64,000 bases of DNA from contig JAHQIY010000003.1 in NCBI GenBank assembly GCA_019054805.1, forward strand, positions 5,332,001-5,396,000, given 5' to 3'. Below, piece by piece: positions 1-64,000 of this stretch; the first letter of the stretch is position 1, and every line of letters begins with the position of its first letter. The translations under genes were made by a program, and so were the position numbers. This DNA is from Brachionus manjavacas (taxonomy: Eukaryota > Rotifera > Eurotatoria > Ploima > Brachionidae). Under the pieces are notes generated by a model. The model made no database searches. It saw only the letters and a list, made by a program, of their open reading frames with translations, and was not told where the DNA came from.

Positions 1-1
1 C

Positions 2-370
2 AGGCATACCCTTATCTAGTAGCCTTTCTATATCATGACAAAAATCTCCGATTTTCTCATCTTGCTTCAATTGTCTTGAATAAAACAAATTTAAATAATA
101 CTCGGGTGACTTTATACATTTCCCTTTTAACGTATCTAATATCTTCTTGATATCTTCCTTATCAGCTGCTTGCATTTGGTCAAAAGCCTTCTTTGCTTTA
201 CCAACTAAACAAAACTCAATTGCTTCTGCTTGCTTCTTAATATCCCATCCGTATATTATGCAATCATACTTGAATGCTGACACAAAATCGTCATAACATC
301 CACTTTCTCCATCATAAGCTAAATTGTTACCCATACCACGTTTCAACATCTTACTGGCTTTGTATTCCAT
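2..370 (-). CDS. LTR retrotransposon gag, 5' part, cut by window edge
   Basis: An open frame of 123 codons starts with ATG at 370 and runs without a stop to the window edge. It is rich in Lys, Asp and Tyr and has the look of a retrotransposon capsid domain: a segment reading YDDFVSAFKYDCIIYGWD, then an alpha-helical stretch with KAKKAFDQM, and later SRQLKQDEKIGDFCHDIERL. This pattern of short helices, with no enzyme motif, is typical of Ty3/gypsy-like gag. Its placement about 550 bases downstream of a candidate LTR supports the call. Protease, reverse transcriptase and integrase would lie beyond the window, so the family cannot be fixed. Seen: open frame and composition. Inferred: gag identity. 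Confidence 0.6.
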   Translation of the reverse strand, partial: MEYKASKMLKRGMGNNLAYDGESGCYDDFVSAFKYDCIIYGWDIKKQAEAIEFCLVGKAKKAFDQMQAADKEDIKKILDTLKGKCIKSPEYYLNLFYSRQLKQDEKIGDFCHDIERLLDKGMP

Positions 371-900
371 TTACTAAGCTAAACTTATCTTCTAATCACA
401 ACTTGATTTTTACTTTTGCTTAACAAAATCACTAAGCTTGACAACTTTTCACAGCACGACTTGATTTTCTATCTAAAATCACTAATGCTTGAACACAATT
501 TCAAACTGACTTGATTTTTCTTTCTTAAATACAAAATAATCACAATGATCACACTTATTTCTTTTGAATATCTTCTCTTTAAGTTATATTCCTTTCCACT
601 AAGCTCTTACACGCTTTTCTAATTCAATTGTTTCTAACTTTATTCTTTACACAATAAGAATTACACTCGATTTAAAATTTCTCTCGATTCAACAACGAAG
701 AAATCTTTATTTTTTTTTTTTTTTTCTTTGACACCCTATTACTTAACAATGCAACACAATGTGCTTGCAACTTAATTTCTACTACTATTTTCTAATGTTC
801 TCTATTAACAACACGCCTCTTTACCAAAACTTGATTTTAGCACACACTTGAATCTTAACAAGCTTGATTCTTAACTCTTGACTAGCTTACACAATTTAAA

Positions 901-918
901 GCTTAGCCGCTATCACCA
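901..918 (-). other. candidate tRNA primer-binding site
   Basis: Directly after the proposed LTR the minus strand reads TGGTGATAGCGGCTAAGC. TGG at this place pairs with the CCA end of a tRNA primer. I could not match the remaining 15 bases to a particular tRNA from memory. The following stretch down to 371 is non-coding leader with a long poly-T/poly-A run at 709-727. Confidence 0.3.
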
Positions 919-919
919 A

Positions 920-1051
920 TGTGACGGTAACTTAATTAAAAGATTAACTAACAGTTAAGTTTTCTATATTTCTTTATTATTTAAAGTTAAGACCAAGTGA
1001 AGTCTTAAACTTCACTTCTATTTATATTAGAAGGGAGGACCGGGTCTTACA
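920..1051 (-). repeat. candidate 5' LTR, 132 bp, of the gag element
   Basis: Read on the minus strand it starts TGTAAGACCCGG and ends GTCACA, so it has the TG..CA ends of an LTR. Inside are a TATA box (TATAAATA, complement of 1019-1026) and an AATAAA signal (complement of 973-978), in the order promoter then polyadenylation signal expected for a compact LTR. A TGG-initial candidate primer-binding site follows one base after the end. The partner LTR and target duplication are outside the window, so the boundaries are inferred. Confidence 0.4.
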
Positions 1052-1855
1052 AAAGTAAAAAAAAATTTAAATATTTAGTTTGGTAAACAAATTTTTGTTA
1101 GAAATTAAGTTAAAATGTATGTCTCGGTAAGTTGATAATAAAACAGTGTGATCTAAATTTTTAAAAAGCCCTTTTGCCTTTCTTTTTTATTGTACTTTAT
1201 CTGAATTTTATTTCTTTTATTACTGTCCTGTTTGTTTAAATTAAATTCTAACATGAATTTGCATTATTAACAAATTTATTCTTATCATGGTCAAATTAGA
1301 TAAAATTTAATAAAATTCATATAAAGTACAAAAATTAAAAAATCAATAAATAAAAATGTAAAAAGAAACATAAAATTTAATAAAATATTTCTTTTAAATA
1401 TATTTTCAAGTTTTTTTAAATTATCGGTCATAAGTGGTAAAACTGAAATTTTCAATTTTTTTTTCAAATGATAAGCCATCACTTCCTTTTGACACTACAA
1501 TTCAGTGATGTTAACAGATATTGTAGTAAAAGAACTTATAAGACACAAAATTCTAGTCTACAATCTTGAAAATATTAAAGGTTATTAAAAGGAAACTGCA
1601 TTAATTATCAGCCTAACTACTTAGCCGAGATTTGAGTTTTAAATAATTTTTTAGAATATCAGGACATTGTTAGATTAAATATTCTTTATTTTTAATTTTT
1701 CAAAATAGTATTTTTTTCTTAAATTAAATAAAAAAAAACAACAATTATTCGATCAACATCAATAAACTCAAATCGGACTATAATTATCAAAAATTTTTGG
1801 AAAAAAAATTTATTTATAAACAAAATACAAAATATTAAACATCCCATAATTTGAC
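1052..1855. other. AT-rich intergenic DNA
   Basis: No coding signal or recognisable repeat was seen. It separates the retrotransposon 5' end from the 3' end of the CENP-B-like gene; the minus strand has an AATAAA (complement of 1809-1814) that suits that gene. Confidence 0.5.
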
Positions 1856-3325
1856 TTATTTTTTAGCTGATAAACTGTGCTCATAAATTTTGTTTTCCAA
1901 ATCATTTAACGTCGACAAAATATCTTTTAAATCATCAGTAAAATTCCTCACAAAATAAAGCTTAAGGGTATCAATAGCATTAATAGCCTCGATTTTTTCA
2001 GTATCCTTAGCTTTGGATTGATCCTCTTCAGTGCCGTTTGCAGGTTCATCCTCAAAAATTTCACAAGTAACCAAATCTTTATCCACGTCAATAAATTCAT
2101 CGAAATTTAATTCCGGATAGATTCGAATAAAATTTTTGTAAATGCATTTTAATTCATTGTGAATACAACCATTATTTTCGGACACAATCTCATCATCACT
2201 GATCCCCTTGGCCTGATAGAACCCACACTGCTTGAAGCAGTCGACAATCAGCTCTGACTTTATCTCGTTATCCCACGAATAGCTCAGCATCTCAATCACA
2301 CTAAATAATTTGATAGCGTCAGAGTCTGGCTTGGTTTCGCCCAAGGCAAACATTTTCCGGCACAACTTCATCCGGTAATTGGCTTTAAAGCACCTAAAAA
2401 CTGCCGTATTCAGCGGGTTCGCGGCATTATTTGACAAATTAAAAATGATTATATTTGAAAATTCAAATTCTTGATCATTTGATGAATTTATAAAAATAAT
2501 TATTCTTCTATTTTCCAGTTTCATTTGATCATTTAAAGCCGAAATAATGTCAAAAAATATTTTACTATTCATCCAAGAATTTGGATCCGAATAGTAGCTT
2601 ACATTTAGTTTGGAAATTTCGACACTATTTTTTGGCCTTTCGTCATTAGACACGATTACCAGGGGCAATTTTTCCCCAACCATACTCACAGCTGTGAATA
2701 TGGTCAGTCTTTCGTGGCTGTCTTGGCCCATCTTACACAGTTTGTCTTTAACATGGTTTGTGGGAACAAGCCGCCAAAAAAGACCGAATTGGTCGGCACA
2801 AAAAATATCTCGTGGATCAAATTCTGAAATCAATTCTTGGTACTTTTGTCCAATGTTTTCTTCAGTAAAACACGTTGCATTTTGGTACGATGTGTCTTCG
2901 GAATTTATTGAAGAATCTGACGCGGAACCTTTTTTCTTGCGGTTACTGAAGTTGGACAGATAGCCATTACTAGCTCGGAATTCATACTGGCCTGACTTTC
3001 TCGCTATTTCAAGAGCCTTTTCTCGCAATGCTCCTGTCTTTACTTGAACGCCATTTTGTTCACAATTTGTTATGAACTGCGTAAGCCCAGTGTCTATATT
3101 TTCGTATTTGGTGGTCTTTAGGGTCTTGCGAAATGGCGAGTCCAATGAGCTAAATTTTCTTAATACTTTATCTTTGTTTTTTATTATCTGGCATATATTT
3201 GAAGAATGTTTTAGGTTGTATTTTTCTTTTATTATTCGGTAGCTTGTTCCTTTTTCCACTTCGTCAAGTATTTGTTTCTTGGTGAATATGTCAATACCTT
3301 GGCGGACCATTTTTTTGTCGGACAT
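1856..3325 (-). CDS. CENP-B/Tigger (pogo superfamily) transposase-derived protein, catalytic site degenerate
   Basis: This is a single-exon 489-residue protein. Residues 10-50 form the psq-type helix-turn-helix (FTKKQILDEVEKGTSYRIIK). Residues 70-130 match the CENP-B-type second DNA-binding helix-turn-helix. From about 160 to 330 there is a DDE-superfamily endonuclease fold. The first catalytic block is kept (IFCADQFGLFWRL, D178). The second, normally LLLDN, reads IIIFINSSN (279-282), and the third, normally QPLDQG, reads NPLNTAVF, so two of the three metal-binding aspartates are gone. The C-terminal third (about 320-489) is acidic and ends in a leucine-rich helix, a possible dimerisation part as in CENP-B. 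The frame is fully open and its GC is well above the flanks, as expected under selection. AATAAA lies about 45 bases after the stop. I infer a domesticated DNA-binding protein; a very recently inactivated transposon copy is the alternative. Confidence 0.8.
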   Translation of the reverse strand: MSDKKMVRQGIDIFTKKQILDEVEKGTSYRIIKEKYNLKHSSNICQIIKNKDKVLRKFSSLDSPFRKTLKTTKYENIDTGLTQFITNCEQNGVQVKTGALREKALEIARKSGQYEFRASNGYLSNFSNRKKKGSASDSSINSEDTSYQNATCFTEENIGQKYQELISEFDPRDIFCADQFGLFWRLVPTNHVKDKLCKMGQDSHERLTIFTAVSMVGEKLPLVIVSNDERPKNSVEISKLNVSYYSDPNSWMNSKIFFDIISALNDQMKLENRRIIIFINSSNDQEFEFSNIIIFNLSNNAANPLNTAVFRCFKANYRMKLCRKMFALGETKPDSDAIKLFSVIEMLSYSWDNEIKSELIVDCFKQCGFYQAKGISDDEIVSENNGCIHNELKCIYKNFIRIYPELNFDEFIDVDKDLVTCEIFEDEPANGTEEDQSKAKDTEKIEAINAIDTLKLYFVRNFTDDLKDILSTLNDLENKIYEHSLSAKK

Positions 3326-5351
3326 AGTTAATTTGTTTATTTTTTTTTGTTAATAAAATGAGAGAAAAATTATGAAAATAAAATAATTTTTAGAATCGAA
3401 ATGTTCATAAAATCGAGCGATTCACTTTACGTTCATTAAATAAAGTGATGCCTTATTTAGTCTTAGTTCATTCATTCTATTGAAATTAAAATAAACTTTT
3501 ATTCCAACTTTACAGCAAGAAATAAATTAAAAAAAAGCATTAGATTTTAAATATGATATTAAAAATTATTTTTTTGATAATCCGGTTTTCTATGTGGTCA
3601 TTCAATTTAAAATATCTTTCTCATAATTTTATTTTATTTTCCAAAGCTAAATTAAGTCTACAAAGTATCAAGTAAATTTTTATGAATTTTGTTAATTGAA
3701 TTCATTATAATTTATTTAGAATATTTTAGCAATATAAAAAATTAATTATCATTTATTTTGAAAACTTTCTATATGATTATTAGTTGTTCAACAAATTTAA
3801 TTGAATATTAGTTATCTTTATTTTTCAAAAAAATAGCTTAAATTTAATAAATGAAAAATTCTTTTTTTCAAAAATTAAATTTTTTAAAACATTTTTCAAA
3901 TAAATTTTATTTTAATATGAAGCAACAACAGTTTATGTAATGTCAATCAGGATTCAAACAGACAAACTGTATTTTGAGTTTAATAAAGATAAAATTTAAT
4001 ATTTTTTAAAAAAGGTTTGAATAAAACGATTTAAATTTTAATAAATTAAAGCCTATTTAGTCGACAAGATTCACTTAATTTATTAGTTTGAAAAGCATCT
4101 CTTACTTTTAATTAAACGATTTAAGAATAAACAAATTGAAATTTTTTTTTGTGTTTATTTTAAACTAAAATATTTTGGTCAAACAATCCTTATTTAGATT
4201 TTCAAAGAGTATAATTTAGTGACAAAATATTTGAAGAAATTGAAGTTATTGACTTAGGTCTCAAGTCCAAAGTATTTCGGTAAATGTCAGAAAAAAATGG
4301 AAATGAGAAGCTCTTAAAGAATATTTGCGTGAAAATTTTATCTTTGAATAAATACTTAAGATTTTGATTCAAAAATGATTTCTCATTTATCTCTCATAGT
4401 TTTGTTAAGTTTAGCAAAAAAGAACTAAAAAACTAGTAGAAAAACATTCAAAGTTGCATCAACTGTAAAATTCTGGTAATGATGTGCGAAATCTCTGAAA
4501 AATGCACTACGCTCGATAATGTTGAATTTTTTCCTGCAAAACTCTGCAAATTTAACAAACCTTGATATTTGATGCAACTTTGATTGTTGAATTATGTTGC
4601 AATTACAGAACCAAGCTTAAAACTTTAGAAAAAAAAATTATTTTTTTATGTTTTTTCTGTTCTTTTTATCATTTTGCACTGAATTTCACAGAACCACTCT
4701 CATCTATTTCAACTAAATAATTTAAATAAATTTTGGAAAAAATATTTTTTTTGCTTTAATTGTTTGATCTGGAAGGCTAATTCATTTGGTTCAATTGACT
4801 CAAATTTATTTATTTTTACCATTTAATTTAAGGAGAATAATATTTTTAGAAAAGAGAAGAATAAAGAATAAAATTAAATATAAAAATGTAATAAATACAG
4901 TTTTTAAAAGAATCTATCTTAGGTTGCCATTTAATAAAGTATAAAAAAATGAATAACTGAATGAATGAAAATTAAATAAAAAATGAGATAGTTTTACTTT
5001 CTATTTTTTCAAAATTTTACCGGCTTTGAAAGTATTGAAACAAGTTATATACTTTTGTGTCCCGGTTTAACTTTTCATCTAAGCTTTTTAGACTGATAAT
5101 CTCTATAAAAACATATAATAAATTTAAAATTATATCTCTAAAAATATTCCAAAACTTTTTTAATGTAAACACGCGTTTTATTTTTTCGAATATGGAGTAA
5201 TGTGTTTATTAAAAAGTAAAATCAAAATTAGAATAAAATTTTTTATTTATCCAATTTTTTGAAAATATCTGGCATTAAATCATTTTTCAGAAATTGACAA
5301 AATGACGGCAACAATGACTAAAAACAATTATCTGACTTAACTAAATAAAAT
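3326..5351. other. AT-rich intergenic DNA with one foldback repeat
   Basis: No gene was seen. At 4448-4462 and 4569-4583 there is a perfect 15-bp inverted repeat (TCAAAGTTGCATCAA and its complement) about 106 bases apart, possibly a small foldback element. A stretch at 4669-4690 (TGCACTGAATTTCACAGAAC) is nearly repeated at 14172-14192, so both may be scraps of one repeat family. Confidence 0.4.
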
Positions 5352-5892
5352 TTATTTCTTTTTTCCTTTTTTTCCTGAACCAGAAGCCGCCTGTGTTTGT
5401 GTTTGGTTTGATTTGGCAGTTGCACCACGAGTCTTCAACTTGGGAATAGTTTCAGCCACATACAAAAAAATGGATTCCCCTATTTGAATTAGATATAAAT
5501 TTTCAATTTTTTAAAATTAATCTTAATCAACTTGTTTTGAAATCCTGCTTGATCGGTGTACCATCATCATTTTTTAATTGCACCCTTAGACGACCACGAT
5601 AGTCATATTTATTCGGCTCTCGAGGAAAAACTTTATTCTCAAGCTCAATATTAAAGCCTGCATTTAACAAAACATCTTTTATTTCATTTAATGTGGGATT
5701 TTCGACAGCAGATTTAAGTGGAATTTTTCGGCCGTCGGACACCGAACGTTTGCTGTTGATATAAGTTGGATAGAAGCAAATCCAGCGAGCTTTATCCGTA
5801 TGCTTTTTATTTGGATTAAATGAACCTACATTTAAATTGGCGGTTCTTTCTCTTCTGGACAACGAAACCAAGTGAATCGGACTAGCAGCCAT
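5352..5892 (-). CDS. SRP19: Signal recognition particle 19 kDa protein
   Basis: Two exons, 5892-5532 and 5479-5352, joined across a 52-base intron (GTTGAT..ATAG). SRP19 binds helices 6 and 8 of SRP RNA in the nucleolus and cytosol and lets SRP54 join the particle that targets secretory proteins to the ER. Family landmarks are clear: ARWICFYPTYINSKRSVSDG, then RKIPLKSAVENPTLNEI, then YRGRLRVQLKNDDGTPI, and after the splice ESIFLYVAETIPKLKTR. It ends in the usual lysine-rich tail GSGKKGKKK. I chose ATG at 5892 because an AG that could be a splice acceptor lies six bases upstream. A GT donor at 5944 would make a 46-base 5'UTR intron; spliced-leader acceptance at the same AG is the other possibility. 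An AATAAA overlaps the stop codon (complement of 5351-5356). The protein is about 162 residues, near the human 144. Confidence 0.92.
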
Positions 5893-6316
5893 TCTGAACT
5901 GGATATAATTAAAAATCAATAAACTAAAGTGGAAAATGGCTTACCAGAGCCACTTATCTAAAAATAATTGAATTAAAAAAATGAAATTTTTTCATTAATT
6001 TTTTATTAATTTTTTTTAAGAACTGAATGGATGCATCTTTAAGTACCAAAAAGACTAAAAATTGTAAAAGATTTGACATTACATTTATATATAAATATGT
6101 TTACTAGGATTCTAACTTGTTGCCTTAAACGAGTTTAAAAAAAAATAATTTAAATTGAGTTGAAAAAAATTTTTAAAAATTGATAAAAAAATTATCTAAA
6201 AATTTCAAAACAATTTTTATGAAATAAAAAAAAATTCAAGTCCCATTAACGCAACATTTAATTTTTTTAAATTCGTATAAAATCGATTCAGAGAGAAAAA
6301 AATTTAAAATTTAAAA
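5893..6316. other. short intergenic gap between SRP19 and the RUSC-like gene
   Basis: This AT-rich stretch holds the likely SRP19 5' UTR (5898-5960, with a possible 46-base intron) and the 3' UTR of the upstream gene on the same strand. No other gene was seen. Confidence 0.5.
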
Positions 6317-9300
6317 TTATCGGTCCAGAATTGCATTTAAACTTGGCTCGGATAACGAATGCTTCATAAATGAGTTTGGATTGTTGCATAGAGCACCCAC
6401 ACCGCTGCCTAAAACTCCTGTATTATTCACGTCACAACATTTAGTCGTATTCGATTCTCTACTCAGTTTTTTCTTAACATTTTCTTTGAAATTTTTATGT
6501 TCATTGCGATTAGATGGTGTGAGCGTTTTTATTCCAAATGGAAGTCTGCTGCCAGTATTGTTAGCATTATGAGTGGTGAAATTGTTATGTGATGCCGATG
6601 TGGGTATACTAGTATTTGAACTTGAAGATGTGAACCAAGATTTGATATTGAATCTTTTTGATATATTTTTTAGATTAAAACCACTGTGAGAATGGTGTCC
6701 GGCGTTGTGGTGCTGATTGTTGCCAGTATGATAAAAGTTTGTAGAACTTTTTGGTATATTTGAATGTAAATTGTTAATGACCGGTTTAGGTATGTGATTT
6801 CGGTTGTTGTGTAGTCTTGAATCGCTATTTTTTGGCCGATTTATTACCGGCGTCTGAACCAGTGGTGGCTTCTGAGCTTGAGTTGTCGGAGGGGTAGGAG
6901 CTTTTTCTTGGCTTGGCGGGGTCTGTGCAAGTTGATTTCTATTTGTAATTGTCTCATTGCTGTGCGTTTGTAGTTTAAGATCCAGTTGGTTAAATTGGAG
7001 TAAAAGTTTGTGAAAATAACTAAAGTACTCTTCATTTTCAAATACGGAAATGTTGGATAGATTTGTCACATTGAAGTTCGCTTCATTCACAGTGGTATTA
7101 GGTGAGTGGAAGTTAGTTGTTGAGACAGATAGTGATGAAGTTGAAGTTGAAGACGATGTGGACACTTGCATGAACTCAGTACCCATGCCGCTATCACCAC
7201 TGCTGTTGTTTCCTATGCCTTTTGCGACCGATTGCTTGAAATCGTAGAAATTTTTCAACACATTTTTGTCACGGTTTACATGTTCGAACCAATTTGCCAA
7301 TTGTTTATGACTAAAAATAATAAAATTTTAAACATTTTTAAGTGAATTGAATAAAAAATCCTTCGACCATTTTTGCTATTTTCAGGGAAAACAACTTAGA
7401 CTCTTTAATGAGTTAAGAAAAAAAACAGTACTTTAAAATGATAAAAAATTCCTTTAAAACTAAACTAAGGTTAATATCTTTTAATTTTGTTTACATCGAA
7501 ACATAATGTAACAAGCTTTTACATTTGAATTTCTCCTAAAAAAAATAATCTAACTTGGTTTAAATTTAATTATTGAAATTCAAAATGCTTTTTGTTTTTT
7601 TTTCTAATTCCTTTGAAAGATTTGTTAAAGAGAGAGATTTGACTGTAAAATCTCCCAAAGAAAATTTGAATTATAATGAATAATTTTTGATTAAAATTTT
7701 ATTTCTAAGATTTATTTTTTAAAAAATTGCTGATTTAAAAATTCTTTCACTTTTAAATAAAATGTAGCTTAAAAAAATAATGTTTTTAACACTCAAAAGA
7801 CCGGCTATTTTTGACAAAAATTTGTTTAAATGTTGCATTCATTCCATTAAATCCTGTAAAATGAAAAGCAGAATATTTAAAGGAACGTTACCTAGGCTTT
7901 TAAAAAAAATAGAACATGTAAATATGATTGATCGTTAACTAAAAATTAAATTTGAATTTTTGAAAAAGTGTCAAATTGACACCGTCGGTCCTTTGAGTGT
8001 TAAATTTAATTTCTTTCAAAAGGATGCCAGCGAGTTGGAAAAAAACTTTTTAATTTTTTAAAGAAGAATTTATAATTGTAAAAATAAATTTTTTAATGCA
8101 TCTTTCAATTTAATTCTACATTATCTGGCAAATATTTGACATAGAAAACAAATGGAATCTGCTCTAGAACAAAATCTCTTTACACCTTTCTAATATATGC
8201 ATTTTTCTCTGTCAAGAAATGCTTTTTTCATTTAGGCAAATTGCCTCAAATTGTGATGTAGAAGATTAACTTGATGCAGTCATTTCTGTGTCAGATGGCT
8301 TAAAAGACGAGTTCCTTTTCTAATATCCTGTTGAACAGAATGGAGGAGATGATTATTTTAAATTGCCACATATACCATATGTTTCGCACTCTTAAAATTA
8401 GTTCTAAAGAGAAAAGAATACCGGCGAGTTGAAAAAAAACTTGGGACTTTTTGTTACATGGTTATAGTGTCTCGAAGATGAATACCTTAAAAACCCAACT
8501 AATTTAGATATCACCTTTGGAATTCTCTATCCAAGCACACAAAAAATATTTTAATTTTTTTTTTATTTTATTAAATGAAAGCTCTACTTTAAAAATATTT
8601 ATTCTTTTTTTTCATGCTTGGCCTTTTTTATTACATTTTTATAAATTTTAAAAAAGGAATATTTCATATAATAAAGGCTAATTTTATAATTTTGTGGCAA
8701 TGCGAACCCAATCCAGTTTAACACAAAAAGTATTTTAATCTAAAAGAGCATTCAATTTTACAATAGAATCAAAAAAAAAATCTACTGGTACGAGGAGCCA
8801 AAAAAAATTAACCCTCAAAAAAAAAAAGAAAAAATTCTGAGTTTTTTAAATTTTCAAGTTAGTTATTCCTTATAAATTCTTCATAATTTTTTTTTTCTAA
8901 GTATTTTTCAACTTGCCAGCATTCTTTTTTTATAAACTTGAATATTATGAAACAAAAAATTAACTTCTGACTCAAAGTTTTAATCAATTTTTGGCCAAAA
9001 AGGCTAACAGTATTTTTTTTAATTAACAAAAATTCTTACTTTAGTAAATATATAACAAACAATTGAAATTTGAATTTGAGACTCATTAGCATTACCATAA
9101 AATGGTGTTTTCTTCTCAACTGAGATGTATTGATCGAATTGTCGATCAAATAAGTTTGATTAGTGCTTGATGCAAATTTGTTTATTTCTTGGAACATGGT
9201 CAAGTAGGCCTCTTTGGGTAAGAAGAAATAACATTTGGGCGCTGGACTATCGGTCTTAATTGGCTGTCTCTGCAACTCCAAATTTGCGTTCATGGTACAT

Positions 9301-11213
9301 TCAATTAAATTCCACATTTGAGTATATTGGGAAAATGTTTGGGTGAGCGTGTTGGACTCGGCCAATTGATTGGGCTTTTTCAGGCTCAATAGTGGCGAGT
9401 CAATAGTAGACTTGAATATATTTGAAGTTGGCATGAGACAATCAGGCGATGGAGGCTTCAAGTTTTGCTTTAAAAAGTCAAATAAATAGCCAGCTAGCTT
9501 TTCAATTGACTCTTTGGTCTCAAGTGATGTGTTCAAGGGGCTCGTTATGGACGAGCACGTGGATGTAGAGGACGAATTGGCTGAAAAAGAGGCCGACGAA
9601 GTGGTACTGGAACAGTGTGTCGGATCAAATTTGGCCTGTTTTTCCTGGTGAGTCTTTAACTCGAGCAAAATTTCCTTTAAATTGTTCAATTTTTGATCTT
9701 TCAAAAGAATTGTGTGAAAATTTCTCTTCAAATTTTTCACGTGCTCAATTTTGTTCGATTGGCTTGGATTTGTTTTGACAATTAGATTGTCCTCGTCATC
9801 CGAAAATTTGAATTCACTTGGCGGGCTCTCACTCAAGCTGGCCATCGAAATCGAGTCAGCCTCGATGGCATTCGAACTCTTCTCACTTAGTCCAGACACA
9901 ATCTTGGACTTTTTCTCTTTGGAAGACTTGAGCATGGCAATAAGAGTGTCATACTGGAGCAAAGGAGCTGGCCTGGGCACATGCGGCGGCTCTCTGGGCC
10001 TCACCGGCTTGAATTTCACTGCCTTTTTGATGCGCAAATCGTTGTCTGATTTGGTTATTTCTGGCTGTTTGGCTTTGCCAAGCTTTCCCTCATCCTCTTC
10101 TCCATTTTCTTCCTCTTCCTCGTAGAATTCACCTGTCAATTGTTTGTACATTTTCGAAAGTCTACTTTTCTCCAGGTTATTGTAGTACATGTAGCGCGTG
10201 GACGAGTCCGTGTCACACGAGAACAAGTGGCCCACAAATGGCACAAACATGTAGGCCGACTTGGTCAGTGATAGTTCATCTTGGACAAAATTGTTCTGCA
10301 AACTTTGGCTGTGCTTCAGATGGGATTCTCTCCGTTTGAGACAAGATTTGAGTGGTTGCTTGCCATTGAGTGGATTGAGAGGATTTTTGCCGCGCTTGTT
10401 AAAGGGCAGTGAAGTTCTGCGCTCAAATTTGAACTCGGTATTCTCTTCGATGTTCAAGTTTTGGGCCTGCTCGGCCATTTGAATGGCACACGGCTCTGTG
10501 TTCTGTTTTGTTTGTCTATAGCGTTTTATAGATTTGAGAGTTTTGCGTTTGAGCAGATCGCTGGGTGCCGATTGGGGATTTGGCGGAGATGGCTTGGTAA
10601 TGGGCGTCGACAGAGACGGCTCGGGCTTTTTGTCCGAATAATGAGTCAAAAAAGTCAAATCGGGCAGAGAGTGCTTGGTGTTAAACAAAGAGCTTGATCG
10701 CTTGGAGCTCGTGGGCATTTTGGGCCGCTGAATTTTGAGCATGCCCGCCTGGTCCGCCATCGCTTTGGCCTTGGCTGCGGCCATTAGCAAATCTTTTTTG
10801 TTCAATTTTCCGTTTTTGTCCACGACCATGCAAAGTATGGTCGAGGAGCGGTCATTTTTGGGACCGTCGACACCCTCCGGCTCATGCTGAATTCCAATTG
10901 ACTTTTTCATTGTCGAGTTGTCAATTGATTGCACATTGGCCGCTATGGCACATGAGGACACAGAGCGCTGCTTTAGCTGGGAGAATGAGATTTTTTTAGC
11001 TGATTGAGTCTCTTGTGGAACTGTGCGGCTTTGTTTGTTGTTCGCTAGTTGAAAACTCAAATCACTGCCACTGGTGCTTGTAGCTGTTTCGTCCAAGTTT
11101 GAGCTGTTCAAGTTGCCTTTCGAATTTTGGTATACTTTGTACAAGTGCGGATTAGATGGTAATGTGTACGCGTAATGTGAACTATTTACTGATTTTGAAC
11201 CATATGCTGAATT
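6317..11213 (-). CDS. RUN-domain protein of RUSC1/2 type, 3' exons
   Basis: Two exons fit together: 11206 (or 11213) to 9040, and 7310 to 6317. The donor is AAA|GTAAGA and the acceptor TTTTTAG|T; both are phase 2, and the join makes an Asn codon. The join rebuilds the core of a RUN domain: FQLFVIYLLNHKQLANWFEH spans it, followed by VLKNFYDFKQSV, and YFSYFHKLLLQFNQLDLKL comes later. Before the join, YLFDFLKQNLKPP and QMWNLIECTMNANLE match the first RUN helices. The order and spacing agree with RUSC1/2, adaptors in vesicle transport and signalling. The roughly 500 residues before it are Ser/Lys/Pro-rich and disordered, with an acidic run EEEEENGEEDEG. The tail after the domain is Ser/Asn/His-rich and ends SLSEPSLNAILDR. 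I see no C-terminal SH3 domain, which vertebrate RUSC proteins have. More 5' exons are needed, as exon 1 here begins at an acceptor. RUN identity is firm; RUSC orthology is likely. Confidence 0.68.
7786..8003. mobile_element. TTAA-flanked MITE, piggyBac-like
   Basis: A 218-bp unit lies within the RUSC-like intron. It is bounded on both sides by TTAA. Its ends are inverted repeats: CACTCAAAAGACCGGC on the left, and the complement of CACTCAAAGGACCGACG on the right. TTAA as target duplication together with short terminal inverted repeats is the mark of piggyBac-type insertion. Just inside the right end sits a 15-base palindrome, GTGTCAAATTGACAC (7968-7982). There is no open frame, so it would be non-autonomous. 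Confidence 0.6.
8225..8345 (-). repeat. fragment of a dispersed repeat shared with 42280-42543
   Basis: A stretch around 8251-8300 (GATGCAGTCATTTCTGTGTC) matches 42350-42375 with few changes. On the minus strand both encode a related leucine/histidine-rich segment (SHLTQ..LHQVNLLHH here, [15 protein letters not shown] there). It is probably a decayed coding part of a mobile element. The family is unknown. Confidence 0.4.
8396..8935. repeat. inverted repeat pair with motif ACCGGCGAGTTGAAAA
   Basis: The motif AGAATACCGGCGAGTTGAAA at about 8402 is found inverted at about 8905-8930 (AGAATGCTGGCAAGTTGAAA on the minus strand), and a third direct copy sits at 8023-8045 (GGATGCCAGCGAGTTGGAAA). The 8402/8930 pair could be the ends of a 530-bp non-autonomous DNA transposon. 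No open frame lies between. Confidence 0.35.
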
Positions 11214-13899
11214 CTTTTTTTTTAAATTAAAATAATAAAAGTTAAAATTAGAAAAATAAATGTCATTTAAACAAAAGCAAAATCTAATCCACGTTTTTTA
11301 AATAGGGTTTTATCAAATAAACGTGAGTTTTTGTACTAATAGAAAATTTTTTTTGTTTTCTATTTTCAAAACGAAATGGTAGCCAATTTGTTGCCCAAAA
11401 TTGCTAGCTGCATTTTATTGTTGTTTGTCGCAACAAAAAAAAATATTTTTTTATTTTTATTCAAATTACTTGTCAAATTTTAATTAGTTTTAATTTTATC
11501 ATTGATTAGTTACGAACCTAGCTAAAAGCTCTGAATGCAATTAAGATGGAATAATAGGTCTATACAAATAGAATCAGAAATAAGAGAAAAAATTAAGAAG
11601 CTGGCTTTGTTTTTAGGATATAAATTAATTTTTTTAAATTTTCCAAAGCCTAAAAATCGAATCATTTTTTGGAGAAATTTACTCGTTTGGTCGATAACTG
11701 AAACAGGACACTTGGTCTATCTTTGTTGGAACCTTAATGTAAGATTTGTACCATGTTGTAAAATAAAAAATCCACAAAGCGGCAAATGAGGTGTCTCTAG
11801 TTATTTTTAAATGAAATTTTAAAAATAATTAATTAAAATTAAAAAATATTTTTTAATTCTTTTTTAAATTTGTAATCGACTTTATTGAATAATTTTAGCT
11901 CTCAAGTAACTTGAAATACATTAAAAATTTGTTCATCTGTCAAACATTTTAATTTCTATGACAACAATTTTTCTGTAAACGTCACAAATAAAAAATATTT
12001 AATTAAAAAATAGTAAATAATTTTTCATAGCAAAATTACCATATGAAACCAGTTAAGCCTTTAAAATATTCGAGTACTTTTTAAGTCAATTAATTGCTAT
12101 AGAGTCAAATGATTACACAACCTTCTTAGGAATTGTCCTACCAAAATAAATCACAAGACCAGCTAAAATTCATTTTAAAGTTTCAAAGTTTGGAATAATG
12201 ACAAAAAATTTATAAAATAGCTTTTCGAATACTAAATTTTGAATTGATATTTTTCCTTAAATGATCTTTATCTGTCACGAATTTTTCTATCCAAACAAAT
12301 ATTAAACTATTCATGTATGGCGAAATTTGGTGATCTTTAGTTTTGTTTTTAGACCAATATGCATCAACTATAAAGGATGAAAAATGTTTTCTTGGGGGTT
12401 AACCCGTTATATGGTTTAGCAGTGCTCACCAATATTTTGACAATTAGGCTTACTACCGGTTTCTTGGCCTCAATGAACCAAATTTCTCAAAAATAATTTG
12501 CTATGTATGATATTTTATATTTTTTTTTATTTGTTTATTTGAAAAATAATTCTAAGGATTCTCCCGAACTACCTTTTGCTTTCTTTTAGTTTCCCATTTT
12601 TTCCCATTAAGATATAATTTTAAATTCTGTAGAGAGCGAAAAAAATTGTTTAGATTATGTGAAAATCTTATAGAACTGTTATTATTTTATTGTTTTGATA
12701 TTCCTTTATTAAAAACATTAAAAAATAACAATATTTGTTAAAAAAGTCAGATTTTTGGGGCCACATTTTTTGATACCAAGAAAAGACAAAAAAATATATT
12801 AAATAAGCATAATAAAGTGACCAGTTAATTTATTTAAAAAAAAAAATATTAAAAGAATATAAATGATAAAACTTCATATTTGCAATCTATTTATGAAATC
12901 TTTATTCTTTTGAGATCACGAAACTGATAGTTAACCTATATGGCTAAAAAATGAGGAAAAGCTATTTTTCTTTTTAATGAAAAGTTTAAAGTAAAATTAA
13001 TTTTAAAAATTATGAGTTTATTTTTTTTAATTTTTTGAAAAATTTTGATTTAAAATAAAATTAAAAATTAATTAAAATTAAACTAAAAAAATTATGAGAA
13101 AAATTTCTAAATATGATACTTATGATCACCACTTTTTCTAAATATTCAAGGAAAAATAAACATTAGGTAACTTTTAGAAAAAGCTTGCTCATTTTGACTT
13201 TTAGTGCATAAATCTGAGTATCTGGCCTTTTTTCGACAACTCTAAGAATTCCACTGTCATTTTGATCTCTAATTAAAAAAGGTGACATCGACATTGTTGA
13301 AAGAGAGTAATATGGAATTACAAAATTATTACTTTTAATAAGAAATCTAAGTTAAGATAACTATCTCTAAAACTCTTGGTCCAACAATTTTTATAATTAT
13401 TTAAAAATGTGATAAACATGGATAATTTTATCAAGGCTAAACATTTTCAAATAATCAACAATCAAATGAGAAGTCACCTCTTTAAATTAAATTGTAATTA
13501 AACAACAAAGCAGAAGCACAGAGAAATCGTTTTCTTCAATAATAGATTAATTATTTTACAAGCGAATAAAGCAGTTTTCAAATCAAAGCAAGTCTACTTC
13601 CACATTTTGGTTTAAAAAAAACCCTGAGTAAAGAGTTCGAAAAAAAAAAGTAATGACAATGTTAAGTACAATAAAAGAGCTTCAATTCTTAAGAGAAATT
13701 TTATATTAGGTCATTAAAAGTGGAAAAAATTTTAAAAATACTTTATTAATTTTATTACCATTAAAATTTGAGCGATTTTTCTTAATGTTTAGGTCTAGCT
13801 ATCGGTAAAACTTTTAAATAATGCAAAAAAGATAGGTTCAATAAGAGCCTGTTAGTAGTATCTAAGGAAATCTTCAAAGTGAAATAAATAAATTCTTAA

Positions 13900-14118
13900 G
13901 TGAGCTTGAACAATGTTTTCATGAATGGAAGATGAAAATTTTTTGACAACATCTTGGTCAAAGTCTGGAATGGAAAAATCCATGTTTCAGAAACTTCATT
14001 GACTTCAAGAAAGCCTTTGAAAGCATACACAGAGAAACCTTGTGGGCCATGTTAAGATCTTATGGTCTGCCACAGAAAGTAAAGAACTAGATAAAAATCT
14101 TCTCGAGAAATTCGAGTG
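13900..14118 (+). pseudogene. non-LTR reverse transcriptase fragment (RTE-type endonuclease-RT)
   Basis: The frame around 13985-14090 reads NFIDFKKAFESIHRETLWAM followed by LRSYGLPQKV. This is the highly conserved palm segment with the first catalytic aspartate of RTE-like non-LTR reverse transcriptases (usual form INFIDFKKAFDSIHRETLW). An LEWKN remnant comes just before it. Stops follow immediately, so it is a short dead fragment. It may be from the same family as the pieces at 22240-22524 and 55845-56110. Confidence 0.7.
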
Positions 14119-14281
14119 TGATTTTTTTTCTAAAATTTCAAAATAAGTTATGTAGATTCAATATGGTGCAGCATACAATTTGTACTGAATTTCACAAAAC
14201 CATTTAACTCAAGATTTAATTAAATAAAATAACTTTCAAAAAAAAGAGAAGGACCCCTAAACTAAAACCACTAAAAGTCTT

Positions 14282-14570
14282 GAATCGAAATGTTGGCGCT
14301 GAAATGAGTCATTCTGTTCTTTTGATTATCAGACTAATTAATGAATATAATACAGGAATCGAATCAAATTTTATCAAATACCCAACTTCCATTTTTGTGA
14401 TTTTTATCAAATTATTTAATATTATTAATGGTTTTATAAGTTTTTTTAAAAATTATCATATTTTTCTGAACCTAAATTAACTAATCTGGACCTAATTTAA
14501 ATTTTAAGATTTCTTTATTTTGTTCTGAAGGTGTATTAGCTCGATAGTGATTTAGAAATTAACAAATAAT
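14282..14570 (+). pseudogene. 3' end of jockey/CR1-like non-LTR element
   Basis: The frame reads RNVGAEMSHSVLLIIRLINE, then GIESNFIKYPT. It aligns with the last coding part of the better-preserved copy at 50608-52080 (RNVGTGLSHSIPWVVRMVEE). The shared 3' tail follows at 14523-14550: TCTGAAGGTGTATTAGCTCG. The copy is 5' truncated, as usual for non-LTR insertions. Confidence 0.65.
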
Positions 14571-16037
14571 AGATGGAAAGATAAAAAAAAAACTAAATTC
14601 TCAGAGATTTTATCAAGAAACTTAAACATTATATTTGAGTTTTTCGCTAAATAATACAATACCAAATTACAAAAAAATTAAAATTTTTTGAATTTTGCAT
14701 TTTTTATTTTTATATAAGCAAATTGAAAAATAAAATAAATTCTTCTTTCGTTTCCTTAAATCTTGTTTTTCTATCCTAAATTTTATATTAGAGAATTTAA
14801 AAGGAATCGTTAATTTTTGTGTCTGAATGGAAAAATTCAAAAATTGTTAAAGACAATTTTTAAAATTTATTTTATTTTATTTTAAAATCTAAAAAATGAA
14901 TTTATTGACAAAAAAACCATCTGAATTGTCATTTTTTTCATTCAAAGACATAAGGCGCAAAAAATCCAAGTTTTTGTTGTTAATTTAATTTTTGAAGCAA
15001 TTCCAAAATTGATGGAAAGAAGGCTAAAACCAAATATTTTCTTCCAAAAAAATAGATATTATGAAGTTTCTTGCGAGTCGAATAATATAAAATTTTATTT
15101 CAACTTAACTAATTTTGAATAACATTTTTAATAAAATAGGTTAATAGGTTCTCGAAAATGTCATATTTTGTTTTTAAAGCTTTGTGAAGTTCAATTCTAC
15201 ACAAACGTGCAAGAAAATAATATTGTAAATCCTTTTAAAATTTAGACACAAAATTAAAATAATTTATTAAAAAAATAAATATAAATCAATTTAAATTATT
15301 ATAAAGTCTTTTTTTTAGCGGAAATAAGCTGAATTTATAAAAAACAAATAAAAAAAAAACTCAATTAAATTTTTTGAAAAATTTAAGATTTAATATCCTT
15401 GATTTGAATTATTGACTTTATTCCAGGTTATTAATTCTTTCCAAATAAATTGATCTTAATTTTTTTATTCCTTTTTTATCTTGTAAACAATTTCAACTTT
15501 CACTAAATCACAAAATTTTAATTCTTTTTTACTAATAAAAAAATAAGAATTTCGCTAAGAATTCCGAACTCAAATGAAAAAGAAATTAAATTTAAATTTT
15601 ATAATTTGATGAAAGTTGATTAAATAAGCTCAGGTTAACTCAAATTTAACGATTCTCAATATTCATTTTTTTCTATAAATAAAAAAAACATTTAAATAAT
15701 TAAGAGCAATTTATTTAGAAAAAATTATATTTAAAGTTAAATTTTACTTTGTCAAGAAAATTTATTTTTGTACTTTGGACTTAACATTACAGACATATTT
15801 TTTCATTTTCTCACTTCTAAAGGTGCTGAATTTTTTCTAAAAAATAAGTGGATTTTTACCAGTAAAATTAAAAACTAAACAAATTATTTGACAAGGAATG
15901 TTAGTTAAGGCTTTGCGGTTCTATTTATTTAAATAATAAAAATTAAAAACTAAAAACTTGTCAAAACATGGCGAGTGAAAAAAAAAAAGTGGCTTAGAAT
16001 GAAGCCGGACAAAAACCAAAAATATTGTGCTACTAAC

Positions 16038-17011
16038 CTCGTTATTGAAATTACTAAAATGAGATTCTTCATTTGAATTGGCAATACTCTGGTTGCTAAG
16101 ACCAATATTGCTCGAGTTCGATTTTGAATTTTTAAGTTTACCCCAAGACGTGGTAGACAATGACTTCTTATTGTATTGTTGTGACTGAGATTGTTCTTGT
16201 TCGAGTTTAAGTTGCTGAAAGTTTTTTAATTGATTGAAATTTTGAAATTGTGTGCTAAGCAAGCGATTTTGAGATTGAAAATTGGCGAAGTTTTTCCACT
16301 GTTTGGCGCGCTTTGGCGACCTCGACCGCGACCGCTTGGCAAACTGGTCGTGTGAGCTCAACTTCATGGACCAATTTAGAATGTTCTCGTCCATGAGCTG
16401 GTTGTGGTCGCCGGTGTTGTTCACAAGCAAAATATCGCGTGATATCTGGTCTAGATAGGAGCTGGTCGGATCGACCGACTCGTTTGCTTGATCGTCATTT
16501 TCTTCGTCGTCGTACAGATCGTCTTCGTAGGACTCGTGGCCATTGTTTGCATAGTCATCGAAGTTGAACTTTTGCGCCGTGTTTAGGGACGAAAATACGA
16601 GCGAGTCCTCGTCATTTTCGCGCATCATCTTGCTCTTTTTGCCAAATGTCAGCTGGTAGTTTTGTTTCAGCTGACCAATGTCGTATTTGCCAAAGTTTTT
16701 CACATCAAAGTCAAAGTCTTGATATTCGTTTAGCAGCTCGTACACGCCAGCATGGTCGCTGAACTCTAGATTCGAGTTGTCTAGCTCTTCGTCAAGTCCT
16801 TGGTCGTCAAAGTCCTCCTCTTCCTCTTCCTCTTCCTCTTCGTTAAGCTCGTCCAATCTAGAGAATTTGTCGCCCAAATTTTTTTGGTAATTTTGGAGCA
16901 AAAAATTTGCCTTTGTTTGATCTATAAAGAACGGATTTGAGCTCGAGTTAATCGCTTCTTGTTGAGTTGCTAATACTTGTTGGGCCGGCTTGTTGTTACT
17001 ATTTTTGTTAG
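16038..17011 (-). CDS. acidic low-complexity exon, probably of the RUSC-like gene
   Basis: An open stretch runs from acceptor GATATTAG at 17012 to donor GAG|GTTAGT at 16037; it enters in phase 1 and leaves in phase 0. It encodes about 324 residues: Asn/Gln-rich at the start, a Glu run (EEEEEEEEEDFDDQGLDEE), repeated Asp/Glu/Tyr segments, a short basic piece RSRSRSPKRAKQW, then Gln/Ser-rich sequence. GC is far above the flanks, so it is surely coding. No known domain was recognised. It is on the same strand as the RUSC-like exons and about 4.8 kb upstream. The phase would fit an AAG acceptor at 11214, but not the better TTCAG acceptor at 11207, so an unseen exon may lie between. It could instead be part of a separate gene. 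Confidence 0.55.
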
Positions 17012-17493
17012 CTAATATCTTTAAGAAAAGAAAATATTTGATGAATTTTGTTTGCAAAGCATTAGATAAACAAAACTAGTCGCCATTTTTTCTATGACAT
17101 AGTTTTTTTTTTTAAATGGAATTTTCTTAATTATCTAATAAAAATACTAAAAAGCATTTTTCATCTCTTCTTAGGGAATATTGTATTATCTCCTTTACGA
17201 GGATTACTTTCATGACTTTCAGAGATTGAAAAAAAATCTGGAAAAAAGTGCGCATGTAATTAATTTATTTCTAAAAATAATTCAGCATCAAAAATTGAAC
17301 TAAAAAATGTTATTTAAATTTAAATTTTTTTTCTATTTGTTTGAATATTACCTTTCCTAATACTTTTTGAAATAAGGTGAACTAAAAGTTAATCACTTTT
17401 GGGTTTATTACAATTCAGACCATTTTATGGCAATTTTCAGTTTTTTTTTAAAATGTCCATTGACGTCTTTATTCAAGTCAAAAAATTAGAACA

Positions 17494-18027
17494 GCATCTT
17501 GCAGTTAATGATCAATTCAAAAAGCAGATTTTAAGATTTTAAAATTTATCTATTAATTAGATTTAATAATTTAATGTAACATGCTTAACAAATTATGTAG
17601 ATTTAAAAAGTAAAATATTTAATCAACTGATAAAATCGATTTTTGAATTTAAATTTATAAACTGATTTTTTGTAAAGTTTATTTTGTTTTTTTTTTTATT
17701 ATAAAAATTATTTGCGTCTTGCATTTAAAAATGAAACTCAGATATTAAATTTCGAATAAGTAATAAAAGAAATGATCAATCTTACTAGCCAATATTTTTG
17801 AGATGACAGAATTCAAAATAAACTTTACAAAATATCAGTTTACAAAAAATAAATTATAAAATCGATTTTACCAACGAATTGAGAAAATTTTTATCCTTTA
17901 ATTATTTTATTTTTTAAATCTACATTATATGTAACGCATGTCACATTAAAGTAATTTAAACTAATTCATAAATTGATTTTAATTTTTGAAAATGAACTTT
18001 TTGAATTGACCATCAACTTCGATGCCG
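17494..18027. mobile_element. 530-bp foldback (palindromic) transposable element
   Basis: The left arm (17494-17690) and the right arm (17815-18027) are imperfect inverted copies of each other over about 200 bases. Both outer ends carry GGCATCTTGAAGTTGATGATC-like sequence followed by AATTCAAAAAG. Inner parts share GTAGATTTAAAAA, AAAATCGATTTT and TTTTGTAAAGTTTATTTTG. A third copy of one arm is at 60585-60810, so it is a family. There is no open frame. Confidence 0.7.
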
Positions 18028-18773
18028 CAGAAACTTAAATCTGATTTTTTAAACCCTAATAAATGAACTGGAAATTATTGATGAAAGATTAGCTAGATTT
18101 TAAAAAGATGATTTGGAAAGTAATAAATCCAAAAGAAATTGATTTAAAGTTCACTTTATTTCTAAGAAGCAAGAATTTACAGTAGCAAAAAAATAATAAG
18201 TTTAATTTAATTTATGGAATAAAACTTGAAAAATAGAATTTTGATTAAGAGAGCTTGACATTTCATGCAGATCTGAAAACAAGGTCATGGAAAATTGATT
18301 CATTTTACAAATAACTAATTAAGCATTTATTTAAAAAACAAAAAATTTTAATTTTTTTTTTTGGTAAAAAAAATTGAAAATTTTGAACTTAATTTTAAAA
18401 CAAATCAATGAAAATTTTTATTTTGAATAATAGCTTTCAATAGTTCGTGCCACAAATTTAGTTTAAAATGCCATAAAAATATTTGAATACCACCTAAGAT
18501 AATTGAAGCATACCTTTTTATATATAATTTTATTAAATTAAATAAAAAATAATATATTTGATTGATGAGTAACAAATTTATTCTTTTCAAATGTCAACAA
18601 TTGATAACAACAATGATAAAAAGTGAACTAACTTGATTAAATAATAATTAATTTAATCAAATTTTGAAACTTAAAAACTTTGTCAATATTTAATCTTATA
18701 TTTTTATTTCATTCAATATCAATGTTTTCTCGACTATTAAATAATGCATAACAATGTTCAGACTAACTCTAAC

Positions 18774-18816
18774 GAGAGTGTTCTTCTGAACCCCTAAGAC
18801 CAAACACTTGATGACG
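18774..18816 (-). CDS. candidate 43-base internal exon
   Basis: Between an acceptor GGTTCAG and a donor C|GTTAGAG there is a frame reading RHQVFGLRGSEEHS. It starts in phase 0 and ends in phase 1. This links exactly the start exon at 19975-20007 (phase 0 out) to the exon at 16038-17011 (phase 1 in). The support is splice grammar and GC content only; transcript data are absent. Confidence 0.3.
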
Positions 18817-19974
18817 CTGAACCATTGCCCGAATAATTGTACAAAAGAAAAATAAGTTTTATTTTTTATTCTTAATAAAAAAAGTATGGTTTAATCGATT
18901 TAATTATATTTTTATCTTATTAGGTACATTTCTACTAATGTTGTTCTACTTTTACTTTAATAGTTCTTAAAATAAAAAATATATTTCTATTTTATTAATT
19001 TTGTTTTTTTAACTGAATTTGTGGCGGTTTAAACAAATTTGTTATTCTTTGAATAATTGTCAAATGCGGCCTCTATTCGCTGACTATCCTAGTAAAGTTG
19101 ATCTTCAACACCAAAATTATAAAATATATTCACATCTTGATTATATTAAAATTTTTTACTAAACAAAAAAGTTAATCAACTATTAAGAATATTAGGCTTT
19201 TTTTAAAACCTAAAAATTTTGGAAGAAAAAAATCGCCTCTCTAAATCGAGACAGGTTTTTTTAAATCAAACCTTCTAATACTTGGGTGCACTCACTTTTA
19301 AATTATCTAATAGTTGGCAAATTTATTCAAGATGGAACATTTTAGGAAATTAGTCAAAATAGACCTGGATTGTCTACCTTGCCAATTAATTTCGAAGTCG
19401 CTCAGTTCAGTCTCGACTTGTTGAAATTTTTAAACAATTAGTAAAATAGTCAAAGCGTGAGAAAAAATAAATAGTTTGAAAATTTGACAAACTGGTCAAA
19501 AAATTTAAAGTTTATTAAATCAAGGAATGCGTTTAATTTCTAGTTTGCTTATTTCTGATGACAAAACTTGGCTAAAATTGGACTTTAAACGAGTCATTTA
19601 GGACAGAGCTAATTAATTAGATGGCTCTCGAAGCTAATGGAAAATTTTAGCCGCGTCCTCAACACTCTAAAAACGAAAGGCTCATTAGATGCTTAAACGA
19701 TCGAGAATATGACGTGTTACATTTGGGCTTAAAAGCTTAAATTAGAAATTTTATATGCTAAGATATGAATATTTGAATTGTTGTTTGCTTGAAACAAAAT
19801 GGCTTGAAAATTTTCATTTTTCTTGTCCTATTTGCATCACCTGAAGGCGAATTCTTAACAAAATATTTTTTCTACAAAAAACATTTGTCTCCTAATTAAA
19901 CATTTCATGATTTGAGTACGAAAAGAAATTGGAAGAAATGAAGAATGAAAAAAAAAGAAAAAAGCTCTTTTTAC

Positions 19975-20007
19975 CTTTGAAAACGATGTTGTTTTTTGAG
20001 TTTGCAT
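19975..20007 (-). CDS. candidate first coding exon
   Basis: ATG at 20007 opens MQTQKTTSFSK and ends at donor AAG|GTAAAAAG, phase 0. It lies in a small GC-richer patch. Together with the 43-base exon it would give the acidic exon a proper N-terminus. Tentative. Confidence 0.3.
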
Positions 20008-22239
20008 TTTGAGTCAATGTTTCGTTATGTAATTGTTATGGCATCAACCAGAGTCGAATCGTTGAGTTTGAGCATTTAAATTTTTAAGGTAATCATATTT
20101 CAGCTATTTTGTTTTTCTTGTTGTTTATTTTGAGCCAAAATTTGATATCTAAATTTAGAGAAAATTTAGGAACCCATGACTTGGTTAATACCACCCGGAT
20201 TAGGCGATAAAGTAACATTTTAATTAACTTAAAAAGCCTTCTCTTTTTTTCCAAGTCTAATTTTGTTTTGATATTTTGAAAAAAGCACTCAATTCTATTC
20301 TTATTAACATTTATTTTAACTAATGCTTTTTATACAATTTACATAGAAAATAATTTATATAAATGTAGAAATTTTAGTCTTACAATCCAAAGTCGTTTTC
20401 ATATATTTATGAATATTTAATTAAAAAGTCGAACATTTTTTGCGAATTTTTAATTAGCAATAGTTCATGATCGAATATTAAACAAAATGTATCTCAATTT
20501 TTGGTGAAAAATACTACTAAAGATAATTTTGGAAAATAGCTAATTCGTTTAGGAATGAATACCATTGGCAACCAAACAAATTCCTGAACTTGATTTTGGC
20601 GCTAAAGAATTTAAGACAAACTAAGAGAGTTATTTATTTTTTATAAAAGAAAAAAAAAATTCAAAGACAATTAATGTTGCAAAAGAGGAAATAAAATTAA
20701 AATCAAGAAAGGCAAAATAAATTATTTTACATTATTTTTTTATTTTGATTGTTTTAAGTCTTCACCATTTTGGAATACTAACTCTTTTTTAATCTCGCCC
20801 AAATAACTCTAAAATTTAGCATTATGAAATTTGGGACGATAAAAAAGCAGTGCTAAAATTAACAAACTTTATTAGATTAAGTTTTTATTTTTTATTTTTT
20901 TAATTTTAATAAAATTTATTTTAAAAAACAGCTGAAAAAAAATATTACTTAGACCATTCGAGCGGACTCTAGTTTAACCCAAAATTATCATAAAAATAAA
21001 TGAATTTTTTTTTTATGACAGGCTTAAATTGGTACTAATAGTTGATGAACTAAAAATAATTAATTAAGTCACGATAGATTAGCTTCTGTAAAATCTTCAA
21101 AAAATTTTTAGATATTAAAAATTATGAAAATTACATCAGAGATTATTAAGAAGAAGTATTTAATATAACGTAATTATCCGAGTGAGTGACGTGTCTTTAA
21201 AATAGAATACTCTATTAGTGACATGTCACTAAATTCAGATAAATATGTTATTAAATGTATCAGTTCATATCTATATTTGACTTTAAATAATTTAAATTTT
21301 ATATTTTAAATAATTTCAATGATTTAACTAATTTTTAATATTTTTTAGGCTAAATTTTAGCAAAACTTTATTTATGCTATTTTAATTTTTTGTAAAAATA
21401 TATTTTTTGCTATCTTGACTAATTTTATTTGTTTATATTTTAATAAATAATTAAAATTCCTATCGATCCTTTGTAAAAGTGTGTATATTTGCTTTTTGAT
21501 TTCATTACATTTAAAAAATTAATTATTATTTAATTTGATCGAATTATATCTTAATTTAAATTTTTATCCAAAATTAATTTTAATATTTCAAAAAAAGTTA
21601 ATTTATTTCCAAACGGTATCTTAGTTTTATTTTAAGGTATTTATTAAAATCTAATAAATTAAAAATTTGAATTTAACATAAATCACTACAAACCTACTGG
21701 ACAGGTTGATATACGCCTTTGTGTAATTTGGACCTTACCATTTCCTTTAACATTTCAACTTAATTTTTTATAACAATTCGCTTTTAATCATTTTTATTAA
21801 TTCAGCCTATTTTTCGTCATTTTTATATAATCTGAAAGAGCTATAGCTCAAAACATTTGACAAATAAGTAATTATCTTTTCGTGTAAGTTTTGATAATTA
21901 ATTTGGGATAAACTTAAATAGAAAGGTGAGCTTTTCAAAAATAAAAAATATGAAATTTTTTTTTCTTAAATAATTAAATTTCATTTGTTGCAGAACTTGG
22001 ACGCTTTTTATGATTTTTGGTCATCTTCTAGTTTTCCTAATGATATTCTTTTTAAGTTTCTGTCATAAAAGCATCATGAAATTTATAATCTAGAATTTTT
22101 CTAACTAAATAATTGAGTTCTTTAAACTATATCTTAAATCGCCTTTAATTTTAAAGCTTAAGCACTTAACCAAACGAACAAAATCGAAAATTAAAAATTC
22201 TCTAATATTAATTTAGACAGACTTCCATATCTTTAGGAA

Positions 22240-22524
22240 TTAATATTCTCTGTATGATAAATTCTCAGATCCACAATACACAAAAGTCCATGTACTGTTG
22301 TTTATTTGGCATGAACCTGTCCAGCGACTTTCACATATACCAAGCACTTTCAAACTGTATTTATCCATGACCAGTGCGACTTGAGCGCAACTTGATGCTT
22401 CGCACATGGTTCTGACATACCAGATTCCGACTATGCATCTTTGTTTCGCAAAAAATAGCCCACTTTTTTGCTGACAACCTCCATCTATGGTTTTCAGTTT
22501 CAGGACTGACTTTGTATCAGCCAT
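22240..22524 (-). pseudogene. RTE-type endonuclease-reverse transcriptase, N-terminal fragment
   Basis: A 94-codon open piece contains VGIWYVRTMCEAS, then AQVALVMDKYSLKVLGICES followed by RWTGS. This is the start of the apurinic-endonuclease domain of RTE-like non-LTR elements (family form GTWNVRTMY..GKL.Q...EM.RY.LDILG.SE.RWTG). The catalytic Glu in the ES/TRWTG block is kept. It stops before the rest of the endonuclease and all of the reverse transcriptase, so it is a dead fragment. Confidence 0.7.
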
Positions 22525-22599
22525 TGGAACGCATCCGCTATCTCATTGGGCTTCTTTCTGAGTTCTTGATTCTTTGTAACCACTTTATATACTTAGGTG

Positions 22600-22650
22600 A
22601 TCTGGTAGTAACCCCTATGCTCAACAGGGAGTGAATAAAGAAAAAAAGGT
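22600..22650 (+). repeat. RTE-like 3' tail, copy 1
   Basis: CCCTATGCTCAACAGGGAGT followed by GAATAAAGAAAAAAA is nearly identical to 57925-57965. A conserved tail ending in an A-rich run suggests the 3' end of a retroposon family. It is on the strand opposite to the neighbouring endonuclease fragment, so it is a separate insertion or a rearrangement. Confidence 0.5.
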
Positions 22651-25190
22651 AAATTATAGTCTTCACATGAAAAAATCTTAAAATCCCTTAAATTTTTTCT
22701 CAAGACATTTAAGCTAGACCAATTAATCAAACTTAACATAAATTTATCACTTTTTAATTCTAAATAAATATTATTGCTTCGGAATTTTTTTAATTCCATT
22801 ATACATTTTGAATTAGCTAATTTTGGCACATTTTACAGTGGCTCATTTACACTGAAATAGGTGTTTGTCAAACAAAATTTTTTGAATAATTAAATAAAAT
22901 TTTTAAATTCTAAAAAAAAATCAGTAAATTTAGATATTTTCAAAGTTTTTTCCAAAAGGTAAAACTTTTCGTTTTGAATCCAGCTAAAAGAACATAAAAT
23001 GAGCTTTAATTTTTTAATAGAAAAGAATGATTTCAAATTGGTCTCAAAGTCTTAAAAAATGACACTTAAAAAATTAATTTATGATTAGTTTAAAAAAAAT
23101 TGAGAGATTTTTAATTTAAATAATTAATGTCATAAATTAACATTCACTATGCTAAACTTTAGTAAGAATTTTTTATGCTCGAAAATTTCAGTATGGAATA
23201 AAATTAGTAATTTTTTATTTGTGGTCCTGTCGAAAATTTCTTCTAATCATCGATGATGAGGATCGATATTTGCTACTCTAAAATGAGATGCCAAATATTA
23301 AAACTCCTTTAAAAAAATAGCAAAGAGCTAAATTTAAAAATATTTTTAATTTGCATAGTCTTAGCTGACAAGAGTTTTATTTACAACTTAAAATTGCATT
23401 CAATCTTGAGATTAAATTGCCGCCATTGCCTTCGGTTAGACGAAAACAATGGCTCTTATCAAAATTGAATCAACTATTTTATCTAAACAACTAGGTTAAA
23501 CCAAGAAAACTTTTAATCAATCACCTAGTGTCCTAAAGCAATATTTTTATTATCAAATTTTACATTTTTTTCAAAAAAAAAACCTGCTTTTAAGTCCAAA
23601 ATAAACTTCTTTTTATGAATAAACAAAGACATAAATCAAATTAAAAAACTAGACTTTCGAGTGAATTATTTACAATATTAATAAATAACTAAGTGAATTG
23701 AGAATAATTGACTAGATCTTTTATGTTCGTAATCTTTAGAGTGACCCAAAACCTGATATGAAATAATAAAGCTTTTCCTATGCTCGCATTAATTTCTATT
23801 ACGGCTAATCACGTTTCATCAATTGACTGTCATGATAAAATTCGAATAAAAATTAAATTATTATAATTTTATTTTTCAAATAAATTTGTAAATTAAGAAG
23901 AGATATTTAATTGTACCAAATTTGAAAAAAATTGGGACTGCTGGGTCTTGAGTGTGCAAGACCTCGTAGTGCTAATTAAATTAGGCTCTAAGACAAAACT
24001 CTGAGCTTGATTAAAATCACGTGCGAATAACTCAATTACAAGCACTAAATTTGTCTTATAATTTAAATTTTAAATCAATAAAGATGCGCATGTCTCATTC
24101 AGAAATGATCCTTCTACCTATAATGAACCAAAATACCTTAATTAATTTTTTATTTTTTGATTGTGTTTTTTTTAATTGTTTTAATTTTTGAAAAAAAATA
24201 CCTCGACACTGATTACTGCTAATTTCAATGAAAACGATTTCGAAAAGACTCGATTTAAAAAAAAAAACAATACTTGAAAATTAAAATAAGATTTTGAGAA
24301 GTTACTAATATAATTATTTATTTCAAATTTATTAGTTAGGATGAATAATTATTGCAATTATTGGAATATAAAATGAAAAGGTAAAAATAATAAAAAAAAA
24401 TTGATCACAGATAATTCGCAATGAAAATTTAAAAGCCTAAAATTAAAAAAAAATTTGATTTTAAAATTTTTCTTCAATTCAGATATAACAGATCTGATAA
24501 AAAAAAATTAATTTGAATAGAAGCTTGTACCTTAGGACCAGTTGCTTGTATATTTTTTTTGATAATATATTCGAATTCCATATATTAAAACTAAATTTAT
24601 TTAATGCTATTATAAATATCAATTTAAGTAAAATCAACTGATAGACACCTACGCTTCATGGGTGATTTTATTCGAATAATTACCGAGTTACTCATGAATG
24701 AAACAAAATTACACAAAAAATTAAATTGAGATAATTTAATGAAGTCTTCAATTTGTTTTAATTTTTAATTGTCAAAGCCAAAAAGAAGATTTTATTTAGC
24801 ATCTTAGTTTATATATTGAACAAACAAAATTAATGAATTAAATTAATGTAAAAAGTTTTCATTTCTATTTTCAGCACATTAGCGAATCCTTTTGAATGAA
24901 AATAAAACATTTTTTCTTATTATATTTGAATTAGAAAATAGAAATTAAAAACCAAAAAATGAATGATAAGTTTAAAATAAAGTAATGATCATCTTTGTTA
25001 CTTTGTTTAAAGAATTGATATTTTTCAACCGGTTTTTCATCTTTTAAAATTATTTTAACTTTCTTTTGTTAATTTATATTCATGTGTTTCGTAGTTTATT
25101 TTTATATTTACAATTCATTCTTTTTCTTTATATTCATGTTAGAGCTCTTGCTATTCAAAAAAAATCAAAAATAATTCTCTTTAGAATGAA
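22651..25190. other. AT-rich intergenic DNA
   Basis: No gene or named repeat was recognised. It lies upstream of the peptide precursor gene. Confidence 0.4.
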
Positions 25191-25192
25191 AC

Positions 25193-25200
25193 AGCTATAA
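25193..25200 (+). promoter_or_regulatory. possible TATA box of the peptide precursor gene
   Basis: CTATAAAT lies about 75 bases before the ATG, leaving room for a start site and a short 5' UTR. In such AT-rich DNA a chance match is possible. Confidence 0.3.
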
Positions 25201-25269
25201 ATTTGCTTGCTATTAAATTTTTTAAAATTACATAATTTTGATTCTCGATCGGCTTAGCGTTTTACAAGG

Positions 25270-25674
25270 ATGAAGGTTTTGTTTGCTTTATCAGCTTTAA
25301 TTTTGACTGTCTGCTGTGGAGTAATGACTGGCCGTGAAGAAATGACTATGTCACATAAAATGATGCCAAAGAGCAGAATGATGAATAAGCGAATGAGTAA
25401 AGATTTTATGATGAACAAGAGAGATATAGAACCAGCTCGAATGGACATTTTTGAAGAAAAAAAATCTCTCAATGAAGTTTCTCAGCCTGTGAAAAGACAC
25501 AGCCACGAGGCTTCATTTTTGTCCAAAAGAAATATTATGGAGTCGGCTCAAAAAACAAGATCTGGAAAACGCCATAGCCATGAAGCTTTATTTTTAGCCA
25601 AAAGAGAATCAATGGGAAATTTCAAGCCAGAAATTATGAAAAGACACAGCCATGAGGTCTTTTTCTTAGCATAA
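25270..25674 (+). CDS. candidate neuropeptide precursor with three HSHExxFLx repeats
   Basis: A single-exon 134-residue protein. Residues 1-20 are a signal peptide (MKVLFALSALILTVCC). The rest is hydrophilic and cut by dibasic KR sites at 40-41, 50-51, 75-76, 86-87, 100-101, 111-112 and 124-125. Three near-identical nonapeptides sit exactly between them: HSHEASFLS (77-85), HSHEALFLA (102-110) and HSHEVFFLA (126-134). The last ends at the stop codon. There is no Gly before the KR sites, so the peptides would be free acids. A Met-rich N-terminal part (SRMMNKR, KDFMMNKR) could give further short peptides. AATAAA occurs at about 25810. Signal peptide plus repeated KR-flanked units is the standard form of a prohormone handled by convertases in the secretory pathway. 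I do not recognise the HSHExxFL family. A secreted non-peptide-hormone product cannot be ruled out. Confidence 0.75.
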   Translation: MKVLFALSALILTVCCGVMTGREEMTMSHKMMPKSRMMNKRMSKDFMMNKRDIEPARMDIFEEKKSLNEVSQPVKRHSHEASFLSKRNIMESAQKTRSGKRHSHEALFLAKRESMGNFKPEIMKRHSHEVFFLA

Positions 25675-28600
25675 AGATATGCTATTTAATTTTTTTGAGA
25701 CAAATAATTTAAATTAAAAAGCTCTTGATTTTTTTATAAAATATTACTTTAAATCAATTTTGTAAAAAAAAACTTTTTTAACTTTTTCTAATATTTTTCT
25801 AATTTTGCAATAAACCCTGAAAATGTGTGGCATTTTAAATAATAACTTGTTTTTTCATTGAATAATCAAGGATTAAGCAGAAAGGTTAATTGCGAGCCTT
25901 CTAAAATTTATCTAATAAAACTATCGTGTCTTGGAAAAAAATCTTTTTACTAAAAATCTTATTTTTTGAAAAAAATTCACCTTAGAACTAAAGTTTAAAT
26001 TATAAAAGCGTAAAAGATTTTTGAAGATACATTCTTAAATAAATGATTGGCATGTGTTTGAATGTTTCGATGATAATTTAACATCTGTTTGGTTTTTAAG
26101 CTAAAATATCTTTCCAAAAACCATCATTAAACCAGAATTTAGTTAAGTACATGCGCTTCATTTAGATATTTTTATTGCCACTAAATTAACTTAAAATTTT
26201 ATAATCAAACTAAAACTAAATTACAATATTAACTGTTTGCATTTTATATAACGCAATCTAGACCAACTCGATTAGAAATTCAAATATTTACACGATTTAA
26301 ATCAAGTGCATGATGTCAATTTAATCGATTTTGTGATTAAATGTTCAGTTTTTAAAATAAACTGAAGAACTTGATTTTATTTTTTTAATTTAATTTTAAT
26401 CTTTTAAAAATAATTTTTCATTAATAATTTCAAATAAAAATAGCTACAATGGCTTAGCATCAAGCTAAAATTTACCTTAATGTTAAATGTTTTATGATCA
26501 CATATTTACACAAATGAACACAAAAAATACTTTAATTAAAAATTTATGTGTAACCAAAAATTAAATATTAACTAATGGATTAATCTACGCAAATGTTAAT
26601 TTTTGGCAAAATTTTTTCTATTAAAATCATAAACATGGTTTGAATTATGAGTTCTGATTTTATGATATTAAATATGAATTGGTCACTAAACCATAAAAAA
26701 ATTAAAGCTTAATTTAAATAACTCAATTCGCGTGTCGGCAAATTTGATCGCTAAACTAATTACTAAAATCCATTTAAAACTATTAATCAGAAAATCTCGA
26801 AAATTTATCTTATCTTTAAAAATCAGAAATGAATATTTTTAGACAGTTAAGGCCAAAATAAAAACAAAATTTTATCTATTAATCATCATATGCTTTAGAG
26901 TCTAAAGTAATAACTGCCTTTGAGCTAGTTATGGTGACGGATATATCTTATGGTTGTGAAAATAATCCAGTGCAAGCCATTTTGATTTACTTTTTCAGTG
27001 TGTCCAAGTAATTTTTTTTCACCCTAATAATGCTTTAAAAAGTTTTAATTTATTATTTGTCTATAATTAAGATTTTAAAAAATCTGATAGATTAGATTGA
27101 ACAGCTCAAGTACCTTAAAACAATCGTTATTTAAAAAAGTGCATCAGAGCTTCCATAATTTGCTCTATATTCCAATTTTAAATTGAAAAATTCATTCATT
27201 TGGAACAATTGAGTCTATTGACACACAAAAAGATAAAATATTTAGATCCGAGAATGTGTAAGAAAATGGAGAAAATTTAATTTGTCGAATTAGCACTCCA
27301 TTAGACTGGGTGATCCTAAAACCTTTAAAAAAATCTAAGTTTTTTATTATCAATGGGTTGTATTACGATTAATACCAGCCACCAAGTGTTCCAGACAAAA
27401 TCTTGAAAATCAATCAATACACAGCCCAAATTTTTTTTTAATTTAGCTTTATTCATCAGTGAATACTTTACTTTTTACAAACAAAAATTTAATCAATTTT
27501 CTCATACAAAGAAAGGATAGATTCCACTAAAAGAAACAAAATGCAAGATAAACTTCAGTTATTTGGCATTCATTGACACATAGATTACTTTTTTATTACT
27601 ATCAACAGACAATATGCTTAACATTTAAAATGTATGCTGACAGCAAGAAGTTTTGTATATTCAGCTGACTTTATTAGTTGGTTTTATAAAAAAAATTTAT
27701 TCAGACAAGAATTAAGTAAAAATTGCTAAATTTAGATTAATTTTTAAATTCATCAAAAAATAAAACTTAATGAATTTTATAATTTAACAACAGTTGGTAA
27801 AAATAGAAAAAAAACATATCTATAATCATGTTAATTTTTATGCTAGACTAAAAAGATTTATTATAAGTTAAATCACACAACTATTTACAATACCAAAGCA
27901 ATTAATTTAGAAATTCTGATGCAAAATCTGGTTTTTGGATCATAATTGCTACTTTTGCTCGAATTTCAACTGGTCGGTCAGAGATAGGATTTTTTTTAGT
28001 ATAATTTTACAGTTCTTAGCAAAAGTACACAAATCTTTTCAAAATTATTTTATTATTAGATAATCTATTTTATTAGTTTGGAGACAAAATGAATAAGCGA
28101 TTAAGGTTAAATACTTTGACTGAAGTCTCAATAAAAAAAAACCTGTTGCTTAGTTTAATTGAATATTTTTGCCCAAAGATCCCAGTTTAGACCAAAATAT
28201 GCGCCTAATCTTGGGATGAATGCTTGGACGAGATAGATTGCATAATCTCTGGACAAATTGAAATTTTTTACATCAAATTTCGATTTGTCAAGATAGAAAC
28301 AAAATCAATCCATAGGTAATCTAAGAACAAATATTGCTTTTAAGCTATTGTTGGTTAAAAGTTGCTTTTTGTTCAAAAAGAGAACGGTTCTAAAATTGTT
28401 CATTAATCCACTCATAAATTTTAAAATTAAATCTCTAGTAAAAATGGTTCAATAAAACAATTAAATTTTTTTTTACTAGTTAGGTCACCTAGTGTGGTAT
28501 TTACTTAGCTAAAATAGATTTAAAAAAAAATCAAATTCTTAATAAAAAGAACGCTTAAAAATTTAAAACATAAAAATTAGCTTTTTCTCGACAAAAACTC

Positions 28601-31600
28601 TCTATTTACAATTTGACGAGCTGATGAGAGCTTTGATTGCTCTTCACTATTTTGTTTATATTTCTAATATTAAAAAAATTTAATTCATTCAAACAAAGCT
28701 AATACTTGGGTTTAATGTTGTGGTAATTTCCAAAGAAGTATTGACTTAGAGGCATTACTCTATCTAAAAGAAACATAAACCTTAAAAAAGCATAAATTAT
28801 TTTTATGTTTTCTTATTTTCGACTTCTTTGTTTTTAATTAAAATATTTTTATCAAAATTAAAAATCTGCTTTCAATTGAGCGAATATTTTCTTCCTATTT
28901 TGACGTAATGAATAATTTTGGCCCATCCAAGTTTAAGTTGCTAAAGCTCTCTCTCTCTCGAGTTTATTTTTAACTTCGAATCGCTGAAAGTTATTATAAC
29001 AATTTTAAAATCTGAATCCTTGTATCTTTTTTTTTTGACGAGTCTTTTAAAGTCTAGGAGAAACAATAAAAAAAATTTATTCAAGAAAAAGGTCATTCTT
29101 AGAGAAGCTTTAAGGCTGAAAATATATTTATGGAATAATTTGGCTTTATCCAGCTTAAAATTTATGTTAATTAAAAATTTAACTTTTTTCCACGGTTTCG
29201 CGCAATGAATCCTCACTTTTTTTCTCAGAATTTTAAAAAATATCCAAAAATTTGGATTTTTATACCAAAATAATTTTTTAAATTACTATAAAAATCATTA
29301 TCTACCAAATTGTTCATGTACCAAGATTAGTTAATAATTAGAATATCAATCTCGGATTAAATTAAATATTAATAATTAAAAACTTCAAAAACGACATATA
29401 AAAAAAAATGTATTTTATTAAATTAGAATTTAAGAAATAAGCTAAAATTGTGTAAATGGATTTTAATGGATTGCTTGAGTGTTTTTTTTATTAGAATTTA
29501 AAAATATACCTAATAAAAATAAAAATTTTTGCAAAATATACAGAAAAAATAGATAATATTCAGAAAATTTTTTAAAAAATTGAGATGAAAATTATAATGT
29601 CAGAATTGTTAATTATTTTAAGCCTAAAATATAGTTTATAAATACCACCTAACTTTAAGTCTAAATGCTACGAACTTAATTTTCTAGGGCTAAAATTGAA
29701 AAAAAAATTGTTAAGAAACTTAATTAAATTAAAAGAGGCTGGAACTTTGGTTTCTACCCAAAACAGTCTAAAAACTAATTATAAGATCTCCTAAAAAATT
29801 TTTTTCAAGTACTAGACGAGTTAATGAAGCACAAAAATAAATGAACTTATTAATTAAATATTTATTTTTACAAAAAAAATTTAAATATTAATTTCCATTT
29901 AAAATGAAATTTTAGCACTAAATAAACATTTAAGAAAAAAAATTAAAAACAATTAAATTAATTGACTTTTGGTATTTTTGTTTAATTGAATAAAAAAAAT
30001 ATGGTTTTAGGGTGATAAGGATTTATAAGGTAAAAATCTTACCCATTCTATTTGAAAATATTTTATACAATTAAAAATCAATTTGTTCGCTGTAATATTT
30101 AATTTTTAGTCCAAATTATTTAGTTATCACAGAATAATTAAATAAATTTCATCCTCCATTTAAGTTTTTCTAAGCATAATTAAATAAATTTTAATCAATA
30201 CAATCTATTTGAAAACTTAATCGAAAATCAGATAAAAATTTTAAACGAAAGCAAAATTAAGAATATACAACGATTCCTTCCAAGTTATATAATATCATTT
30301 GCTTATCTTTGGTAAAAGAATGATTAAAACAAGTTTATTTCACGTAGATAAAAAAAAATTCGCATATTTTAATTATGTTCAATAAGTCTATTAAAGGCAT
30401 AAAAAAATTGCAGTTTAATCTATACTGTTGTATTCATCAAAACAAATAAAAATATTTAAAATGAATTAAATTTTAACTATAAAAAAGTCGAGAATTTTTT
30501 TTTAATTTTTAATTAAACTAGATCAAAAGCCATGAAAAGTTCCACAAAATTTATTAACACAATATTGAGAAGCAAAATAAAAATAAAATATAAGCTTAAT
30601 TTGGTTGTATTTTTTAAATCTCTTTCAATTTTAATTTTTAGTGGTTTAATAAACTCGACCTAATTCCTTATAATTTACCAGAAGTTAATTCAAAATTTAT
30701 AATGAGTGAAATTGATGATTTATCTGAAATATTTTGAGTGAGGAAGATTGTTGAGCTTTTTTTATAACGAGTCTATTCCATCTATTTAGGTGCTATGATA
30801 ATTACTACAATACAACTAACTAGAAGGAATCATCAATGTAAATATATTTTATTTAGCACAAAAATAAAACTATCTAAGTATTTGGTAAAATTGATTACTT
30901 CCTATCTAACTGAATAAATTGATTTTTGTTCTATTTTATAAACCGATCAAAAGAAAAATTAATAATTTTTCTCTCAATAACCATCAAAATTCATCATGTA
31001 GCTTTCAAACCACAAAGAAAGTAGGGTCTTATATTCAAAACATTTGCTTCAAATAAAATCAATTTGAATCAGAAAAATTGATTTACTAACAGGAAGTTTA
31101 ATGCATAGTAAAAATCATAAATATTTATTTGAAGATTTTTTTATTAGGCCTAATTGGAAAAAAATTAAAGAAAAATCTATTTTGAAATTTGGTTGTTGTT
31201 GTTCTGATTCATTTTAAATAATTTGATCTAAATAGCTCGTAAATTTCATTCGGTCCGATACAAAGAAAATTCAAAATCATAAAGTTGAAAACTTGATTAC
31301 AGTGATTATTATCAAGAAGTAATTTAATACGTTTGATTAGCATTTCAGACTAAATTATTATGATAGAAAATTCGCTTGAAGGCACATTAACATCAAAAGT
31401 TATCCTAAAACTAAAGTTAACCCTGGGACTAATTATCTAGTGAATAAAAAAAATTATTTTTAAGAAATTTCGATATAAAATTAATAATAAAAAATTTAAT
31501 AATTTTTAACATCTAAATGAAAAAAGCTATTTTTTTTTAGATTTTTTTAAATCTTATCAAAAATGATCATAGAATTAAATCTAATCTAACTATCTAATTT

Positions 31601-32202
31601 AATACTAGATATTCATTGTGAAAAAAGACTTGAATTTCTTCTAATTTAGAGCAACAAAAAAAATAAATAAAAATCCCAAATCATAAAAACTTAAGTGTAG
31701 AAAATATCAGTGGTTTTATTTTTCATATTTTAAAAATTTTTGTTAATTTATTTAAAAAAATAATAATTTCTTTTAACTTCCTTTTAATAAACTGGTTATA
31801 ATTGACCAAGTGGAGTAAAATCGTCAAATTATGGCATTTTTATTCACACCTATTCACTTATATCTAATAAATATATCAAATTTTGCTTGAACGAATTTAA
31901 ATAGACCTTTTCTACCATATTCTTTGGATACACTGTCACAGTCATTTACGACTCTGTTTGTGATGCAGTTGTAATGTGTTGACTGATCCTTTACTAACCT
32001 GGCGTCACTTATAAAATTGACAGCTATTAAATTAAAATTTAACTAATTTTCCTTTTTATTCACATTAAAAACCAAGTCATTCAAATAAGATAAATTTCTC
32101 AAATTGTAAAAAAAAATCTGCAGTTTACAAAACAAAATAAAAATTAGAATAAAAATTTTTTGCATTTTTTCTTCTAAATTTATTTATTTTGAATCGAACA
32201 CC
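25675..32202. other. 6.5 kb of AT-rich intergenic DNA
   Basis: I see no coding stretch, RNA gene or clear repeat on either strand. The short open frames at 28941-29216 and 29020-29208 mirror each other, are of low complexity and are rejected. The last 300 bases (about 31900-32200) are slightly GC-richer and may hold the HAUS3 promoter. Confidence 0.45.
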
Positions 32203-34260
32203 ATGGAAAGCAAATCCGAAAAATTGTGCAATTTATTAAAAAACTGTAATTATCCATCGAAACTTAATCCGAATAATTTGAACTATTTGTTTGAATTTCC
32301 GGATTTAAAGCCTTTTTTTGAAAAATTTTTTAGCCAAATCAATGAATCGTGCTATCACAGTAGAGATAAGCTGAATGCTTTTGGTAACAAAGCGGCCAAA
32401 GGACATGTCATTTACGACTTGAAAAAGCTACAAGAAATGCACAAGCTATTGAATTTAGAACAAGATAATCGGCTCAAAATGAATAGTTCCGATTCATCGG
32501 ACGAGTTCGATATTGAAAATTGTACTGATCCAGCAGTTTTGAAGAAAAAAATCCAAATGTTGGAACGAGAAGTTCGGCTAAGACGCCGCAGAGAGCAATT
32601 CAACTCGTTCTGTGACAAAAAATTTACTGAAAATTTAAAAGAGCTCCGGGTGAGAGAAGAAGCTGAGTGTCGAATAAACGCCAAGCTTGATGAAAAAGAG
32701 ACTTTCATCAAAAATTCTCTCAAAACTTCAAATCAATCTTTGAATAAATCTTTTATAGAACTAAAAGCCAAGCTGGGCGATGAGGACCGACTACAAGAAC
32801 TGGGCCCTAATCGGGACAGTGAAAAAATTGGAAATTATTTGGTCAAGGAGAACTTGTTTTTAAATTTGGTCAAAAAGTTGATGAATTTGGAAATTCACTG
32901 CACGGACTTGAACAATTTGGAGTCCAAGCTCGACTCAGACTCGAATGGACCAGTCGAGCCCACCGAGTCCGAGCTCCTTGAGCAGAAACAATTTCAATTA
33001 ATTATGAAAAAAAAATTTCCCAAAGTAATGGACAAATGGATACAGATGAAAATAGCTCATTGTTCATCAAGTGTAGTCTTAGAAGAGATAAGCCGAATAG
33101 ACAACGAGTTCGATCATTTTTTTGTCTACACTGAGGATGAATTGAGACAAAATGAAAATTTGGTTGGCGACTTGGAGAGAAAATTGCTCGAGAACGAACA
33201 AGAAAGGGACGCTGCGGCAGAAAAATTGCAAGACTTGATCAGACTAATGCCAAATTTGATCAATCAATTGGCTTATCTCAAAATGGTTCATTTGGCTTGT
33301 CTAGACTTGGAGAATAAAGAAATTGACTTGAACCTGTTTTTTAACAAACAGGAAAAAATTTTGAAATTACTCACTTCCCAAAGAACTCGCATCGAGTTCA
33401 TATCTCATCTGCAAGCATCAAAATTGAACCATCTGGAAAACTTGAAGCATTTGTTCGGCGAATTGCTCGAGTCTACCAACAACCCGGCAAACAAGCCCTT
33501 GGCACAAGCAAACTCCATTCTTTCCACTTCAATTGTTGGTGGTCCGTTTAGCAGCATGATGCAAGGAAACAAAAATTTGAGCATAAACCAATATACCAAG
33601 CCGAGTTTGTTGTCATCAACGTTTAACTCAAGCATCACAAACCGCTTCATATCTTCGCCAAGTAAACAGCTTAGTTCCAAATTGAACCCTGTGAGTGACC
33701 AACAGACCGACTCAAATTCGATGCTTCTGCATTTGTTGAACCAATTTTTGATCACTGTATTGACCAAATTTGATCAGAGCAAAAATTTTGGTGGCGAAAA
33801 TTTCGAGTTCAAAAATCCTATTTCTATCAATTTTGATGATAATGTAGAAAATTTTATTTCATTGATGAATTTTGTAAATAGTGTGTACAAAAACAAGGTT
33901 CTTAACTCACAAAAGCAGTACAAACACTTTTACTATGTTATTTTAAAGTCAATCGAGTATTTGTATGAAAAAGACGACTCAACTAGTGAGTCCAAGTTCA
34001 AAAGTGCTTTTAGCCATAATTTGAGCAAGATAAATGCCAAAATGAACAAACGCTTGGAAGACCAAATGATCAAGTTAAACGAGCAGAGCAGGGACTTGCA
34101 AAATTTGTTTGCATCACAAGTCTACCAGAGTTATAGCCATCTAAAACAGCAATTGTCAACAAACAAGCTGATTAATATAAGACGCAATTTCTTTGTACAC
34201 TTTTATACGAATCCAAAGCAAATAAAAATTTTAATGGAACAATTGAATTCAGTTTATTAA
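32203..34260 (+). CDS. HAUS3: HAUS augmin-like complex subunit 3
   Basis: An intronless 685-residue protein. HAUS3 is a subunit of augmin, which recruits gamma-tubulin to spindle microtubules so that new microtubules branch from old ones. The N-terminus has the family pattern: LLKNCNYPSKLNPNNLNYLF, then FFEKFFSQINESCYHSRDKL. The C-terminal block LSTNKLINIRRNFFVHFYTN matches the vertebrate ending (NKLHQMEREFYVYF). Between them are long charged coiled-coil stretches (about residues 115-190, 290-350 and 385-420) and a Ser/Asn-rich linker near 430-500. Its length compares with about 600 in humans, the excess being the linker. ATG at 32203 has a good context (ACCATGG). AATAAA is at 34282-34287. 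It lies about 1 kb upstream of TTLL5 on the same strand, with its own poly(A) signal. Confidence 0.85.
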   Translation: MESKSEKLCNLLKNCNYPSKLNPNNLNYLFEFPDLKPFFEKFFSQINESCYHSRDKLNAFGNKAAKGHVIYDLKKLQEMHKLLNLEQDNRLKMNSSDSSDEFDIENCTDPAVLKKKIQMLEREVRLRRRREQFNSFCDKKFTENLKELRVREEAECRINAKLDEKETFIKNSLKTSNQSLNKSFIELKAKLGDEDRLQELGPNRDSEKIGNYLVKENLFLNLVKKLMNLEIHCTDLNNLESKLDSDSNGPVEPTESELLEQKQFQLIMKKKFPKVMDKWIQMKIAHCSSSVVLEEISRIDNEFDHFFVYTEDELRQNENLVGDLERKLLENEQERDAAAEKLQDLIRLMPNLINQLAYLKMVHLACLDLENKEIDLNLFFNKQEKILKLLTSQRTRIEFISHLQASKLNHLENLKHLFGELLESTNNPANKPLAQANSILSTSIVGGPFSSMMQGNKNLSINQYTKPSLLSSTFNSSITNRFISSPSKQLSSKLNPVSDQQTDSNSMLLHLLNQFLITVLTKFDQSKNFGGENFEFKNPISINFDDNVENFISLMNFVNSVYKNKVLNSQKQYKHFYYVILKSIEYLYEKDDSTSESKFKSAFSHNLSKINAKMNKRLEDQMIKLNEQSRDLQNLFASQVYQSYSHLKQQLSTNKLINIRRNFFVHFYTNPKQIKILMEQLNSVY

Positions 34261-35205
34261 ATTTTTTTTTTATTAAAATGAAATAAAATATGTATTTTTT
34301 TAAAGATTTTCTAAATTCAAATATAACGTGTGTTTGCTTAAACAAAAAAAAACAAATAAAAAACAAATAAAAAAGCTTGGATTTTTTTTAATATTTTAAA
34401 TTTTGTTTATTTAAAACTTGTTATTTAAGTATATTTTTATTTTTCATTGATTTGTAGGAAAAATGTGGATTTAATCAAATTAAGATTAATTAAATCTTCA
34501 TTCTACTGAAAGAATTACTTTTTTTTTTGATTCAAACTTTATTTGATTGCACACAATGTCTCTCTTTTGTTTATCCAAGGTTTATGGTACCACTTTATTT
34601 TAAAATTTAAACAGTTTTTTTCTGTGGATGCTGTACAACCTGAACCTGATGACAAAAAGATAAGAGTCTAGTTTTTTTAGCTGGGATCTAATTTTGGAAC
34701 AAACTTGGATGCATGCGATCAAATATGGTTGTCAAGATTTTTATTTTCCAACTTAAATCAAATATTTTGGTTTCTTTGTGCATATTTTTAAGAACATTTG
34801 GATCATACATTACAGAATCTTTTAGAATTCAATCAAGTTATTTTTTAATTATTTCTAAGTGTTTTATGGGAATATTTTTGATTGCTAAGAATTTAGAGAA
34901 AATATTTACTGTAACAAAAAAGCATCGAAAATTTTTTTTTCCTGTTACCATTTCAATACAGTTTTTTAATTTACCCAGCGCCTATTGATTATTTAAGATT
35001 GACATTTTCATTAGCTTTGTTCATCACTGGAAAAATCCAAGGACTTTTAGCGACAGTCTAAACTTTTGGTATTCTAATTTTTTAGACCAAATAAATAATG
35101 TTTTAAATTCGAATTTTTAATTGTTTTTCTATTGAATTTATATGAAATGGGTAACTAGGCAACAATATTTTTAAAATATTTTTCATAGCCTCACATATCT
35201 ATAGA
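34261..35205. other. intergenic DNA between HAUS3 and TTLL5
   Basis: It holds the HAUS3 3' UTR and the TTLL5 promoter region. A 91-codon hydrophobic frame at 34713-34988 is AT-driven and not supported as a gene. Confidence 0.4.
34282..34287 (+). promoter_or_regulatory. polyadenylation signal of HAUS3
   Basis: AATAAA lies 22 bases after the HAUS3 stop, within the usual distance. Confidence 0.6.
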
Positions 35206-35262
35206 ATGAAAAAAAAATTGAAAAATTGTAGCTCACATTATTTAAGGATCAAGAAGACTCGG
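35206..35262 (+). CDS. possible upstream TTLL5 exon with its own ATG
   Basis: ATG at 35206 opens a 19-codon frame (MKKKLKNCSSHYLRIKKTR) that ends at donor CGG|GTAAGA in phase 0. The next candidate acceptor, CCTAAG at 35598, continues in phase 0 and in frame through SQFKLLE into the ATG at 35620. So TTLL5 may start here, or this may be a 5' UTR exon. Confidence 0.35.
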
Positions 35263-35619
35263 GTAAGAAATTAATTGGCAAAAAAGATTTGCCAAAAATT
35301 CAGGACGAAAAATTGGTTCAAAGTTGGTTCCGTTTTTTTTCTTTTTTTAATTGGAGTCAATTTAAATCACTAAACAACAAAATAAAAACAAATGATGCAA
35401 CTAAGCCTCAGGAATCGACAGATTTCAAATAGGCATGCAAAATTGTTTCACTAACTAAAAGCTCCAATTCCGTCTAATTAACTTACCTAGGCTGTTTCGG
35501 ATTACAAATTTCTCATTTTTGTTTAGAAAAATTTTTGTTTCTTAAAATTTAGAACGATTATGCAATAAGAAAAAAAGTTTTAATTTTCTAAACCTAAGTC
35601 TCAATTCAAATTGCTCGAA

Positions 35620-38600
35620 ATGTACAATTCAAACGAAGACCCGGCAAACGAATCTGCAAGCTTGCTTTCTCGGTCAAAATCTTACGACACAAAATTGAAT
35701 CTAGCTTCGGAGGGCTCGGTGTACACGGGCATGTTCTCAATGTTTGATCCGGACAGTTTGAAAAAAGCAGATGAACCAGCCAAGATAACAATCACGTCTT
35801 GTGCGCCAAATCCCAAAGAAAGCAGATCTAGACTGAGCTACTATGGTGAGAACAGACCCAGCTCCCAAGCCTTAAACTCCCAAACCAGTATTAACAATTC
35901 GGATAGCAAAATTAATTCAAATAAAAGTGAAAATCAGGATTTTAACAACCGGAATTTGAGTGTAATTTGGCCGAATGGAAAAAATAGTCTGCCTTTGATT
36001 TTGTTCCGTGCCAAAGTGCTGCGTAAAAATTTTTGGGAGTGCAAAAAAGTCGGAGGTAAGAGTTGATGGAAATTTTGGAGAAATATATAACTTTTTTTTT
36101 TGTTGATCAGAAACTTATAGATTGTCTTTTAAATTTTTGCATGGAGAAAGAAAGCTGGTAAAATCATTACTGGAGGGACATGGTTTTCGAGAAGTATTTG
36201 AATAGATCATTTTGAGAGTATTTCTTAATTTTAAATTTTAGGTTCATCCGAACAGTTCTGAGTTCAATATAATTTGGAGTGGAAATAATTTAAAAAGCTA
36301 TTTGTTCAGGGGACTGCAAGAAAATCAAAAAGTAAATCACTTTCCTCGGTCCTGCGAACTGACCAGAAAAGACCGTTTGTACAAAAATATTCAACGAATG
36401 CAAAAAGAAAAGGTTCTTTATTCTCAATTAATTTAATTTTTTTTAATTAAAAAAAAATACTAAGGGTCAAAAAGCCTTTAACATTGTTCCGACAACTTTT
36501 GTCTTGCCTTTTGAAATAGATGATTTTTATGGTAATAAAAAATTTTATTTCCGGATTAAAATTTGACAACTAGGACAAGTCAAAAAATTTTTATGTCTTT
36601 ATTTTTTTAATTTATTTAACGACTTCGGCATTTTGCTGACTGGGATTAAAAAATTTTAATTTTGAATTTGCTAAGCTCTTGCTGTGTTTTAGACACTTTA
36701 TTAAAAACAAAGCCGTATTCAAAATTTTTCTTTCTTTAAGCAACATTTTACAAAGAGAAAGGAATTTGGATTGTGAAGCCAGCATGCTTGTCCCGAGGCC
36801 GTGGAATTTACCTCATAAGTCATGTAAACAATTTTGTCAATAAGCTTAAAGAAAAATACTTTTTGCTCAGAGTTTTTTCTATTGTTTCTAAATTTTTTTG
36901 TTTATTTAGCCTGATCAAATACCTCTAGACGATAATTTAGTTGTGAGTAGATATCTGTCAAATCCTCTTCTAATCGAAGGATTCAAATTCGACTTGAGAC
37001 TTTACGTGGCTGTCACGTCTTTTGATCCTCTTGTTTTTTATTTGTACGAAGAAGGTCTTACACGCTTTGCCACAGTTAAATATGACCAGAATGTGCGCAA
37101 CATTCGCAACACATGCATGCACTTGACCAACTACAGCTTGAACAAAAAAAATGACAAATATGTCAAGTGTAATGATCCGGACATAGAAAACTATGGAAAT
37201 AAATGGTCTATGAGTGCTTTTTTGAGGTACCTTAATTCTCTTGGGAAGGACACTTTTTCGCTTATGATGAACATCGAGGAAGTTTTAATCAAAACTCTGC
37301 TCGCTGTTGAGAGTCCAATGGCCAGTGCAGCAAGAATGTTCATGCCACATCGAGGAAATTGTTTTGGTAATTAAATTTAAAAAAATGAAAAAAAAATTAA
37401 GTTTTATTTCATAAAAGAATTGTTTGGTTTTGATATTTTGATTGATGAAAAATTTAAACCTTGGGTCCTTGAAGTAAATCTGTCACCTTCTCTAGACTGT
37501 GACGCCTTGTTAGACATAAGAATCAAATCGAACATGCTCGCTGATTTATTTACACTATCAGGAGTTTTTTGTCAAAATCCATTCACTTTTTCCAGTCGCT
37601 ATAAACAAAAAGATTCAAAATCAAAAGCTGATAATAAAATTAAAGTCCGACCTCATTCAGCCAACATGAGTAGTCAAGGAGCCAAATCGGTTTCAAATAA
37701 GCCCATCAACACAGATTCTTTGTATAATGGACTAAGCCTAAACGAACAAAGTATACTTAAGGTAATAGTTGAAGAGAATCAACGAGCTAATGGATGGATT
37801 AGGATATTTCCTTCATCAGACACTTGGGAATTTTATTCACAATATTTGGAAACTAGATCTACTTCGTACAATATGATGCTTCATAAGAGGCTCTTTCCAA
37901 AAAGGTAAATTTAATTTTAATTAAGTTATTTTTGGCTTGTTTTTTTTTATAAATTCTGAAAATTTTTAAATTTTTTTTAAACCTTAAATTAAAATTAAAA
38001 TGAATTTTTGCGTAGATTAACAAAAAAATGATTCTTTTTTTAAGAATTAATCAGCCAAAGATTTTTTGGGCTTTTTAAAAATTAATTAGCTTTTATCGTT
38101 AATTAACTCCAATTAAATAAAAAAAATTTCAAGTTAATTATTTGTTCTTTTAAAATGTTCAATCCAAAGTAAAAGTTTAAAAGCAAGCCTTTCAAAATTA
38201 TAAGAAAACTTAATAATTAGATTATTTTTCAAATGCAGTAAGGTACCTTTAGTACTTATTTTGACAAGAGTTTTTTTAATTTTTAATTTAATATTTTAAG
38301 CACCTTATTGTCTATGTTTATTTTTACCTTTTTTCTAAGTTAAATTGAGTGATTAAGTTTATTTACTTAGTTAAGAATTTGATGTTTTGAGTATGATTTT
38401 TTTTCTAGTTTCAATGACAAAAACTTCCAAATCTTCTTATTGATAAAATGCATTGAAAAATTATTTTTTACTCGTTAACTCTGAAAATAATTTTATTCGG
38501 TATTGCTGTTTTTTGGAAAACGTCAAATAAGGGATCAATATATTGCTAAAAAAAAATGAAAAAACACCTACAAAAAGAGTTCAAATCTTTATTTAGAGTA

Positions 38601-41600
38601 TATGATATTATTTCAGAAATTATTATAAGGCATTTTTTAATTTTTCAGATATTCTCTACTTGAGAGAATATTTTTCAAAATTTGTATTATCTTAAAAATT
38701 TGCAATATCTCTTTGATCTTTTTGCTTTATCTACTAAAAATGACCATTTGGTTTAACAATAAAGTGCTGAAGTAAACTGAAACACAATTTAACCAATTTT
38801 TATTAACAAATTAAATTTTAAAATTTTTTAACTTTTCATGAAATGTGCCAGGGAAAATCAAAATTTTTCCATATTATGTTTGCCAGAATTCTAACCCTAA
38901 ATATGGATTTTTCTTTATGGGTTTAATCCGATTTAAATAATTTTAAGTTAAACTCTAAAAAATAATAAAATGTTATAATATAGTTTCAAAGGGGTTGTAG
39001 TCATATCGAGTAAGTCCTTATTTTGATTGCTGAGCAAAAGAATAGTTATGTAGTTATCAATTAATTAAAATGACCAAACTTTTAAAGGATTCATTTGTTA
39101 AAGCACTTGAAAAACTGTACATAATAAAAAAAAATTCTGTTATAATGAAAAATTGATGGCATTGTGAAAATTTTGGTACAAAAACAAAAACAAAATATTA
39201 AAAATTTCAAGGCTTGAATTCTGATGGACCAAAACTTGTTGTGTAAATTAAAGCAACTGGCAGGTTTTTTTTTCTGTGACTTATCCTTGAGTATTGACTT
39301 ACCAGCATGGCCGTCCGATAACAATGAACTCATTACTCGGATTATGCCAGTCAATATTATGTAATTTATTTATTTATGATTTAAAAATTCAAACAGGATA
39401 GTTTTTTCGATCATCTTTTTTAAAAATGAAATATCTTTAATGCAATTTTTATTTTTTGTTCAAATTTTGGGAACAAATTTTAAGACATTATCGAACAGAT
39501 TTTATCAGCTTTTTAATTATTTTGATCGAATTTTTTTATTTTTAAAGAAGAAATAAACTATAAATCAATTTATCTAATAAATTATTTCGTACATTAAAGA
39601 TTTTTCTTTTTTTTATTTGCAACACCAATTCTTGTCTATTTAAAAACAATTTATTAGTGAAAAATTTAAAAGAAACAGTTTGGTGTAGTGGTATAAATTG
39701 AAAAACTTTTTGAGTCCAATACAAGTCTCAGTTGGACAGAAAAAATTTAAAGCATAAAATGTCAAGCTAATATGTTTTATAAAAATAAATGATGTGATTA
39801 TACCAAGCTAATTATATCAATTATTTTTATGAAATCATTTTAATCATTATTTTTTTAATTAAAAAATTGATTGAAAATGTCTTTATTTTTTGTTAATTTC
39901 TAATTGTTTTTATCATTGTTATAATTTCCTATCAAATGATTTAAATTTATTAAAAAAGATAGTTTGAATTTTATCCTGTATTATTTTTTATATATAAATT
40001 TATTTTTGATGTTAGTAATGTTAAACAGAAAAAAAAACTTTGCCAACTGATACATCCTCTGTACCACCACAAAGTTGAGTTGAATCTATAATTATATAAA
40101 ACAATACCTCAAATTCACAAGGACTGAATTTTGAAAAATTTGTTGACTAATTTTGGGACTAGATTCTTAATGTAGAAATTTCTTTTATAGAATAAAGATA
40201 ATAAACGTCGAAATAAAATATGGTAAATGAGCCTAACCGGGTGACCTATCTTTTTTTTTTTGCATATTTCGCACTCATTTTATTCAAAAACTACAAAATG
40301 CTCACCGAATTAGACCAGTTTTTTCTAGTCACCCCTTTACCTCCTGCGGTTAATTAGGTGAGGCATTATTGGGTGAATTAGGTTAACCCAGTTACCCCTG
40401 ATTTTGTAAATATTTTTCAGGATATTCACCGAATTCACCCAATAAGCCCAATAAGAATTAAAAAAGGGATTTTAAATGTTATTTTTAAAAATATAAATAT
40501 TTAAAATATTCTTTATTATTATTCTTTTAAATATACGCTACAACATAACTATGTAGAAAAAATTTAAACGAATTATTAACGAATTCAAAATAAATTTTAT
40601 ATTTAATTTTTTTAGTTAAAAAGATTAGTTAAAAAGATCTGTCTCGGAATGGTGTATGAACTTGAAGCTTGAGTAGTGTTCAATTTTTTTTCAAAAACAT
40701 CTTTTTTTGCGTTATCAAGATCTTCCATCGAATACTTTTTTTTTTTAATTCCGTTTGTTTGTTCTGATTCATTTTTATAATATATTGACGATTTTTGATA
40801 AAACAGAATGAATATTTGTAATCAAATAAAATCAAATTATTTTTGTAAAAACAGGAGAAACAAAATTTTAAATTTTTCATAAAAAATGACGTCATTGTGA
40901 CCATTTTTGTCCTTTCAGTCTAACTATGTTAAATATTTTATTTTTAGGGGTAAATGGGTGGGATTTTGGGGAATTGAGGTGATACCTCATTAACCTCTTA
41001 ACCCATAAAAAATAACAACATTAGACAACGGACCCATCGGCTATCTTAAAATTCTAGTAAATTTTTTTTCTATTAATTAAGACCCGCTGAAAGCGATAAG
41101 CAAATAAGGTCAGTTCAAGCTTGTACCGTCATCGGATCAAAAATTGTCAAACATAATTACTAATTTGAAAAATTCTACCGAATTAGCCGAAAAAAAAACT
41201 TTGAATTAAAAAAAAAAGGTTTAAAATTTTTTTAAATTTTTCACATATCTTATATATTTGGATTCCTCTCTTCAAGTTCTAGAAGAATATGTGGGTTGTT
41301 TAAAAAAAAAATAAAGCGAATGATATATTTCGGTTTTTCAAATTACGTCACCGAATTTACATTAAATACATTTAGACTGTGTTACCATAGAGAATTTTTT
41401 TTGTTGAAAAATAAAGAGAATAATTTTCATACAAATTACATTTGGAAATTGTAATTTGTATGAAAATTACAATTTCCAAATTCCCAATTTCCTGTAAAAA
41501 TTTTATCAGAGAGAGAGATTAGTTTTGAACAAATAAATACTGGTTTTGTTTTGTGAAAGAAGCAAGGATAAAATAAAAAAGATGGCTCAGGTAAAAATTT

Positions 41601-44600
41601 CAATAATACTTATGAGAAGAAAAATTATTTGAGTCTCATGGATAATCTTGCTAGTATTCTTAAGGCTTATTAGGAGTAATAAAGTAATAATAATATGTTG
41701 AACTGCAACTCGGAAAAATACCGGAGCAGAGCTCTAGTGAGCTATAGCTATATTAAGTAAATGAATTAATTTACCTTTCTATTTTTCAAATAATTTTGAA
41801 AAAAATTGACTTTTTTCAATGTAATTAATTAACTTTTGATTTAAAATTTTTATTTATTAAATTTCGACATTTTTTAGCAATTTTTTCAATAAAAAAATTT
41901 CTATTAAAAATTTATTTTATTTCCATATGACTATTCTATATAAAGACTAAAATAAAATATCCGAATTTTGTAGAATCTTTATTTGGATGGTACAGAGGAA
42001 ATATCAGTTCCAATTTAAAGAACTTTTTATGACCTGACCGAATTAAAGCTTTTCTGTTTTTTATATTTTGCTTTTGTTTGGGTAATAAAATTCTCAATGC
42101 CAAAATCGATTTGAAATAAATAAAATCTTTCAAAATATTATTGATAGAATTTTTTTAACATTGTAAATTCTTGAAAATATTTAATTTTGCAGTTTTAGAT
42201 GAAGGTTAGAGAAAACCCGTAAAGCCGAATGAATGAAAGGGAGAAAAAATCTTAAAAATACCTCTGCAGTTAGGGACGCATGTTTAAACCCCTTATATTA
42301 AAAAGGGGGACTCTTTTCGACTGGATAATACTTGCGGTGTAGATGATCAACTCTATGCAGTAATTGCTGTGTCAGATCGGAGCCGTTGCTCAAAAAAAGG
42401 GTACTGGAAAAGGAGATAAGCGCCTCCTCATTACCCGATTGCATAAAAAAGGGACAATTATAGATAAAGGTTAGGCCTATTTTTTCCTCGCAATATAAAA
42501 AAAAAATACACGTACCATTTAATAAGAAATAATTTTGGTACATAAAAATATCTATTGAATAGTAAGAATGAAATTTTTAGTTTTTAGTCAATATATTAGC
42601 TAATTAAATTAAAATATCATTTTATAGTCAAGTATTTTAAAAGTTAATAAAATTTGTATAAATTCTAGATGGACAAATGGAGCAACTCCGAAAAAAACAA
42701 CTCAATCAAGAGCAAAGTAAATATTATGAAATTTAATTTTAAAAAAAATATTTAAATTTTTTTAGAGTTTTAGAAAATCAATATGAACTGTATGAAATAA
42801 ACAACTACTTGTCCTCAGAAAATTCGGGCGCCTCATTGCTTGAGGCATTAGATAGATATAAACGCTATGAGCGAAAGTTAGATGACCAGGTTCGTCCTAG
42901 CGAAGATACTTTGAGAAAGCTATCAAATGCTCCGTTTAAGATCCAGCCTAGTCCGTCAATAAAGACCAACTTTAATCTCTTCCCAAATGGTGAACGAAAT
43001 GCAACTAGAGAAAAAGATGTAAGCATTTCATCAGATCTACTAAATGACGACGACTATTTAAGTGATTCAACTAATGACATAGCAAAGAATAAATCCGAAA
43101 AATTGGACTTATCTAATGGAAAAAAAACTTTACCAAGTATTGGTCGAAGTCGTGCCTTCACTGCCATCAATTTGACCAACAAAAATGCCAAGACAAAAAC
43201 GAGTACAAAAAATACCCGCAAATATTTTGCTGATAATTCTGATGATCAGGATTCGGAATGTGAGGATAACTCCTATTCGAATGAAAATAAACAAAATGAT
43301 TTAGATAATAATGAAGAAATAAGCTACAGTCTTAGCACTGTTTTGAAATACTTGGAACAAGGATATTTTTTAAGGTAAGATCTAAATAAATTAATTGGCA
43401 AATTATTTGCTAGTTGCTTATTTTTGATACTAGAAGACCCGAGAAACTTTTTAACACTGTAAAGAACAGCATCATGATAAAATTTTTTAACATTAATTTA
43501 CAAAAAATATCACTTTAAATTTTGATAATTTTTGTTTAATCTTAGAGATTTTAGTTAAATGAACAAAAGAGAAAAAATTTTTTTAGTCTTATGAAAAAAT
43601 TTCTTGAAAATTCACATTTTAATACGGTGTCATATCGGTACCATGCGATATTCAAATAAAAGTAATCTACTGAAAGAAAAAGTCTCTTGTCTTTATTTTG
43701 ACATTTCTAAAGCTCTAAATAGAGTATAGCATGATGGACTAATATATAAGTTAATTAGATTTAACCTTCCACCTTGTCTTATTTACTTGATTAGATCATT
43801 TCTTAATTAAAGATCTTTTATAGTAAATGTAAATGATGAAAGTGTCTGTTGAAAAGCCATGTTATATGATCTTTGGAAAGAAAAAAAACAAAATTTAAAA
43901 TCAAGTTAGATCTTAAAATTTACGGTAAAAAATTTAATTATGAGGAAAAAGTTCAATACTTAGGCATTACGTTTTACTCATAACTTATATTTAATTTTTA
44001 ACATAATAAAATAAATATCTAAAAAAAATCGGGCCTGAAACCCAAAACATTAGAAAGTCTTTACAATTCATTTTCAGAATATCAAAGTTCAATTTGTATT
44101 GGAAATTTTTTTCTAATTTTTATCCATGATGATATTTTGTTAGAAATTAATTTGAATATTTTTTTTTTTATTTAGATTTGATGCTAATACCGAAAACGAC
44201 CACTTTATTAGTCACAAAAAATAGTGACCCTGTCCACTTGTATAACATTAGTATAAAAATAAAAATAAAAGAATGATTTAGAAGAAAAGTCCGTTTAAAA
44301 TAATTTACATCTAGAGATCCCATATCATAGAAATCAATAGCTTAAATTCTTATTTTAGATGTTTTTTATAATAATCTTTAAAGATTTCTTTATTCTGAGT
44401 TCTATCATTTTGCTTCCTAATTTTTAACATGACGAATAATTTTTACATATTTTAACTTATTTTATTTTTTCTATATTATTACTGATTCTTATTTTTATTT
44501 TATTTTAATTAACTTTATTTTTATTATTCTTTTTCTTAATTCGAAAGAACATTTGCTCGGTACAGATATAAAAATAAATAAATAATACTGATAGTCATTT

Positions 44601-47600
44601 ATTTACTTTTAAGGTTTATAATTTTTTTTCCTTTCTTTTACTAATACTAAAAAATGTAATATAAAACATTTTGATCTATTATGTTTTAATAGCTTAAATT
44701 TTTTGGGGGTGACAAATTTAATTTTTTTAAGATGACAAAAATAACTAAAAGTGGTGAATAATTTAATCTATTTTAGCTGACTTTATAACACTAATTATTC
44801 TGACAAAAAAACTAAACGACTGACAAATATATATATATTGAGATGACAATTTGATAATTTTGTACTGACAAAATAAAACCTATTTAATAGATAGGTTTTA
44901 ATATAAGAATCATGATTTCTCTTTGCCAAAATAAGGATTAAGAAATTTATGCTCAAAATTTTTTCTTATCAAGTATTTTTGGATGATCTTTCAATCAAAA
45001 ATTAGAACATACGGATCAAAATTTCTTATTTTTCCAAAAGTGATTTTCAAAATGAAAAAAATTATTAAATAAATTTTATTTTATTTTAGTTCTAATTAAG
45101 CTATCTAATAATGTCATTCTGTTAGATTGTAAGGAATGAACTTAAATTGTGACGTTGTCTCATAGTTCATAGTTGACTCTAGCTTGATGATGAGATTTGG
45201 GCAAAACGTTTTGTCATAATCGTCTGGAACTTCCTTCCGATTTTGGTGCTATAGTTCAAGATTTTGATTTTTATTGTCACCACAAATCATTAATTTGTTG
45301 TAAAAAAATTAATAAGTCAAAAAAGTATTTTTGTCACTCAAATCATTATTTTATCAGTCAATTAATTTATTTATCATCATATGTAGTTTTTTTGTCAGTA
45401 GAATTATCCTTTTTGTCAGTCCATTAATTGATGGCCTTTTTTGGCAAAATAAATGAATTTCTTAAATTGGGTTTAGTTATATTGCTCAAAGCATTTAAAA
45501 TTTAACTCTAATATTGAAAAAATATTTAAAATTTAAATAAGTCATTTCAGATAGTAAAGATGGGAGTGTTGGACAGTTCAAGAAACAAAAAGTAAAAGAT
45601 AGAAAATATTTCATTTTATTTATTTGTTTTCTGTACCAAACTAGAGCTCCTTCAGAATATAATTTAAAAAAAATAAAAATAAATTTAGATAAAATAAGAT
45701 CAAATAAATATCATCATAATCACCAAATCGATGTTTGCACAATATGTGATCAAAAACATAAAAATTAAAATTAAAATAAAAAACTTTTGTGATCAATATT
45801 TTATTTTTGTTATCCAAGTTTCATTTAAAGTTTTAAAGAAAAAAAATAGCTATCGTTGCAAATAAGTGTCCCCCTAAGACCCCCTTTTAAAAAACTAGTC
45901 AAAAGTGGCCTAGTTTCATCTATGTTTCCTTCTTATAAAGTATGCTTAGATCCTTATAAAAATATTTAATTTGAGGAAAATTTTCTTTCATAAGGGCCTA
46001 AATTCTTCAAAAAAGACACGATTTTAGGGAAACTTATTTGCAAGGGTATACGTTAGTAATTAAACAGAGTGTTTTTACCGATATGGAGTTTGACACCGCG
46101 TTCATTCTTCATCAAAGCCTTGCATATTGGGCAGGAGACCGAATTCGCATGCTTGCTCAAAGCGACTGCTATTTGCTCTTTACTACATGAGACTCTAAAG
46201 CCAACATATGATATTCGTTTGATTTTTCTTTAATATTTAATTATCTATTTTTTTTTATCTGAAGGAACTTATGCTCGAACAAAAAAAACAAATAAATAAT
46301 AAATAATAATAATAATAACATCCAATTTAAATTTATTTAATAAAATTTTTTGCAGTGATCGGTTTTAAAATTCTCGCGATCAACCATTTTTGATCACATT
46401 TTGTGTGATCATCGATTTGGAGATCAGTCTTGTTCACAAAACCAGCATTATTAAAAAGATCCATTTTTATGTGATCAAGTGATCACATATTGGACAAGAC
46501 CCATATAACCATCATAGGGACAATTTATTTAAAGATTTCTAATTTTATTAATTAATTTTTTAATTTTTAATTTTAATTTTAGCTAATAATTCTCTAATCT
46601 GCAGGGCTCCGCGTCGGACGCACTTAATTTTTATATGATATATGATTTAATTATCGATATGACGGCTCAATTTTTTACCTACCTTATTGACGGGTTAGGC
46701 TGAATTTTAAACGAAGCATTTGGGAGCTTTCCCAAAGTATCTTTGCTAGGACGATCAAAAAATTTTAATTCCCGAACCTTTTAAGCAGATTTTTCTAATA
46801 AATAAATAATTTTTTTTTAATTATGTAGATTACTCTGTAAAATTACTTAAATTTTTTTTTAATGTTTTTGATTTAAATAACACAAAAAAACGCTTGATGT
46901 TAAAAAATTCTAATAAATTCAAGAAAATTCTTGTGTTATTTTTATCAAAAAAGGAAATGTTTTTGTTAAAATTTTTTTTTAAATTTTTACTGATTTTCAA
47001 AATGCCGTTAATTTCCAAATATCAAAAAATACTGAACTAAAAAAAAATTCACAGAGCAGATCATTTTTAGAATTTTAAATTTTGATTTTGTTAAAAAATC
47101 ACAAAATTTAGCAATTAAAAACCTTTTTTTTTAATTCAATCACTCAAGCTTTTTTTTTCTTTGAAAAAAATTTCTCCAAATTTTCCTGCCAACAAAAAGT
47201 TCTAATCTAAAATTAAATTTTTTTTAGTCGTATTCAAATTCGTATTGCATTTGCACTCTATTTATTCAAAATTCAGGTGAGATTATTCAATGAGTCACAG
47301 GCAAAAGACGAGTCCAATATTCAACAGATGGATCTGGTATTGCGGTTTATAAAGAAAGCTTCACCGAATCTGACCCAAGAGTTTAAAGTCTATGTGCCCA
47401 GCAAACGTTTACCAATATGTGAACAAAAACGAATGCTGTCCAAGCAGTTACATGATTTTTTGCACATTTACAAAAAAGATACAGAGCTGATTAGACTGGA
47501 AACGAATGCTCAAATAAACAAAGAGCGAAATAAGAGCCGAAATAAGATAATTGATGACAAAGCATTTCAAGCATTGCTGTACAAATCGTCCGAGTCCGAT

Positions 47601-50192
47601 TTGGAAGAAATTATGAGTTCATATATGAAAAATTCCCACGATTCAAGCATATTTTTGGGAAGTTCGAAAAATTCATCTAATGGTAAAAAAAACTTGGACT
47701 TGGCTAAAAGTGAGACCCGTAATCTGATTGAATTTAAACTGAGATCTCCGTCGAGAAATAAACAAAATGTAGCTGAAAGTCAGATGGAAGAAGTGGAACG
47801 GCCCTCAAAGAAACCCAATGATGATGATGTGTCCCAGCATTCTTTTGATTCACGGTCTGATTTTAGTAAATCATCAGACTTTGAAGGTCAAAGTAGATCA
47901 AGGTCCAGATCGTTATCTCCAGTGGCAGACAAGAGACAAGAAAAAATCAAAAAGCAAACAGTAAACCCAAAAAATGGGGAAGAAAAAAAAGATTATAGAA
48001 ATAGAAAGTTAGTCAGCTCCAAGTCGTCAAATCGATTAGCCCATTTTGATTCATCAATCAGCTCTTGGAAAAAAGATAAGCCCAAGGTTAACAAAGCTTT
48101 GGATTATCATACTGGCATTTCAAATATTTATCTGCAATCAAAAACCAAGGTCAACAAAATTAGACCAAAGACAAATCACAACAACTTAAATAGTAGCTTA
48201 TCAAGGACTAAAACTTTTCATAATTCATCAGCTAGTCTAGTACCTGTTAATAAATTGGCTCCTCTAACAAGTAAATTTAATTATTTAACTAAATAATTGT
48301 TTGAAAACCACCTAAATAGTAGAAATAAAAATAACAGATATTTTCAATTCAAATTTGAAATTTCTTCAAAATAACTTTTTTTAAGTTAAATTATTTTATT
48401 TTTTTTTAATTAAGAATAAAGGAAGAATAATAATCTCGACTTGGTCACTTATGTTTTTTTGTTCATCTAAACTGTGTTCTCTATGTGTGACTTGAAAAGA
48501 AAAAAGAGTAAACAACAACAAAGAATTTAGTCACCAATTTCAAAGAATTGTGACCAATGAGTCAAAATTAAACAAAAAAATATTAACTCTCTATGCGTTT
48601 ATTATTATTTAATTATTTTCTTGATTTTTCGCTGAAACGTCGGATGAAGTTTTACTGGAATTTTTGGCGAGGCATCGTTTCGTTGAAAAAAATTTCTTTG
48701 AAATCTTACACAGAAGCTTTTCTATGATTTTTTTCAATTAGAAAATTTGTAAATTGAAATAATTGATTGAAAATTATTTCTAGTGATAAACAATCAAAAT
48801 TTTAAAAAATTTTAGACTTAAAATTAATTTAAGATTTTTTTCAAATTCTTTAAAATTGTTTATTTAATTTATTTGAAAAAAAATTGATGAATTCAACCTA
48901 AATTTTATTTTAAAACTTCTTTGTTTAAAAATAATTTTTGCAACAATTTTCTTTCAATAAATTTGTCTTTTTAAATCTACAATATTTTTCTATGAAACGA
49001 TACTTTCCTTAATAGAGCTAAATACGACTTATGTTTCTATGGTTTTTATTTGAACTAATACACATTTTGATATCTATATATTTATTTTTAAGAGTCAAAA
49101 TTTATTATATTATTATAAATAAGTTATTTAATACATTATTTCAGCGACCTTTGTTTTTTTTTTTAAATTATTCTTAAAAGTTAATATTAAACAAGATATT
49201 AGATTAGATTAAATTTAAAAAAAATTAAATTTAAATACGAGTCTGATATTTTTGCCTGCTTTTGAGCAAGTTTTAATGAGAAAGAACCTTTGGCGATGAA
49301 AACCTACATTTTAAACGCACTTTTTATTGATTTGATGTGACCAGAGTTGTCTAAAAATTACAGGTCTCAAGTCAAGTACAAGTCCAGACTTGTAATTTTT
49401 AAACAACTCGGCATGTGACTCAGAAATTAATTGACACAAGTTTCTAATTTTGGTTGAAATCTATTTTTAATTCTTTGTTAAAACTCCAATTTAAAACTTA
49501 AAAAAATTAATTTTTTAGTTAACAGCCAGACGAATAGTCAAAACAGTAACCAAATCAACTATTACTCGCCAATTTCGACATCAAGCAAAGACTCGCAGCC
49601 AAGTCCCTTAAATCTATTAAGAAAAGCTTCGAGTGTTTACATTCACAAACCTGCTTCAAATAATTTAAGCAATAATGAGGAAAGTCGGAAAAAATTCGGC
49701 TCAAGCACAAATAGATCTTTTACATCGAACAGTCAGTATTTAACGTTTGATGAAACTTCAGTTTTGTCGATGGGACTGAAGAATCTTCAACTAAAGCAGC
49801 AGGAAAGACAATATTCGGGAGTTAAATCTCTGCGGATAATAGCGTCAATAGACGATGCAAAGTCAAATCAGTCTCTTTTACAGCCAGTTTCGAATGAAAA
49901 TTCTGGCAAAGACAAAGCGGACAAACCACTTGTTTTGGCTCCGGTTAAAAAAGACAATTACACTTTTCGAGACTACTTAATGGAACAAAACGAAACAGGT
50001 ACAAATGCTGAAAAACGAAATTTATCTCTGATTGAAAGACTCGAGAGACAAAAAGAGACAACTAATTTACTTTTAGAAAAGAGTATATCAAAGCACAGTC
50101 AAATGATTTTGGCAAATCAACAAAACTATACGACCAAAACGCAAGATCAAGCAGATGATCTAAACATTTATTTTTCAACTATCAAAAATTAA
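35620..50192 (+). CDS. TTLL5: Tubulin polyglutamylase TTLL5, 11 coding exons
   Basis: Exons: 35620-36055, 36111-36193, 36242-36412, 36465-36531, 36741-36823, 36910-37366, 37418-37904, 42669-42716, 42766-43374, 47228-48270, 49519-50192. All introns are GT..AG, every phase agrees, and the sum is 1385 codons plus stop (human TTLL5 has about 1280). The enzyme adds glutamate side chains to tubulin, mainly alpha-tubulin, in axonemes. The TTL core shows [20 protein letters not shown], the ATP-grasp lysine in IWIVKPA, the loop [53 protein letters not shown] and [35 protein letters not shown] closes the core region. Orthologue-specific C-terminal blocks come after long introns: [19 protein letters not shown] and [19 protein letters not shown] in exon 10, and [19 protein letters not shown] in exon 11. 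These favour TTLL5 over TTLL4. AATAAA is at 50273. Exon 8 (48 bases) rests on phase and splice sites only. Confidence 0.88.
41423..41480. repeat. two overlapping perfect 17-bp inverted repeats
   Basis: ATTTTCATACAAATTAC at 41423-41439 pairs perfectly with 41451-41467. TTTGGAAATTGTAATTT at 41441-41457 pairs perfectly with 41464-41480 around a 6-base loop. The arms interleave, so only one hairpin can form at a time (order A B A' B'). Confidence 0.75.
42280..42543 (-). repeat. GC-richer dispersed repeat with open minus-strand frame
   Basis: An 81-codon frame contains [20 protein letters not shown] and then [18 protein letters not shown] decayed relative lies at 8225-8345 on the same strand. The higher GC and recurrence suggest a mobile-element coding scrap inserted in the TTLL5 intron just before exon 8. 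The family is not recognised. Confidence 0.45.
43665..44590 (+). pseudogene. decayed jockey/CR1-like retroelement in TTLL5 intron 9
   Basis: The first part reads [13 protein letters not shown], a stop, [15 protein letters not shown], which is the same palm segment as FFDISEAFDRVWHEGLL in the copy at 50608. Then comes a jump to [13 protein letters not shown] (counterpart of SVEKSCSVVFSRYKK), so the catalytic FADD block is deleted. Stops and frameshifts are frequent. The family 3' tail closes it at 44541-44590: AACATTTGCTCGGTACAGAT and an AATAAATAAATAAT end. It shares the gene's strand but cannot encode a protein. Confidence 0.7.
45721..46422. repeat. GATC-rich inverted repeats flanking a retroposon fragment
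   Basis: CACCAAATCGATGTTTGCAC at 45721 and the following AATATGTGATCAAAAA are found inverted at 46384-46422 with about six changes in 39 bases. A further half copy (TGATCACATATTGG) is at 46470-46490. The ends could be terminal repeats of a 700-bp DNA element. Confidence 0.4.
46060..46320 (+). pseudogene. non-LTR element 3' fragment with (AAT)n end
   Basis: A GC-richer stretch (46080-46210) is followed by the tail GAAGGAACTTATGCTCGAAC and an AAATAAATAATAAT run. The tail matches the jockey-like family tail at 44541, 52032 and 60361 with changes. The coding remnant is too short to name. Confidence 0.45.
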
Positions 50193-50272
50193 AAAAAATT
50201 TTGTTATTGTTGTTATTTCGATCTTTACTAAATTTATACCAGCTTTCTTTATTTTATTTAATTTTTTTTTTA

Positions 50273-50278
50273 AATAAA
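50273..50278 (+). promoter_or_regulatory. polyadenylation signal of TTLL5
   Basis: AATAAA about 80 bases after the TTLL5 stop, in an AT-rich 3' UTR. Confidence 0.5.
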
Positions 50279-50402
50279 TAAATATAATATAATCTATTTT
50301 AGATTAAATAAAAAAATACTATTTTTTTTATTATTTCTTTATTTTAAAATTTTAAAAATTAATTATTTATTAATCATATAATTTATGTCAGTATAAATAG
50401 GA

Positions 50403-50600
50403 ATCGAGCAATTAGTTAGACTCATAATCATCATCATCCGGCGAGCTTCTTTGGCTCGGCAATCATTCTTTTCCAATTTTCCTTCTTTTCATTTCATCTT
50501 TAGAATCACTATCAAAGTCATCATTATCCGCATCATTATTATTATCATCCTCAAGGATGACTGATTTGGCATTTTCCGCATTTAAAAATTTTTTTCGAAC
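50403..50600 (-). pseudogene. acidic C-terminal gene fragment with internal stop
   Basis: Read on the minus strand, one frame gives AENAKSVILEDDNNNDADND and then DSKDEMKRRKIGKE, a TGA, LPSQRSSPDDDDYESN and a stop. The same frame continues after the TGA with plausible coding sequence, as if TGG had become TGA. It abuts the 5' end of the retroelement copy at 50608. It may be the broken last exon of an unknown gene or of a mobile element. Confidence 0.35.
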
Positions 50601-50607
50601 AAAATTT

Positions 50608-52080
50608 CAGGAGCTTATCTCTTAGAGAAGGTAAGGTCCCGAAAGCTTGAAAAACTTCGAACATTACTATGATTCAAAAAAATGCCTCTAATTTACAAGA
50701 TCCTTTAAATTATAGACCAACAAGTATAACGAGTTGTCTAGGAAAGTTACTGGAACGAAAAGTCTATTCAAGATTATACAATTTTTTGGAACAAAATTCA
50801 CTCCTTATCCAGGAGCAATCTGAATTTAGAAAACACCGGCGAGCATCAGATAATCTATTTTTCTTAATTAAAAAAATGCAGAATCATTTAATAGAAAAAA
50901 AGAGTTTATGGCCTGTTTTTTGATATTTCTGAAGCCTTTGATAGGGTTTGGCATGAAGGTTTACTTTGTAAATTTATTAAAATGAATCCACCTCATTACT
51001 AGACTAACTGGATTAGATCCTTTTTAGACACTAGGATATTTAAGGTAAATGTGAATGATCACTTGAGCTAAGAATATCAAATAACTGCAGGTGTTCATCA
51101 AGGCTCAGTAATTAGTCCTCTTTTATTTAGTATATATATTATTGGCATCCCCAAAAGAAACAAAACAAATAATGAATACTCTCTGCTTTTTGCAGATGAT
51201 CTAGTTACATTCTTCATTTATAACAAAAAAGGGAACCTTGAAAATAAGATAAATAAATACACCAACGAACTAGAACAATGGCTTATTAAATGGAAAATGA
51301 AGATATCAGTTGAAAAGTCGTGTTCAGTAGTCTTCTCTAGGTACAAAAAAGAGAGTGATAATCTAAACTTAAAATTTTATGGAAACAGAATAGTGAGCCA
51401 AATAGAAATCAAGTTTCTTGGTATAAACTTTGATTCTAAATTAAATTTTATTATATTAGTGGACGAAATTAAAGAACGCTGGAACAAAAGGGTAAATATT
51501 ATTAGGATATTGTCAAACAAAAAATGGGGTCTCAATCAAAACACACTAGGAAATTTATATAAATCTTTAGTCGGATCGATTTTAGACTATTCTTTTCCTT
51601 GCTTGAATTCATTTTCAGAAAAAAATATCATAAAACTACAAGCAATTCAGAATACAGCAGTAAGATCTATCCTTAAGTTAAAATATGATACTCCCTCCAA
51701 CATCGTGCATCATGAAGCTTTTAATAAACTTAAATTACCAACAGTCTAGAATCGGCTTTTTGAGTTAAGTGAGAGAAATGTTGGGACAGGACTGAGTCAT
51801 TCTATTCCATGGGTTGTAAGAATGGTGGAGGAATACAAAGAAGGTTTCGAATCGAGATATATTGAATACCCAACTCCATTGTGTAATTGCTACCTTACTA
51901 TTTCCTCATTTTTTCCTGAAACCTGAACTATGTAAACATGTGCCACATGTAACAATCTATATCTTTTTAACTTTCATTTTTTTTTAGCTTATTTTATTAA
52001 CTTTAATTTTTTTTTGATTTTTTTTAATCTATTCTGAAGGTGCCCTAGCTCGGTACAGAAAACAAATAAATAAAAAAAAA
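50608..52080 (+). pseudogene. jockey/CR1-like non-LTR retrotransposon, 5'-truncated, best-preserved copy
   Basis: It starts within the region before the palm (NYRPTSITSCLGKLLERKVY) and continues through the fingers, FFDISEAFDRVWHEG, AGVHQGSVISPLLFSIYI, the catalytic FADD block (SLLFADDLVTFF), the thumb (LNFIILVDEIKERWNKRV) and the C-terminal NKKWGLNQNTLGNLYKSLVG. A frameshift at about 50922 and stops near 51002, 51070 and 51750 make it inactive. The 3' UTR ends with TCTGAAGGTGCCCTAGCTCG (52032) and an AAATAAATAAAA tail. Endonuclease and ORF1 are missing. Related pieces in this window are at 14282, 43665, 46060, 52850, 60040 and 61203. Confidence 0.85.
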
Positions 52081-52619
52081 ATTAGAAAAGAATGAAAAAA
52101 TCATTTATTAATTAAATAAATTGCTTATTTTAAATAAATTAATTTTTTTCATTAGTTTTTTTTAAAGCTTTTTTTTTAATTGCCAATTAGCGATTTTTAA
52201 TTATGCTTTTTTAATAAAAAAATTCCAGGAAAAACTTTAGCTTTAATGATAATTGCTATTTTGAACCACCCCTACTTGAATTCATCCGAAGTTGTTGAAT
52301 ATTTTCAGAAACAGCGTCTTGATATTTTCATTCAAAATATCTGAAATTAAAGTATCTAAATCCATTTTTTCACCAAATTTCTATAACTTGTTATGTGACT
52401 AATAACTTGTAATGGAAAATAAATTCTTTTTAAACATAAGAATAATAATGAAAACGACATTCCATATCAGTCATTCAATGCATTAAAGCTGTCATTCTTT
52501 CCCAAATTACCGTATGTTGCATCAGATTGAATTATATTTTGACATCATAGCATGTTTCTTTTTAATTAGTTTATTTAATTTTTAAAAAAGTGTCATTAAA
52601 AATCAAATTAAATTAATTA

Positions 52620-52745
52620 AATGACATTAGAATTTGTAAAAGAAATTGGAAATGTAACAGAAAAAAGGTTTTGGATTGGAATCAATTTATCATCTATTGC
52701 TCCTCGAGAAGGCCAGAAAGTTTGATAGACAGTGTGTCATATGGT
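52620..52745 (+). pseudogene. C-type-lectin-like exon, broken
   Basis: From ATG at 52621 the frame reads LEFVKEIGNVTEKRFWIGIN, then LSSIAPREGQKV, and two stops (TGA TAG at 52723-52728) where lectin domains have the WxW(S/T)D stretch. It continues TVCHM to a good donor ATG|GTAAGTG. FWIGIN followed some 15 residues later by a tryptophan-rich turn is the core of a C-type lectin fold. The paired stops suggest a decayed exon. No other exon of this gene was found nearby. Confidence 0.35.
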
Positions 52746-52849
52746 AAGTGATAGATTGACTTAAAAAATGTATTTTGAATTACTTGCAGTTTTTGAATGT
52801 TTGATTGGGAAACACGGTATAGGATGAACAAAAATTAGTCTATAATGGA

Positions 52850-53395
52850 ACCTTTAACTACATTATAGAGATTTTCAAGGATTCTGAGATTTCGGATGCA
52901 GAAAGACAGAGGTTGAAACACTTGCTAGACCCAGTACCAACGATTCAGGGAGATTTTTCAACATACGGTTACTTATATTGTCAGGTTCTGGGGCTGACTC
53001 GTCTTTTAGTTTTTTAATGGTATTTTTTAGATCTTCAATTGTGATTTTAGGAAAAGACTTTTTGGAAACAAATCCTTCAATCATGTCCCGAAAATCATTG
53101 TCAAAAGAATCAATTCTTTCTTGAGTAAAGGTTTCCTCCAATAATCTCTTTGAAGAGCGTACCTTTTTTAGAATCTGTTTCAAACTCTTTTGAGTTGAGG
53201 ACAAGTTTGGGAAAAAATTGCCTGAGGAATTTTTTTTAAACGAGTTAACCTTTTCCAAAAAGGACGGGAAGATTTTGGATTTGGCCCAAGAAACCTAAAA
53301 ATGTTCCCCAATTTTTCTATTTTAAATCTAATTTTATAAGCAAGCTTATTACACTCCACCCGGGTTAGACTTGTTGAGTAAAAATGAAATGACAA
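52850..53395 (-). pseudogene. jockey-like retroelement fragment, region before reverse transcriptase
   Basis: Two overlapping frames carry NKLAYKIRFKIEKLGNIFRF and PKSSRPFWK, then FPKITIEDLKNTIKKLKDES followed by APEPDNISNRMLKNLPESL. This is the linker and first reverse-transcriptase block (usual form KK.KAPGPDGI.N..LK). The typical Gly of APGPD is Glu here. After another frameshift the minus strand continues with LSASEISESLKIS, the counterpart of SL..G.IP..WK. At least two frameshifts make it a dead copy in reverse orientation to the 50608 copy. Confidence 0.7.
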
Positions 53396-53469
53396 CTAGC
53401 CAGCGATTAGGAAACTAACCTGACTCACCTGAATATTTTGAATATAATATATTTTTTAGTGTTAGATAC

Positions 53470-53745
53470 GGGCAAGACAAACCGGTCCAATACACGGACG
53501 GTTTTTTGCGGTCATTTGGCCGGTCAGCCGTTCAAATTTTTGGACCGCCAAAATAAACGGTCTAAAATATACGGGCGGCCAAAACACCGGCCCAAAATAA
53601 ACGGACAAAAATATGGCCAAATTTTTGGCGGTCATCAAATTCTCAAGGAACCGATTTTGACCAAAATGATCTTGATCAGATTTTCGTCGATAGGACAACA
53701 AATACGCGCGCAAATTGACGCACTTATTGGAAGGAAAGAATATAT
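53470..53745. repeat. GC-rich repetitive patch
   Basis: It contains many short variants of GGCCGGT/ACCGGCC/AAACGG/GGACCGCC in both orientations, far above the base composition around it. Its right part (53632-53680) recurs at 54687-54735 with one change. The 103-codon plus frame and the 83-codon minus frame here are by-products of this repetition and not supported as genes. Confidence 0.5.
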
Positions 53746-53749
53746 ATAA

Positions 53750-55840
53750 TTTTCTACTTTGTATATTAAGATCTTGTCACTTTTTAACTAAACAAGCAAT
53801 TGCTTTTTGGCGTCATCTTTTGATTACTTATTATTTAATGGATATTGAGTGAAAGGTTTATTAAGTTTTTTCTTTCTTTCCTTGGCCAAATTAACTATTT
53901 TATAATTAATAATTATTTTTACAATACATGTAAATTGTCCACAATCGTATCCTCCATTATCTAAATTTAGATTTAAATGCATTACATATTTACCTCTTGG
54001 TTAGTCCTGTAATGCCCAATTCATTTTTTCTACACCGATAATTGGACTCAAAAATAAATTGGCGCCTGAAAATTTTATTGTCCTGTTTGATGTATTTTGA
54101 AAGCATTGGGTTTTATGGTGAATTTTTAACTATTCATTTCTTTTTTGCTTGATTTAAAATATATTTTTGACTTCACTGAGTTAAAGATAAGTAAAGCAAA
54201 AAATTGGTTGATTGAGGACGGAATATAATTGTCTTTATCATTAAGATTCAAAGTAAGCAAATATTTTTAATTAAAATTTTTTTAAACATATTATCTTAAG
54301 ACTTTTATATTTAAAAGATGTGCAACAGAAATGACTTGAATTTAAACACAAAGGCTCTCATAGAAAAATTTAAATAGTGCAAGTGCCAATTTTGAATAAA
54401 ATGTTTGAATCAATTATTAATTATTTTTATCATATTTAATCTAATCGAAAAATAAGAGAAACTAATAATATATATAAATATTTTTCAAATTATTTTTAAT
54501 ACTGTTATTTGAAAAATAAAATAAAAAAATTTAAAATTTGAATTTGAATTTTAAATATTTGAATACAAAAAAATTAATCCTCTTTTAAGCTCATTAAAAT
54601 GCAAAATTTATTAGGAATCTTTTTCTATATTTGGTAATGCATTCTAAAAATAAATTAAAATAGAGGACATTAACTCTTTTCCAAGCTCATCAAATTTTCA
54701 AGGAACCGATTTTGACCAAAATGATCTTGATCAGACTTTAAAATTTTTTTATAAATACAATCTAAAAGTAAATTAATAAAATAACTGTTTAAATAATTTG
54801 AATTTTTTAAAAGAATCTGTGGAAATTTTCCGAAGCGAGTTATTAGACACTTTGAGATCGGGCAACATCGATGTAAGGATTTGTAAATTTAACTGGATTA
54901 ACCCAGTCTTAAGGATCTAATACACAATCGTTGATGCAAACGTCGTAGTTGACTGGTATGCGCATTGTACTTTAACAAAATTATCTTTACATTGATTTTA
55001 CTAGGGTTACACAATATAAGACTAGGGTTTTGATTTAAGGTATATCATTCATTTTTACACAATAAACACACATTTTCTTGTTTTTTTTTTGCAAAATGTA
55101 ATGTAAATGTTTGACTTAGGCGTAGATCGTGGTTTAGAGCTTAAAATATACGATTAGGTCTGTAATTTGGCCACCAAGCATCTCAACACTCTATCAAACA
55201 AAGCATACATTATTCTTTGGAAATTTAAATCATTTATAAACTTTAACAGTCGATACAACTACGTTTGTTGCAAAATTACTAATTCATTGAAATAATTTTG
55301 AAATAAAATACATTCCACTTTAATTGATTTGTTTTACTTTTTTACGAATTATAATTTCAAAAAAATAATTCATAACGTAATTTTACGTAAAATTTAGTAA
55401 ATTATTTTTTGATACTTTTAAAAGCTAATTTAATTATTTTCTTTGAGTTCTATTATAAAACGAAAAAATTATCTTGGTCTCACACTTTTGGTTTTAACCA
55501 TTTTTTACGTAAAATAACGTATTTTACCTAAGAACCACATATTGTAGCAACAAATATTGTAGCTGTAAAATTACATCAAATCAAATATTCAATTTTTGAG
55601 TTTTTCGATTTTTACCTTTTAAACTGATCCGAGTTAGGAAATTTAGTTCAGCAAAAATAATGGGCATAGTCTCTTAAATGTCATTTTAAAAGTTGAACAT
55701 TAAAAAAAAATTTTAATTTGAATAATTTAAAAGTTGAAAGATTGAAAAGTTGAATAAGATGAAGATTTGAATATTTCAATAGAACAGATATTTAACATAA
55801 AGCTTGCTTATTAGAAATGAAGAGCTTTATAAGTAAACAA
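53750..55840. other. AT-rich DNA with small repeats
   Basis: No gene was seen. Besides the 49-bp copy above, an inverted pair built on TTTTACGTAAAAT lies at 55373-55395 and 55504-55528, a possible foldback of about 150 bases. Confidence 0.4.
54687..54735 (+). repeat. second copy of the 49-bp sequence from 53632-53680
   Basis: AAGGAACCGATTTTGACCAA with its neighbours is shared over 49 bases with a single mismatch. The flanks differ, which marks it as a piece of a dispersed repeat. Confidence 0.7.
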
Positions 55841-55844
55841 GAAA

Positions 55845-56110
55845 CAAGTGTGTCTACAACAAGATTAGCACTTAGACGACTTTAATGGCTTGGACATGTT
55901 TTAGGAATATCAAAAGACAGAATCCCTTGAATAACTTTTTTCTGGACACTGCAAAGGAAGAGAAAAGTAGGAAAACCAATGATGATCTGAAAGGGAACAA
56001 TTGAAAGAGAGAAAACAAGCAGAAATTACCACAAATATATGTTAGGATGACACGTGGGCACCTTATGCTTCACAAGAAGCTAAAGTTGAAAGAAAAAGAT
56101 TCAACACGTT
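55845..56110 (+). pseudogene. RTE-type endonuclease-reverse transcriptase, C-terminal fragment
   Basis: The frame reads RRL, WLGHVLRISKDRIP and later RKVGKP, GTIERE. This is the conserved end of RTE-like polyproteins (RRLRWLGHV.RM...R.P, then a KR.RGRP...W...I..E block). The intervening stops show it is dead. It may be a relative of the fragments at 13900 and 22240. A short open stretch follows (56148-56330); I could not assign it. Confidence 0.7.
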
Positions 56111-56984
56111 TGTTTTCCTCAACAAGTCTGGCAATCAAAGAAGCAAAATGATCCAGTCCTTTCTTAACATATCTCACTCAACGCAAAAAGCCAACTCGAG
56201 GCTAATGTTGACTGATGAAGCAAATATTATTTTTAAGTTTGTTAATTTAGATCCAATTTTTATAGGTAAAGTAAAATTTTTAATCAAATTTCATTTTTCT
56301 AATTTGGTCAGAACATTTTTAAATGCGTAGTTAAATTTCATCGCAGATTTTTATATTTTTACAAAGCTTTATTTTAAAATTTTTGAAAAAGGATTGTAAT
56401 TTGTATTAAATGCATAGAAATTTAATTGCGCATTTAAAATGTTTTGATCAAATTAGAAAAATGAAATTTGATAACAAAAACTTACAAAAACAAAAACTTA
56501 GACTTAATGGAAAAAATTACAAGCCCAAGTTATGACTTCGACTTTTTAAGATGTGTTCAAACTTTTTTCCTGACTTTTATACAAGTCTGAACAAAAAACT
56601 TGGTTTCTTTTTGGCTTTGATTTTTTTCCATAGGTTCTTAGGTCTAGATAAGTATTTTTCTTAATGTATTTAGAAAAGGCAAAAAAAATCAATTGGTGAT
56701 TTGGAATTCTTTTATAATACCATTTACTTATAATTTCCTTCAGTCAAGAAACGATTTTATCCAGCGAACTAGGAGAAAAAAGGAGGTTAATTTTAAAACT
56801 GTTTTATATATAAGATTAATTTAATTTATCAAAAGTTAAATAATCAATTTGTTAAATTTGTATTTTTTGTTTTTTGAAGTTGATTTCTTTTTTTGATTTC
56901 AAATGGCTTTAACTTCTAAAATAAAAATTTGGTACTTTTCTTTCAAAAGTCCGAGCAAAGGACTTTTATTTTTATTATTTTTAA

Positions 56985-57080
56985 AAAAGTCCAAGTCCGG
57001 ACTTCGAAACTAACTAGACAGCCACAATAATTATCTGGAATGTCATGGACTTTAATTTTGGACTTTTAAACAACTGTTCT
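56985..57080. repeat. AGTCCGGACTT palindromic repeat, copy
   Basis: GTCCAAGTCCGGACTTCG followed by GGACTTTTAAACAACT recurs in variant form at 57770-57920, and a weaker version lies at 49360-49418 (AAAAATTACAGGTCT and its inverted partner before TTTTTAAACAACT). It is a short dispersed palindromic family. Confidence 0.5.
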
Positions 57081-57489
57081 TAAACCGAAATAATAATCAA
57101 AAATTTTTTTTTAAATATATTTAATTCTGATAACAAAGAAAAAAATTAAAGATGAGAAAAAAAATGGAAAAGCCGAATCGATAAAATTTTGCCTAAATAA
57201 AGAGTACCCGGAAGAAACAAGAAGAAAATTTTTAAAGTTACTAACCAAAGCCTTCTGAAGCATCCATCCATCTCACCCATTTTATTTTATTTTTTTTTGC
57301 ATAATTTTAGATAATTAAAAACAAAACAAAATTCGGATTAGTCTAAATGTAAATATATAATTTATTTAGAAACTAACAAAAAAAACAAAAAAATAAGATG
57401 AAATTAACTTTATCCTGTTTAACTTTTCAAATTTTTTTATCTCTAACTTGATTTTTATTTTTACTTTCATCACCCAAGTGGTGTTTTTT

Positions 57490-57525
57490 TGAAATAAATA
57501 ATAATAATAATAATAATTTAATTTT
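57490..57525 (+). repeat. (AAT)n microsatellite, probable retroposon tail
   Basis: GAAATAAATAATAATAATAA ends a stretch reading CCCAAGTGGTGTTTTTTT, which resembles a non-LTR element 3' end with a microsatellite tail. Confidence 0.5.
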
Positions 57526-57574
57526 TAAATATTCATTTTATAAATAAATTTTAATTCTATTTGAATTTTCATTT

Positions 57575-57722
57575 TTACTTTTTTTTTTTAACATGAGATT
57601 ATTCGTAAGCACCACGAAGAACTTTTAATTTCAAACCTGGCACATCTTTAGTACGTCCTCCTCAAACCAGAACAATGCTATACTCCTGTAAATTATGCCC
57701 CTTTCTTGGTATGTACGCCGCC
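57575..57722 (-). pseudogene. mitochondrial ribosomal protein S12 (uS12m) C-terminal pseudogene fragment
   Basis: One minus-strand frame gives AAYIPRKGHNLQEYSIVLV, a TGA (57662-57664), GGRTKDVPGLKLKVLRGAYE, a TAA (57599-57601) and a Lys-rich end. This is the signature end of uS12m (IPG.GH.LQEH..VLV.GGR..DLPGVK...VRG). TGA replaces the Arg of VLVRGG, so the fragment cannot make a normal protein under the standard code. It begins near an ATAG that may be an old splice acceptor. Functional MRPS12 must be elsewhere. A retained last exon of a tandem copy and a retro-copy are both possible origins. Confidence 0.65.
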
Positions 57723-57769
57723 CTATCTACGCTGTTACCAGTGTTATACAGACCGAATAAGAGTTTAAA

Positions 57770-57965
57770 ATTCAAAAGTCTCAAGTCAAATGCAAATTCG
57801 GACTTTTTTTTAAGTTCCAAGTGGGTCCTTCCAAAACACTGACCCCCCAAATTTTGAAAATTTTCTAGTCCTTTTTTAAAGTCCGGACTTTGACTTTAAT
57901 TTGTGACTTTTAAACAACTATGAACCCTATGCTCCACAAGGAGTGAATAAGGAAGAAAAAAAAAC
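57770..57965 (+). repeat. palindromic repeat plus RTE-like 3' tail, copy 2
   Basis: GTCTCAAGTCAAATGCAAAT and AAAGTCCGGACTTTGACTTT lead into TTTTAAACAACT, then CCCTATGCTCCACAAGGAGT and GAATAAGGAAGAAAAAAAA. The last part matches 22611-22650 almost base for base. Confidence 0.55.
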
Positions 57966-58012
57966 AACTCTGAACCGAATGTATTTAATTTATAATTTAT
58001 AAATAAGAATAT

Positions 58013-58052
58013 AGTTTATCCAGTATTTTAAACCAAGGCTACTGGATAAACT
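58013..58052. repeat. perfect 13-bp inverted repeat
   Basis: AGTTTATCCAGTA (58013-58025) and TACTGGATAAACT (58040-58052) form a hairpin with a 14-base loop, 30 bases before the Tc1 remnant. It may be a leftover of its excision or end structure, or unrelated. Confidence 0.6.
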
Positions 58053-58079
58053 GGATTTATACCAAGATTACAAAATGGT

Positions 58080-58530
58080 GAAGGTTCAATCGGGATGCAT
58101 TTCTTACAAAGGCACTGGTAACAGTTAAAGAGAACGAATTAACCAGTTTCTCTACATCAACACCTTGGAAAACAATCGTATATCATCTGTTGAACTCCTA
58201 TTTGAGCCAGACGACCCATGGATTTCTCAGCAAGATGGCGCTTCGGTACATACTGCTCAGTCAGTAAGCGACTGGTTCAGAGAACATTGAAGTTATGCCA
58301 TGGCGTGCCCGTTCACCAGATCTCAACCCAATCGAGAACTTATGTTCATACATGGATGCCAAATTGGGAGACACTAAAGTAACCTCTATTGAGCTTTTAA
58401 AAGAGGTTTTACACAAAAATTGGTCTAAGATTCCGACTGAAACTTTTGAACCGTTTTTTCCTTTTGTATTTTTTTTTCACATAATTTTTTTTGGATTTAT
58501 GTTTTTGGATTGATGGCAAATAAAAAATTA
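58080..58530 (+). pseudogene. Tc1/mariner transposase, C-terminal half, broken
   Basis: Pieces in shifted frames read SGCISYKGTGNS, INQFLYINTLENNRISSVEL, LFEPDDPWISQQDGASVHTA, and MPWRARSPDLNPIENLCSYM. QQDGA holds the second Asp (58234-58236) and NPIENL the Glu (58334-58336) of a Tc1-type DD34E site; they are now about 33 codons apart with a frameshift between. The DNA-binding N-terminus and the first Asp are gone. The C-terminus runs on through KLGDTKVTSIELLKEVLHKN. No terminal inverted repeats were found. Confidence 0.8.
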
Positions 58531-60039
58531 AAAAAATAAAATGCTTTTTTTTATTTTCCCGCCTTAAAAAATTAAATGCGTAAAACAATTATTTTGTTAA
58601 CTAAAAAATAATGTCTAAAATTTAGCAGCATACTATATAACACTCAGTTCTTGATCAATCCTAATGATATGTCTCAATTTTGTTATTAGTCATTCAAGTG
58701 TTAATTTCAGAACAAAATAATAATTTAATTTAACTTAGAAAGAGGCATAATTTATTAATCGCCATAATCAATTTCAGTTTTTTATTTAGCCGGGAATGTG
58801 AACAAGTTTCCAAAAGTAGCTTCATTTTTAAATCAAATAGCCCTTTTTGGGTGATACTTTAAAGAGAACCGATTTGAACATTCATATTTGAAAATATTAG
58901 TTGCTCTATGGCATACCAAACCATTTTTTAGAAAAAAAAGTATGTTTGTTAAAAATTTTATTCTAAAAATTAAAAAAAAAATTTGAAAATTAGTTTAAAA
59001 AAAAGAATGACGAGCTTCCTCTTTCACAAGCCCTTATCAATTCTCCGTCCAATTAAGCGAAAAGCGATTGATTCTATTCAGGCTTTTCGTTTGTTACATG
59101 ACTAACTGGCTGAAGAGAAGTGATAAGGATTAGTAATCGAGTGGGTGCTAGCGGCACTCGGCGCAGGCTGGATTTCTTTTTTGTGTTTTGTTCGCATTGA
59201 TCTTTGAGTGAGTTCTTGTGCTGGAATTAATTTTGGAGAAGGAAAAATCATAATTTGACTCTGAACTAAAAATGAAGATGAGGAAAAACGAAAAATATAG
59301 AAAAAAAAATAAAAAAGAAGAAAAAAACTTGAAATTATAATTAACTTGAGATAAAGTTCGATTCGTCTATTTTTTTTGACTAAACAAAAAAATTTCTATT
59401 TTGCTTCCCCCTCACTTGCTAAATTATGCTAGAAAAAACAAGCAAGCCAACAAAATTATCTTTTTTTTCCAAGTTTGATTATGAATCTAAAATGGAAGAG
59501 GCAAATTAATTTAAATAAAAAAATGGCGATCTAAGAATCATCCAACGGTCAGTTATCGATTTCTGTGCTTCTATCTCCTCCCTTAAAAATTCTAATTTAC
59601 TTCACTCATTCTTGTCCGATGTTGATTTGAGTGCTCAATTAATCATATTTGAATTAATCCTCTCTGGCAGATCTAATCTATCATCCGAATGATTGTAAGT
59701 TTGCACTGACTAAAAATCGATATTTATCATCAAACAATTCCCATCACTCAAATGTTCTCTTTTCCGCTTCTCAATTATTCAAATTTTCCATCCACTCAAA
59801 TTAGCATATGTCTTTGGCACTCATTCTCGGGAACACATTTATCAACTTAAATAAAAAAAACAACAGCACAAAAATTGCCCACAAAATTTCATTTTTTAAT
59901 CATGCATTAATTGAGTAAAAAAAATAATTTGAGCGCCTCCTTTTTTAGACTTAAAATTAAGCACATCTTTATTTAACCAAAATAATTTTTTGAAGATTTT
60001 TTTAGCTTCCTTTAGAGCTTAAGAATTTATTCAGGAATC
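58531..60039. other. intergenic DNA without recognised gene
   Basis: A GC-richer island at 59010-59180 (ending in CGGCACTCGGCGCAGGCTGG) was checked for tRNA or exon form; neither was convincing. Confidence 0.35.
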
Positions 60040-60405
60040 AAAATATTCAATTCTTGAAGGGGTTCAGAGGACGGCAACCAAATCAGTAGAGTAAATTAAA
60101 GAGAAACCGTATGTGGAACGGCTTCGAGATTAAAACTTAATTAGTTCAGATTGAGAGGCCACTTCAACCAAAATGTACAATATTTTGCACCATGTTGAGT
60201 TAGATTAGAACAAGAAGATAAAATGATATAAAATAAGCCAGACAAATAAATAAAGAGAGATAGCATAGCTATTCAACTCCGTCGTTTAATTGTTACCTAA
60301 CAATTTCTTCTTTTTAACTTGAACTATCAAATATTTAGACATGTCTAACCTCCTCTTAATCAGAAGGAGCATTAGCTCGGTACATATTTACTAATAAGTA
60401 AATAG
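60040..60405 (+). pseudogene. jockey-like non-LTR element, 3' fragment
   Basis: LEGVQRTATKSV, then IKEKPYVERL: the C-terminal block ..VQR.ATK.V.....PY.ERL of jockey/CR1-like reverse transcriptases. Stops are frequent. After a gap the sequence resembles the end of the 50608 copy (TCGTTTAATTGTTACCTAAC) and finishes with the family tail CAGAAGGAGCATTAGCTCGG at 60361 and an AATAAGTAAATA end. Confidence 0.65.
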
Positions 60406-60584
60406 CTACAATTTCGAAAGAATGAAGTCGTTGAGACATGGAGCAAGTTGGTGCAGCATGTTTGAATAGTTAAAAGCAATCACTGCAATGGATTTAGACA
60501 AATACTTAAACTAATGTTTCACTACTATTTACATTACCACTAAAATTATACTCAAAAAGAATTAGAATTGGAGCTTAATTGAAG

Positions 60585-60810
60585 GCATCTTGAAGCTGAT
60601 GATCAATTCCAAATATCATTCCAATTCAAAGAGTTTATCTCTAAATAATTAATCTTTGAATTAATTTTAAAAATTTTAATGAAGCACGCTTTACATCCTA
60701 TGTAGATTTAAAAAATAATTAAAAAAAAAATTCTCAATAGATTAATAAAATCGATTTTTAAATTTGAATTTTATAAACTGATTTTTTGTAAAGTTTATTT
60801 TGAATTGTTT
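60585..60810 (+). mobile_element. arm of the foldback family of 17494-18027
   Basis: It starts GGCATCTTGAAGCTGATGATC and then shares TATGTAGATTTAAAAAATA, TAAAATCGATTTTTAAATT and ACTGATTTTTTGTAAAGTTT with the left arm at 17494. The right arm is not clear beyond about 60900, so it is a partial or decayed copy. Confidence 0.6.
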
Positions 60811-61202
60811 TAATTAAAAAAAATTAAATTTAAACTTAACAAAAAAATTTGAAGAAAGAATTAAAAAATAAACTCAACAAAAAGAGTTAATACATTTAAA
60901 TTTAATAAATCAATTTTGTCAATGTATCGAGATAATGAATTTTTTTTATTATTTATTTTTCAAATGCATTAAAATTCTTTTTCTAAAATTTAGAAACAAT
61001 CTTTGAAATTTTGTAAATCTGTGCAATTTCAAAATTTTCCCTGGCCAAAGCATTGATGCTCATACCAAACTGGAATTACCTTATATGTCAAGAAAAATGC
61101 AAAAATTAAGTCCAATCCATAAGATTACCTATGAAAAAATATATAGAAAAAATATGAAAATAAAATAAATGAAAAATTAATACTAAATATTAAAAATAAA
61201 TA

Positions 61203-61403
61203 AATAAATTAAAAAATATCGAGCTGCTTAATTGTGAATGAGTGACTTTTGATCTTGATTTTTGAAAATGAATCAAGACATGGAAAAGAAAAATTGAGTA
61301 TTGACTCAATTGAAGATTCATAAAGAATACCCAATGCTTTGGCATTTAGACCCCAGTTTTTATTTGAACAAAAAAAATAAAATTCAAACCAGTTTAAAAT
61401 CAT
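61203..61403 (-). pseudogene. jockey-like reverse transcriptase C-terminal fragment
   Basis: SNKNWGLNAKALGILYESSI and ESILNFSFPCLDSFSKI align with NKKWGLNQNTLGNLYKSLVG..SILDYSFPCLNSFSEK of the 50608 copy, in opposite orientation. It is open but only a fragment. Confidence 0.7.
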
Positions 61404-64000
61404 TTTTTTGTTTTTGAAATTTTCGAGTGACTAAAGTTCAAACATAGGTACTCGAAAGGATTCCGAAAAATTGTAAATACTAAATTTTTGCTCAAATAAA
61501 CAACTGATGTGAAAAAATTTAATTTAATTTGTAAAATAACCAAAGATTGTATGCTCCTAGTGTCTTGAATATTTGTTCTCCGAGGACAAGTATACTTAAG
61601 GAGAAAAACAATACGAATTAATTAAAAAATTGATTAAAAGCCTCCAAGATAGCTATGCTTTTGAATGAAGAAAATAATGCATATCGAAAATTTTTCATCT
61701 TCCTATTTGATAAAAATCTTAAACAAATGTTCTATTAACTTTTTTTCAATCAAATTCTAGATTTATTTGTTAGTTTTTTGTAATTCAATTTTATCTACCC
61801 TAGTTGCTCAAATTAAAAATTAACAAAACATTTGCTCAATCAATTGGTAGCAGTTGGTAATCACAATTTTTTCGATTATTCATATTTAAATTTTGTGATT
61901 AATGAATGAAAATTAAAATACAAAGAATTAATTTGATTTTTTGATTATGGAAAAAACTTAAATTAAAAGTTTTAAAATTCGTTCACCATGATAAATTTGC
62001 TTGACAGTTCTTAATTCTCATGCTAGAACACAGAGCATCAATTTACTAGACAAGTCAACAGGGAATTATTTGAAAAATTTCAATAAAAATCTGCTTTTCT
62101 TGAAAAAAAATATTAGTAAAATATAAAAAAAATAAAAAAATATATCATTCAATTTTTGAAGATTAAAAAATTGCTGAACAAAAATTGATCGAATTTTCGA
62201 AAAAATAAAACTGTTAAAGGAATCTTGCTGTGACTAAGTTAGATCTAATTAAATATTCTTATCTATTTATTTATTTTGGCCAAATGGAATCTAAAGATTT
62301 AAGATAAAAAAGTTTAAAAGCTTAAAAAGATCTTTAAAAAAATAAGTAAGATTTAGAAAAAAATTGAACTAGCGGCATGAGTCTTGGCTATTTAAACAGA
62401 CAGTAATGAAATTTTTACCCTAGAGACAAAAAGACTATTAATTTAAAATGCAAATTACAAATTGTGCCATTAATCAATTTTTCTAGTTTTGTTTATCTTA
62501 TCTATCATCGCGATGAACATAAAACTTGTAAAAATATTTTACTCTCACTCGGCTCTTTTTTTTGCACCATCCAAAAATCAGGGCAACAAAAAATCAGAAA
62601 TTTCTAAACAAAACTAATTTTAAAATTTTGATTAAGTAGTTTTTAATAACACAAATACATAGATTCTCTTGTTTTTTAATTATATATCAGATGGAATAAA
62701 TTAAACGTCTAATTAATTTAAATCATTTGAGATTTTGAGATCTCAAATGAGCTTGATAGATGGTAAAAATTGTAATATAAAGCCTAATTGAAGTTTTACG
62801 ATAGAACAACTTTTATCATAAGCATAGTTTTATCTCAATTCTAAACTAGATTAATAAAAATAATAATAAAAATTTTGCTGAAGTAAAATTCGCAACTCAT
62901 GCGAGCGTCAAATACAAACAAGCGATTAAAAATTTTCGTTTGATTTAAAATTCAAATTTTTTGCAGACTTTGTTTAATTAGTTTTAGTTTAAGACAGATA
63001 TAATTAAAATAGGATTTATCATTTTATGACTCTAATTTCGTCGCTTGGGGAACATACAATACCAATGCGACGAAATTCATTAATAAAATTATTTAATAGC
63101 ACTTGCCAACTCATTTATCTTATTTTTGCTAAAATTTAATTTCCTAATTGAGCTAATATTGTGCTCCGGATCACCGGAAAAGTCTATTCTGATTAGAATT
63201 CAGGATTAAATGACACAAATGCTTAAAAAATAAGTCAAATAAAAACAAAAAAATTATTTTTAATTAAAACAATAATTCAAAACTTATCATTTTTATAATT
63301 GGTAAATTTTGTCATTTGTTTAGAACTTCTTTCTTTCTGAATCTGAATAAAATTATTTATCAACAATATTTTAATCTCGTAAATCACAAAAGCTTGATAG
63401 CTTGAAAGATTCCAAACGCCATTGGGAAGCTTTTTTTATTATCAAAAAAATTTGGAAAATAAGCTTTTTTAAATAACTTTATTTAATCAAAAATTTACAA
63501 AAAACTGAAACTGTTCTGAAATCCAAATTCAAACTTCTTTTTTCAAAAAAAATAAATAAATATAAATAATAAAAGCCTGATAGCTTAAACATTTTTAGAC
63601 TACATCCTTATTTTTGATAAAATAAACTTCCAATAAATTCATTTGAAAAATGTATCCCTATTTATATGTAAAATAAATTTTATCTTCCTAAGTGAATCTT
63701 ATCTCCAATTATATATATCTCTATCTAATTTTAATCCCTCCACAAGCTTCATTTATTTATAACAAGGAATAAAAGAACAAAACAGGTTCTAGGTATCTGA
63801 TTTTTCATGAAAAATATAATATACGCAATTGTTTTTGATTGTGTTTTTTAAATAAACACGAAATCGAGCACTAAAATTCTTGTTATAAAAAGATTTTTAC
63901 TATTTAAAATTATCTATGATATTCTAACCCGGATTATATTTTTTTTCTTCACTAAATAAACAAAATATCTTGGAGATAAAGAAATTCGTAGTAAATACTT
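61404..64000. other. AT-rich DNA with two small hairpins
   Basis: No gene was seen. Perfect inverted repeats: TCATTTGAGAT at 62723-62733 with 62740-62750, and AATTTCGTCGC at 63034-63044 with 63067-63077 (loop 22). Confidence 0.4.

Follow-up and report, generated by a model that had tools for sequence, protein, structure and literature searches.

What is encoded by a short open reading frame (ORF) of the rotifer Brachionus manjavacas that specifies three nearly identical nonapeptides, each preceded by Lys-Arg (KR)? The locus was analyzed in a window of 64,000 nucleotides from contig JAHQIY010000003.1, and all positions refer to this window. A previous reading, made from the letters of the DNA alone, had placed an unrecognized peptide precursor at positions 25270 to 25674, and a single ORF of the forward strand has exactly these ends.

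An uninterrupted reading frame of 134 codons

25270 to 25674, forward strand: precursor ORF, 134 residues (ORF scan; upstream in-frame stop codon at 25255)
25196 to 25201, forward strand: TATAAA, candidate core promoter, 74 bases 5' of the ATG (motif only)
25809 to 25814, forward strand: AATAAA followed by a GT-rich stretch, candidate polyadenylation signal (motif only)

The ORF extends without interruption from ATG to TAA. Position 25270 is its first possible Met, since an in-frame stop codon is located upstream at position 25255, and the start context contains an A at position -3. This stop codon and this start context make the reading of the precursor independent of splicing. In the interval from 24280 to 28941, just two stop-to-stop ORFs reach 60 residues, the precursor and a 75-residue antisense frame (25254 to 25481), which overlaps the first half of the precursor ORF. 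Twenty 64-kb sequences simulated with a first-order model contained no ATG-initiated ORF as long as the precursor. The density of KR sites was the highest among the 113 stop-to-stop ORFs of at least 60 residues in the window. Shuffling of the residues located after the leader, with the stop sign kept among the shuffled letters, generated at least seven KR sites once in 200,000 trials and any tetrapeptide present three times in 126 of 200,000. A degenerate KR-HSHE pattern, written after the peptides had been seen, gave three matches in the window versus none in 100 shuffles.

With six long window ORFs, including the transposase, as the training set, the in-frame coding score was 0.244 for the precursor versus a maximum of 0.005 in 2,000 chunks of the stretch from 28000 to 32000, which was assumed to be noncoding. 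This score barely separated the precursor frame from the other two frames of the same strand (0.200 and 0.205), and the third-position GC content was lower in the precursor ORF (0.358) than in the training set (0.419). Discrimination of the frame by the coding score and third-position GC content is weak.

If the TATAAA and AATAAA motifs are used, the transcript would comprise about 600 bases, with untranslated regions (UTRs) of roughly 45 and 155 bases and A+T contents of 66% and 83%, the ends being guessed from the motifs. An ATTAAA motif at position 25713 is nearer to the ORF than AATAAA. For Brachionus plicatilis transcripts, the available text of the EST paper gives UTR A+T contents of 68.7% and 83.4% and mean lengths of 52 (SD 35) and 94 (SD 74.5) bases, with which the UTR composition proposed here appears compatible. 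A potential spliced-leader acceptor (TTAG, 25254 to 25257) was not built on, the same text reporting no trans-spliced leader in that monogonont.

Elsewhere in the window, a tubulin tyrosine ligase-like gene has exons at 36740 to 37905 on the forward strand (best E value of 5e-43 for Pfam TTL; best PDB match TTLL7, E value of 2.8e-30), and a 685-residue ORF (32203 to 34260, forward strand) is weakly similar to HAUS augmin-like subunit 3 (E value of 0.0004) and has no Pfam match. These neighbors point to a eukaryote and are consistent with an animal. A 489-residue ORF on the reverse strand (1856 to 3325) encodes a transposase with DDE_1 and HTH_Tnp_Tc5 domains, presumably from a pogo/Tigger-type element; since this ORF is uninterrupted, the element is possibly recent. 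Two ORFs, at 22240 to 22542 (reverse strand) and 51297 to 51749 (forward strand), resemble, by eye, fragments of LINE-type retrotransposons and had no Pfam match. In the DNA searched, no Rfam family reached the gathering score and no tRNA was detected by ARAGORN.

Anatomy of the precursor

25270 to 25332, forward strand: predicted signal peptide, residues 1 to about 21, approximate cleavage position (hydropathy; helix 2 to 21)
25333 to 25419, forward strand: Met-rich N-terminal propeptide segment, residues 22 to 50, 9 Met in 29 residues (residue count)
25387 to 25392, forward strand: KR site 1
25417 to 25422, forward strand: KR site 2
25423 to 25491, forward strand: spacer peptide, 23 residues
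25492 to 25497, forward strand: KR site 3, preceding nonapeptide 1
25498 to 25524, forward strand: nonapeptide 1, HSHEASFLS
25525 to 25530, forward strand: KR site 4
25531 to 25566, forward strand: spacer NIMESAQKTRSG, followed by KR, which would yield an amidated 11-mer (amidation rule from general knowledge)
25567 to 25572, forward strand: KR site 5, preceding nonapeptide 2
25573 to 25599, forward strand: nonapeptide 2, HSHEALFLA
25600 to 25605, forward strand: KR site 6
25606 to 25638, forward strand: spacer ESMGNFKPEIM
25639 to 25644, forward strand: KR site 7, preceding nonapeptide 3
25645 to 25671, forward strand: nonapeptide 3, HSHEVFFLA, ending at the stop codon

Two analyses indicate that the precursor begins with a leader, as the sequence-only reading had claimed. 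The best mean hydropathy over 11 residues was 2.62 at the start of the protein versus at most 0.25 from residue 23 onward, and a single-sequence fold model predicted a helix at residues 2 to 21, with pLDDT values of 81 to 83 for the blocks of the leader. Outside the leader, 10-residue blocks had pLDDT values of 46 to 63 in this model, which also placed helices at residues 79 to 95 and 104 to 114 with low confidence. Low fold confidence in this region would be compatible with an unstructured prohormone and says little.

The count of seven KR sites made previously was correct, these sites starting at residues 40, 50, 75, 86, 100, 111, and 124, and one additional dibasic site (KK) is present at residue 64. 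Cutting at the seven KR sites yields eight pieces. An N-terminal signal peptide and dibasic sites around short peptides are generic attributes of prohormones, and the precursor displays both, the former according to hydropathy and the predicted helix, the latter with all three nonapeptides located after a KR site and two of them before one.

Met accounts for 13 of the 113 residues located after the leader versus 2.1% in eight other ORFs of the window (P = 8e-7), and His for 7 of the 113 (P = 0.009 against the same ORFs), both tests having been chosen post hoc. Within the propeptide, the Met-rich stretch (25333 to 25422) includes MMNKR twice. Nonapeptides 1 and 2 are separated by a spacer (25531 to 25572) that ends with Gly-Lys-Arg and would give NIMESAQKTRS-NH2; this predicted amidated 11-mer is possibly a second bioactive peptide. 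The computed [M+H]+ values are m/z 1014.464, 1024.521, and 1086.537 for the nonapeptides and 1263.647 for the amidated spacer.

Evidence for selection on the three nonapeptides

The three nonapeptides directly follow KR sites; copies 1 and 2 also directly precede such a site, and the third copy is bounded at its C terminus by the stop codon instead of KR. The three copies and the HSHExxFLx motif were found as initially described, except that the variable positions are 5 (A/A/V), 6 (S/L/F), and 9 (S/A/A) rather than 6, 7, and 9. The copies span 27 nucleotide columns, of which 11 are variable, including 8 at third codon positions (hypergeometric P of about 0.0006). Pairwise comparisons of the copies revealed 4 to 5.5 synonymous versus 2 to 3.5 nonsynonymous differences, corresponding to pS values of 0.77 to 1.10, which are saturated and based on only about 5 synonymous sites, versus pN values of 0.09 to 0.16. 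Nonsynonymous changes are confined to codons 5, 6, and 9. Restriction of the test to the six constant codons gave P = 0.0007, with 5 of 5 variable columns located at third positions; this result was disregarded because of its circularity, the codons having been picked for their constant residues.

When the copies were compared in 9-base blocks, similarity was concentrated on the peptides: the blocks starting 6 bases ahead of the copy and reaching 3 bases beyond its ninth codon had 4 to 9 matches, versus 1 to 5 in six blocks upstream and 4 to 6 in two blocks downstream, the contrast on the downstream side being slight. Conservation of the mature peptide between unconserved spacers, another generic attribute of prohormones, is observed here among three copies of one precursor. 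Because of the third-position bias of the variable columns, the copies look like old duplicates in which the HSHE..FL residues are held by selection. This bias and the excess of synonymous over nonsynonymous differences support the selection on the mature peptides that had been proposed from their constant frame.

A probable secreted prohormone, most likely a neuropeptide precursor

Prohormones enter the secretory pathway by means of their leader and are then cleaved behind KR by a convertase; the basic residues left at the C termini are removed by a carboxypeptidase, and Gly located before a dibasic site leads to C-terminal amidation. Repeated, nearly identical short peptides bounded by KR are the classic layout of neuropeptide precursors, and the usual meaning of such arrays is the corelease of several similar ligands for one receptor. 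The leader, the KR sites, and the KR-bounded copies agree with the prohormone layout recognized previously, and the locus is probably a real, functional peptide prohormone gene of this known kind. We consider it likely that this small gene encodes a secreted prohormone, most likely a neuropeptide precursor, and that the three free-acid nonapeptides act on a receptor. According to this proposal, the leader would direct the precursor into the secretory pathway, in which a prohormone convertase cutting at Lys-Arg and then a carboxypeptidase would release three free-acid nonapeptides of the form HSHE(A/V)xFL(S/A). The spacers would be freed as well, one of them (NIMESAQKTRSG before KR) being amidated. 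The three nearly identical ligands would act together on one receptor, probably G protein coupled, which would contact the HSHE and FL residues and tolerate changes at positions 5, 6, and 9. We infer expression and cleavage of the precursor, a neuronal site, and a receptor for the HSHE peptides. The absence of a C-terminal amide, which is common in bioactive peptides, from all three nonapeptides counts against the neuropeptide assignment.

The same anatomy would be found in any processed secretory peptide, and the abundance of Met and His, unusual in comparison to the eight other ORFs according to the post hoc tests, could also belong to a secreted precursor of exocrine, epithelial, or gland type, with nonapeptides acting outside the nervous system, for example as defense, mucus, or mating peptides. 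We regard such a function as unlikely, since the repeated KR-bounded organization is the one generally encountered in neuropeptide precursors and the nonapeptides are, by eye, neither cationic nor Cys rich, unlike many defense peptides.

A potential copper-binding site at the N terminus

The metal binding envisaged earlier for the His-x-His-Glu start is supported at the level of the primary structure, and the motif is more specific than had been claimed, since a free N terminus and His at position 3 define an ATCUN site. Provided that KR cleavage occurs, all three copies have this free N terminus and His-3. In the available text of two papers (PMC8389909, PMC9117721), ATCUN is described as a Cu(II)/Ni(II) site with these two properties; the first (PMC8389909) gives neurokinin B and neuromedin C as ATCUN neuropeptides, and Ctr1 combines ATCUN with a Met motif according to the second (PMC9117721). 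The nonapeptides may handle copper, a role compatible with a prohormone: Cu(II) or Ni(II) would be bound at H-S-H, and Cu(I) would be held in the secretory pathway by the Met-rich propeptide segment, with 9 Met in residues 22 to 50. The metal state may then control the activity of the peptide, or the peptide may carry the metal. The presence of His-3 in every copy once KR is cleaved, the two named neuropeptides, and the precedent of Ctr1 speak for this role. However, the three copies derive from one event by descent, so that His-3 counts only once; the Met-rich segment contains, by eye, no exact Ctr1-like MxMxxM but MTM and three MM pairs; and positions 4, 7, and 8 are equally conserved, although a metal site alone would not need them. 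A copper-handling role is accordingly given little credence. We attach the same low likelihood to its extended form, in which a lineage-specific animal peptide system would have ligands that bind copper by design, H-S-H nonapeptides being released from a Met-rich precursor and the signal depending on copper or carrying it. If this were true, the constant N-terminal ATCUN site would tie peptide signaling to copper in a small animal. The AN peptides, considered below for their precursor organization, are reportedly the peptides of a Cu(II) "cocktail" paper.

Searches for relatives and comparison with known peptide families

No Pfam family was above its curated cutoff for the precursor. The only family listed at E values up to 1, Neur_chan_memb (E value of 0.037), scored 14.7 bits, below the cutoff of 28.1, and two NCBIfam families (E values of 0.14 and 0.74) were also below their cutoffs. 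Two ribosomal L24 chains matched in the PDB at E values of 0.86 to 0.95 were rejected. HSHEALF, HSHEVFF, HSHEASF, and KRHSHE did not occur in the text of the open-licence PMC papers searched; the text string "rhshea" retrieved unrelated titles on oral inflammation and vascular function and on adolescent drinking. Viral contigs contained no relative of the precursor, whether searched by protein or with a degenerate DNA pattern that requires an AGY serine codon and that TCN-coded relatives escape. The same pattern gave one match among prokaryotic contigs, in a Clostridium MAG, with Lys-Ser before HSHE and then a stop codon; it was taken as a chance match from 181 of the 7,838 bases of the contig, read by eye. 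In six frames of the window, H-x-H-E or basic-basic-H-S-H was found only in the three copies and as HLHE at position 7163, which is not preceded by KR and lies in a frame with nearby stop codons. The HSHE peptide appears to fit no known family in Pfam, NCBIfam, the PDB, or open-licence papers; it can at most be regarded as a candidate new family, for whose novelty the lack of a mention in these papers provides little evidence.

Multicopy spiralian neuropeptide precursors share with the HSHE precursor short related peptides, dibasic boundaries, and unconserved spacers; no motif named in the available text of two studies matches HSHExxFLx, and many of the named families are amidated (PMC8557429, PMC6425005).

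The FL dipeptide near the C terminus of each HSHE copy resembles the F[V/L/I]amide (FLamide) peptides, which terminate in FV, FL, or FI, with Gly and a basic site coming next in the precursor. The HSHE peptides lack this Gly and have one extra residue after FL (S, A, and A at position 9). For the HSHE half, we know of no counterpart in FLamide peptides. According to the text available (PMC8557429), FLamide-like peptides occur ubiquitously in lophotrochozoans, and this ubiquity, the invariance of FL, and the small residue at position 9 could be accounted for by descent from an F[V/L/I]amide-type peptide with secondary loss of the amide, one or two base changes in the ninth codon converting FL-Gly-Lys-Arg to FL-Ala/Ser-Lys-Arg. 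Such an origin is very improbable, as position 9 is not Gly in any of the copies, the HSHE half has no counterpart known to us, and two residues are a weak basis.

The AN peptides, reported from echinoderms only in the available text (PMC4772807, PMC9793003), also combine a multicopy precursor with a constant N-terminal motif, but they start with Ala-Asn instead of the HSHE of all three copies, and 3 of the 6 copies in starfish carry Gly at the C terminus, allowing amidation. The feeding circuit-activating peptide (FCAP) of the bdelloid Rotaria is likewise encoded by a multicopy rotifer precursor, described in the part of the study available as having 8 or 9 copies with a fixed length of 11 residues (PMC6425005); the HSHE precursor has 3 copies of 9 residues, the comparison being based on length and copy number. 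The APGW/AKH precursor of B. plicatilis is described as having an intronless gene, several peptide copies, and KR sites, but it encodes APGWamide and AKH, and HSHE does not appear in the available main text (PMC10730642). Proctolin is also short and nonamidated but usually ends in Thr, according to the available text (PMC8557429), whereas the HSHE peptides end in Ser or Ala.

Finally, a chance ORF or a decayed gene, for which the lack of any transcript or relative seen and the weak frame discrimination by the coding score could be invoked, is extremely unlikely in view of the uninterrupted frame, the absence of ATG-initiated ORFs this long from the 20 simulations, and the third-position pattern of the variable columns.

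In the available text of a survey published in 2021, very few precursors are said to have been identified in the three Rotaria species of an earlier study, a survey of gnathiferan neuropeptides is presented as the next frontier, and Gnathifera are named as needing deeper sampling (PMC8557429). Since the sampling of rotifers is thin, an unassigned peptide is unsurprising. The HSHE precursor provides a concrete peptide from Gnathifera that can be checked by its exact masses and its motif.
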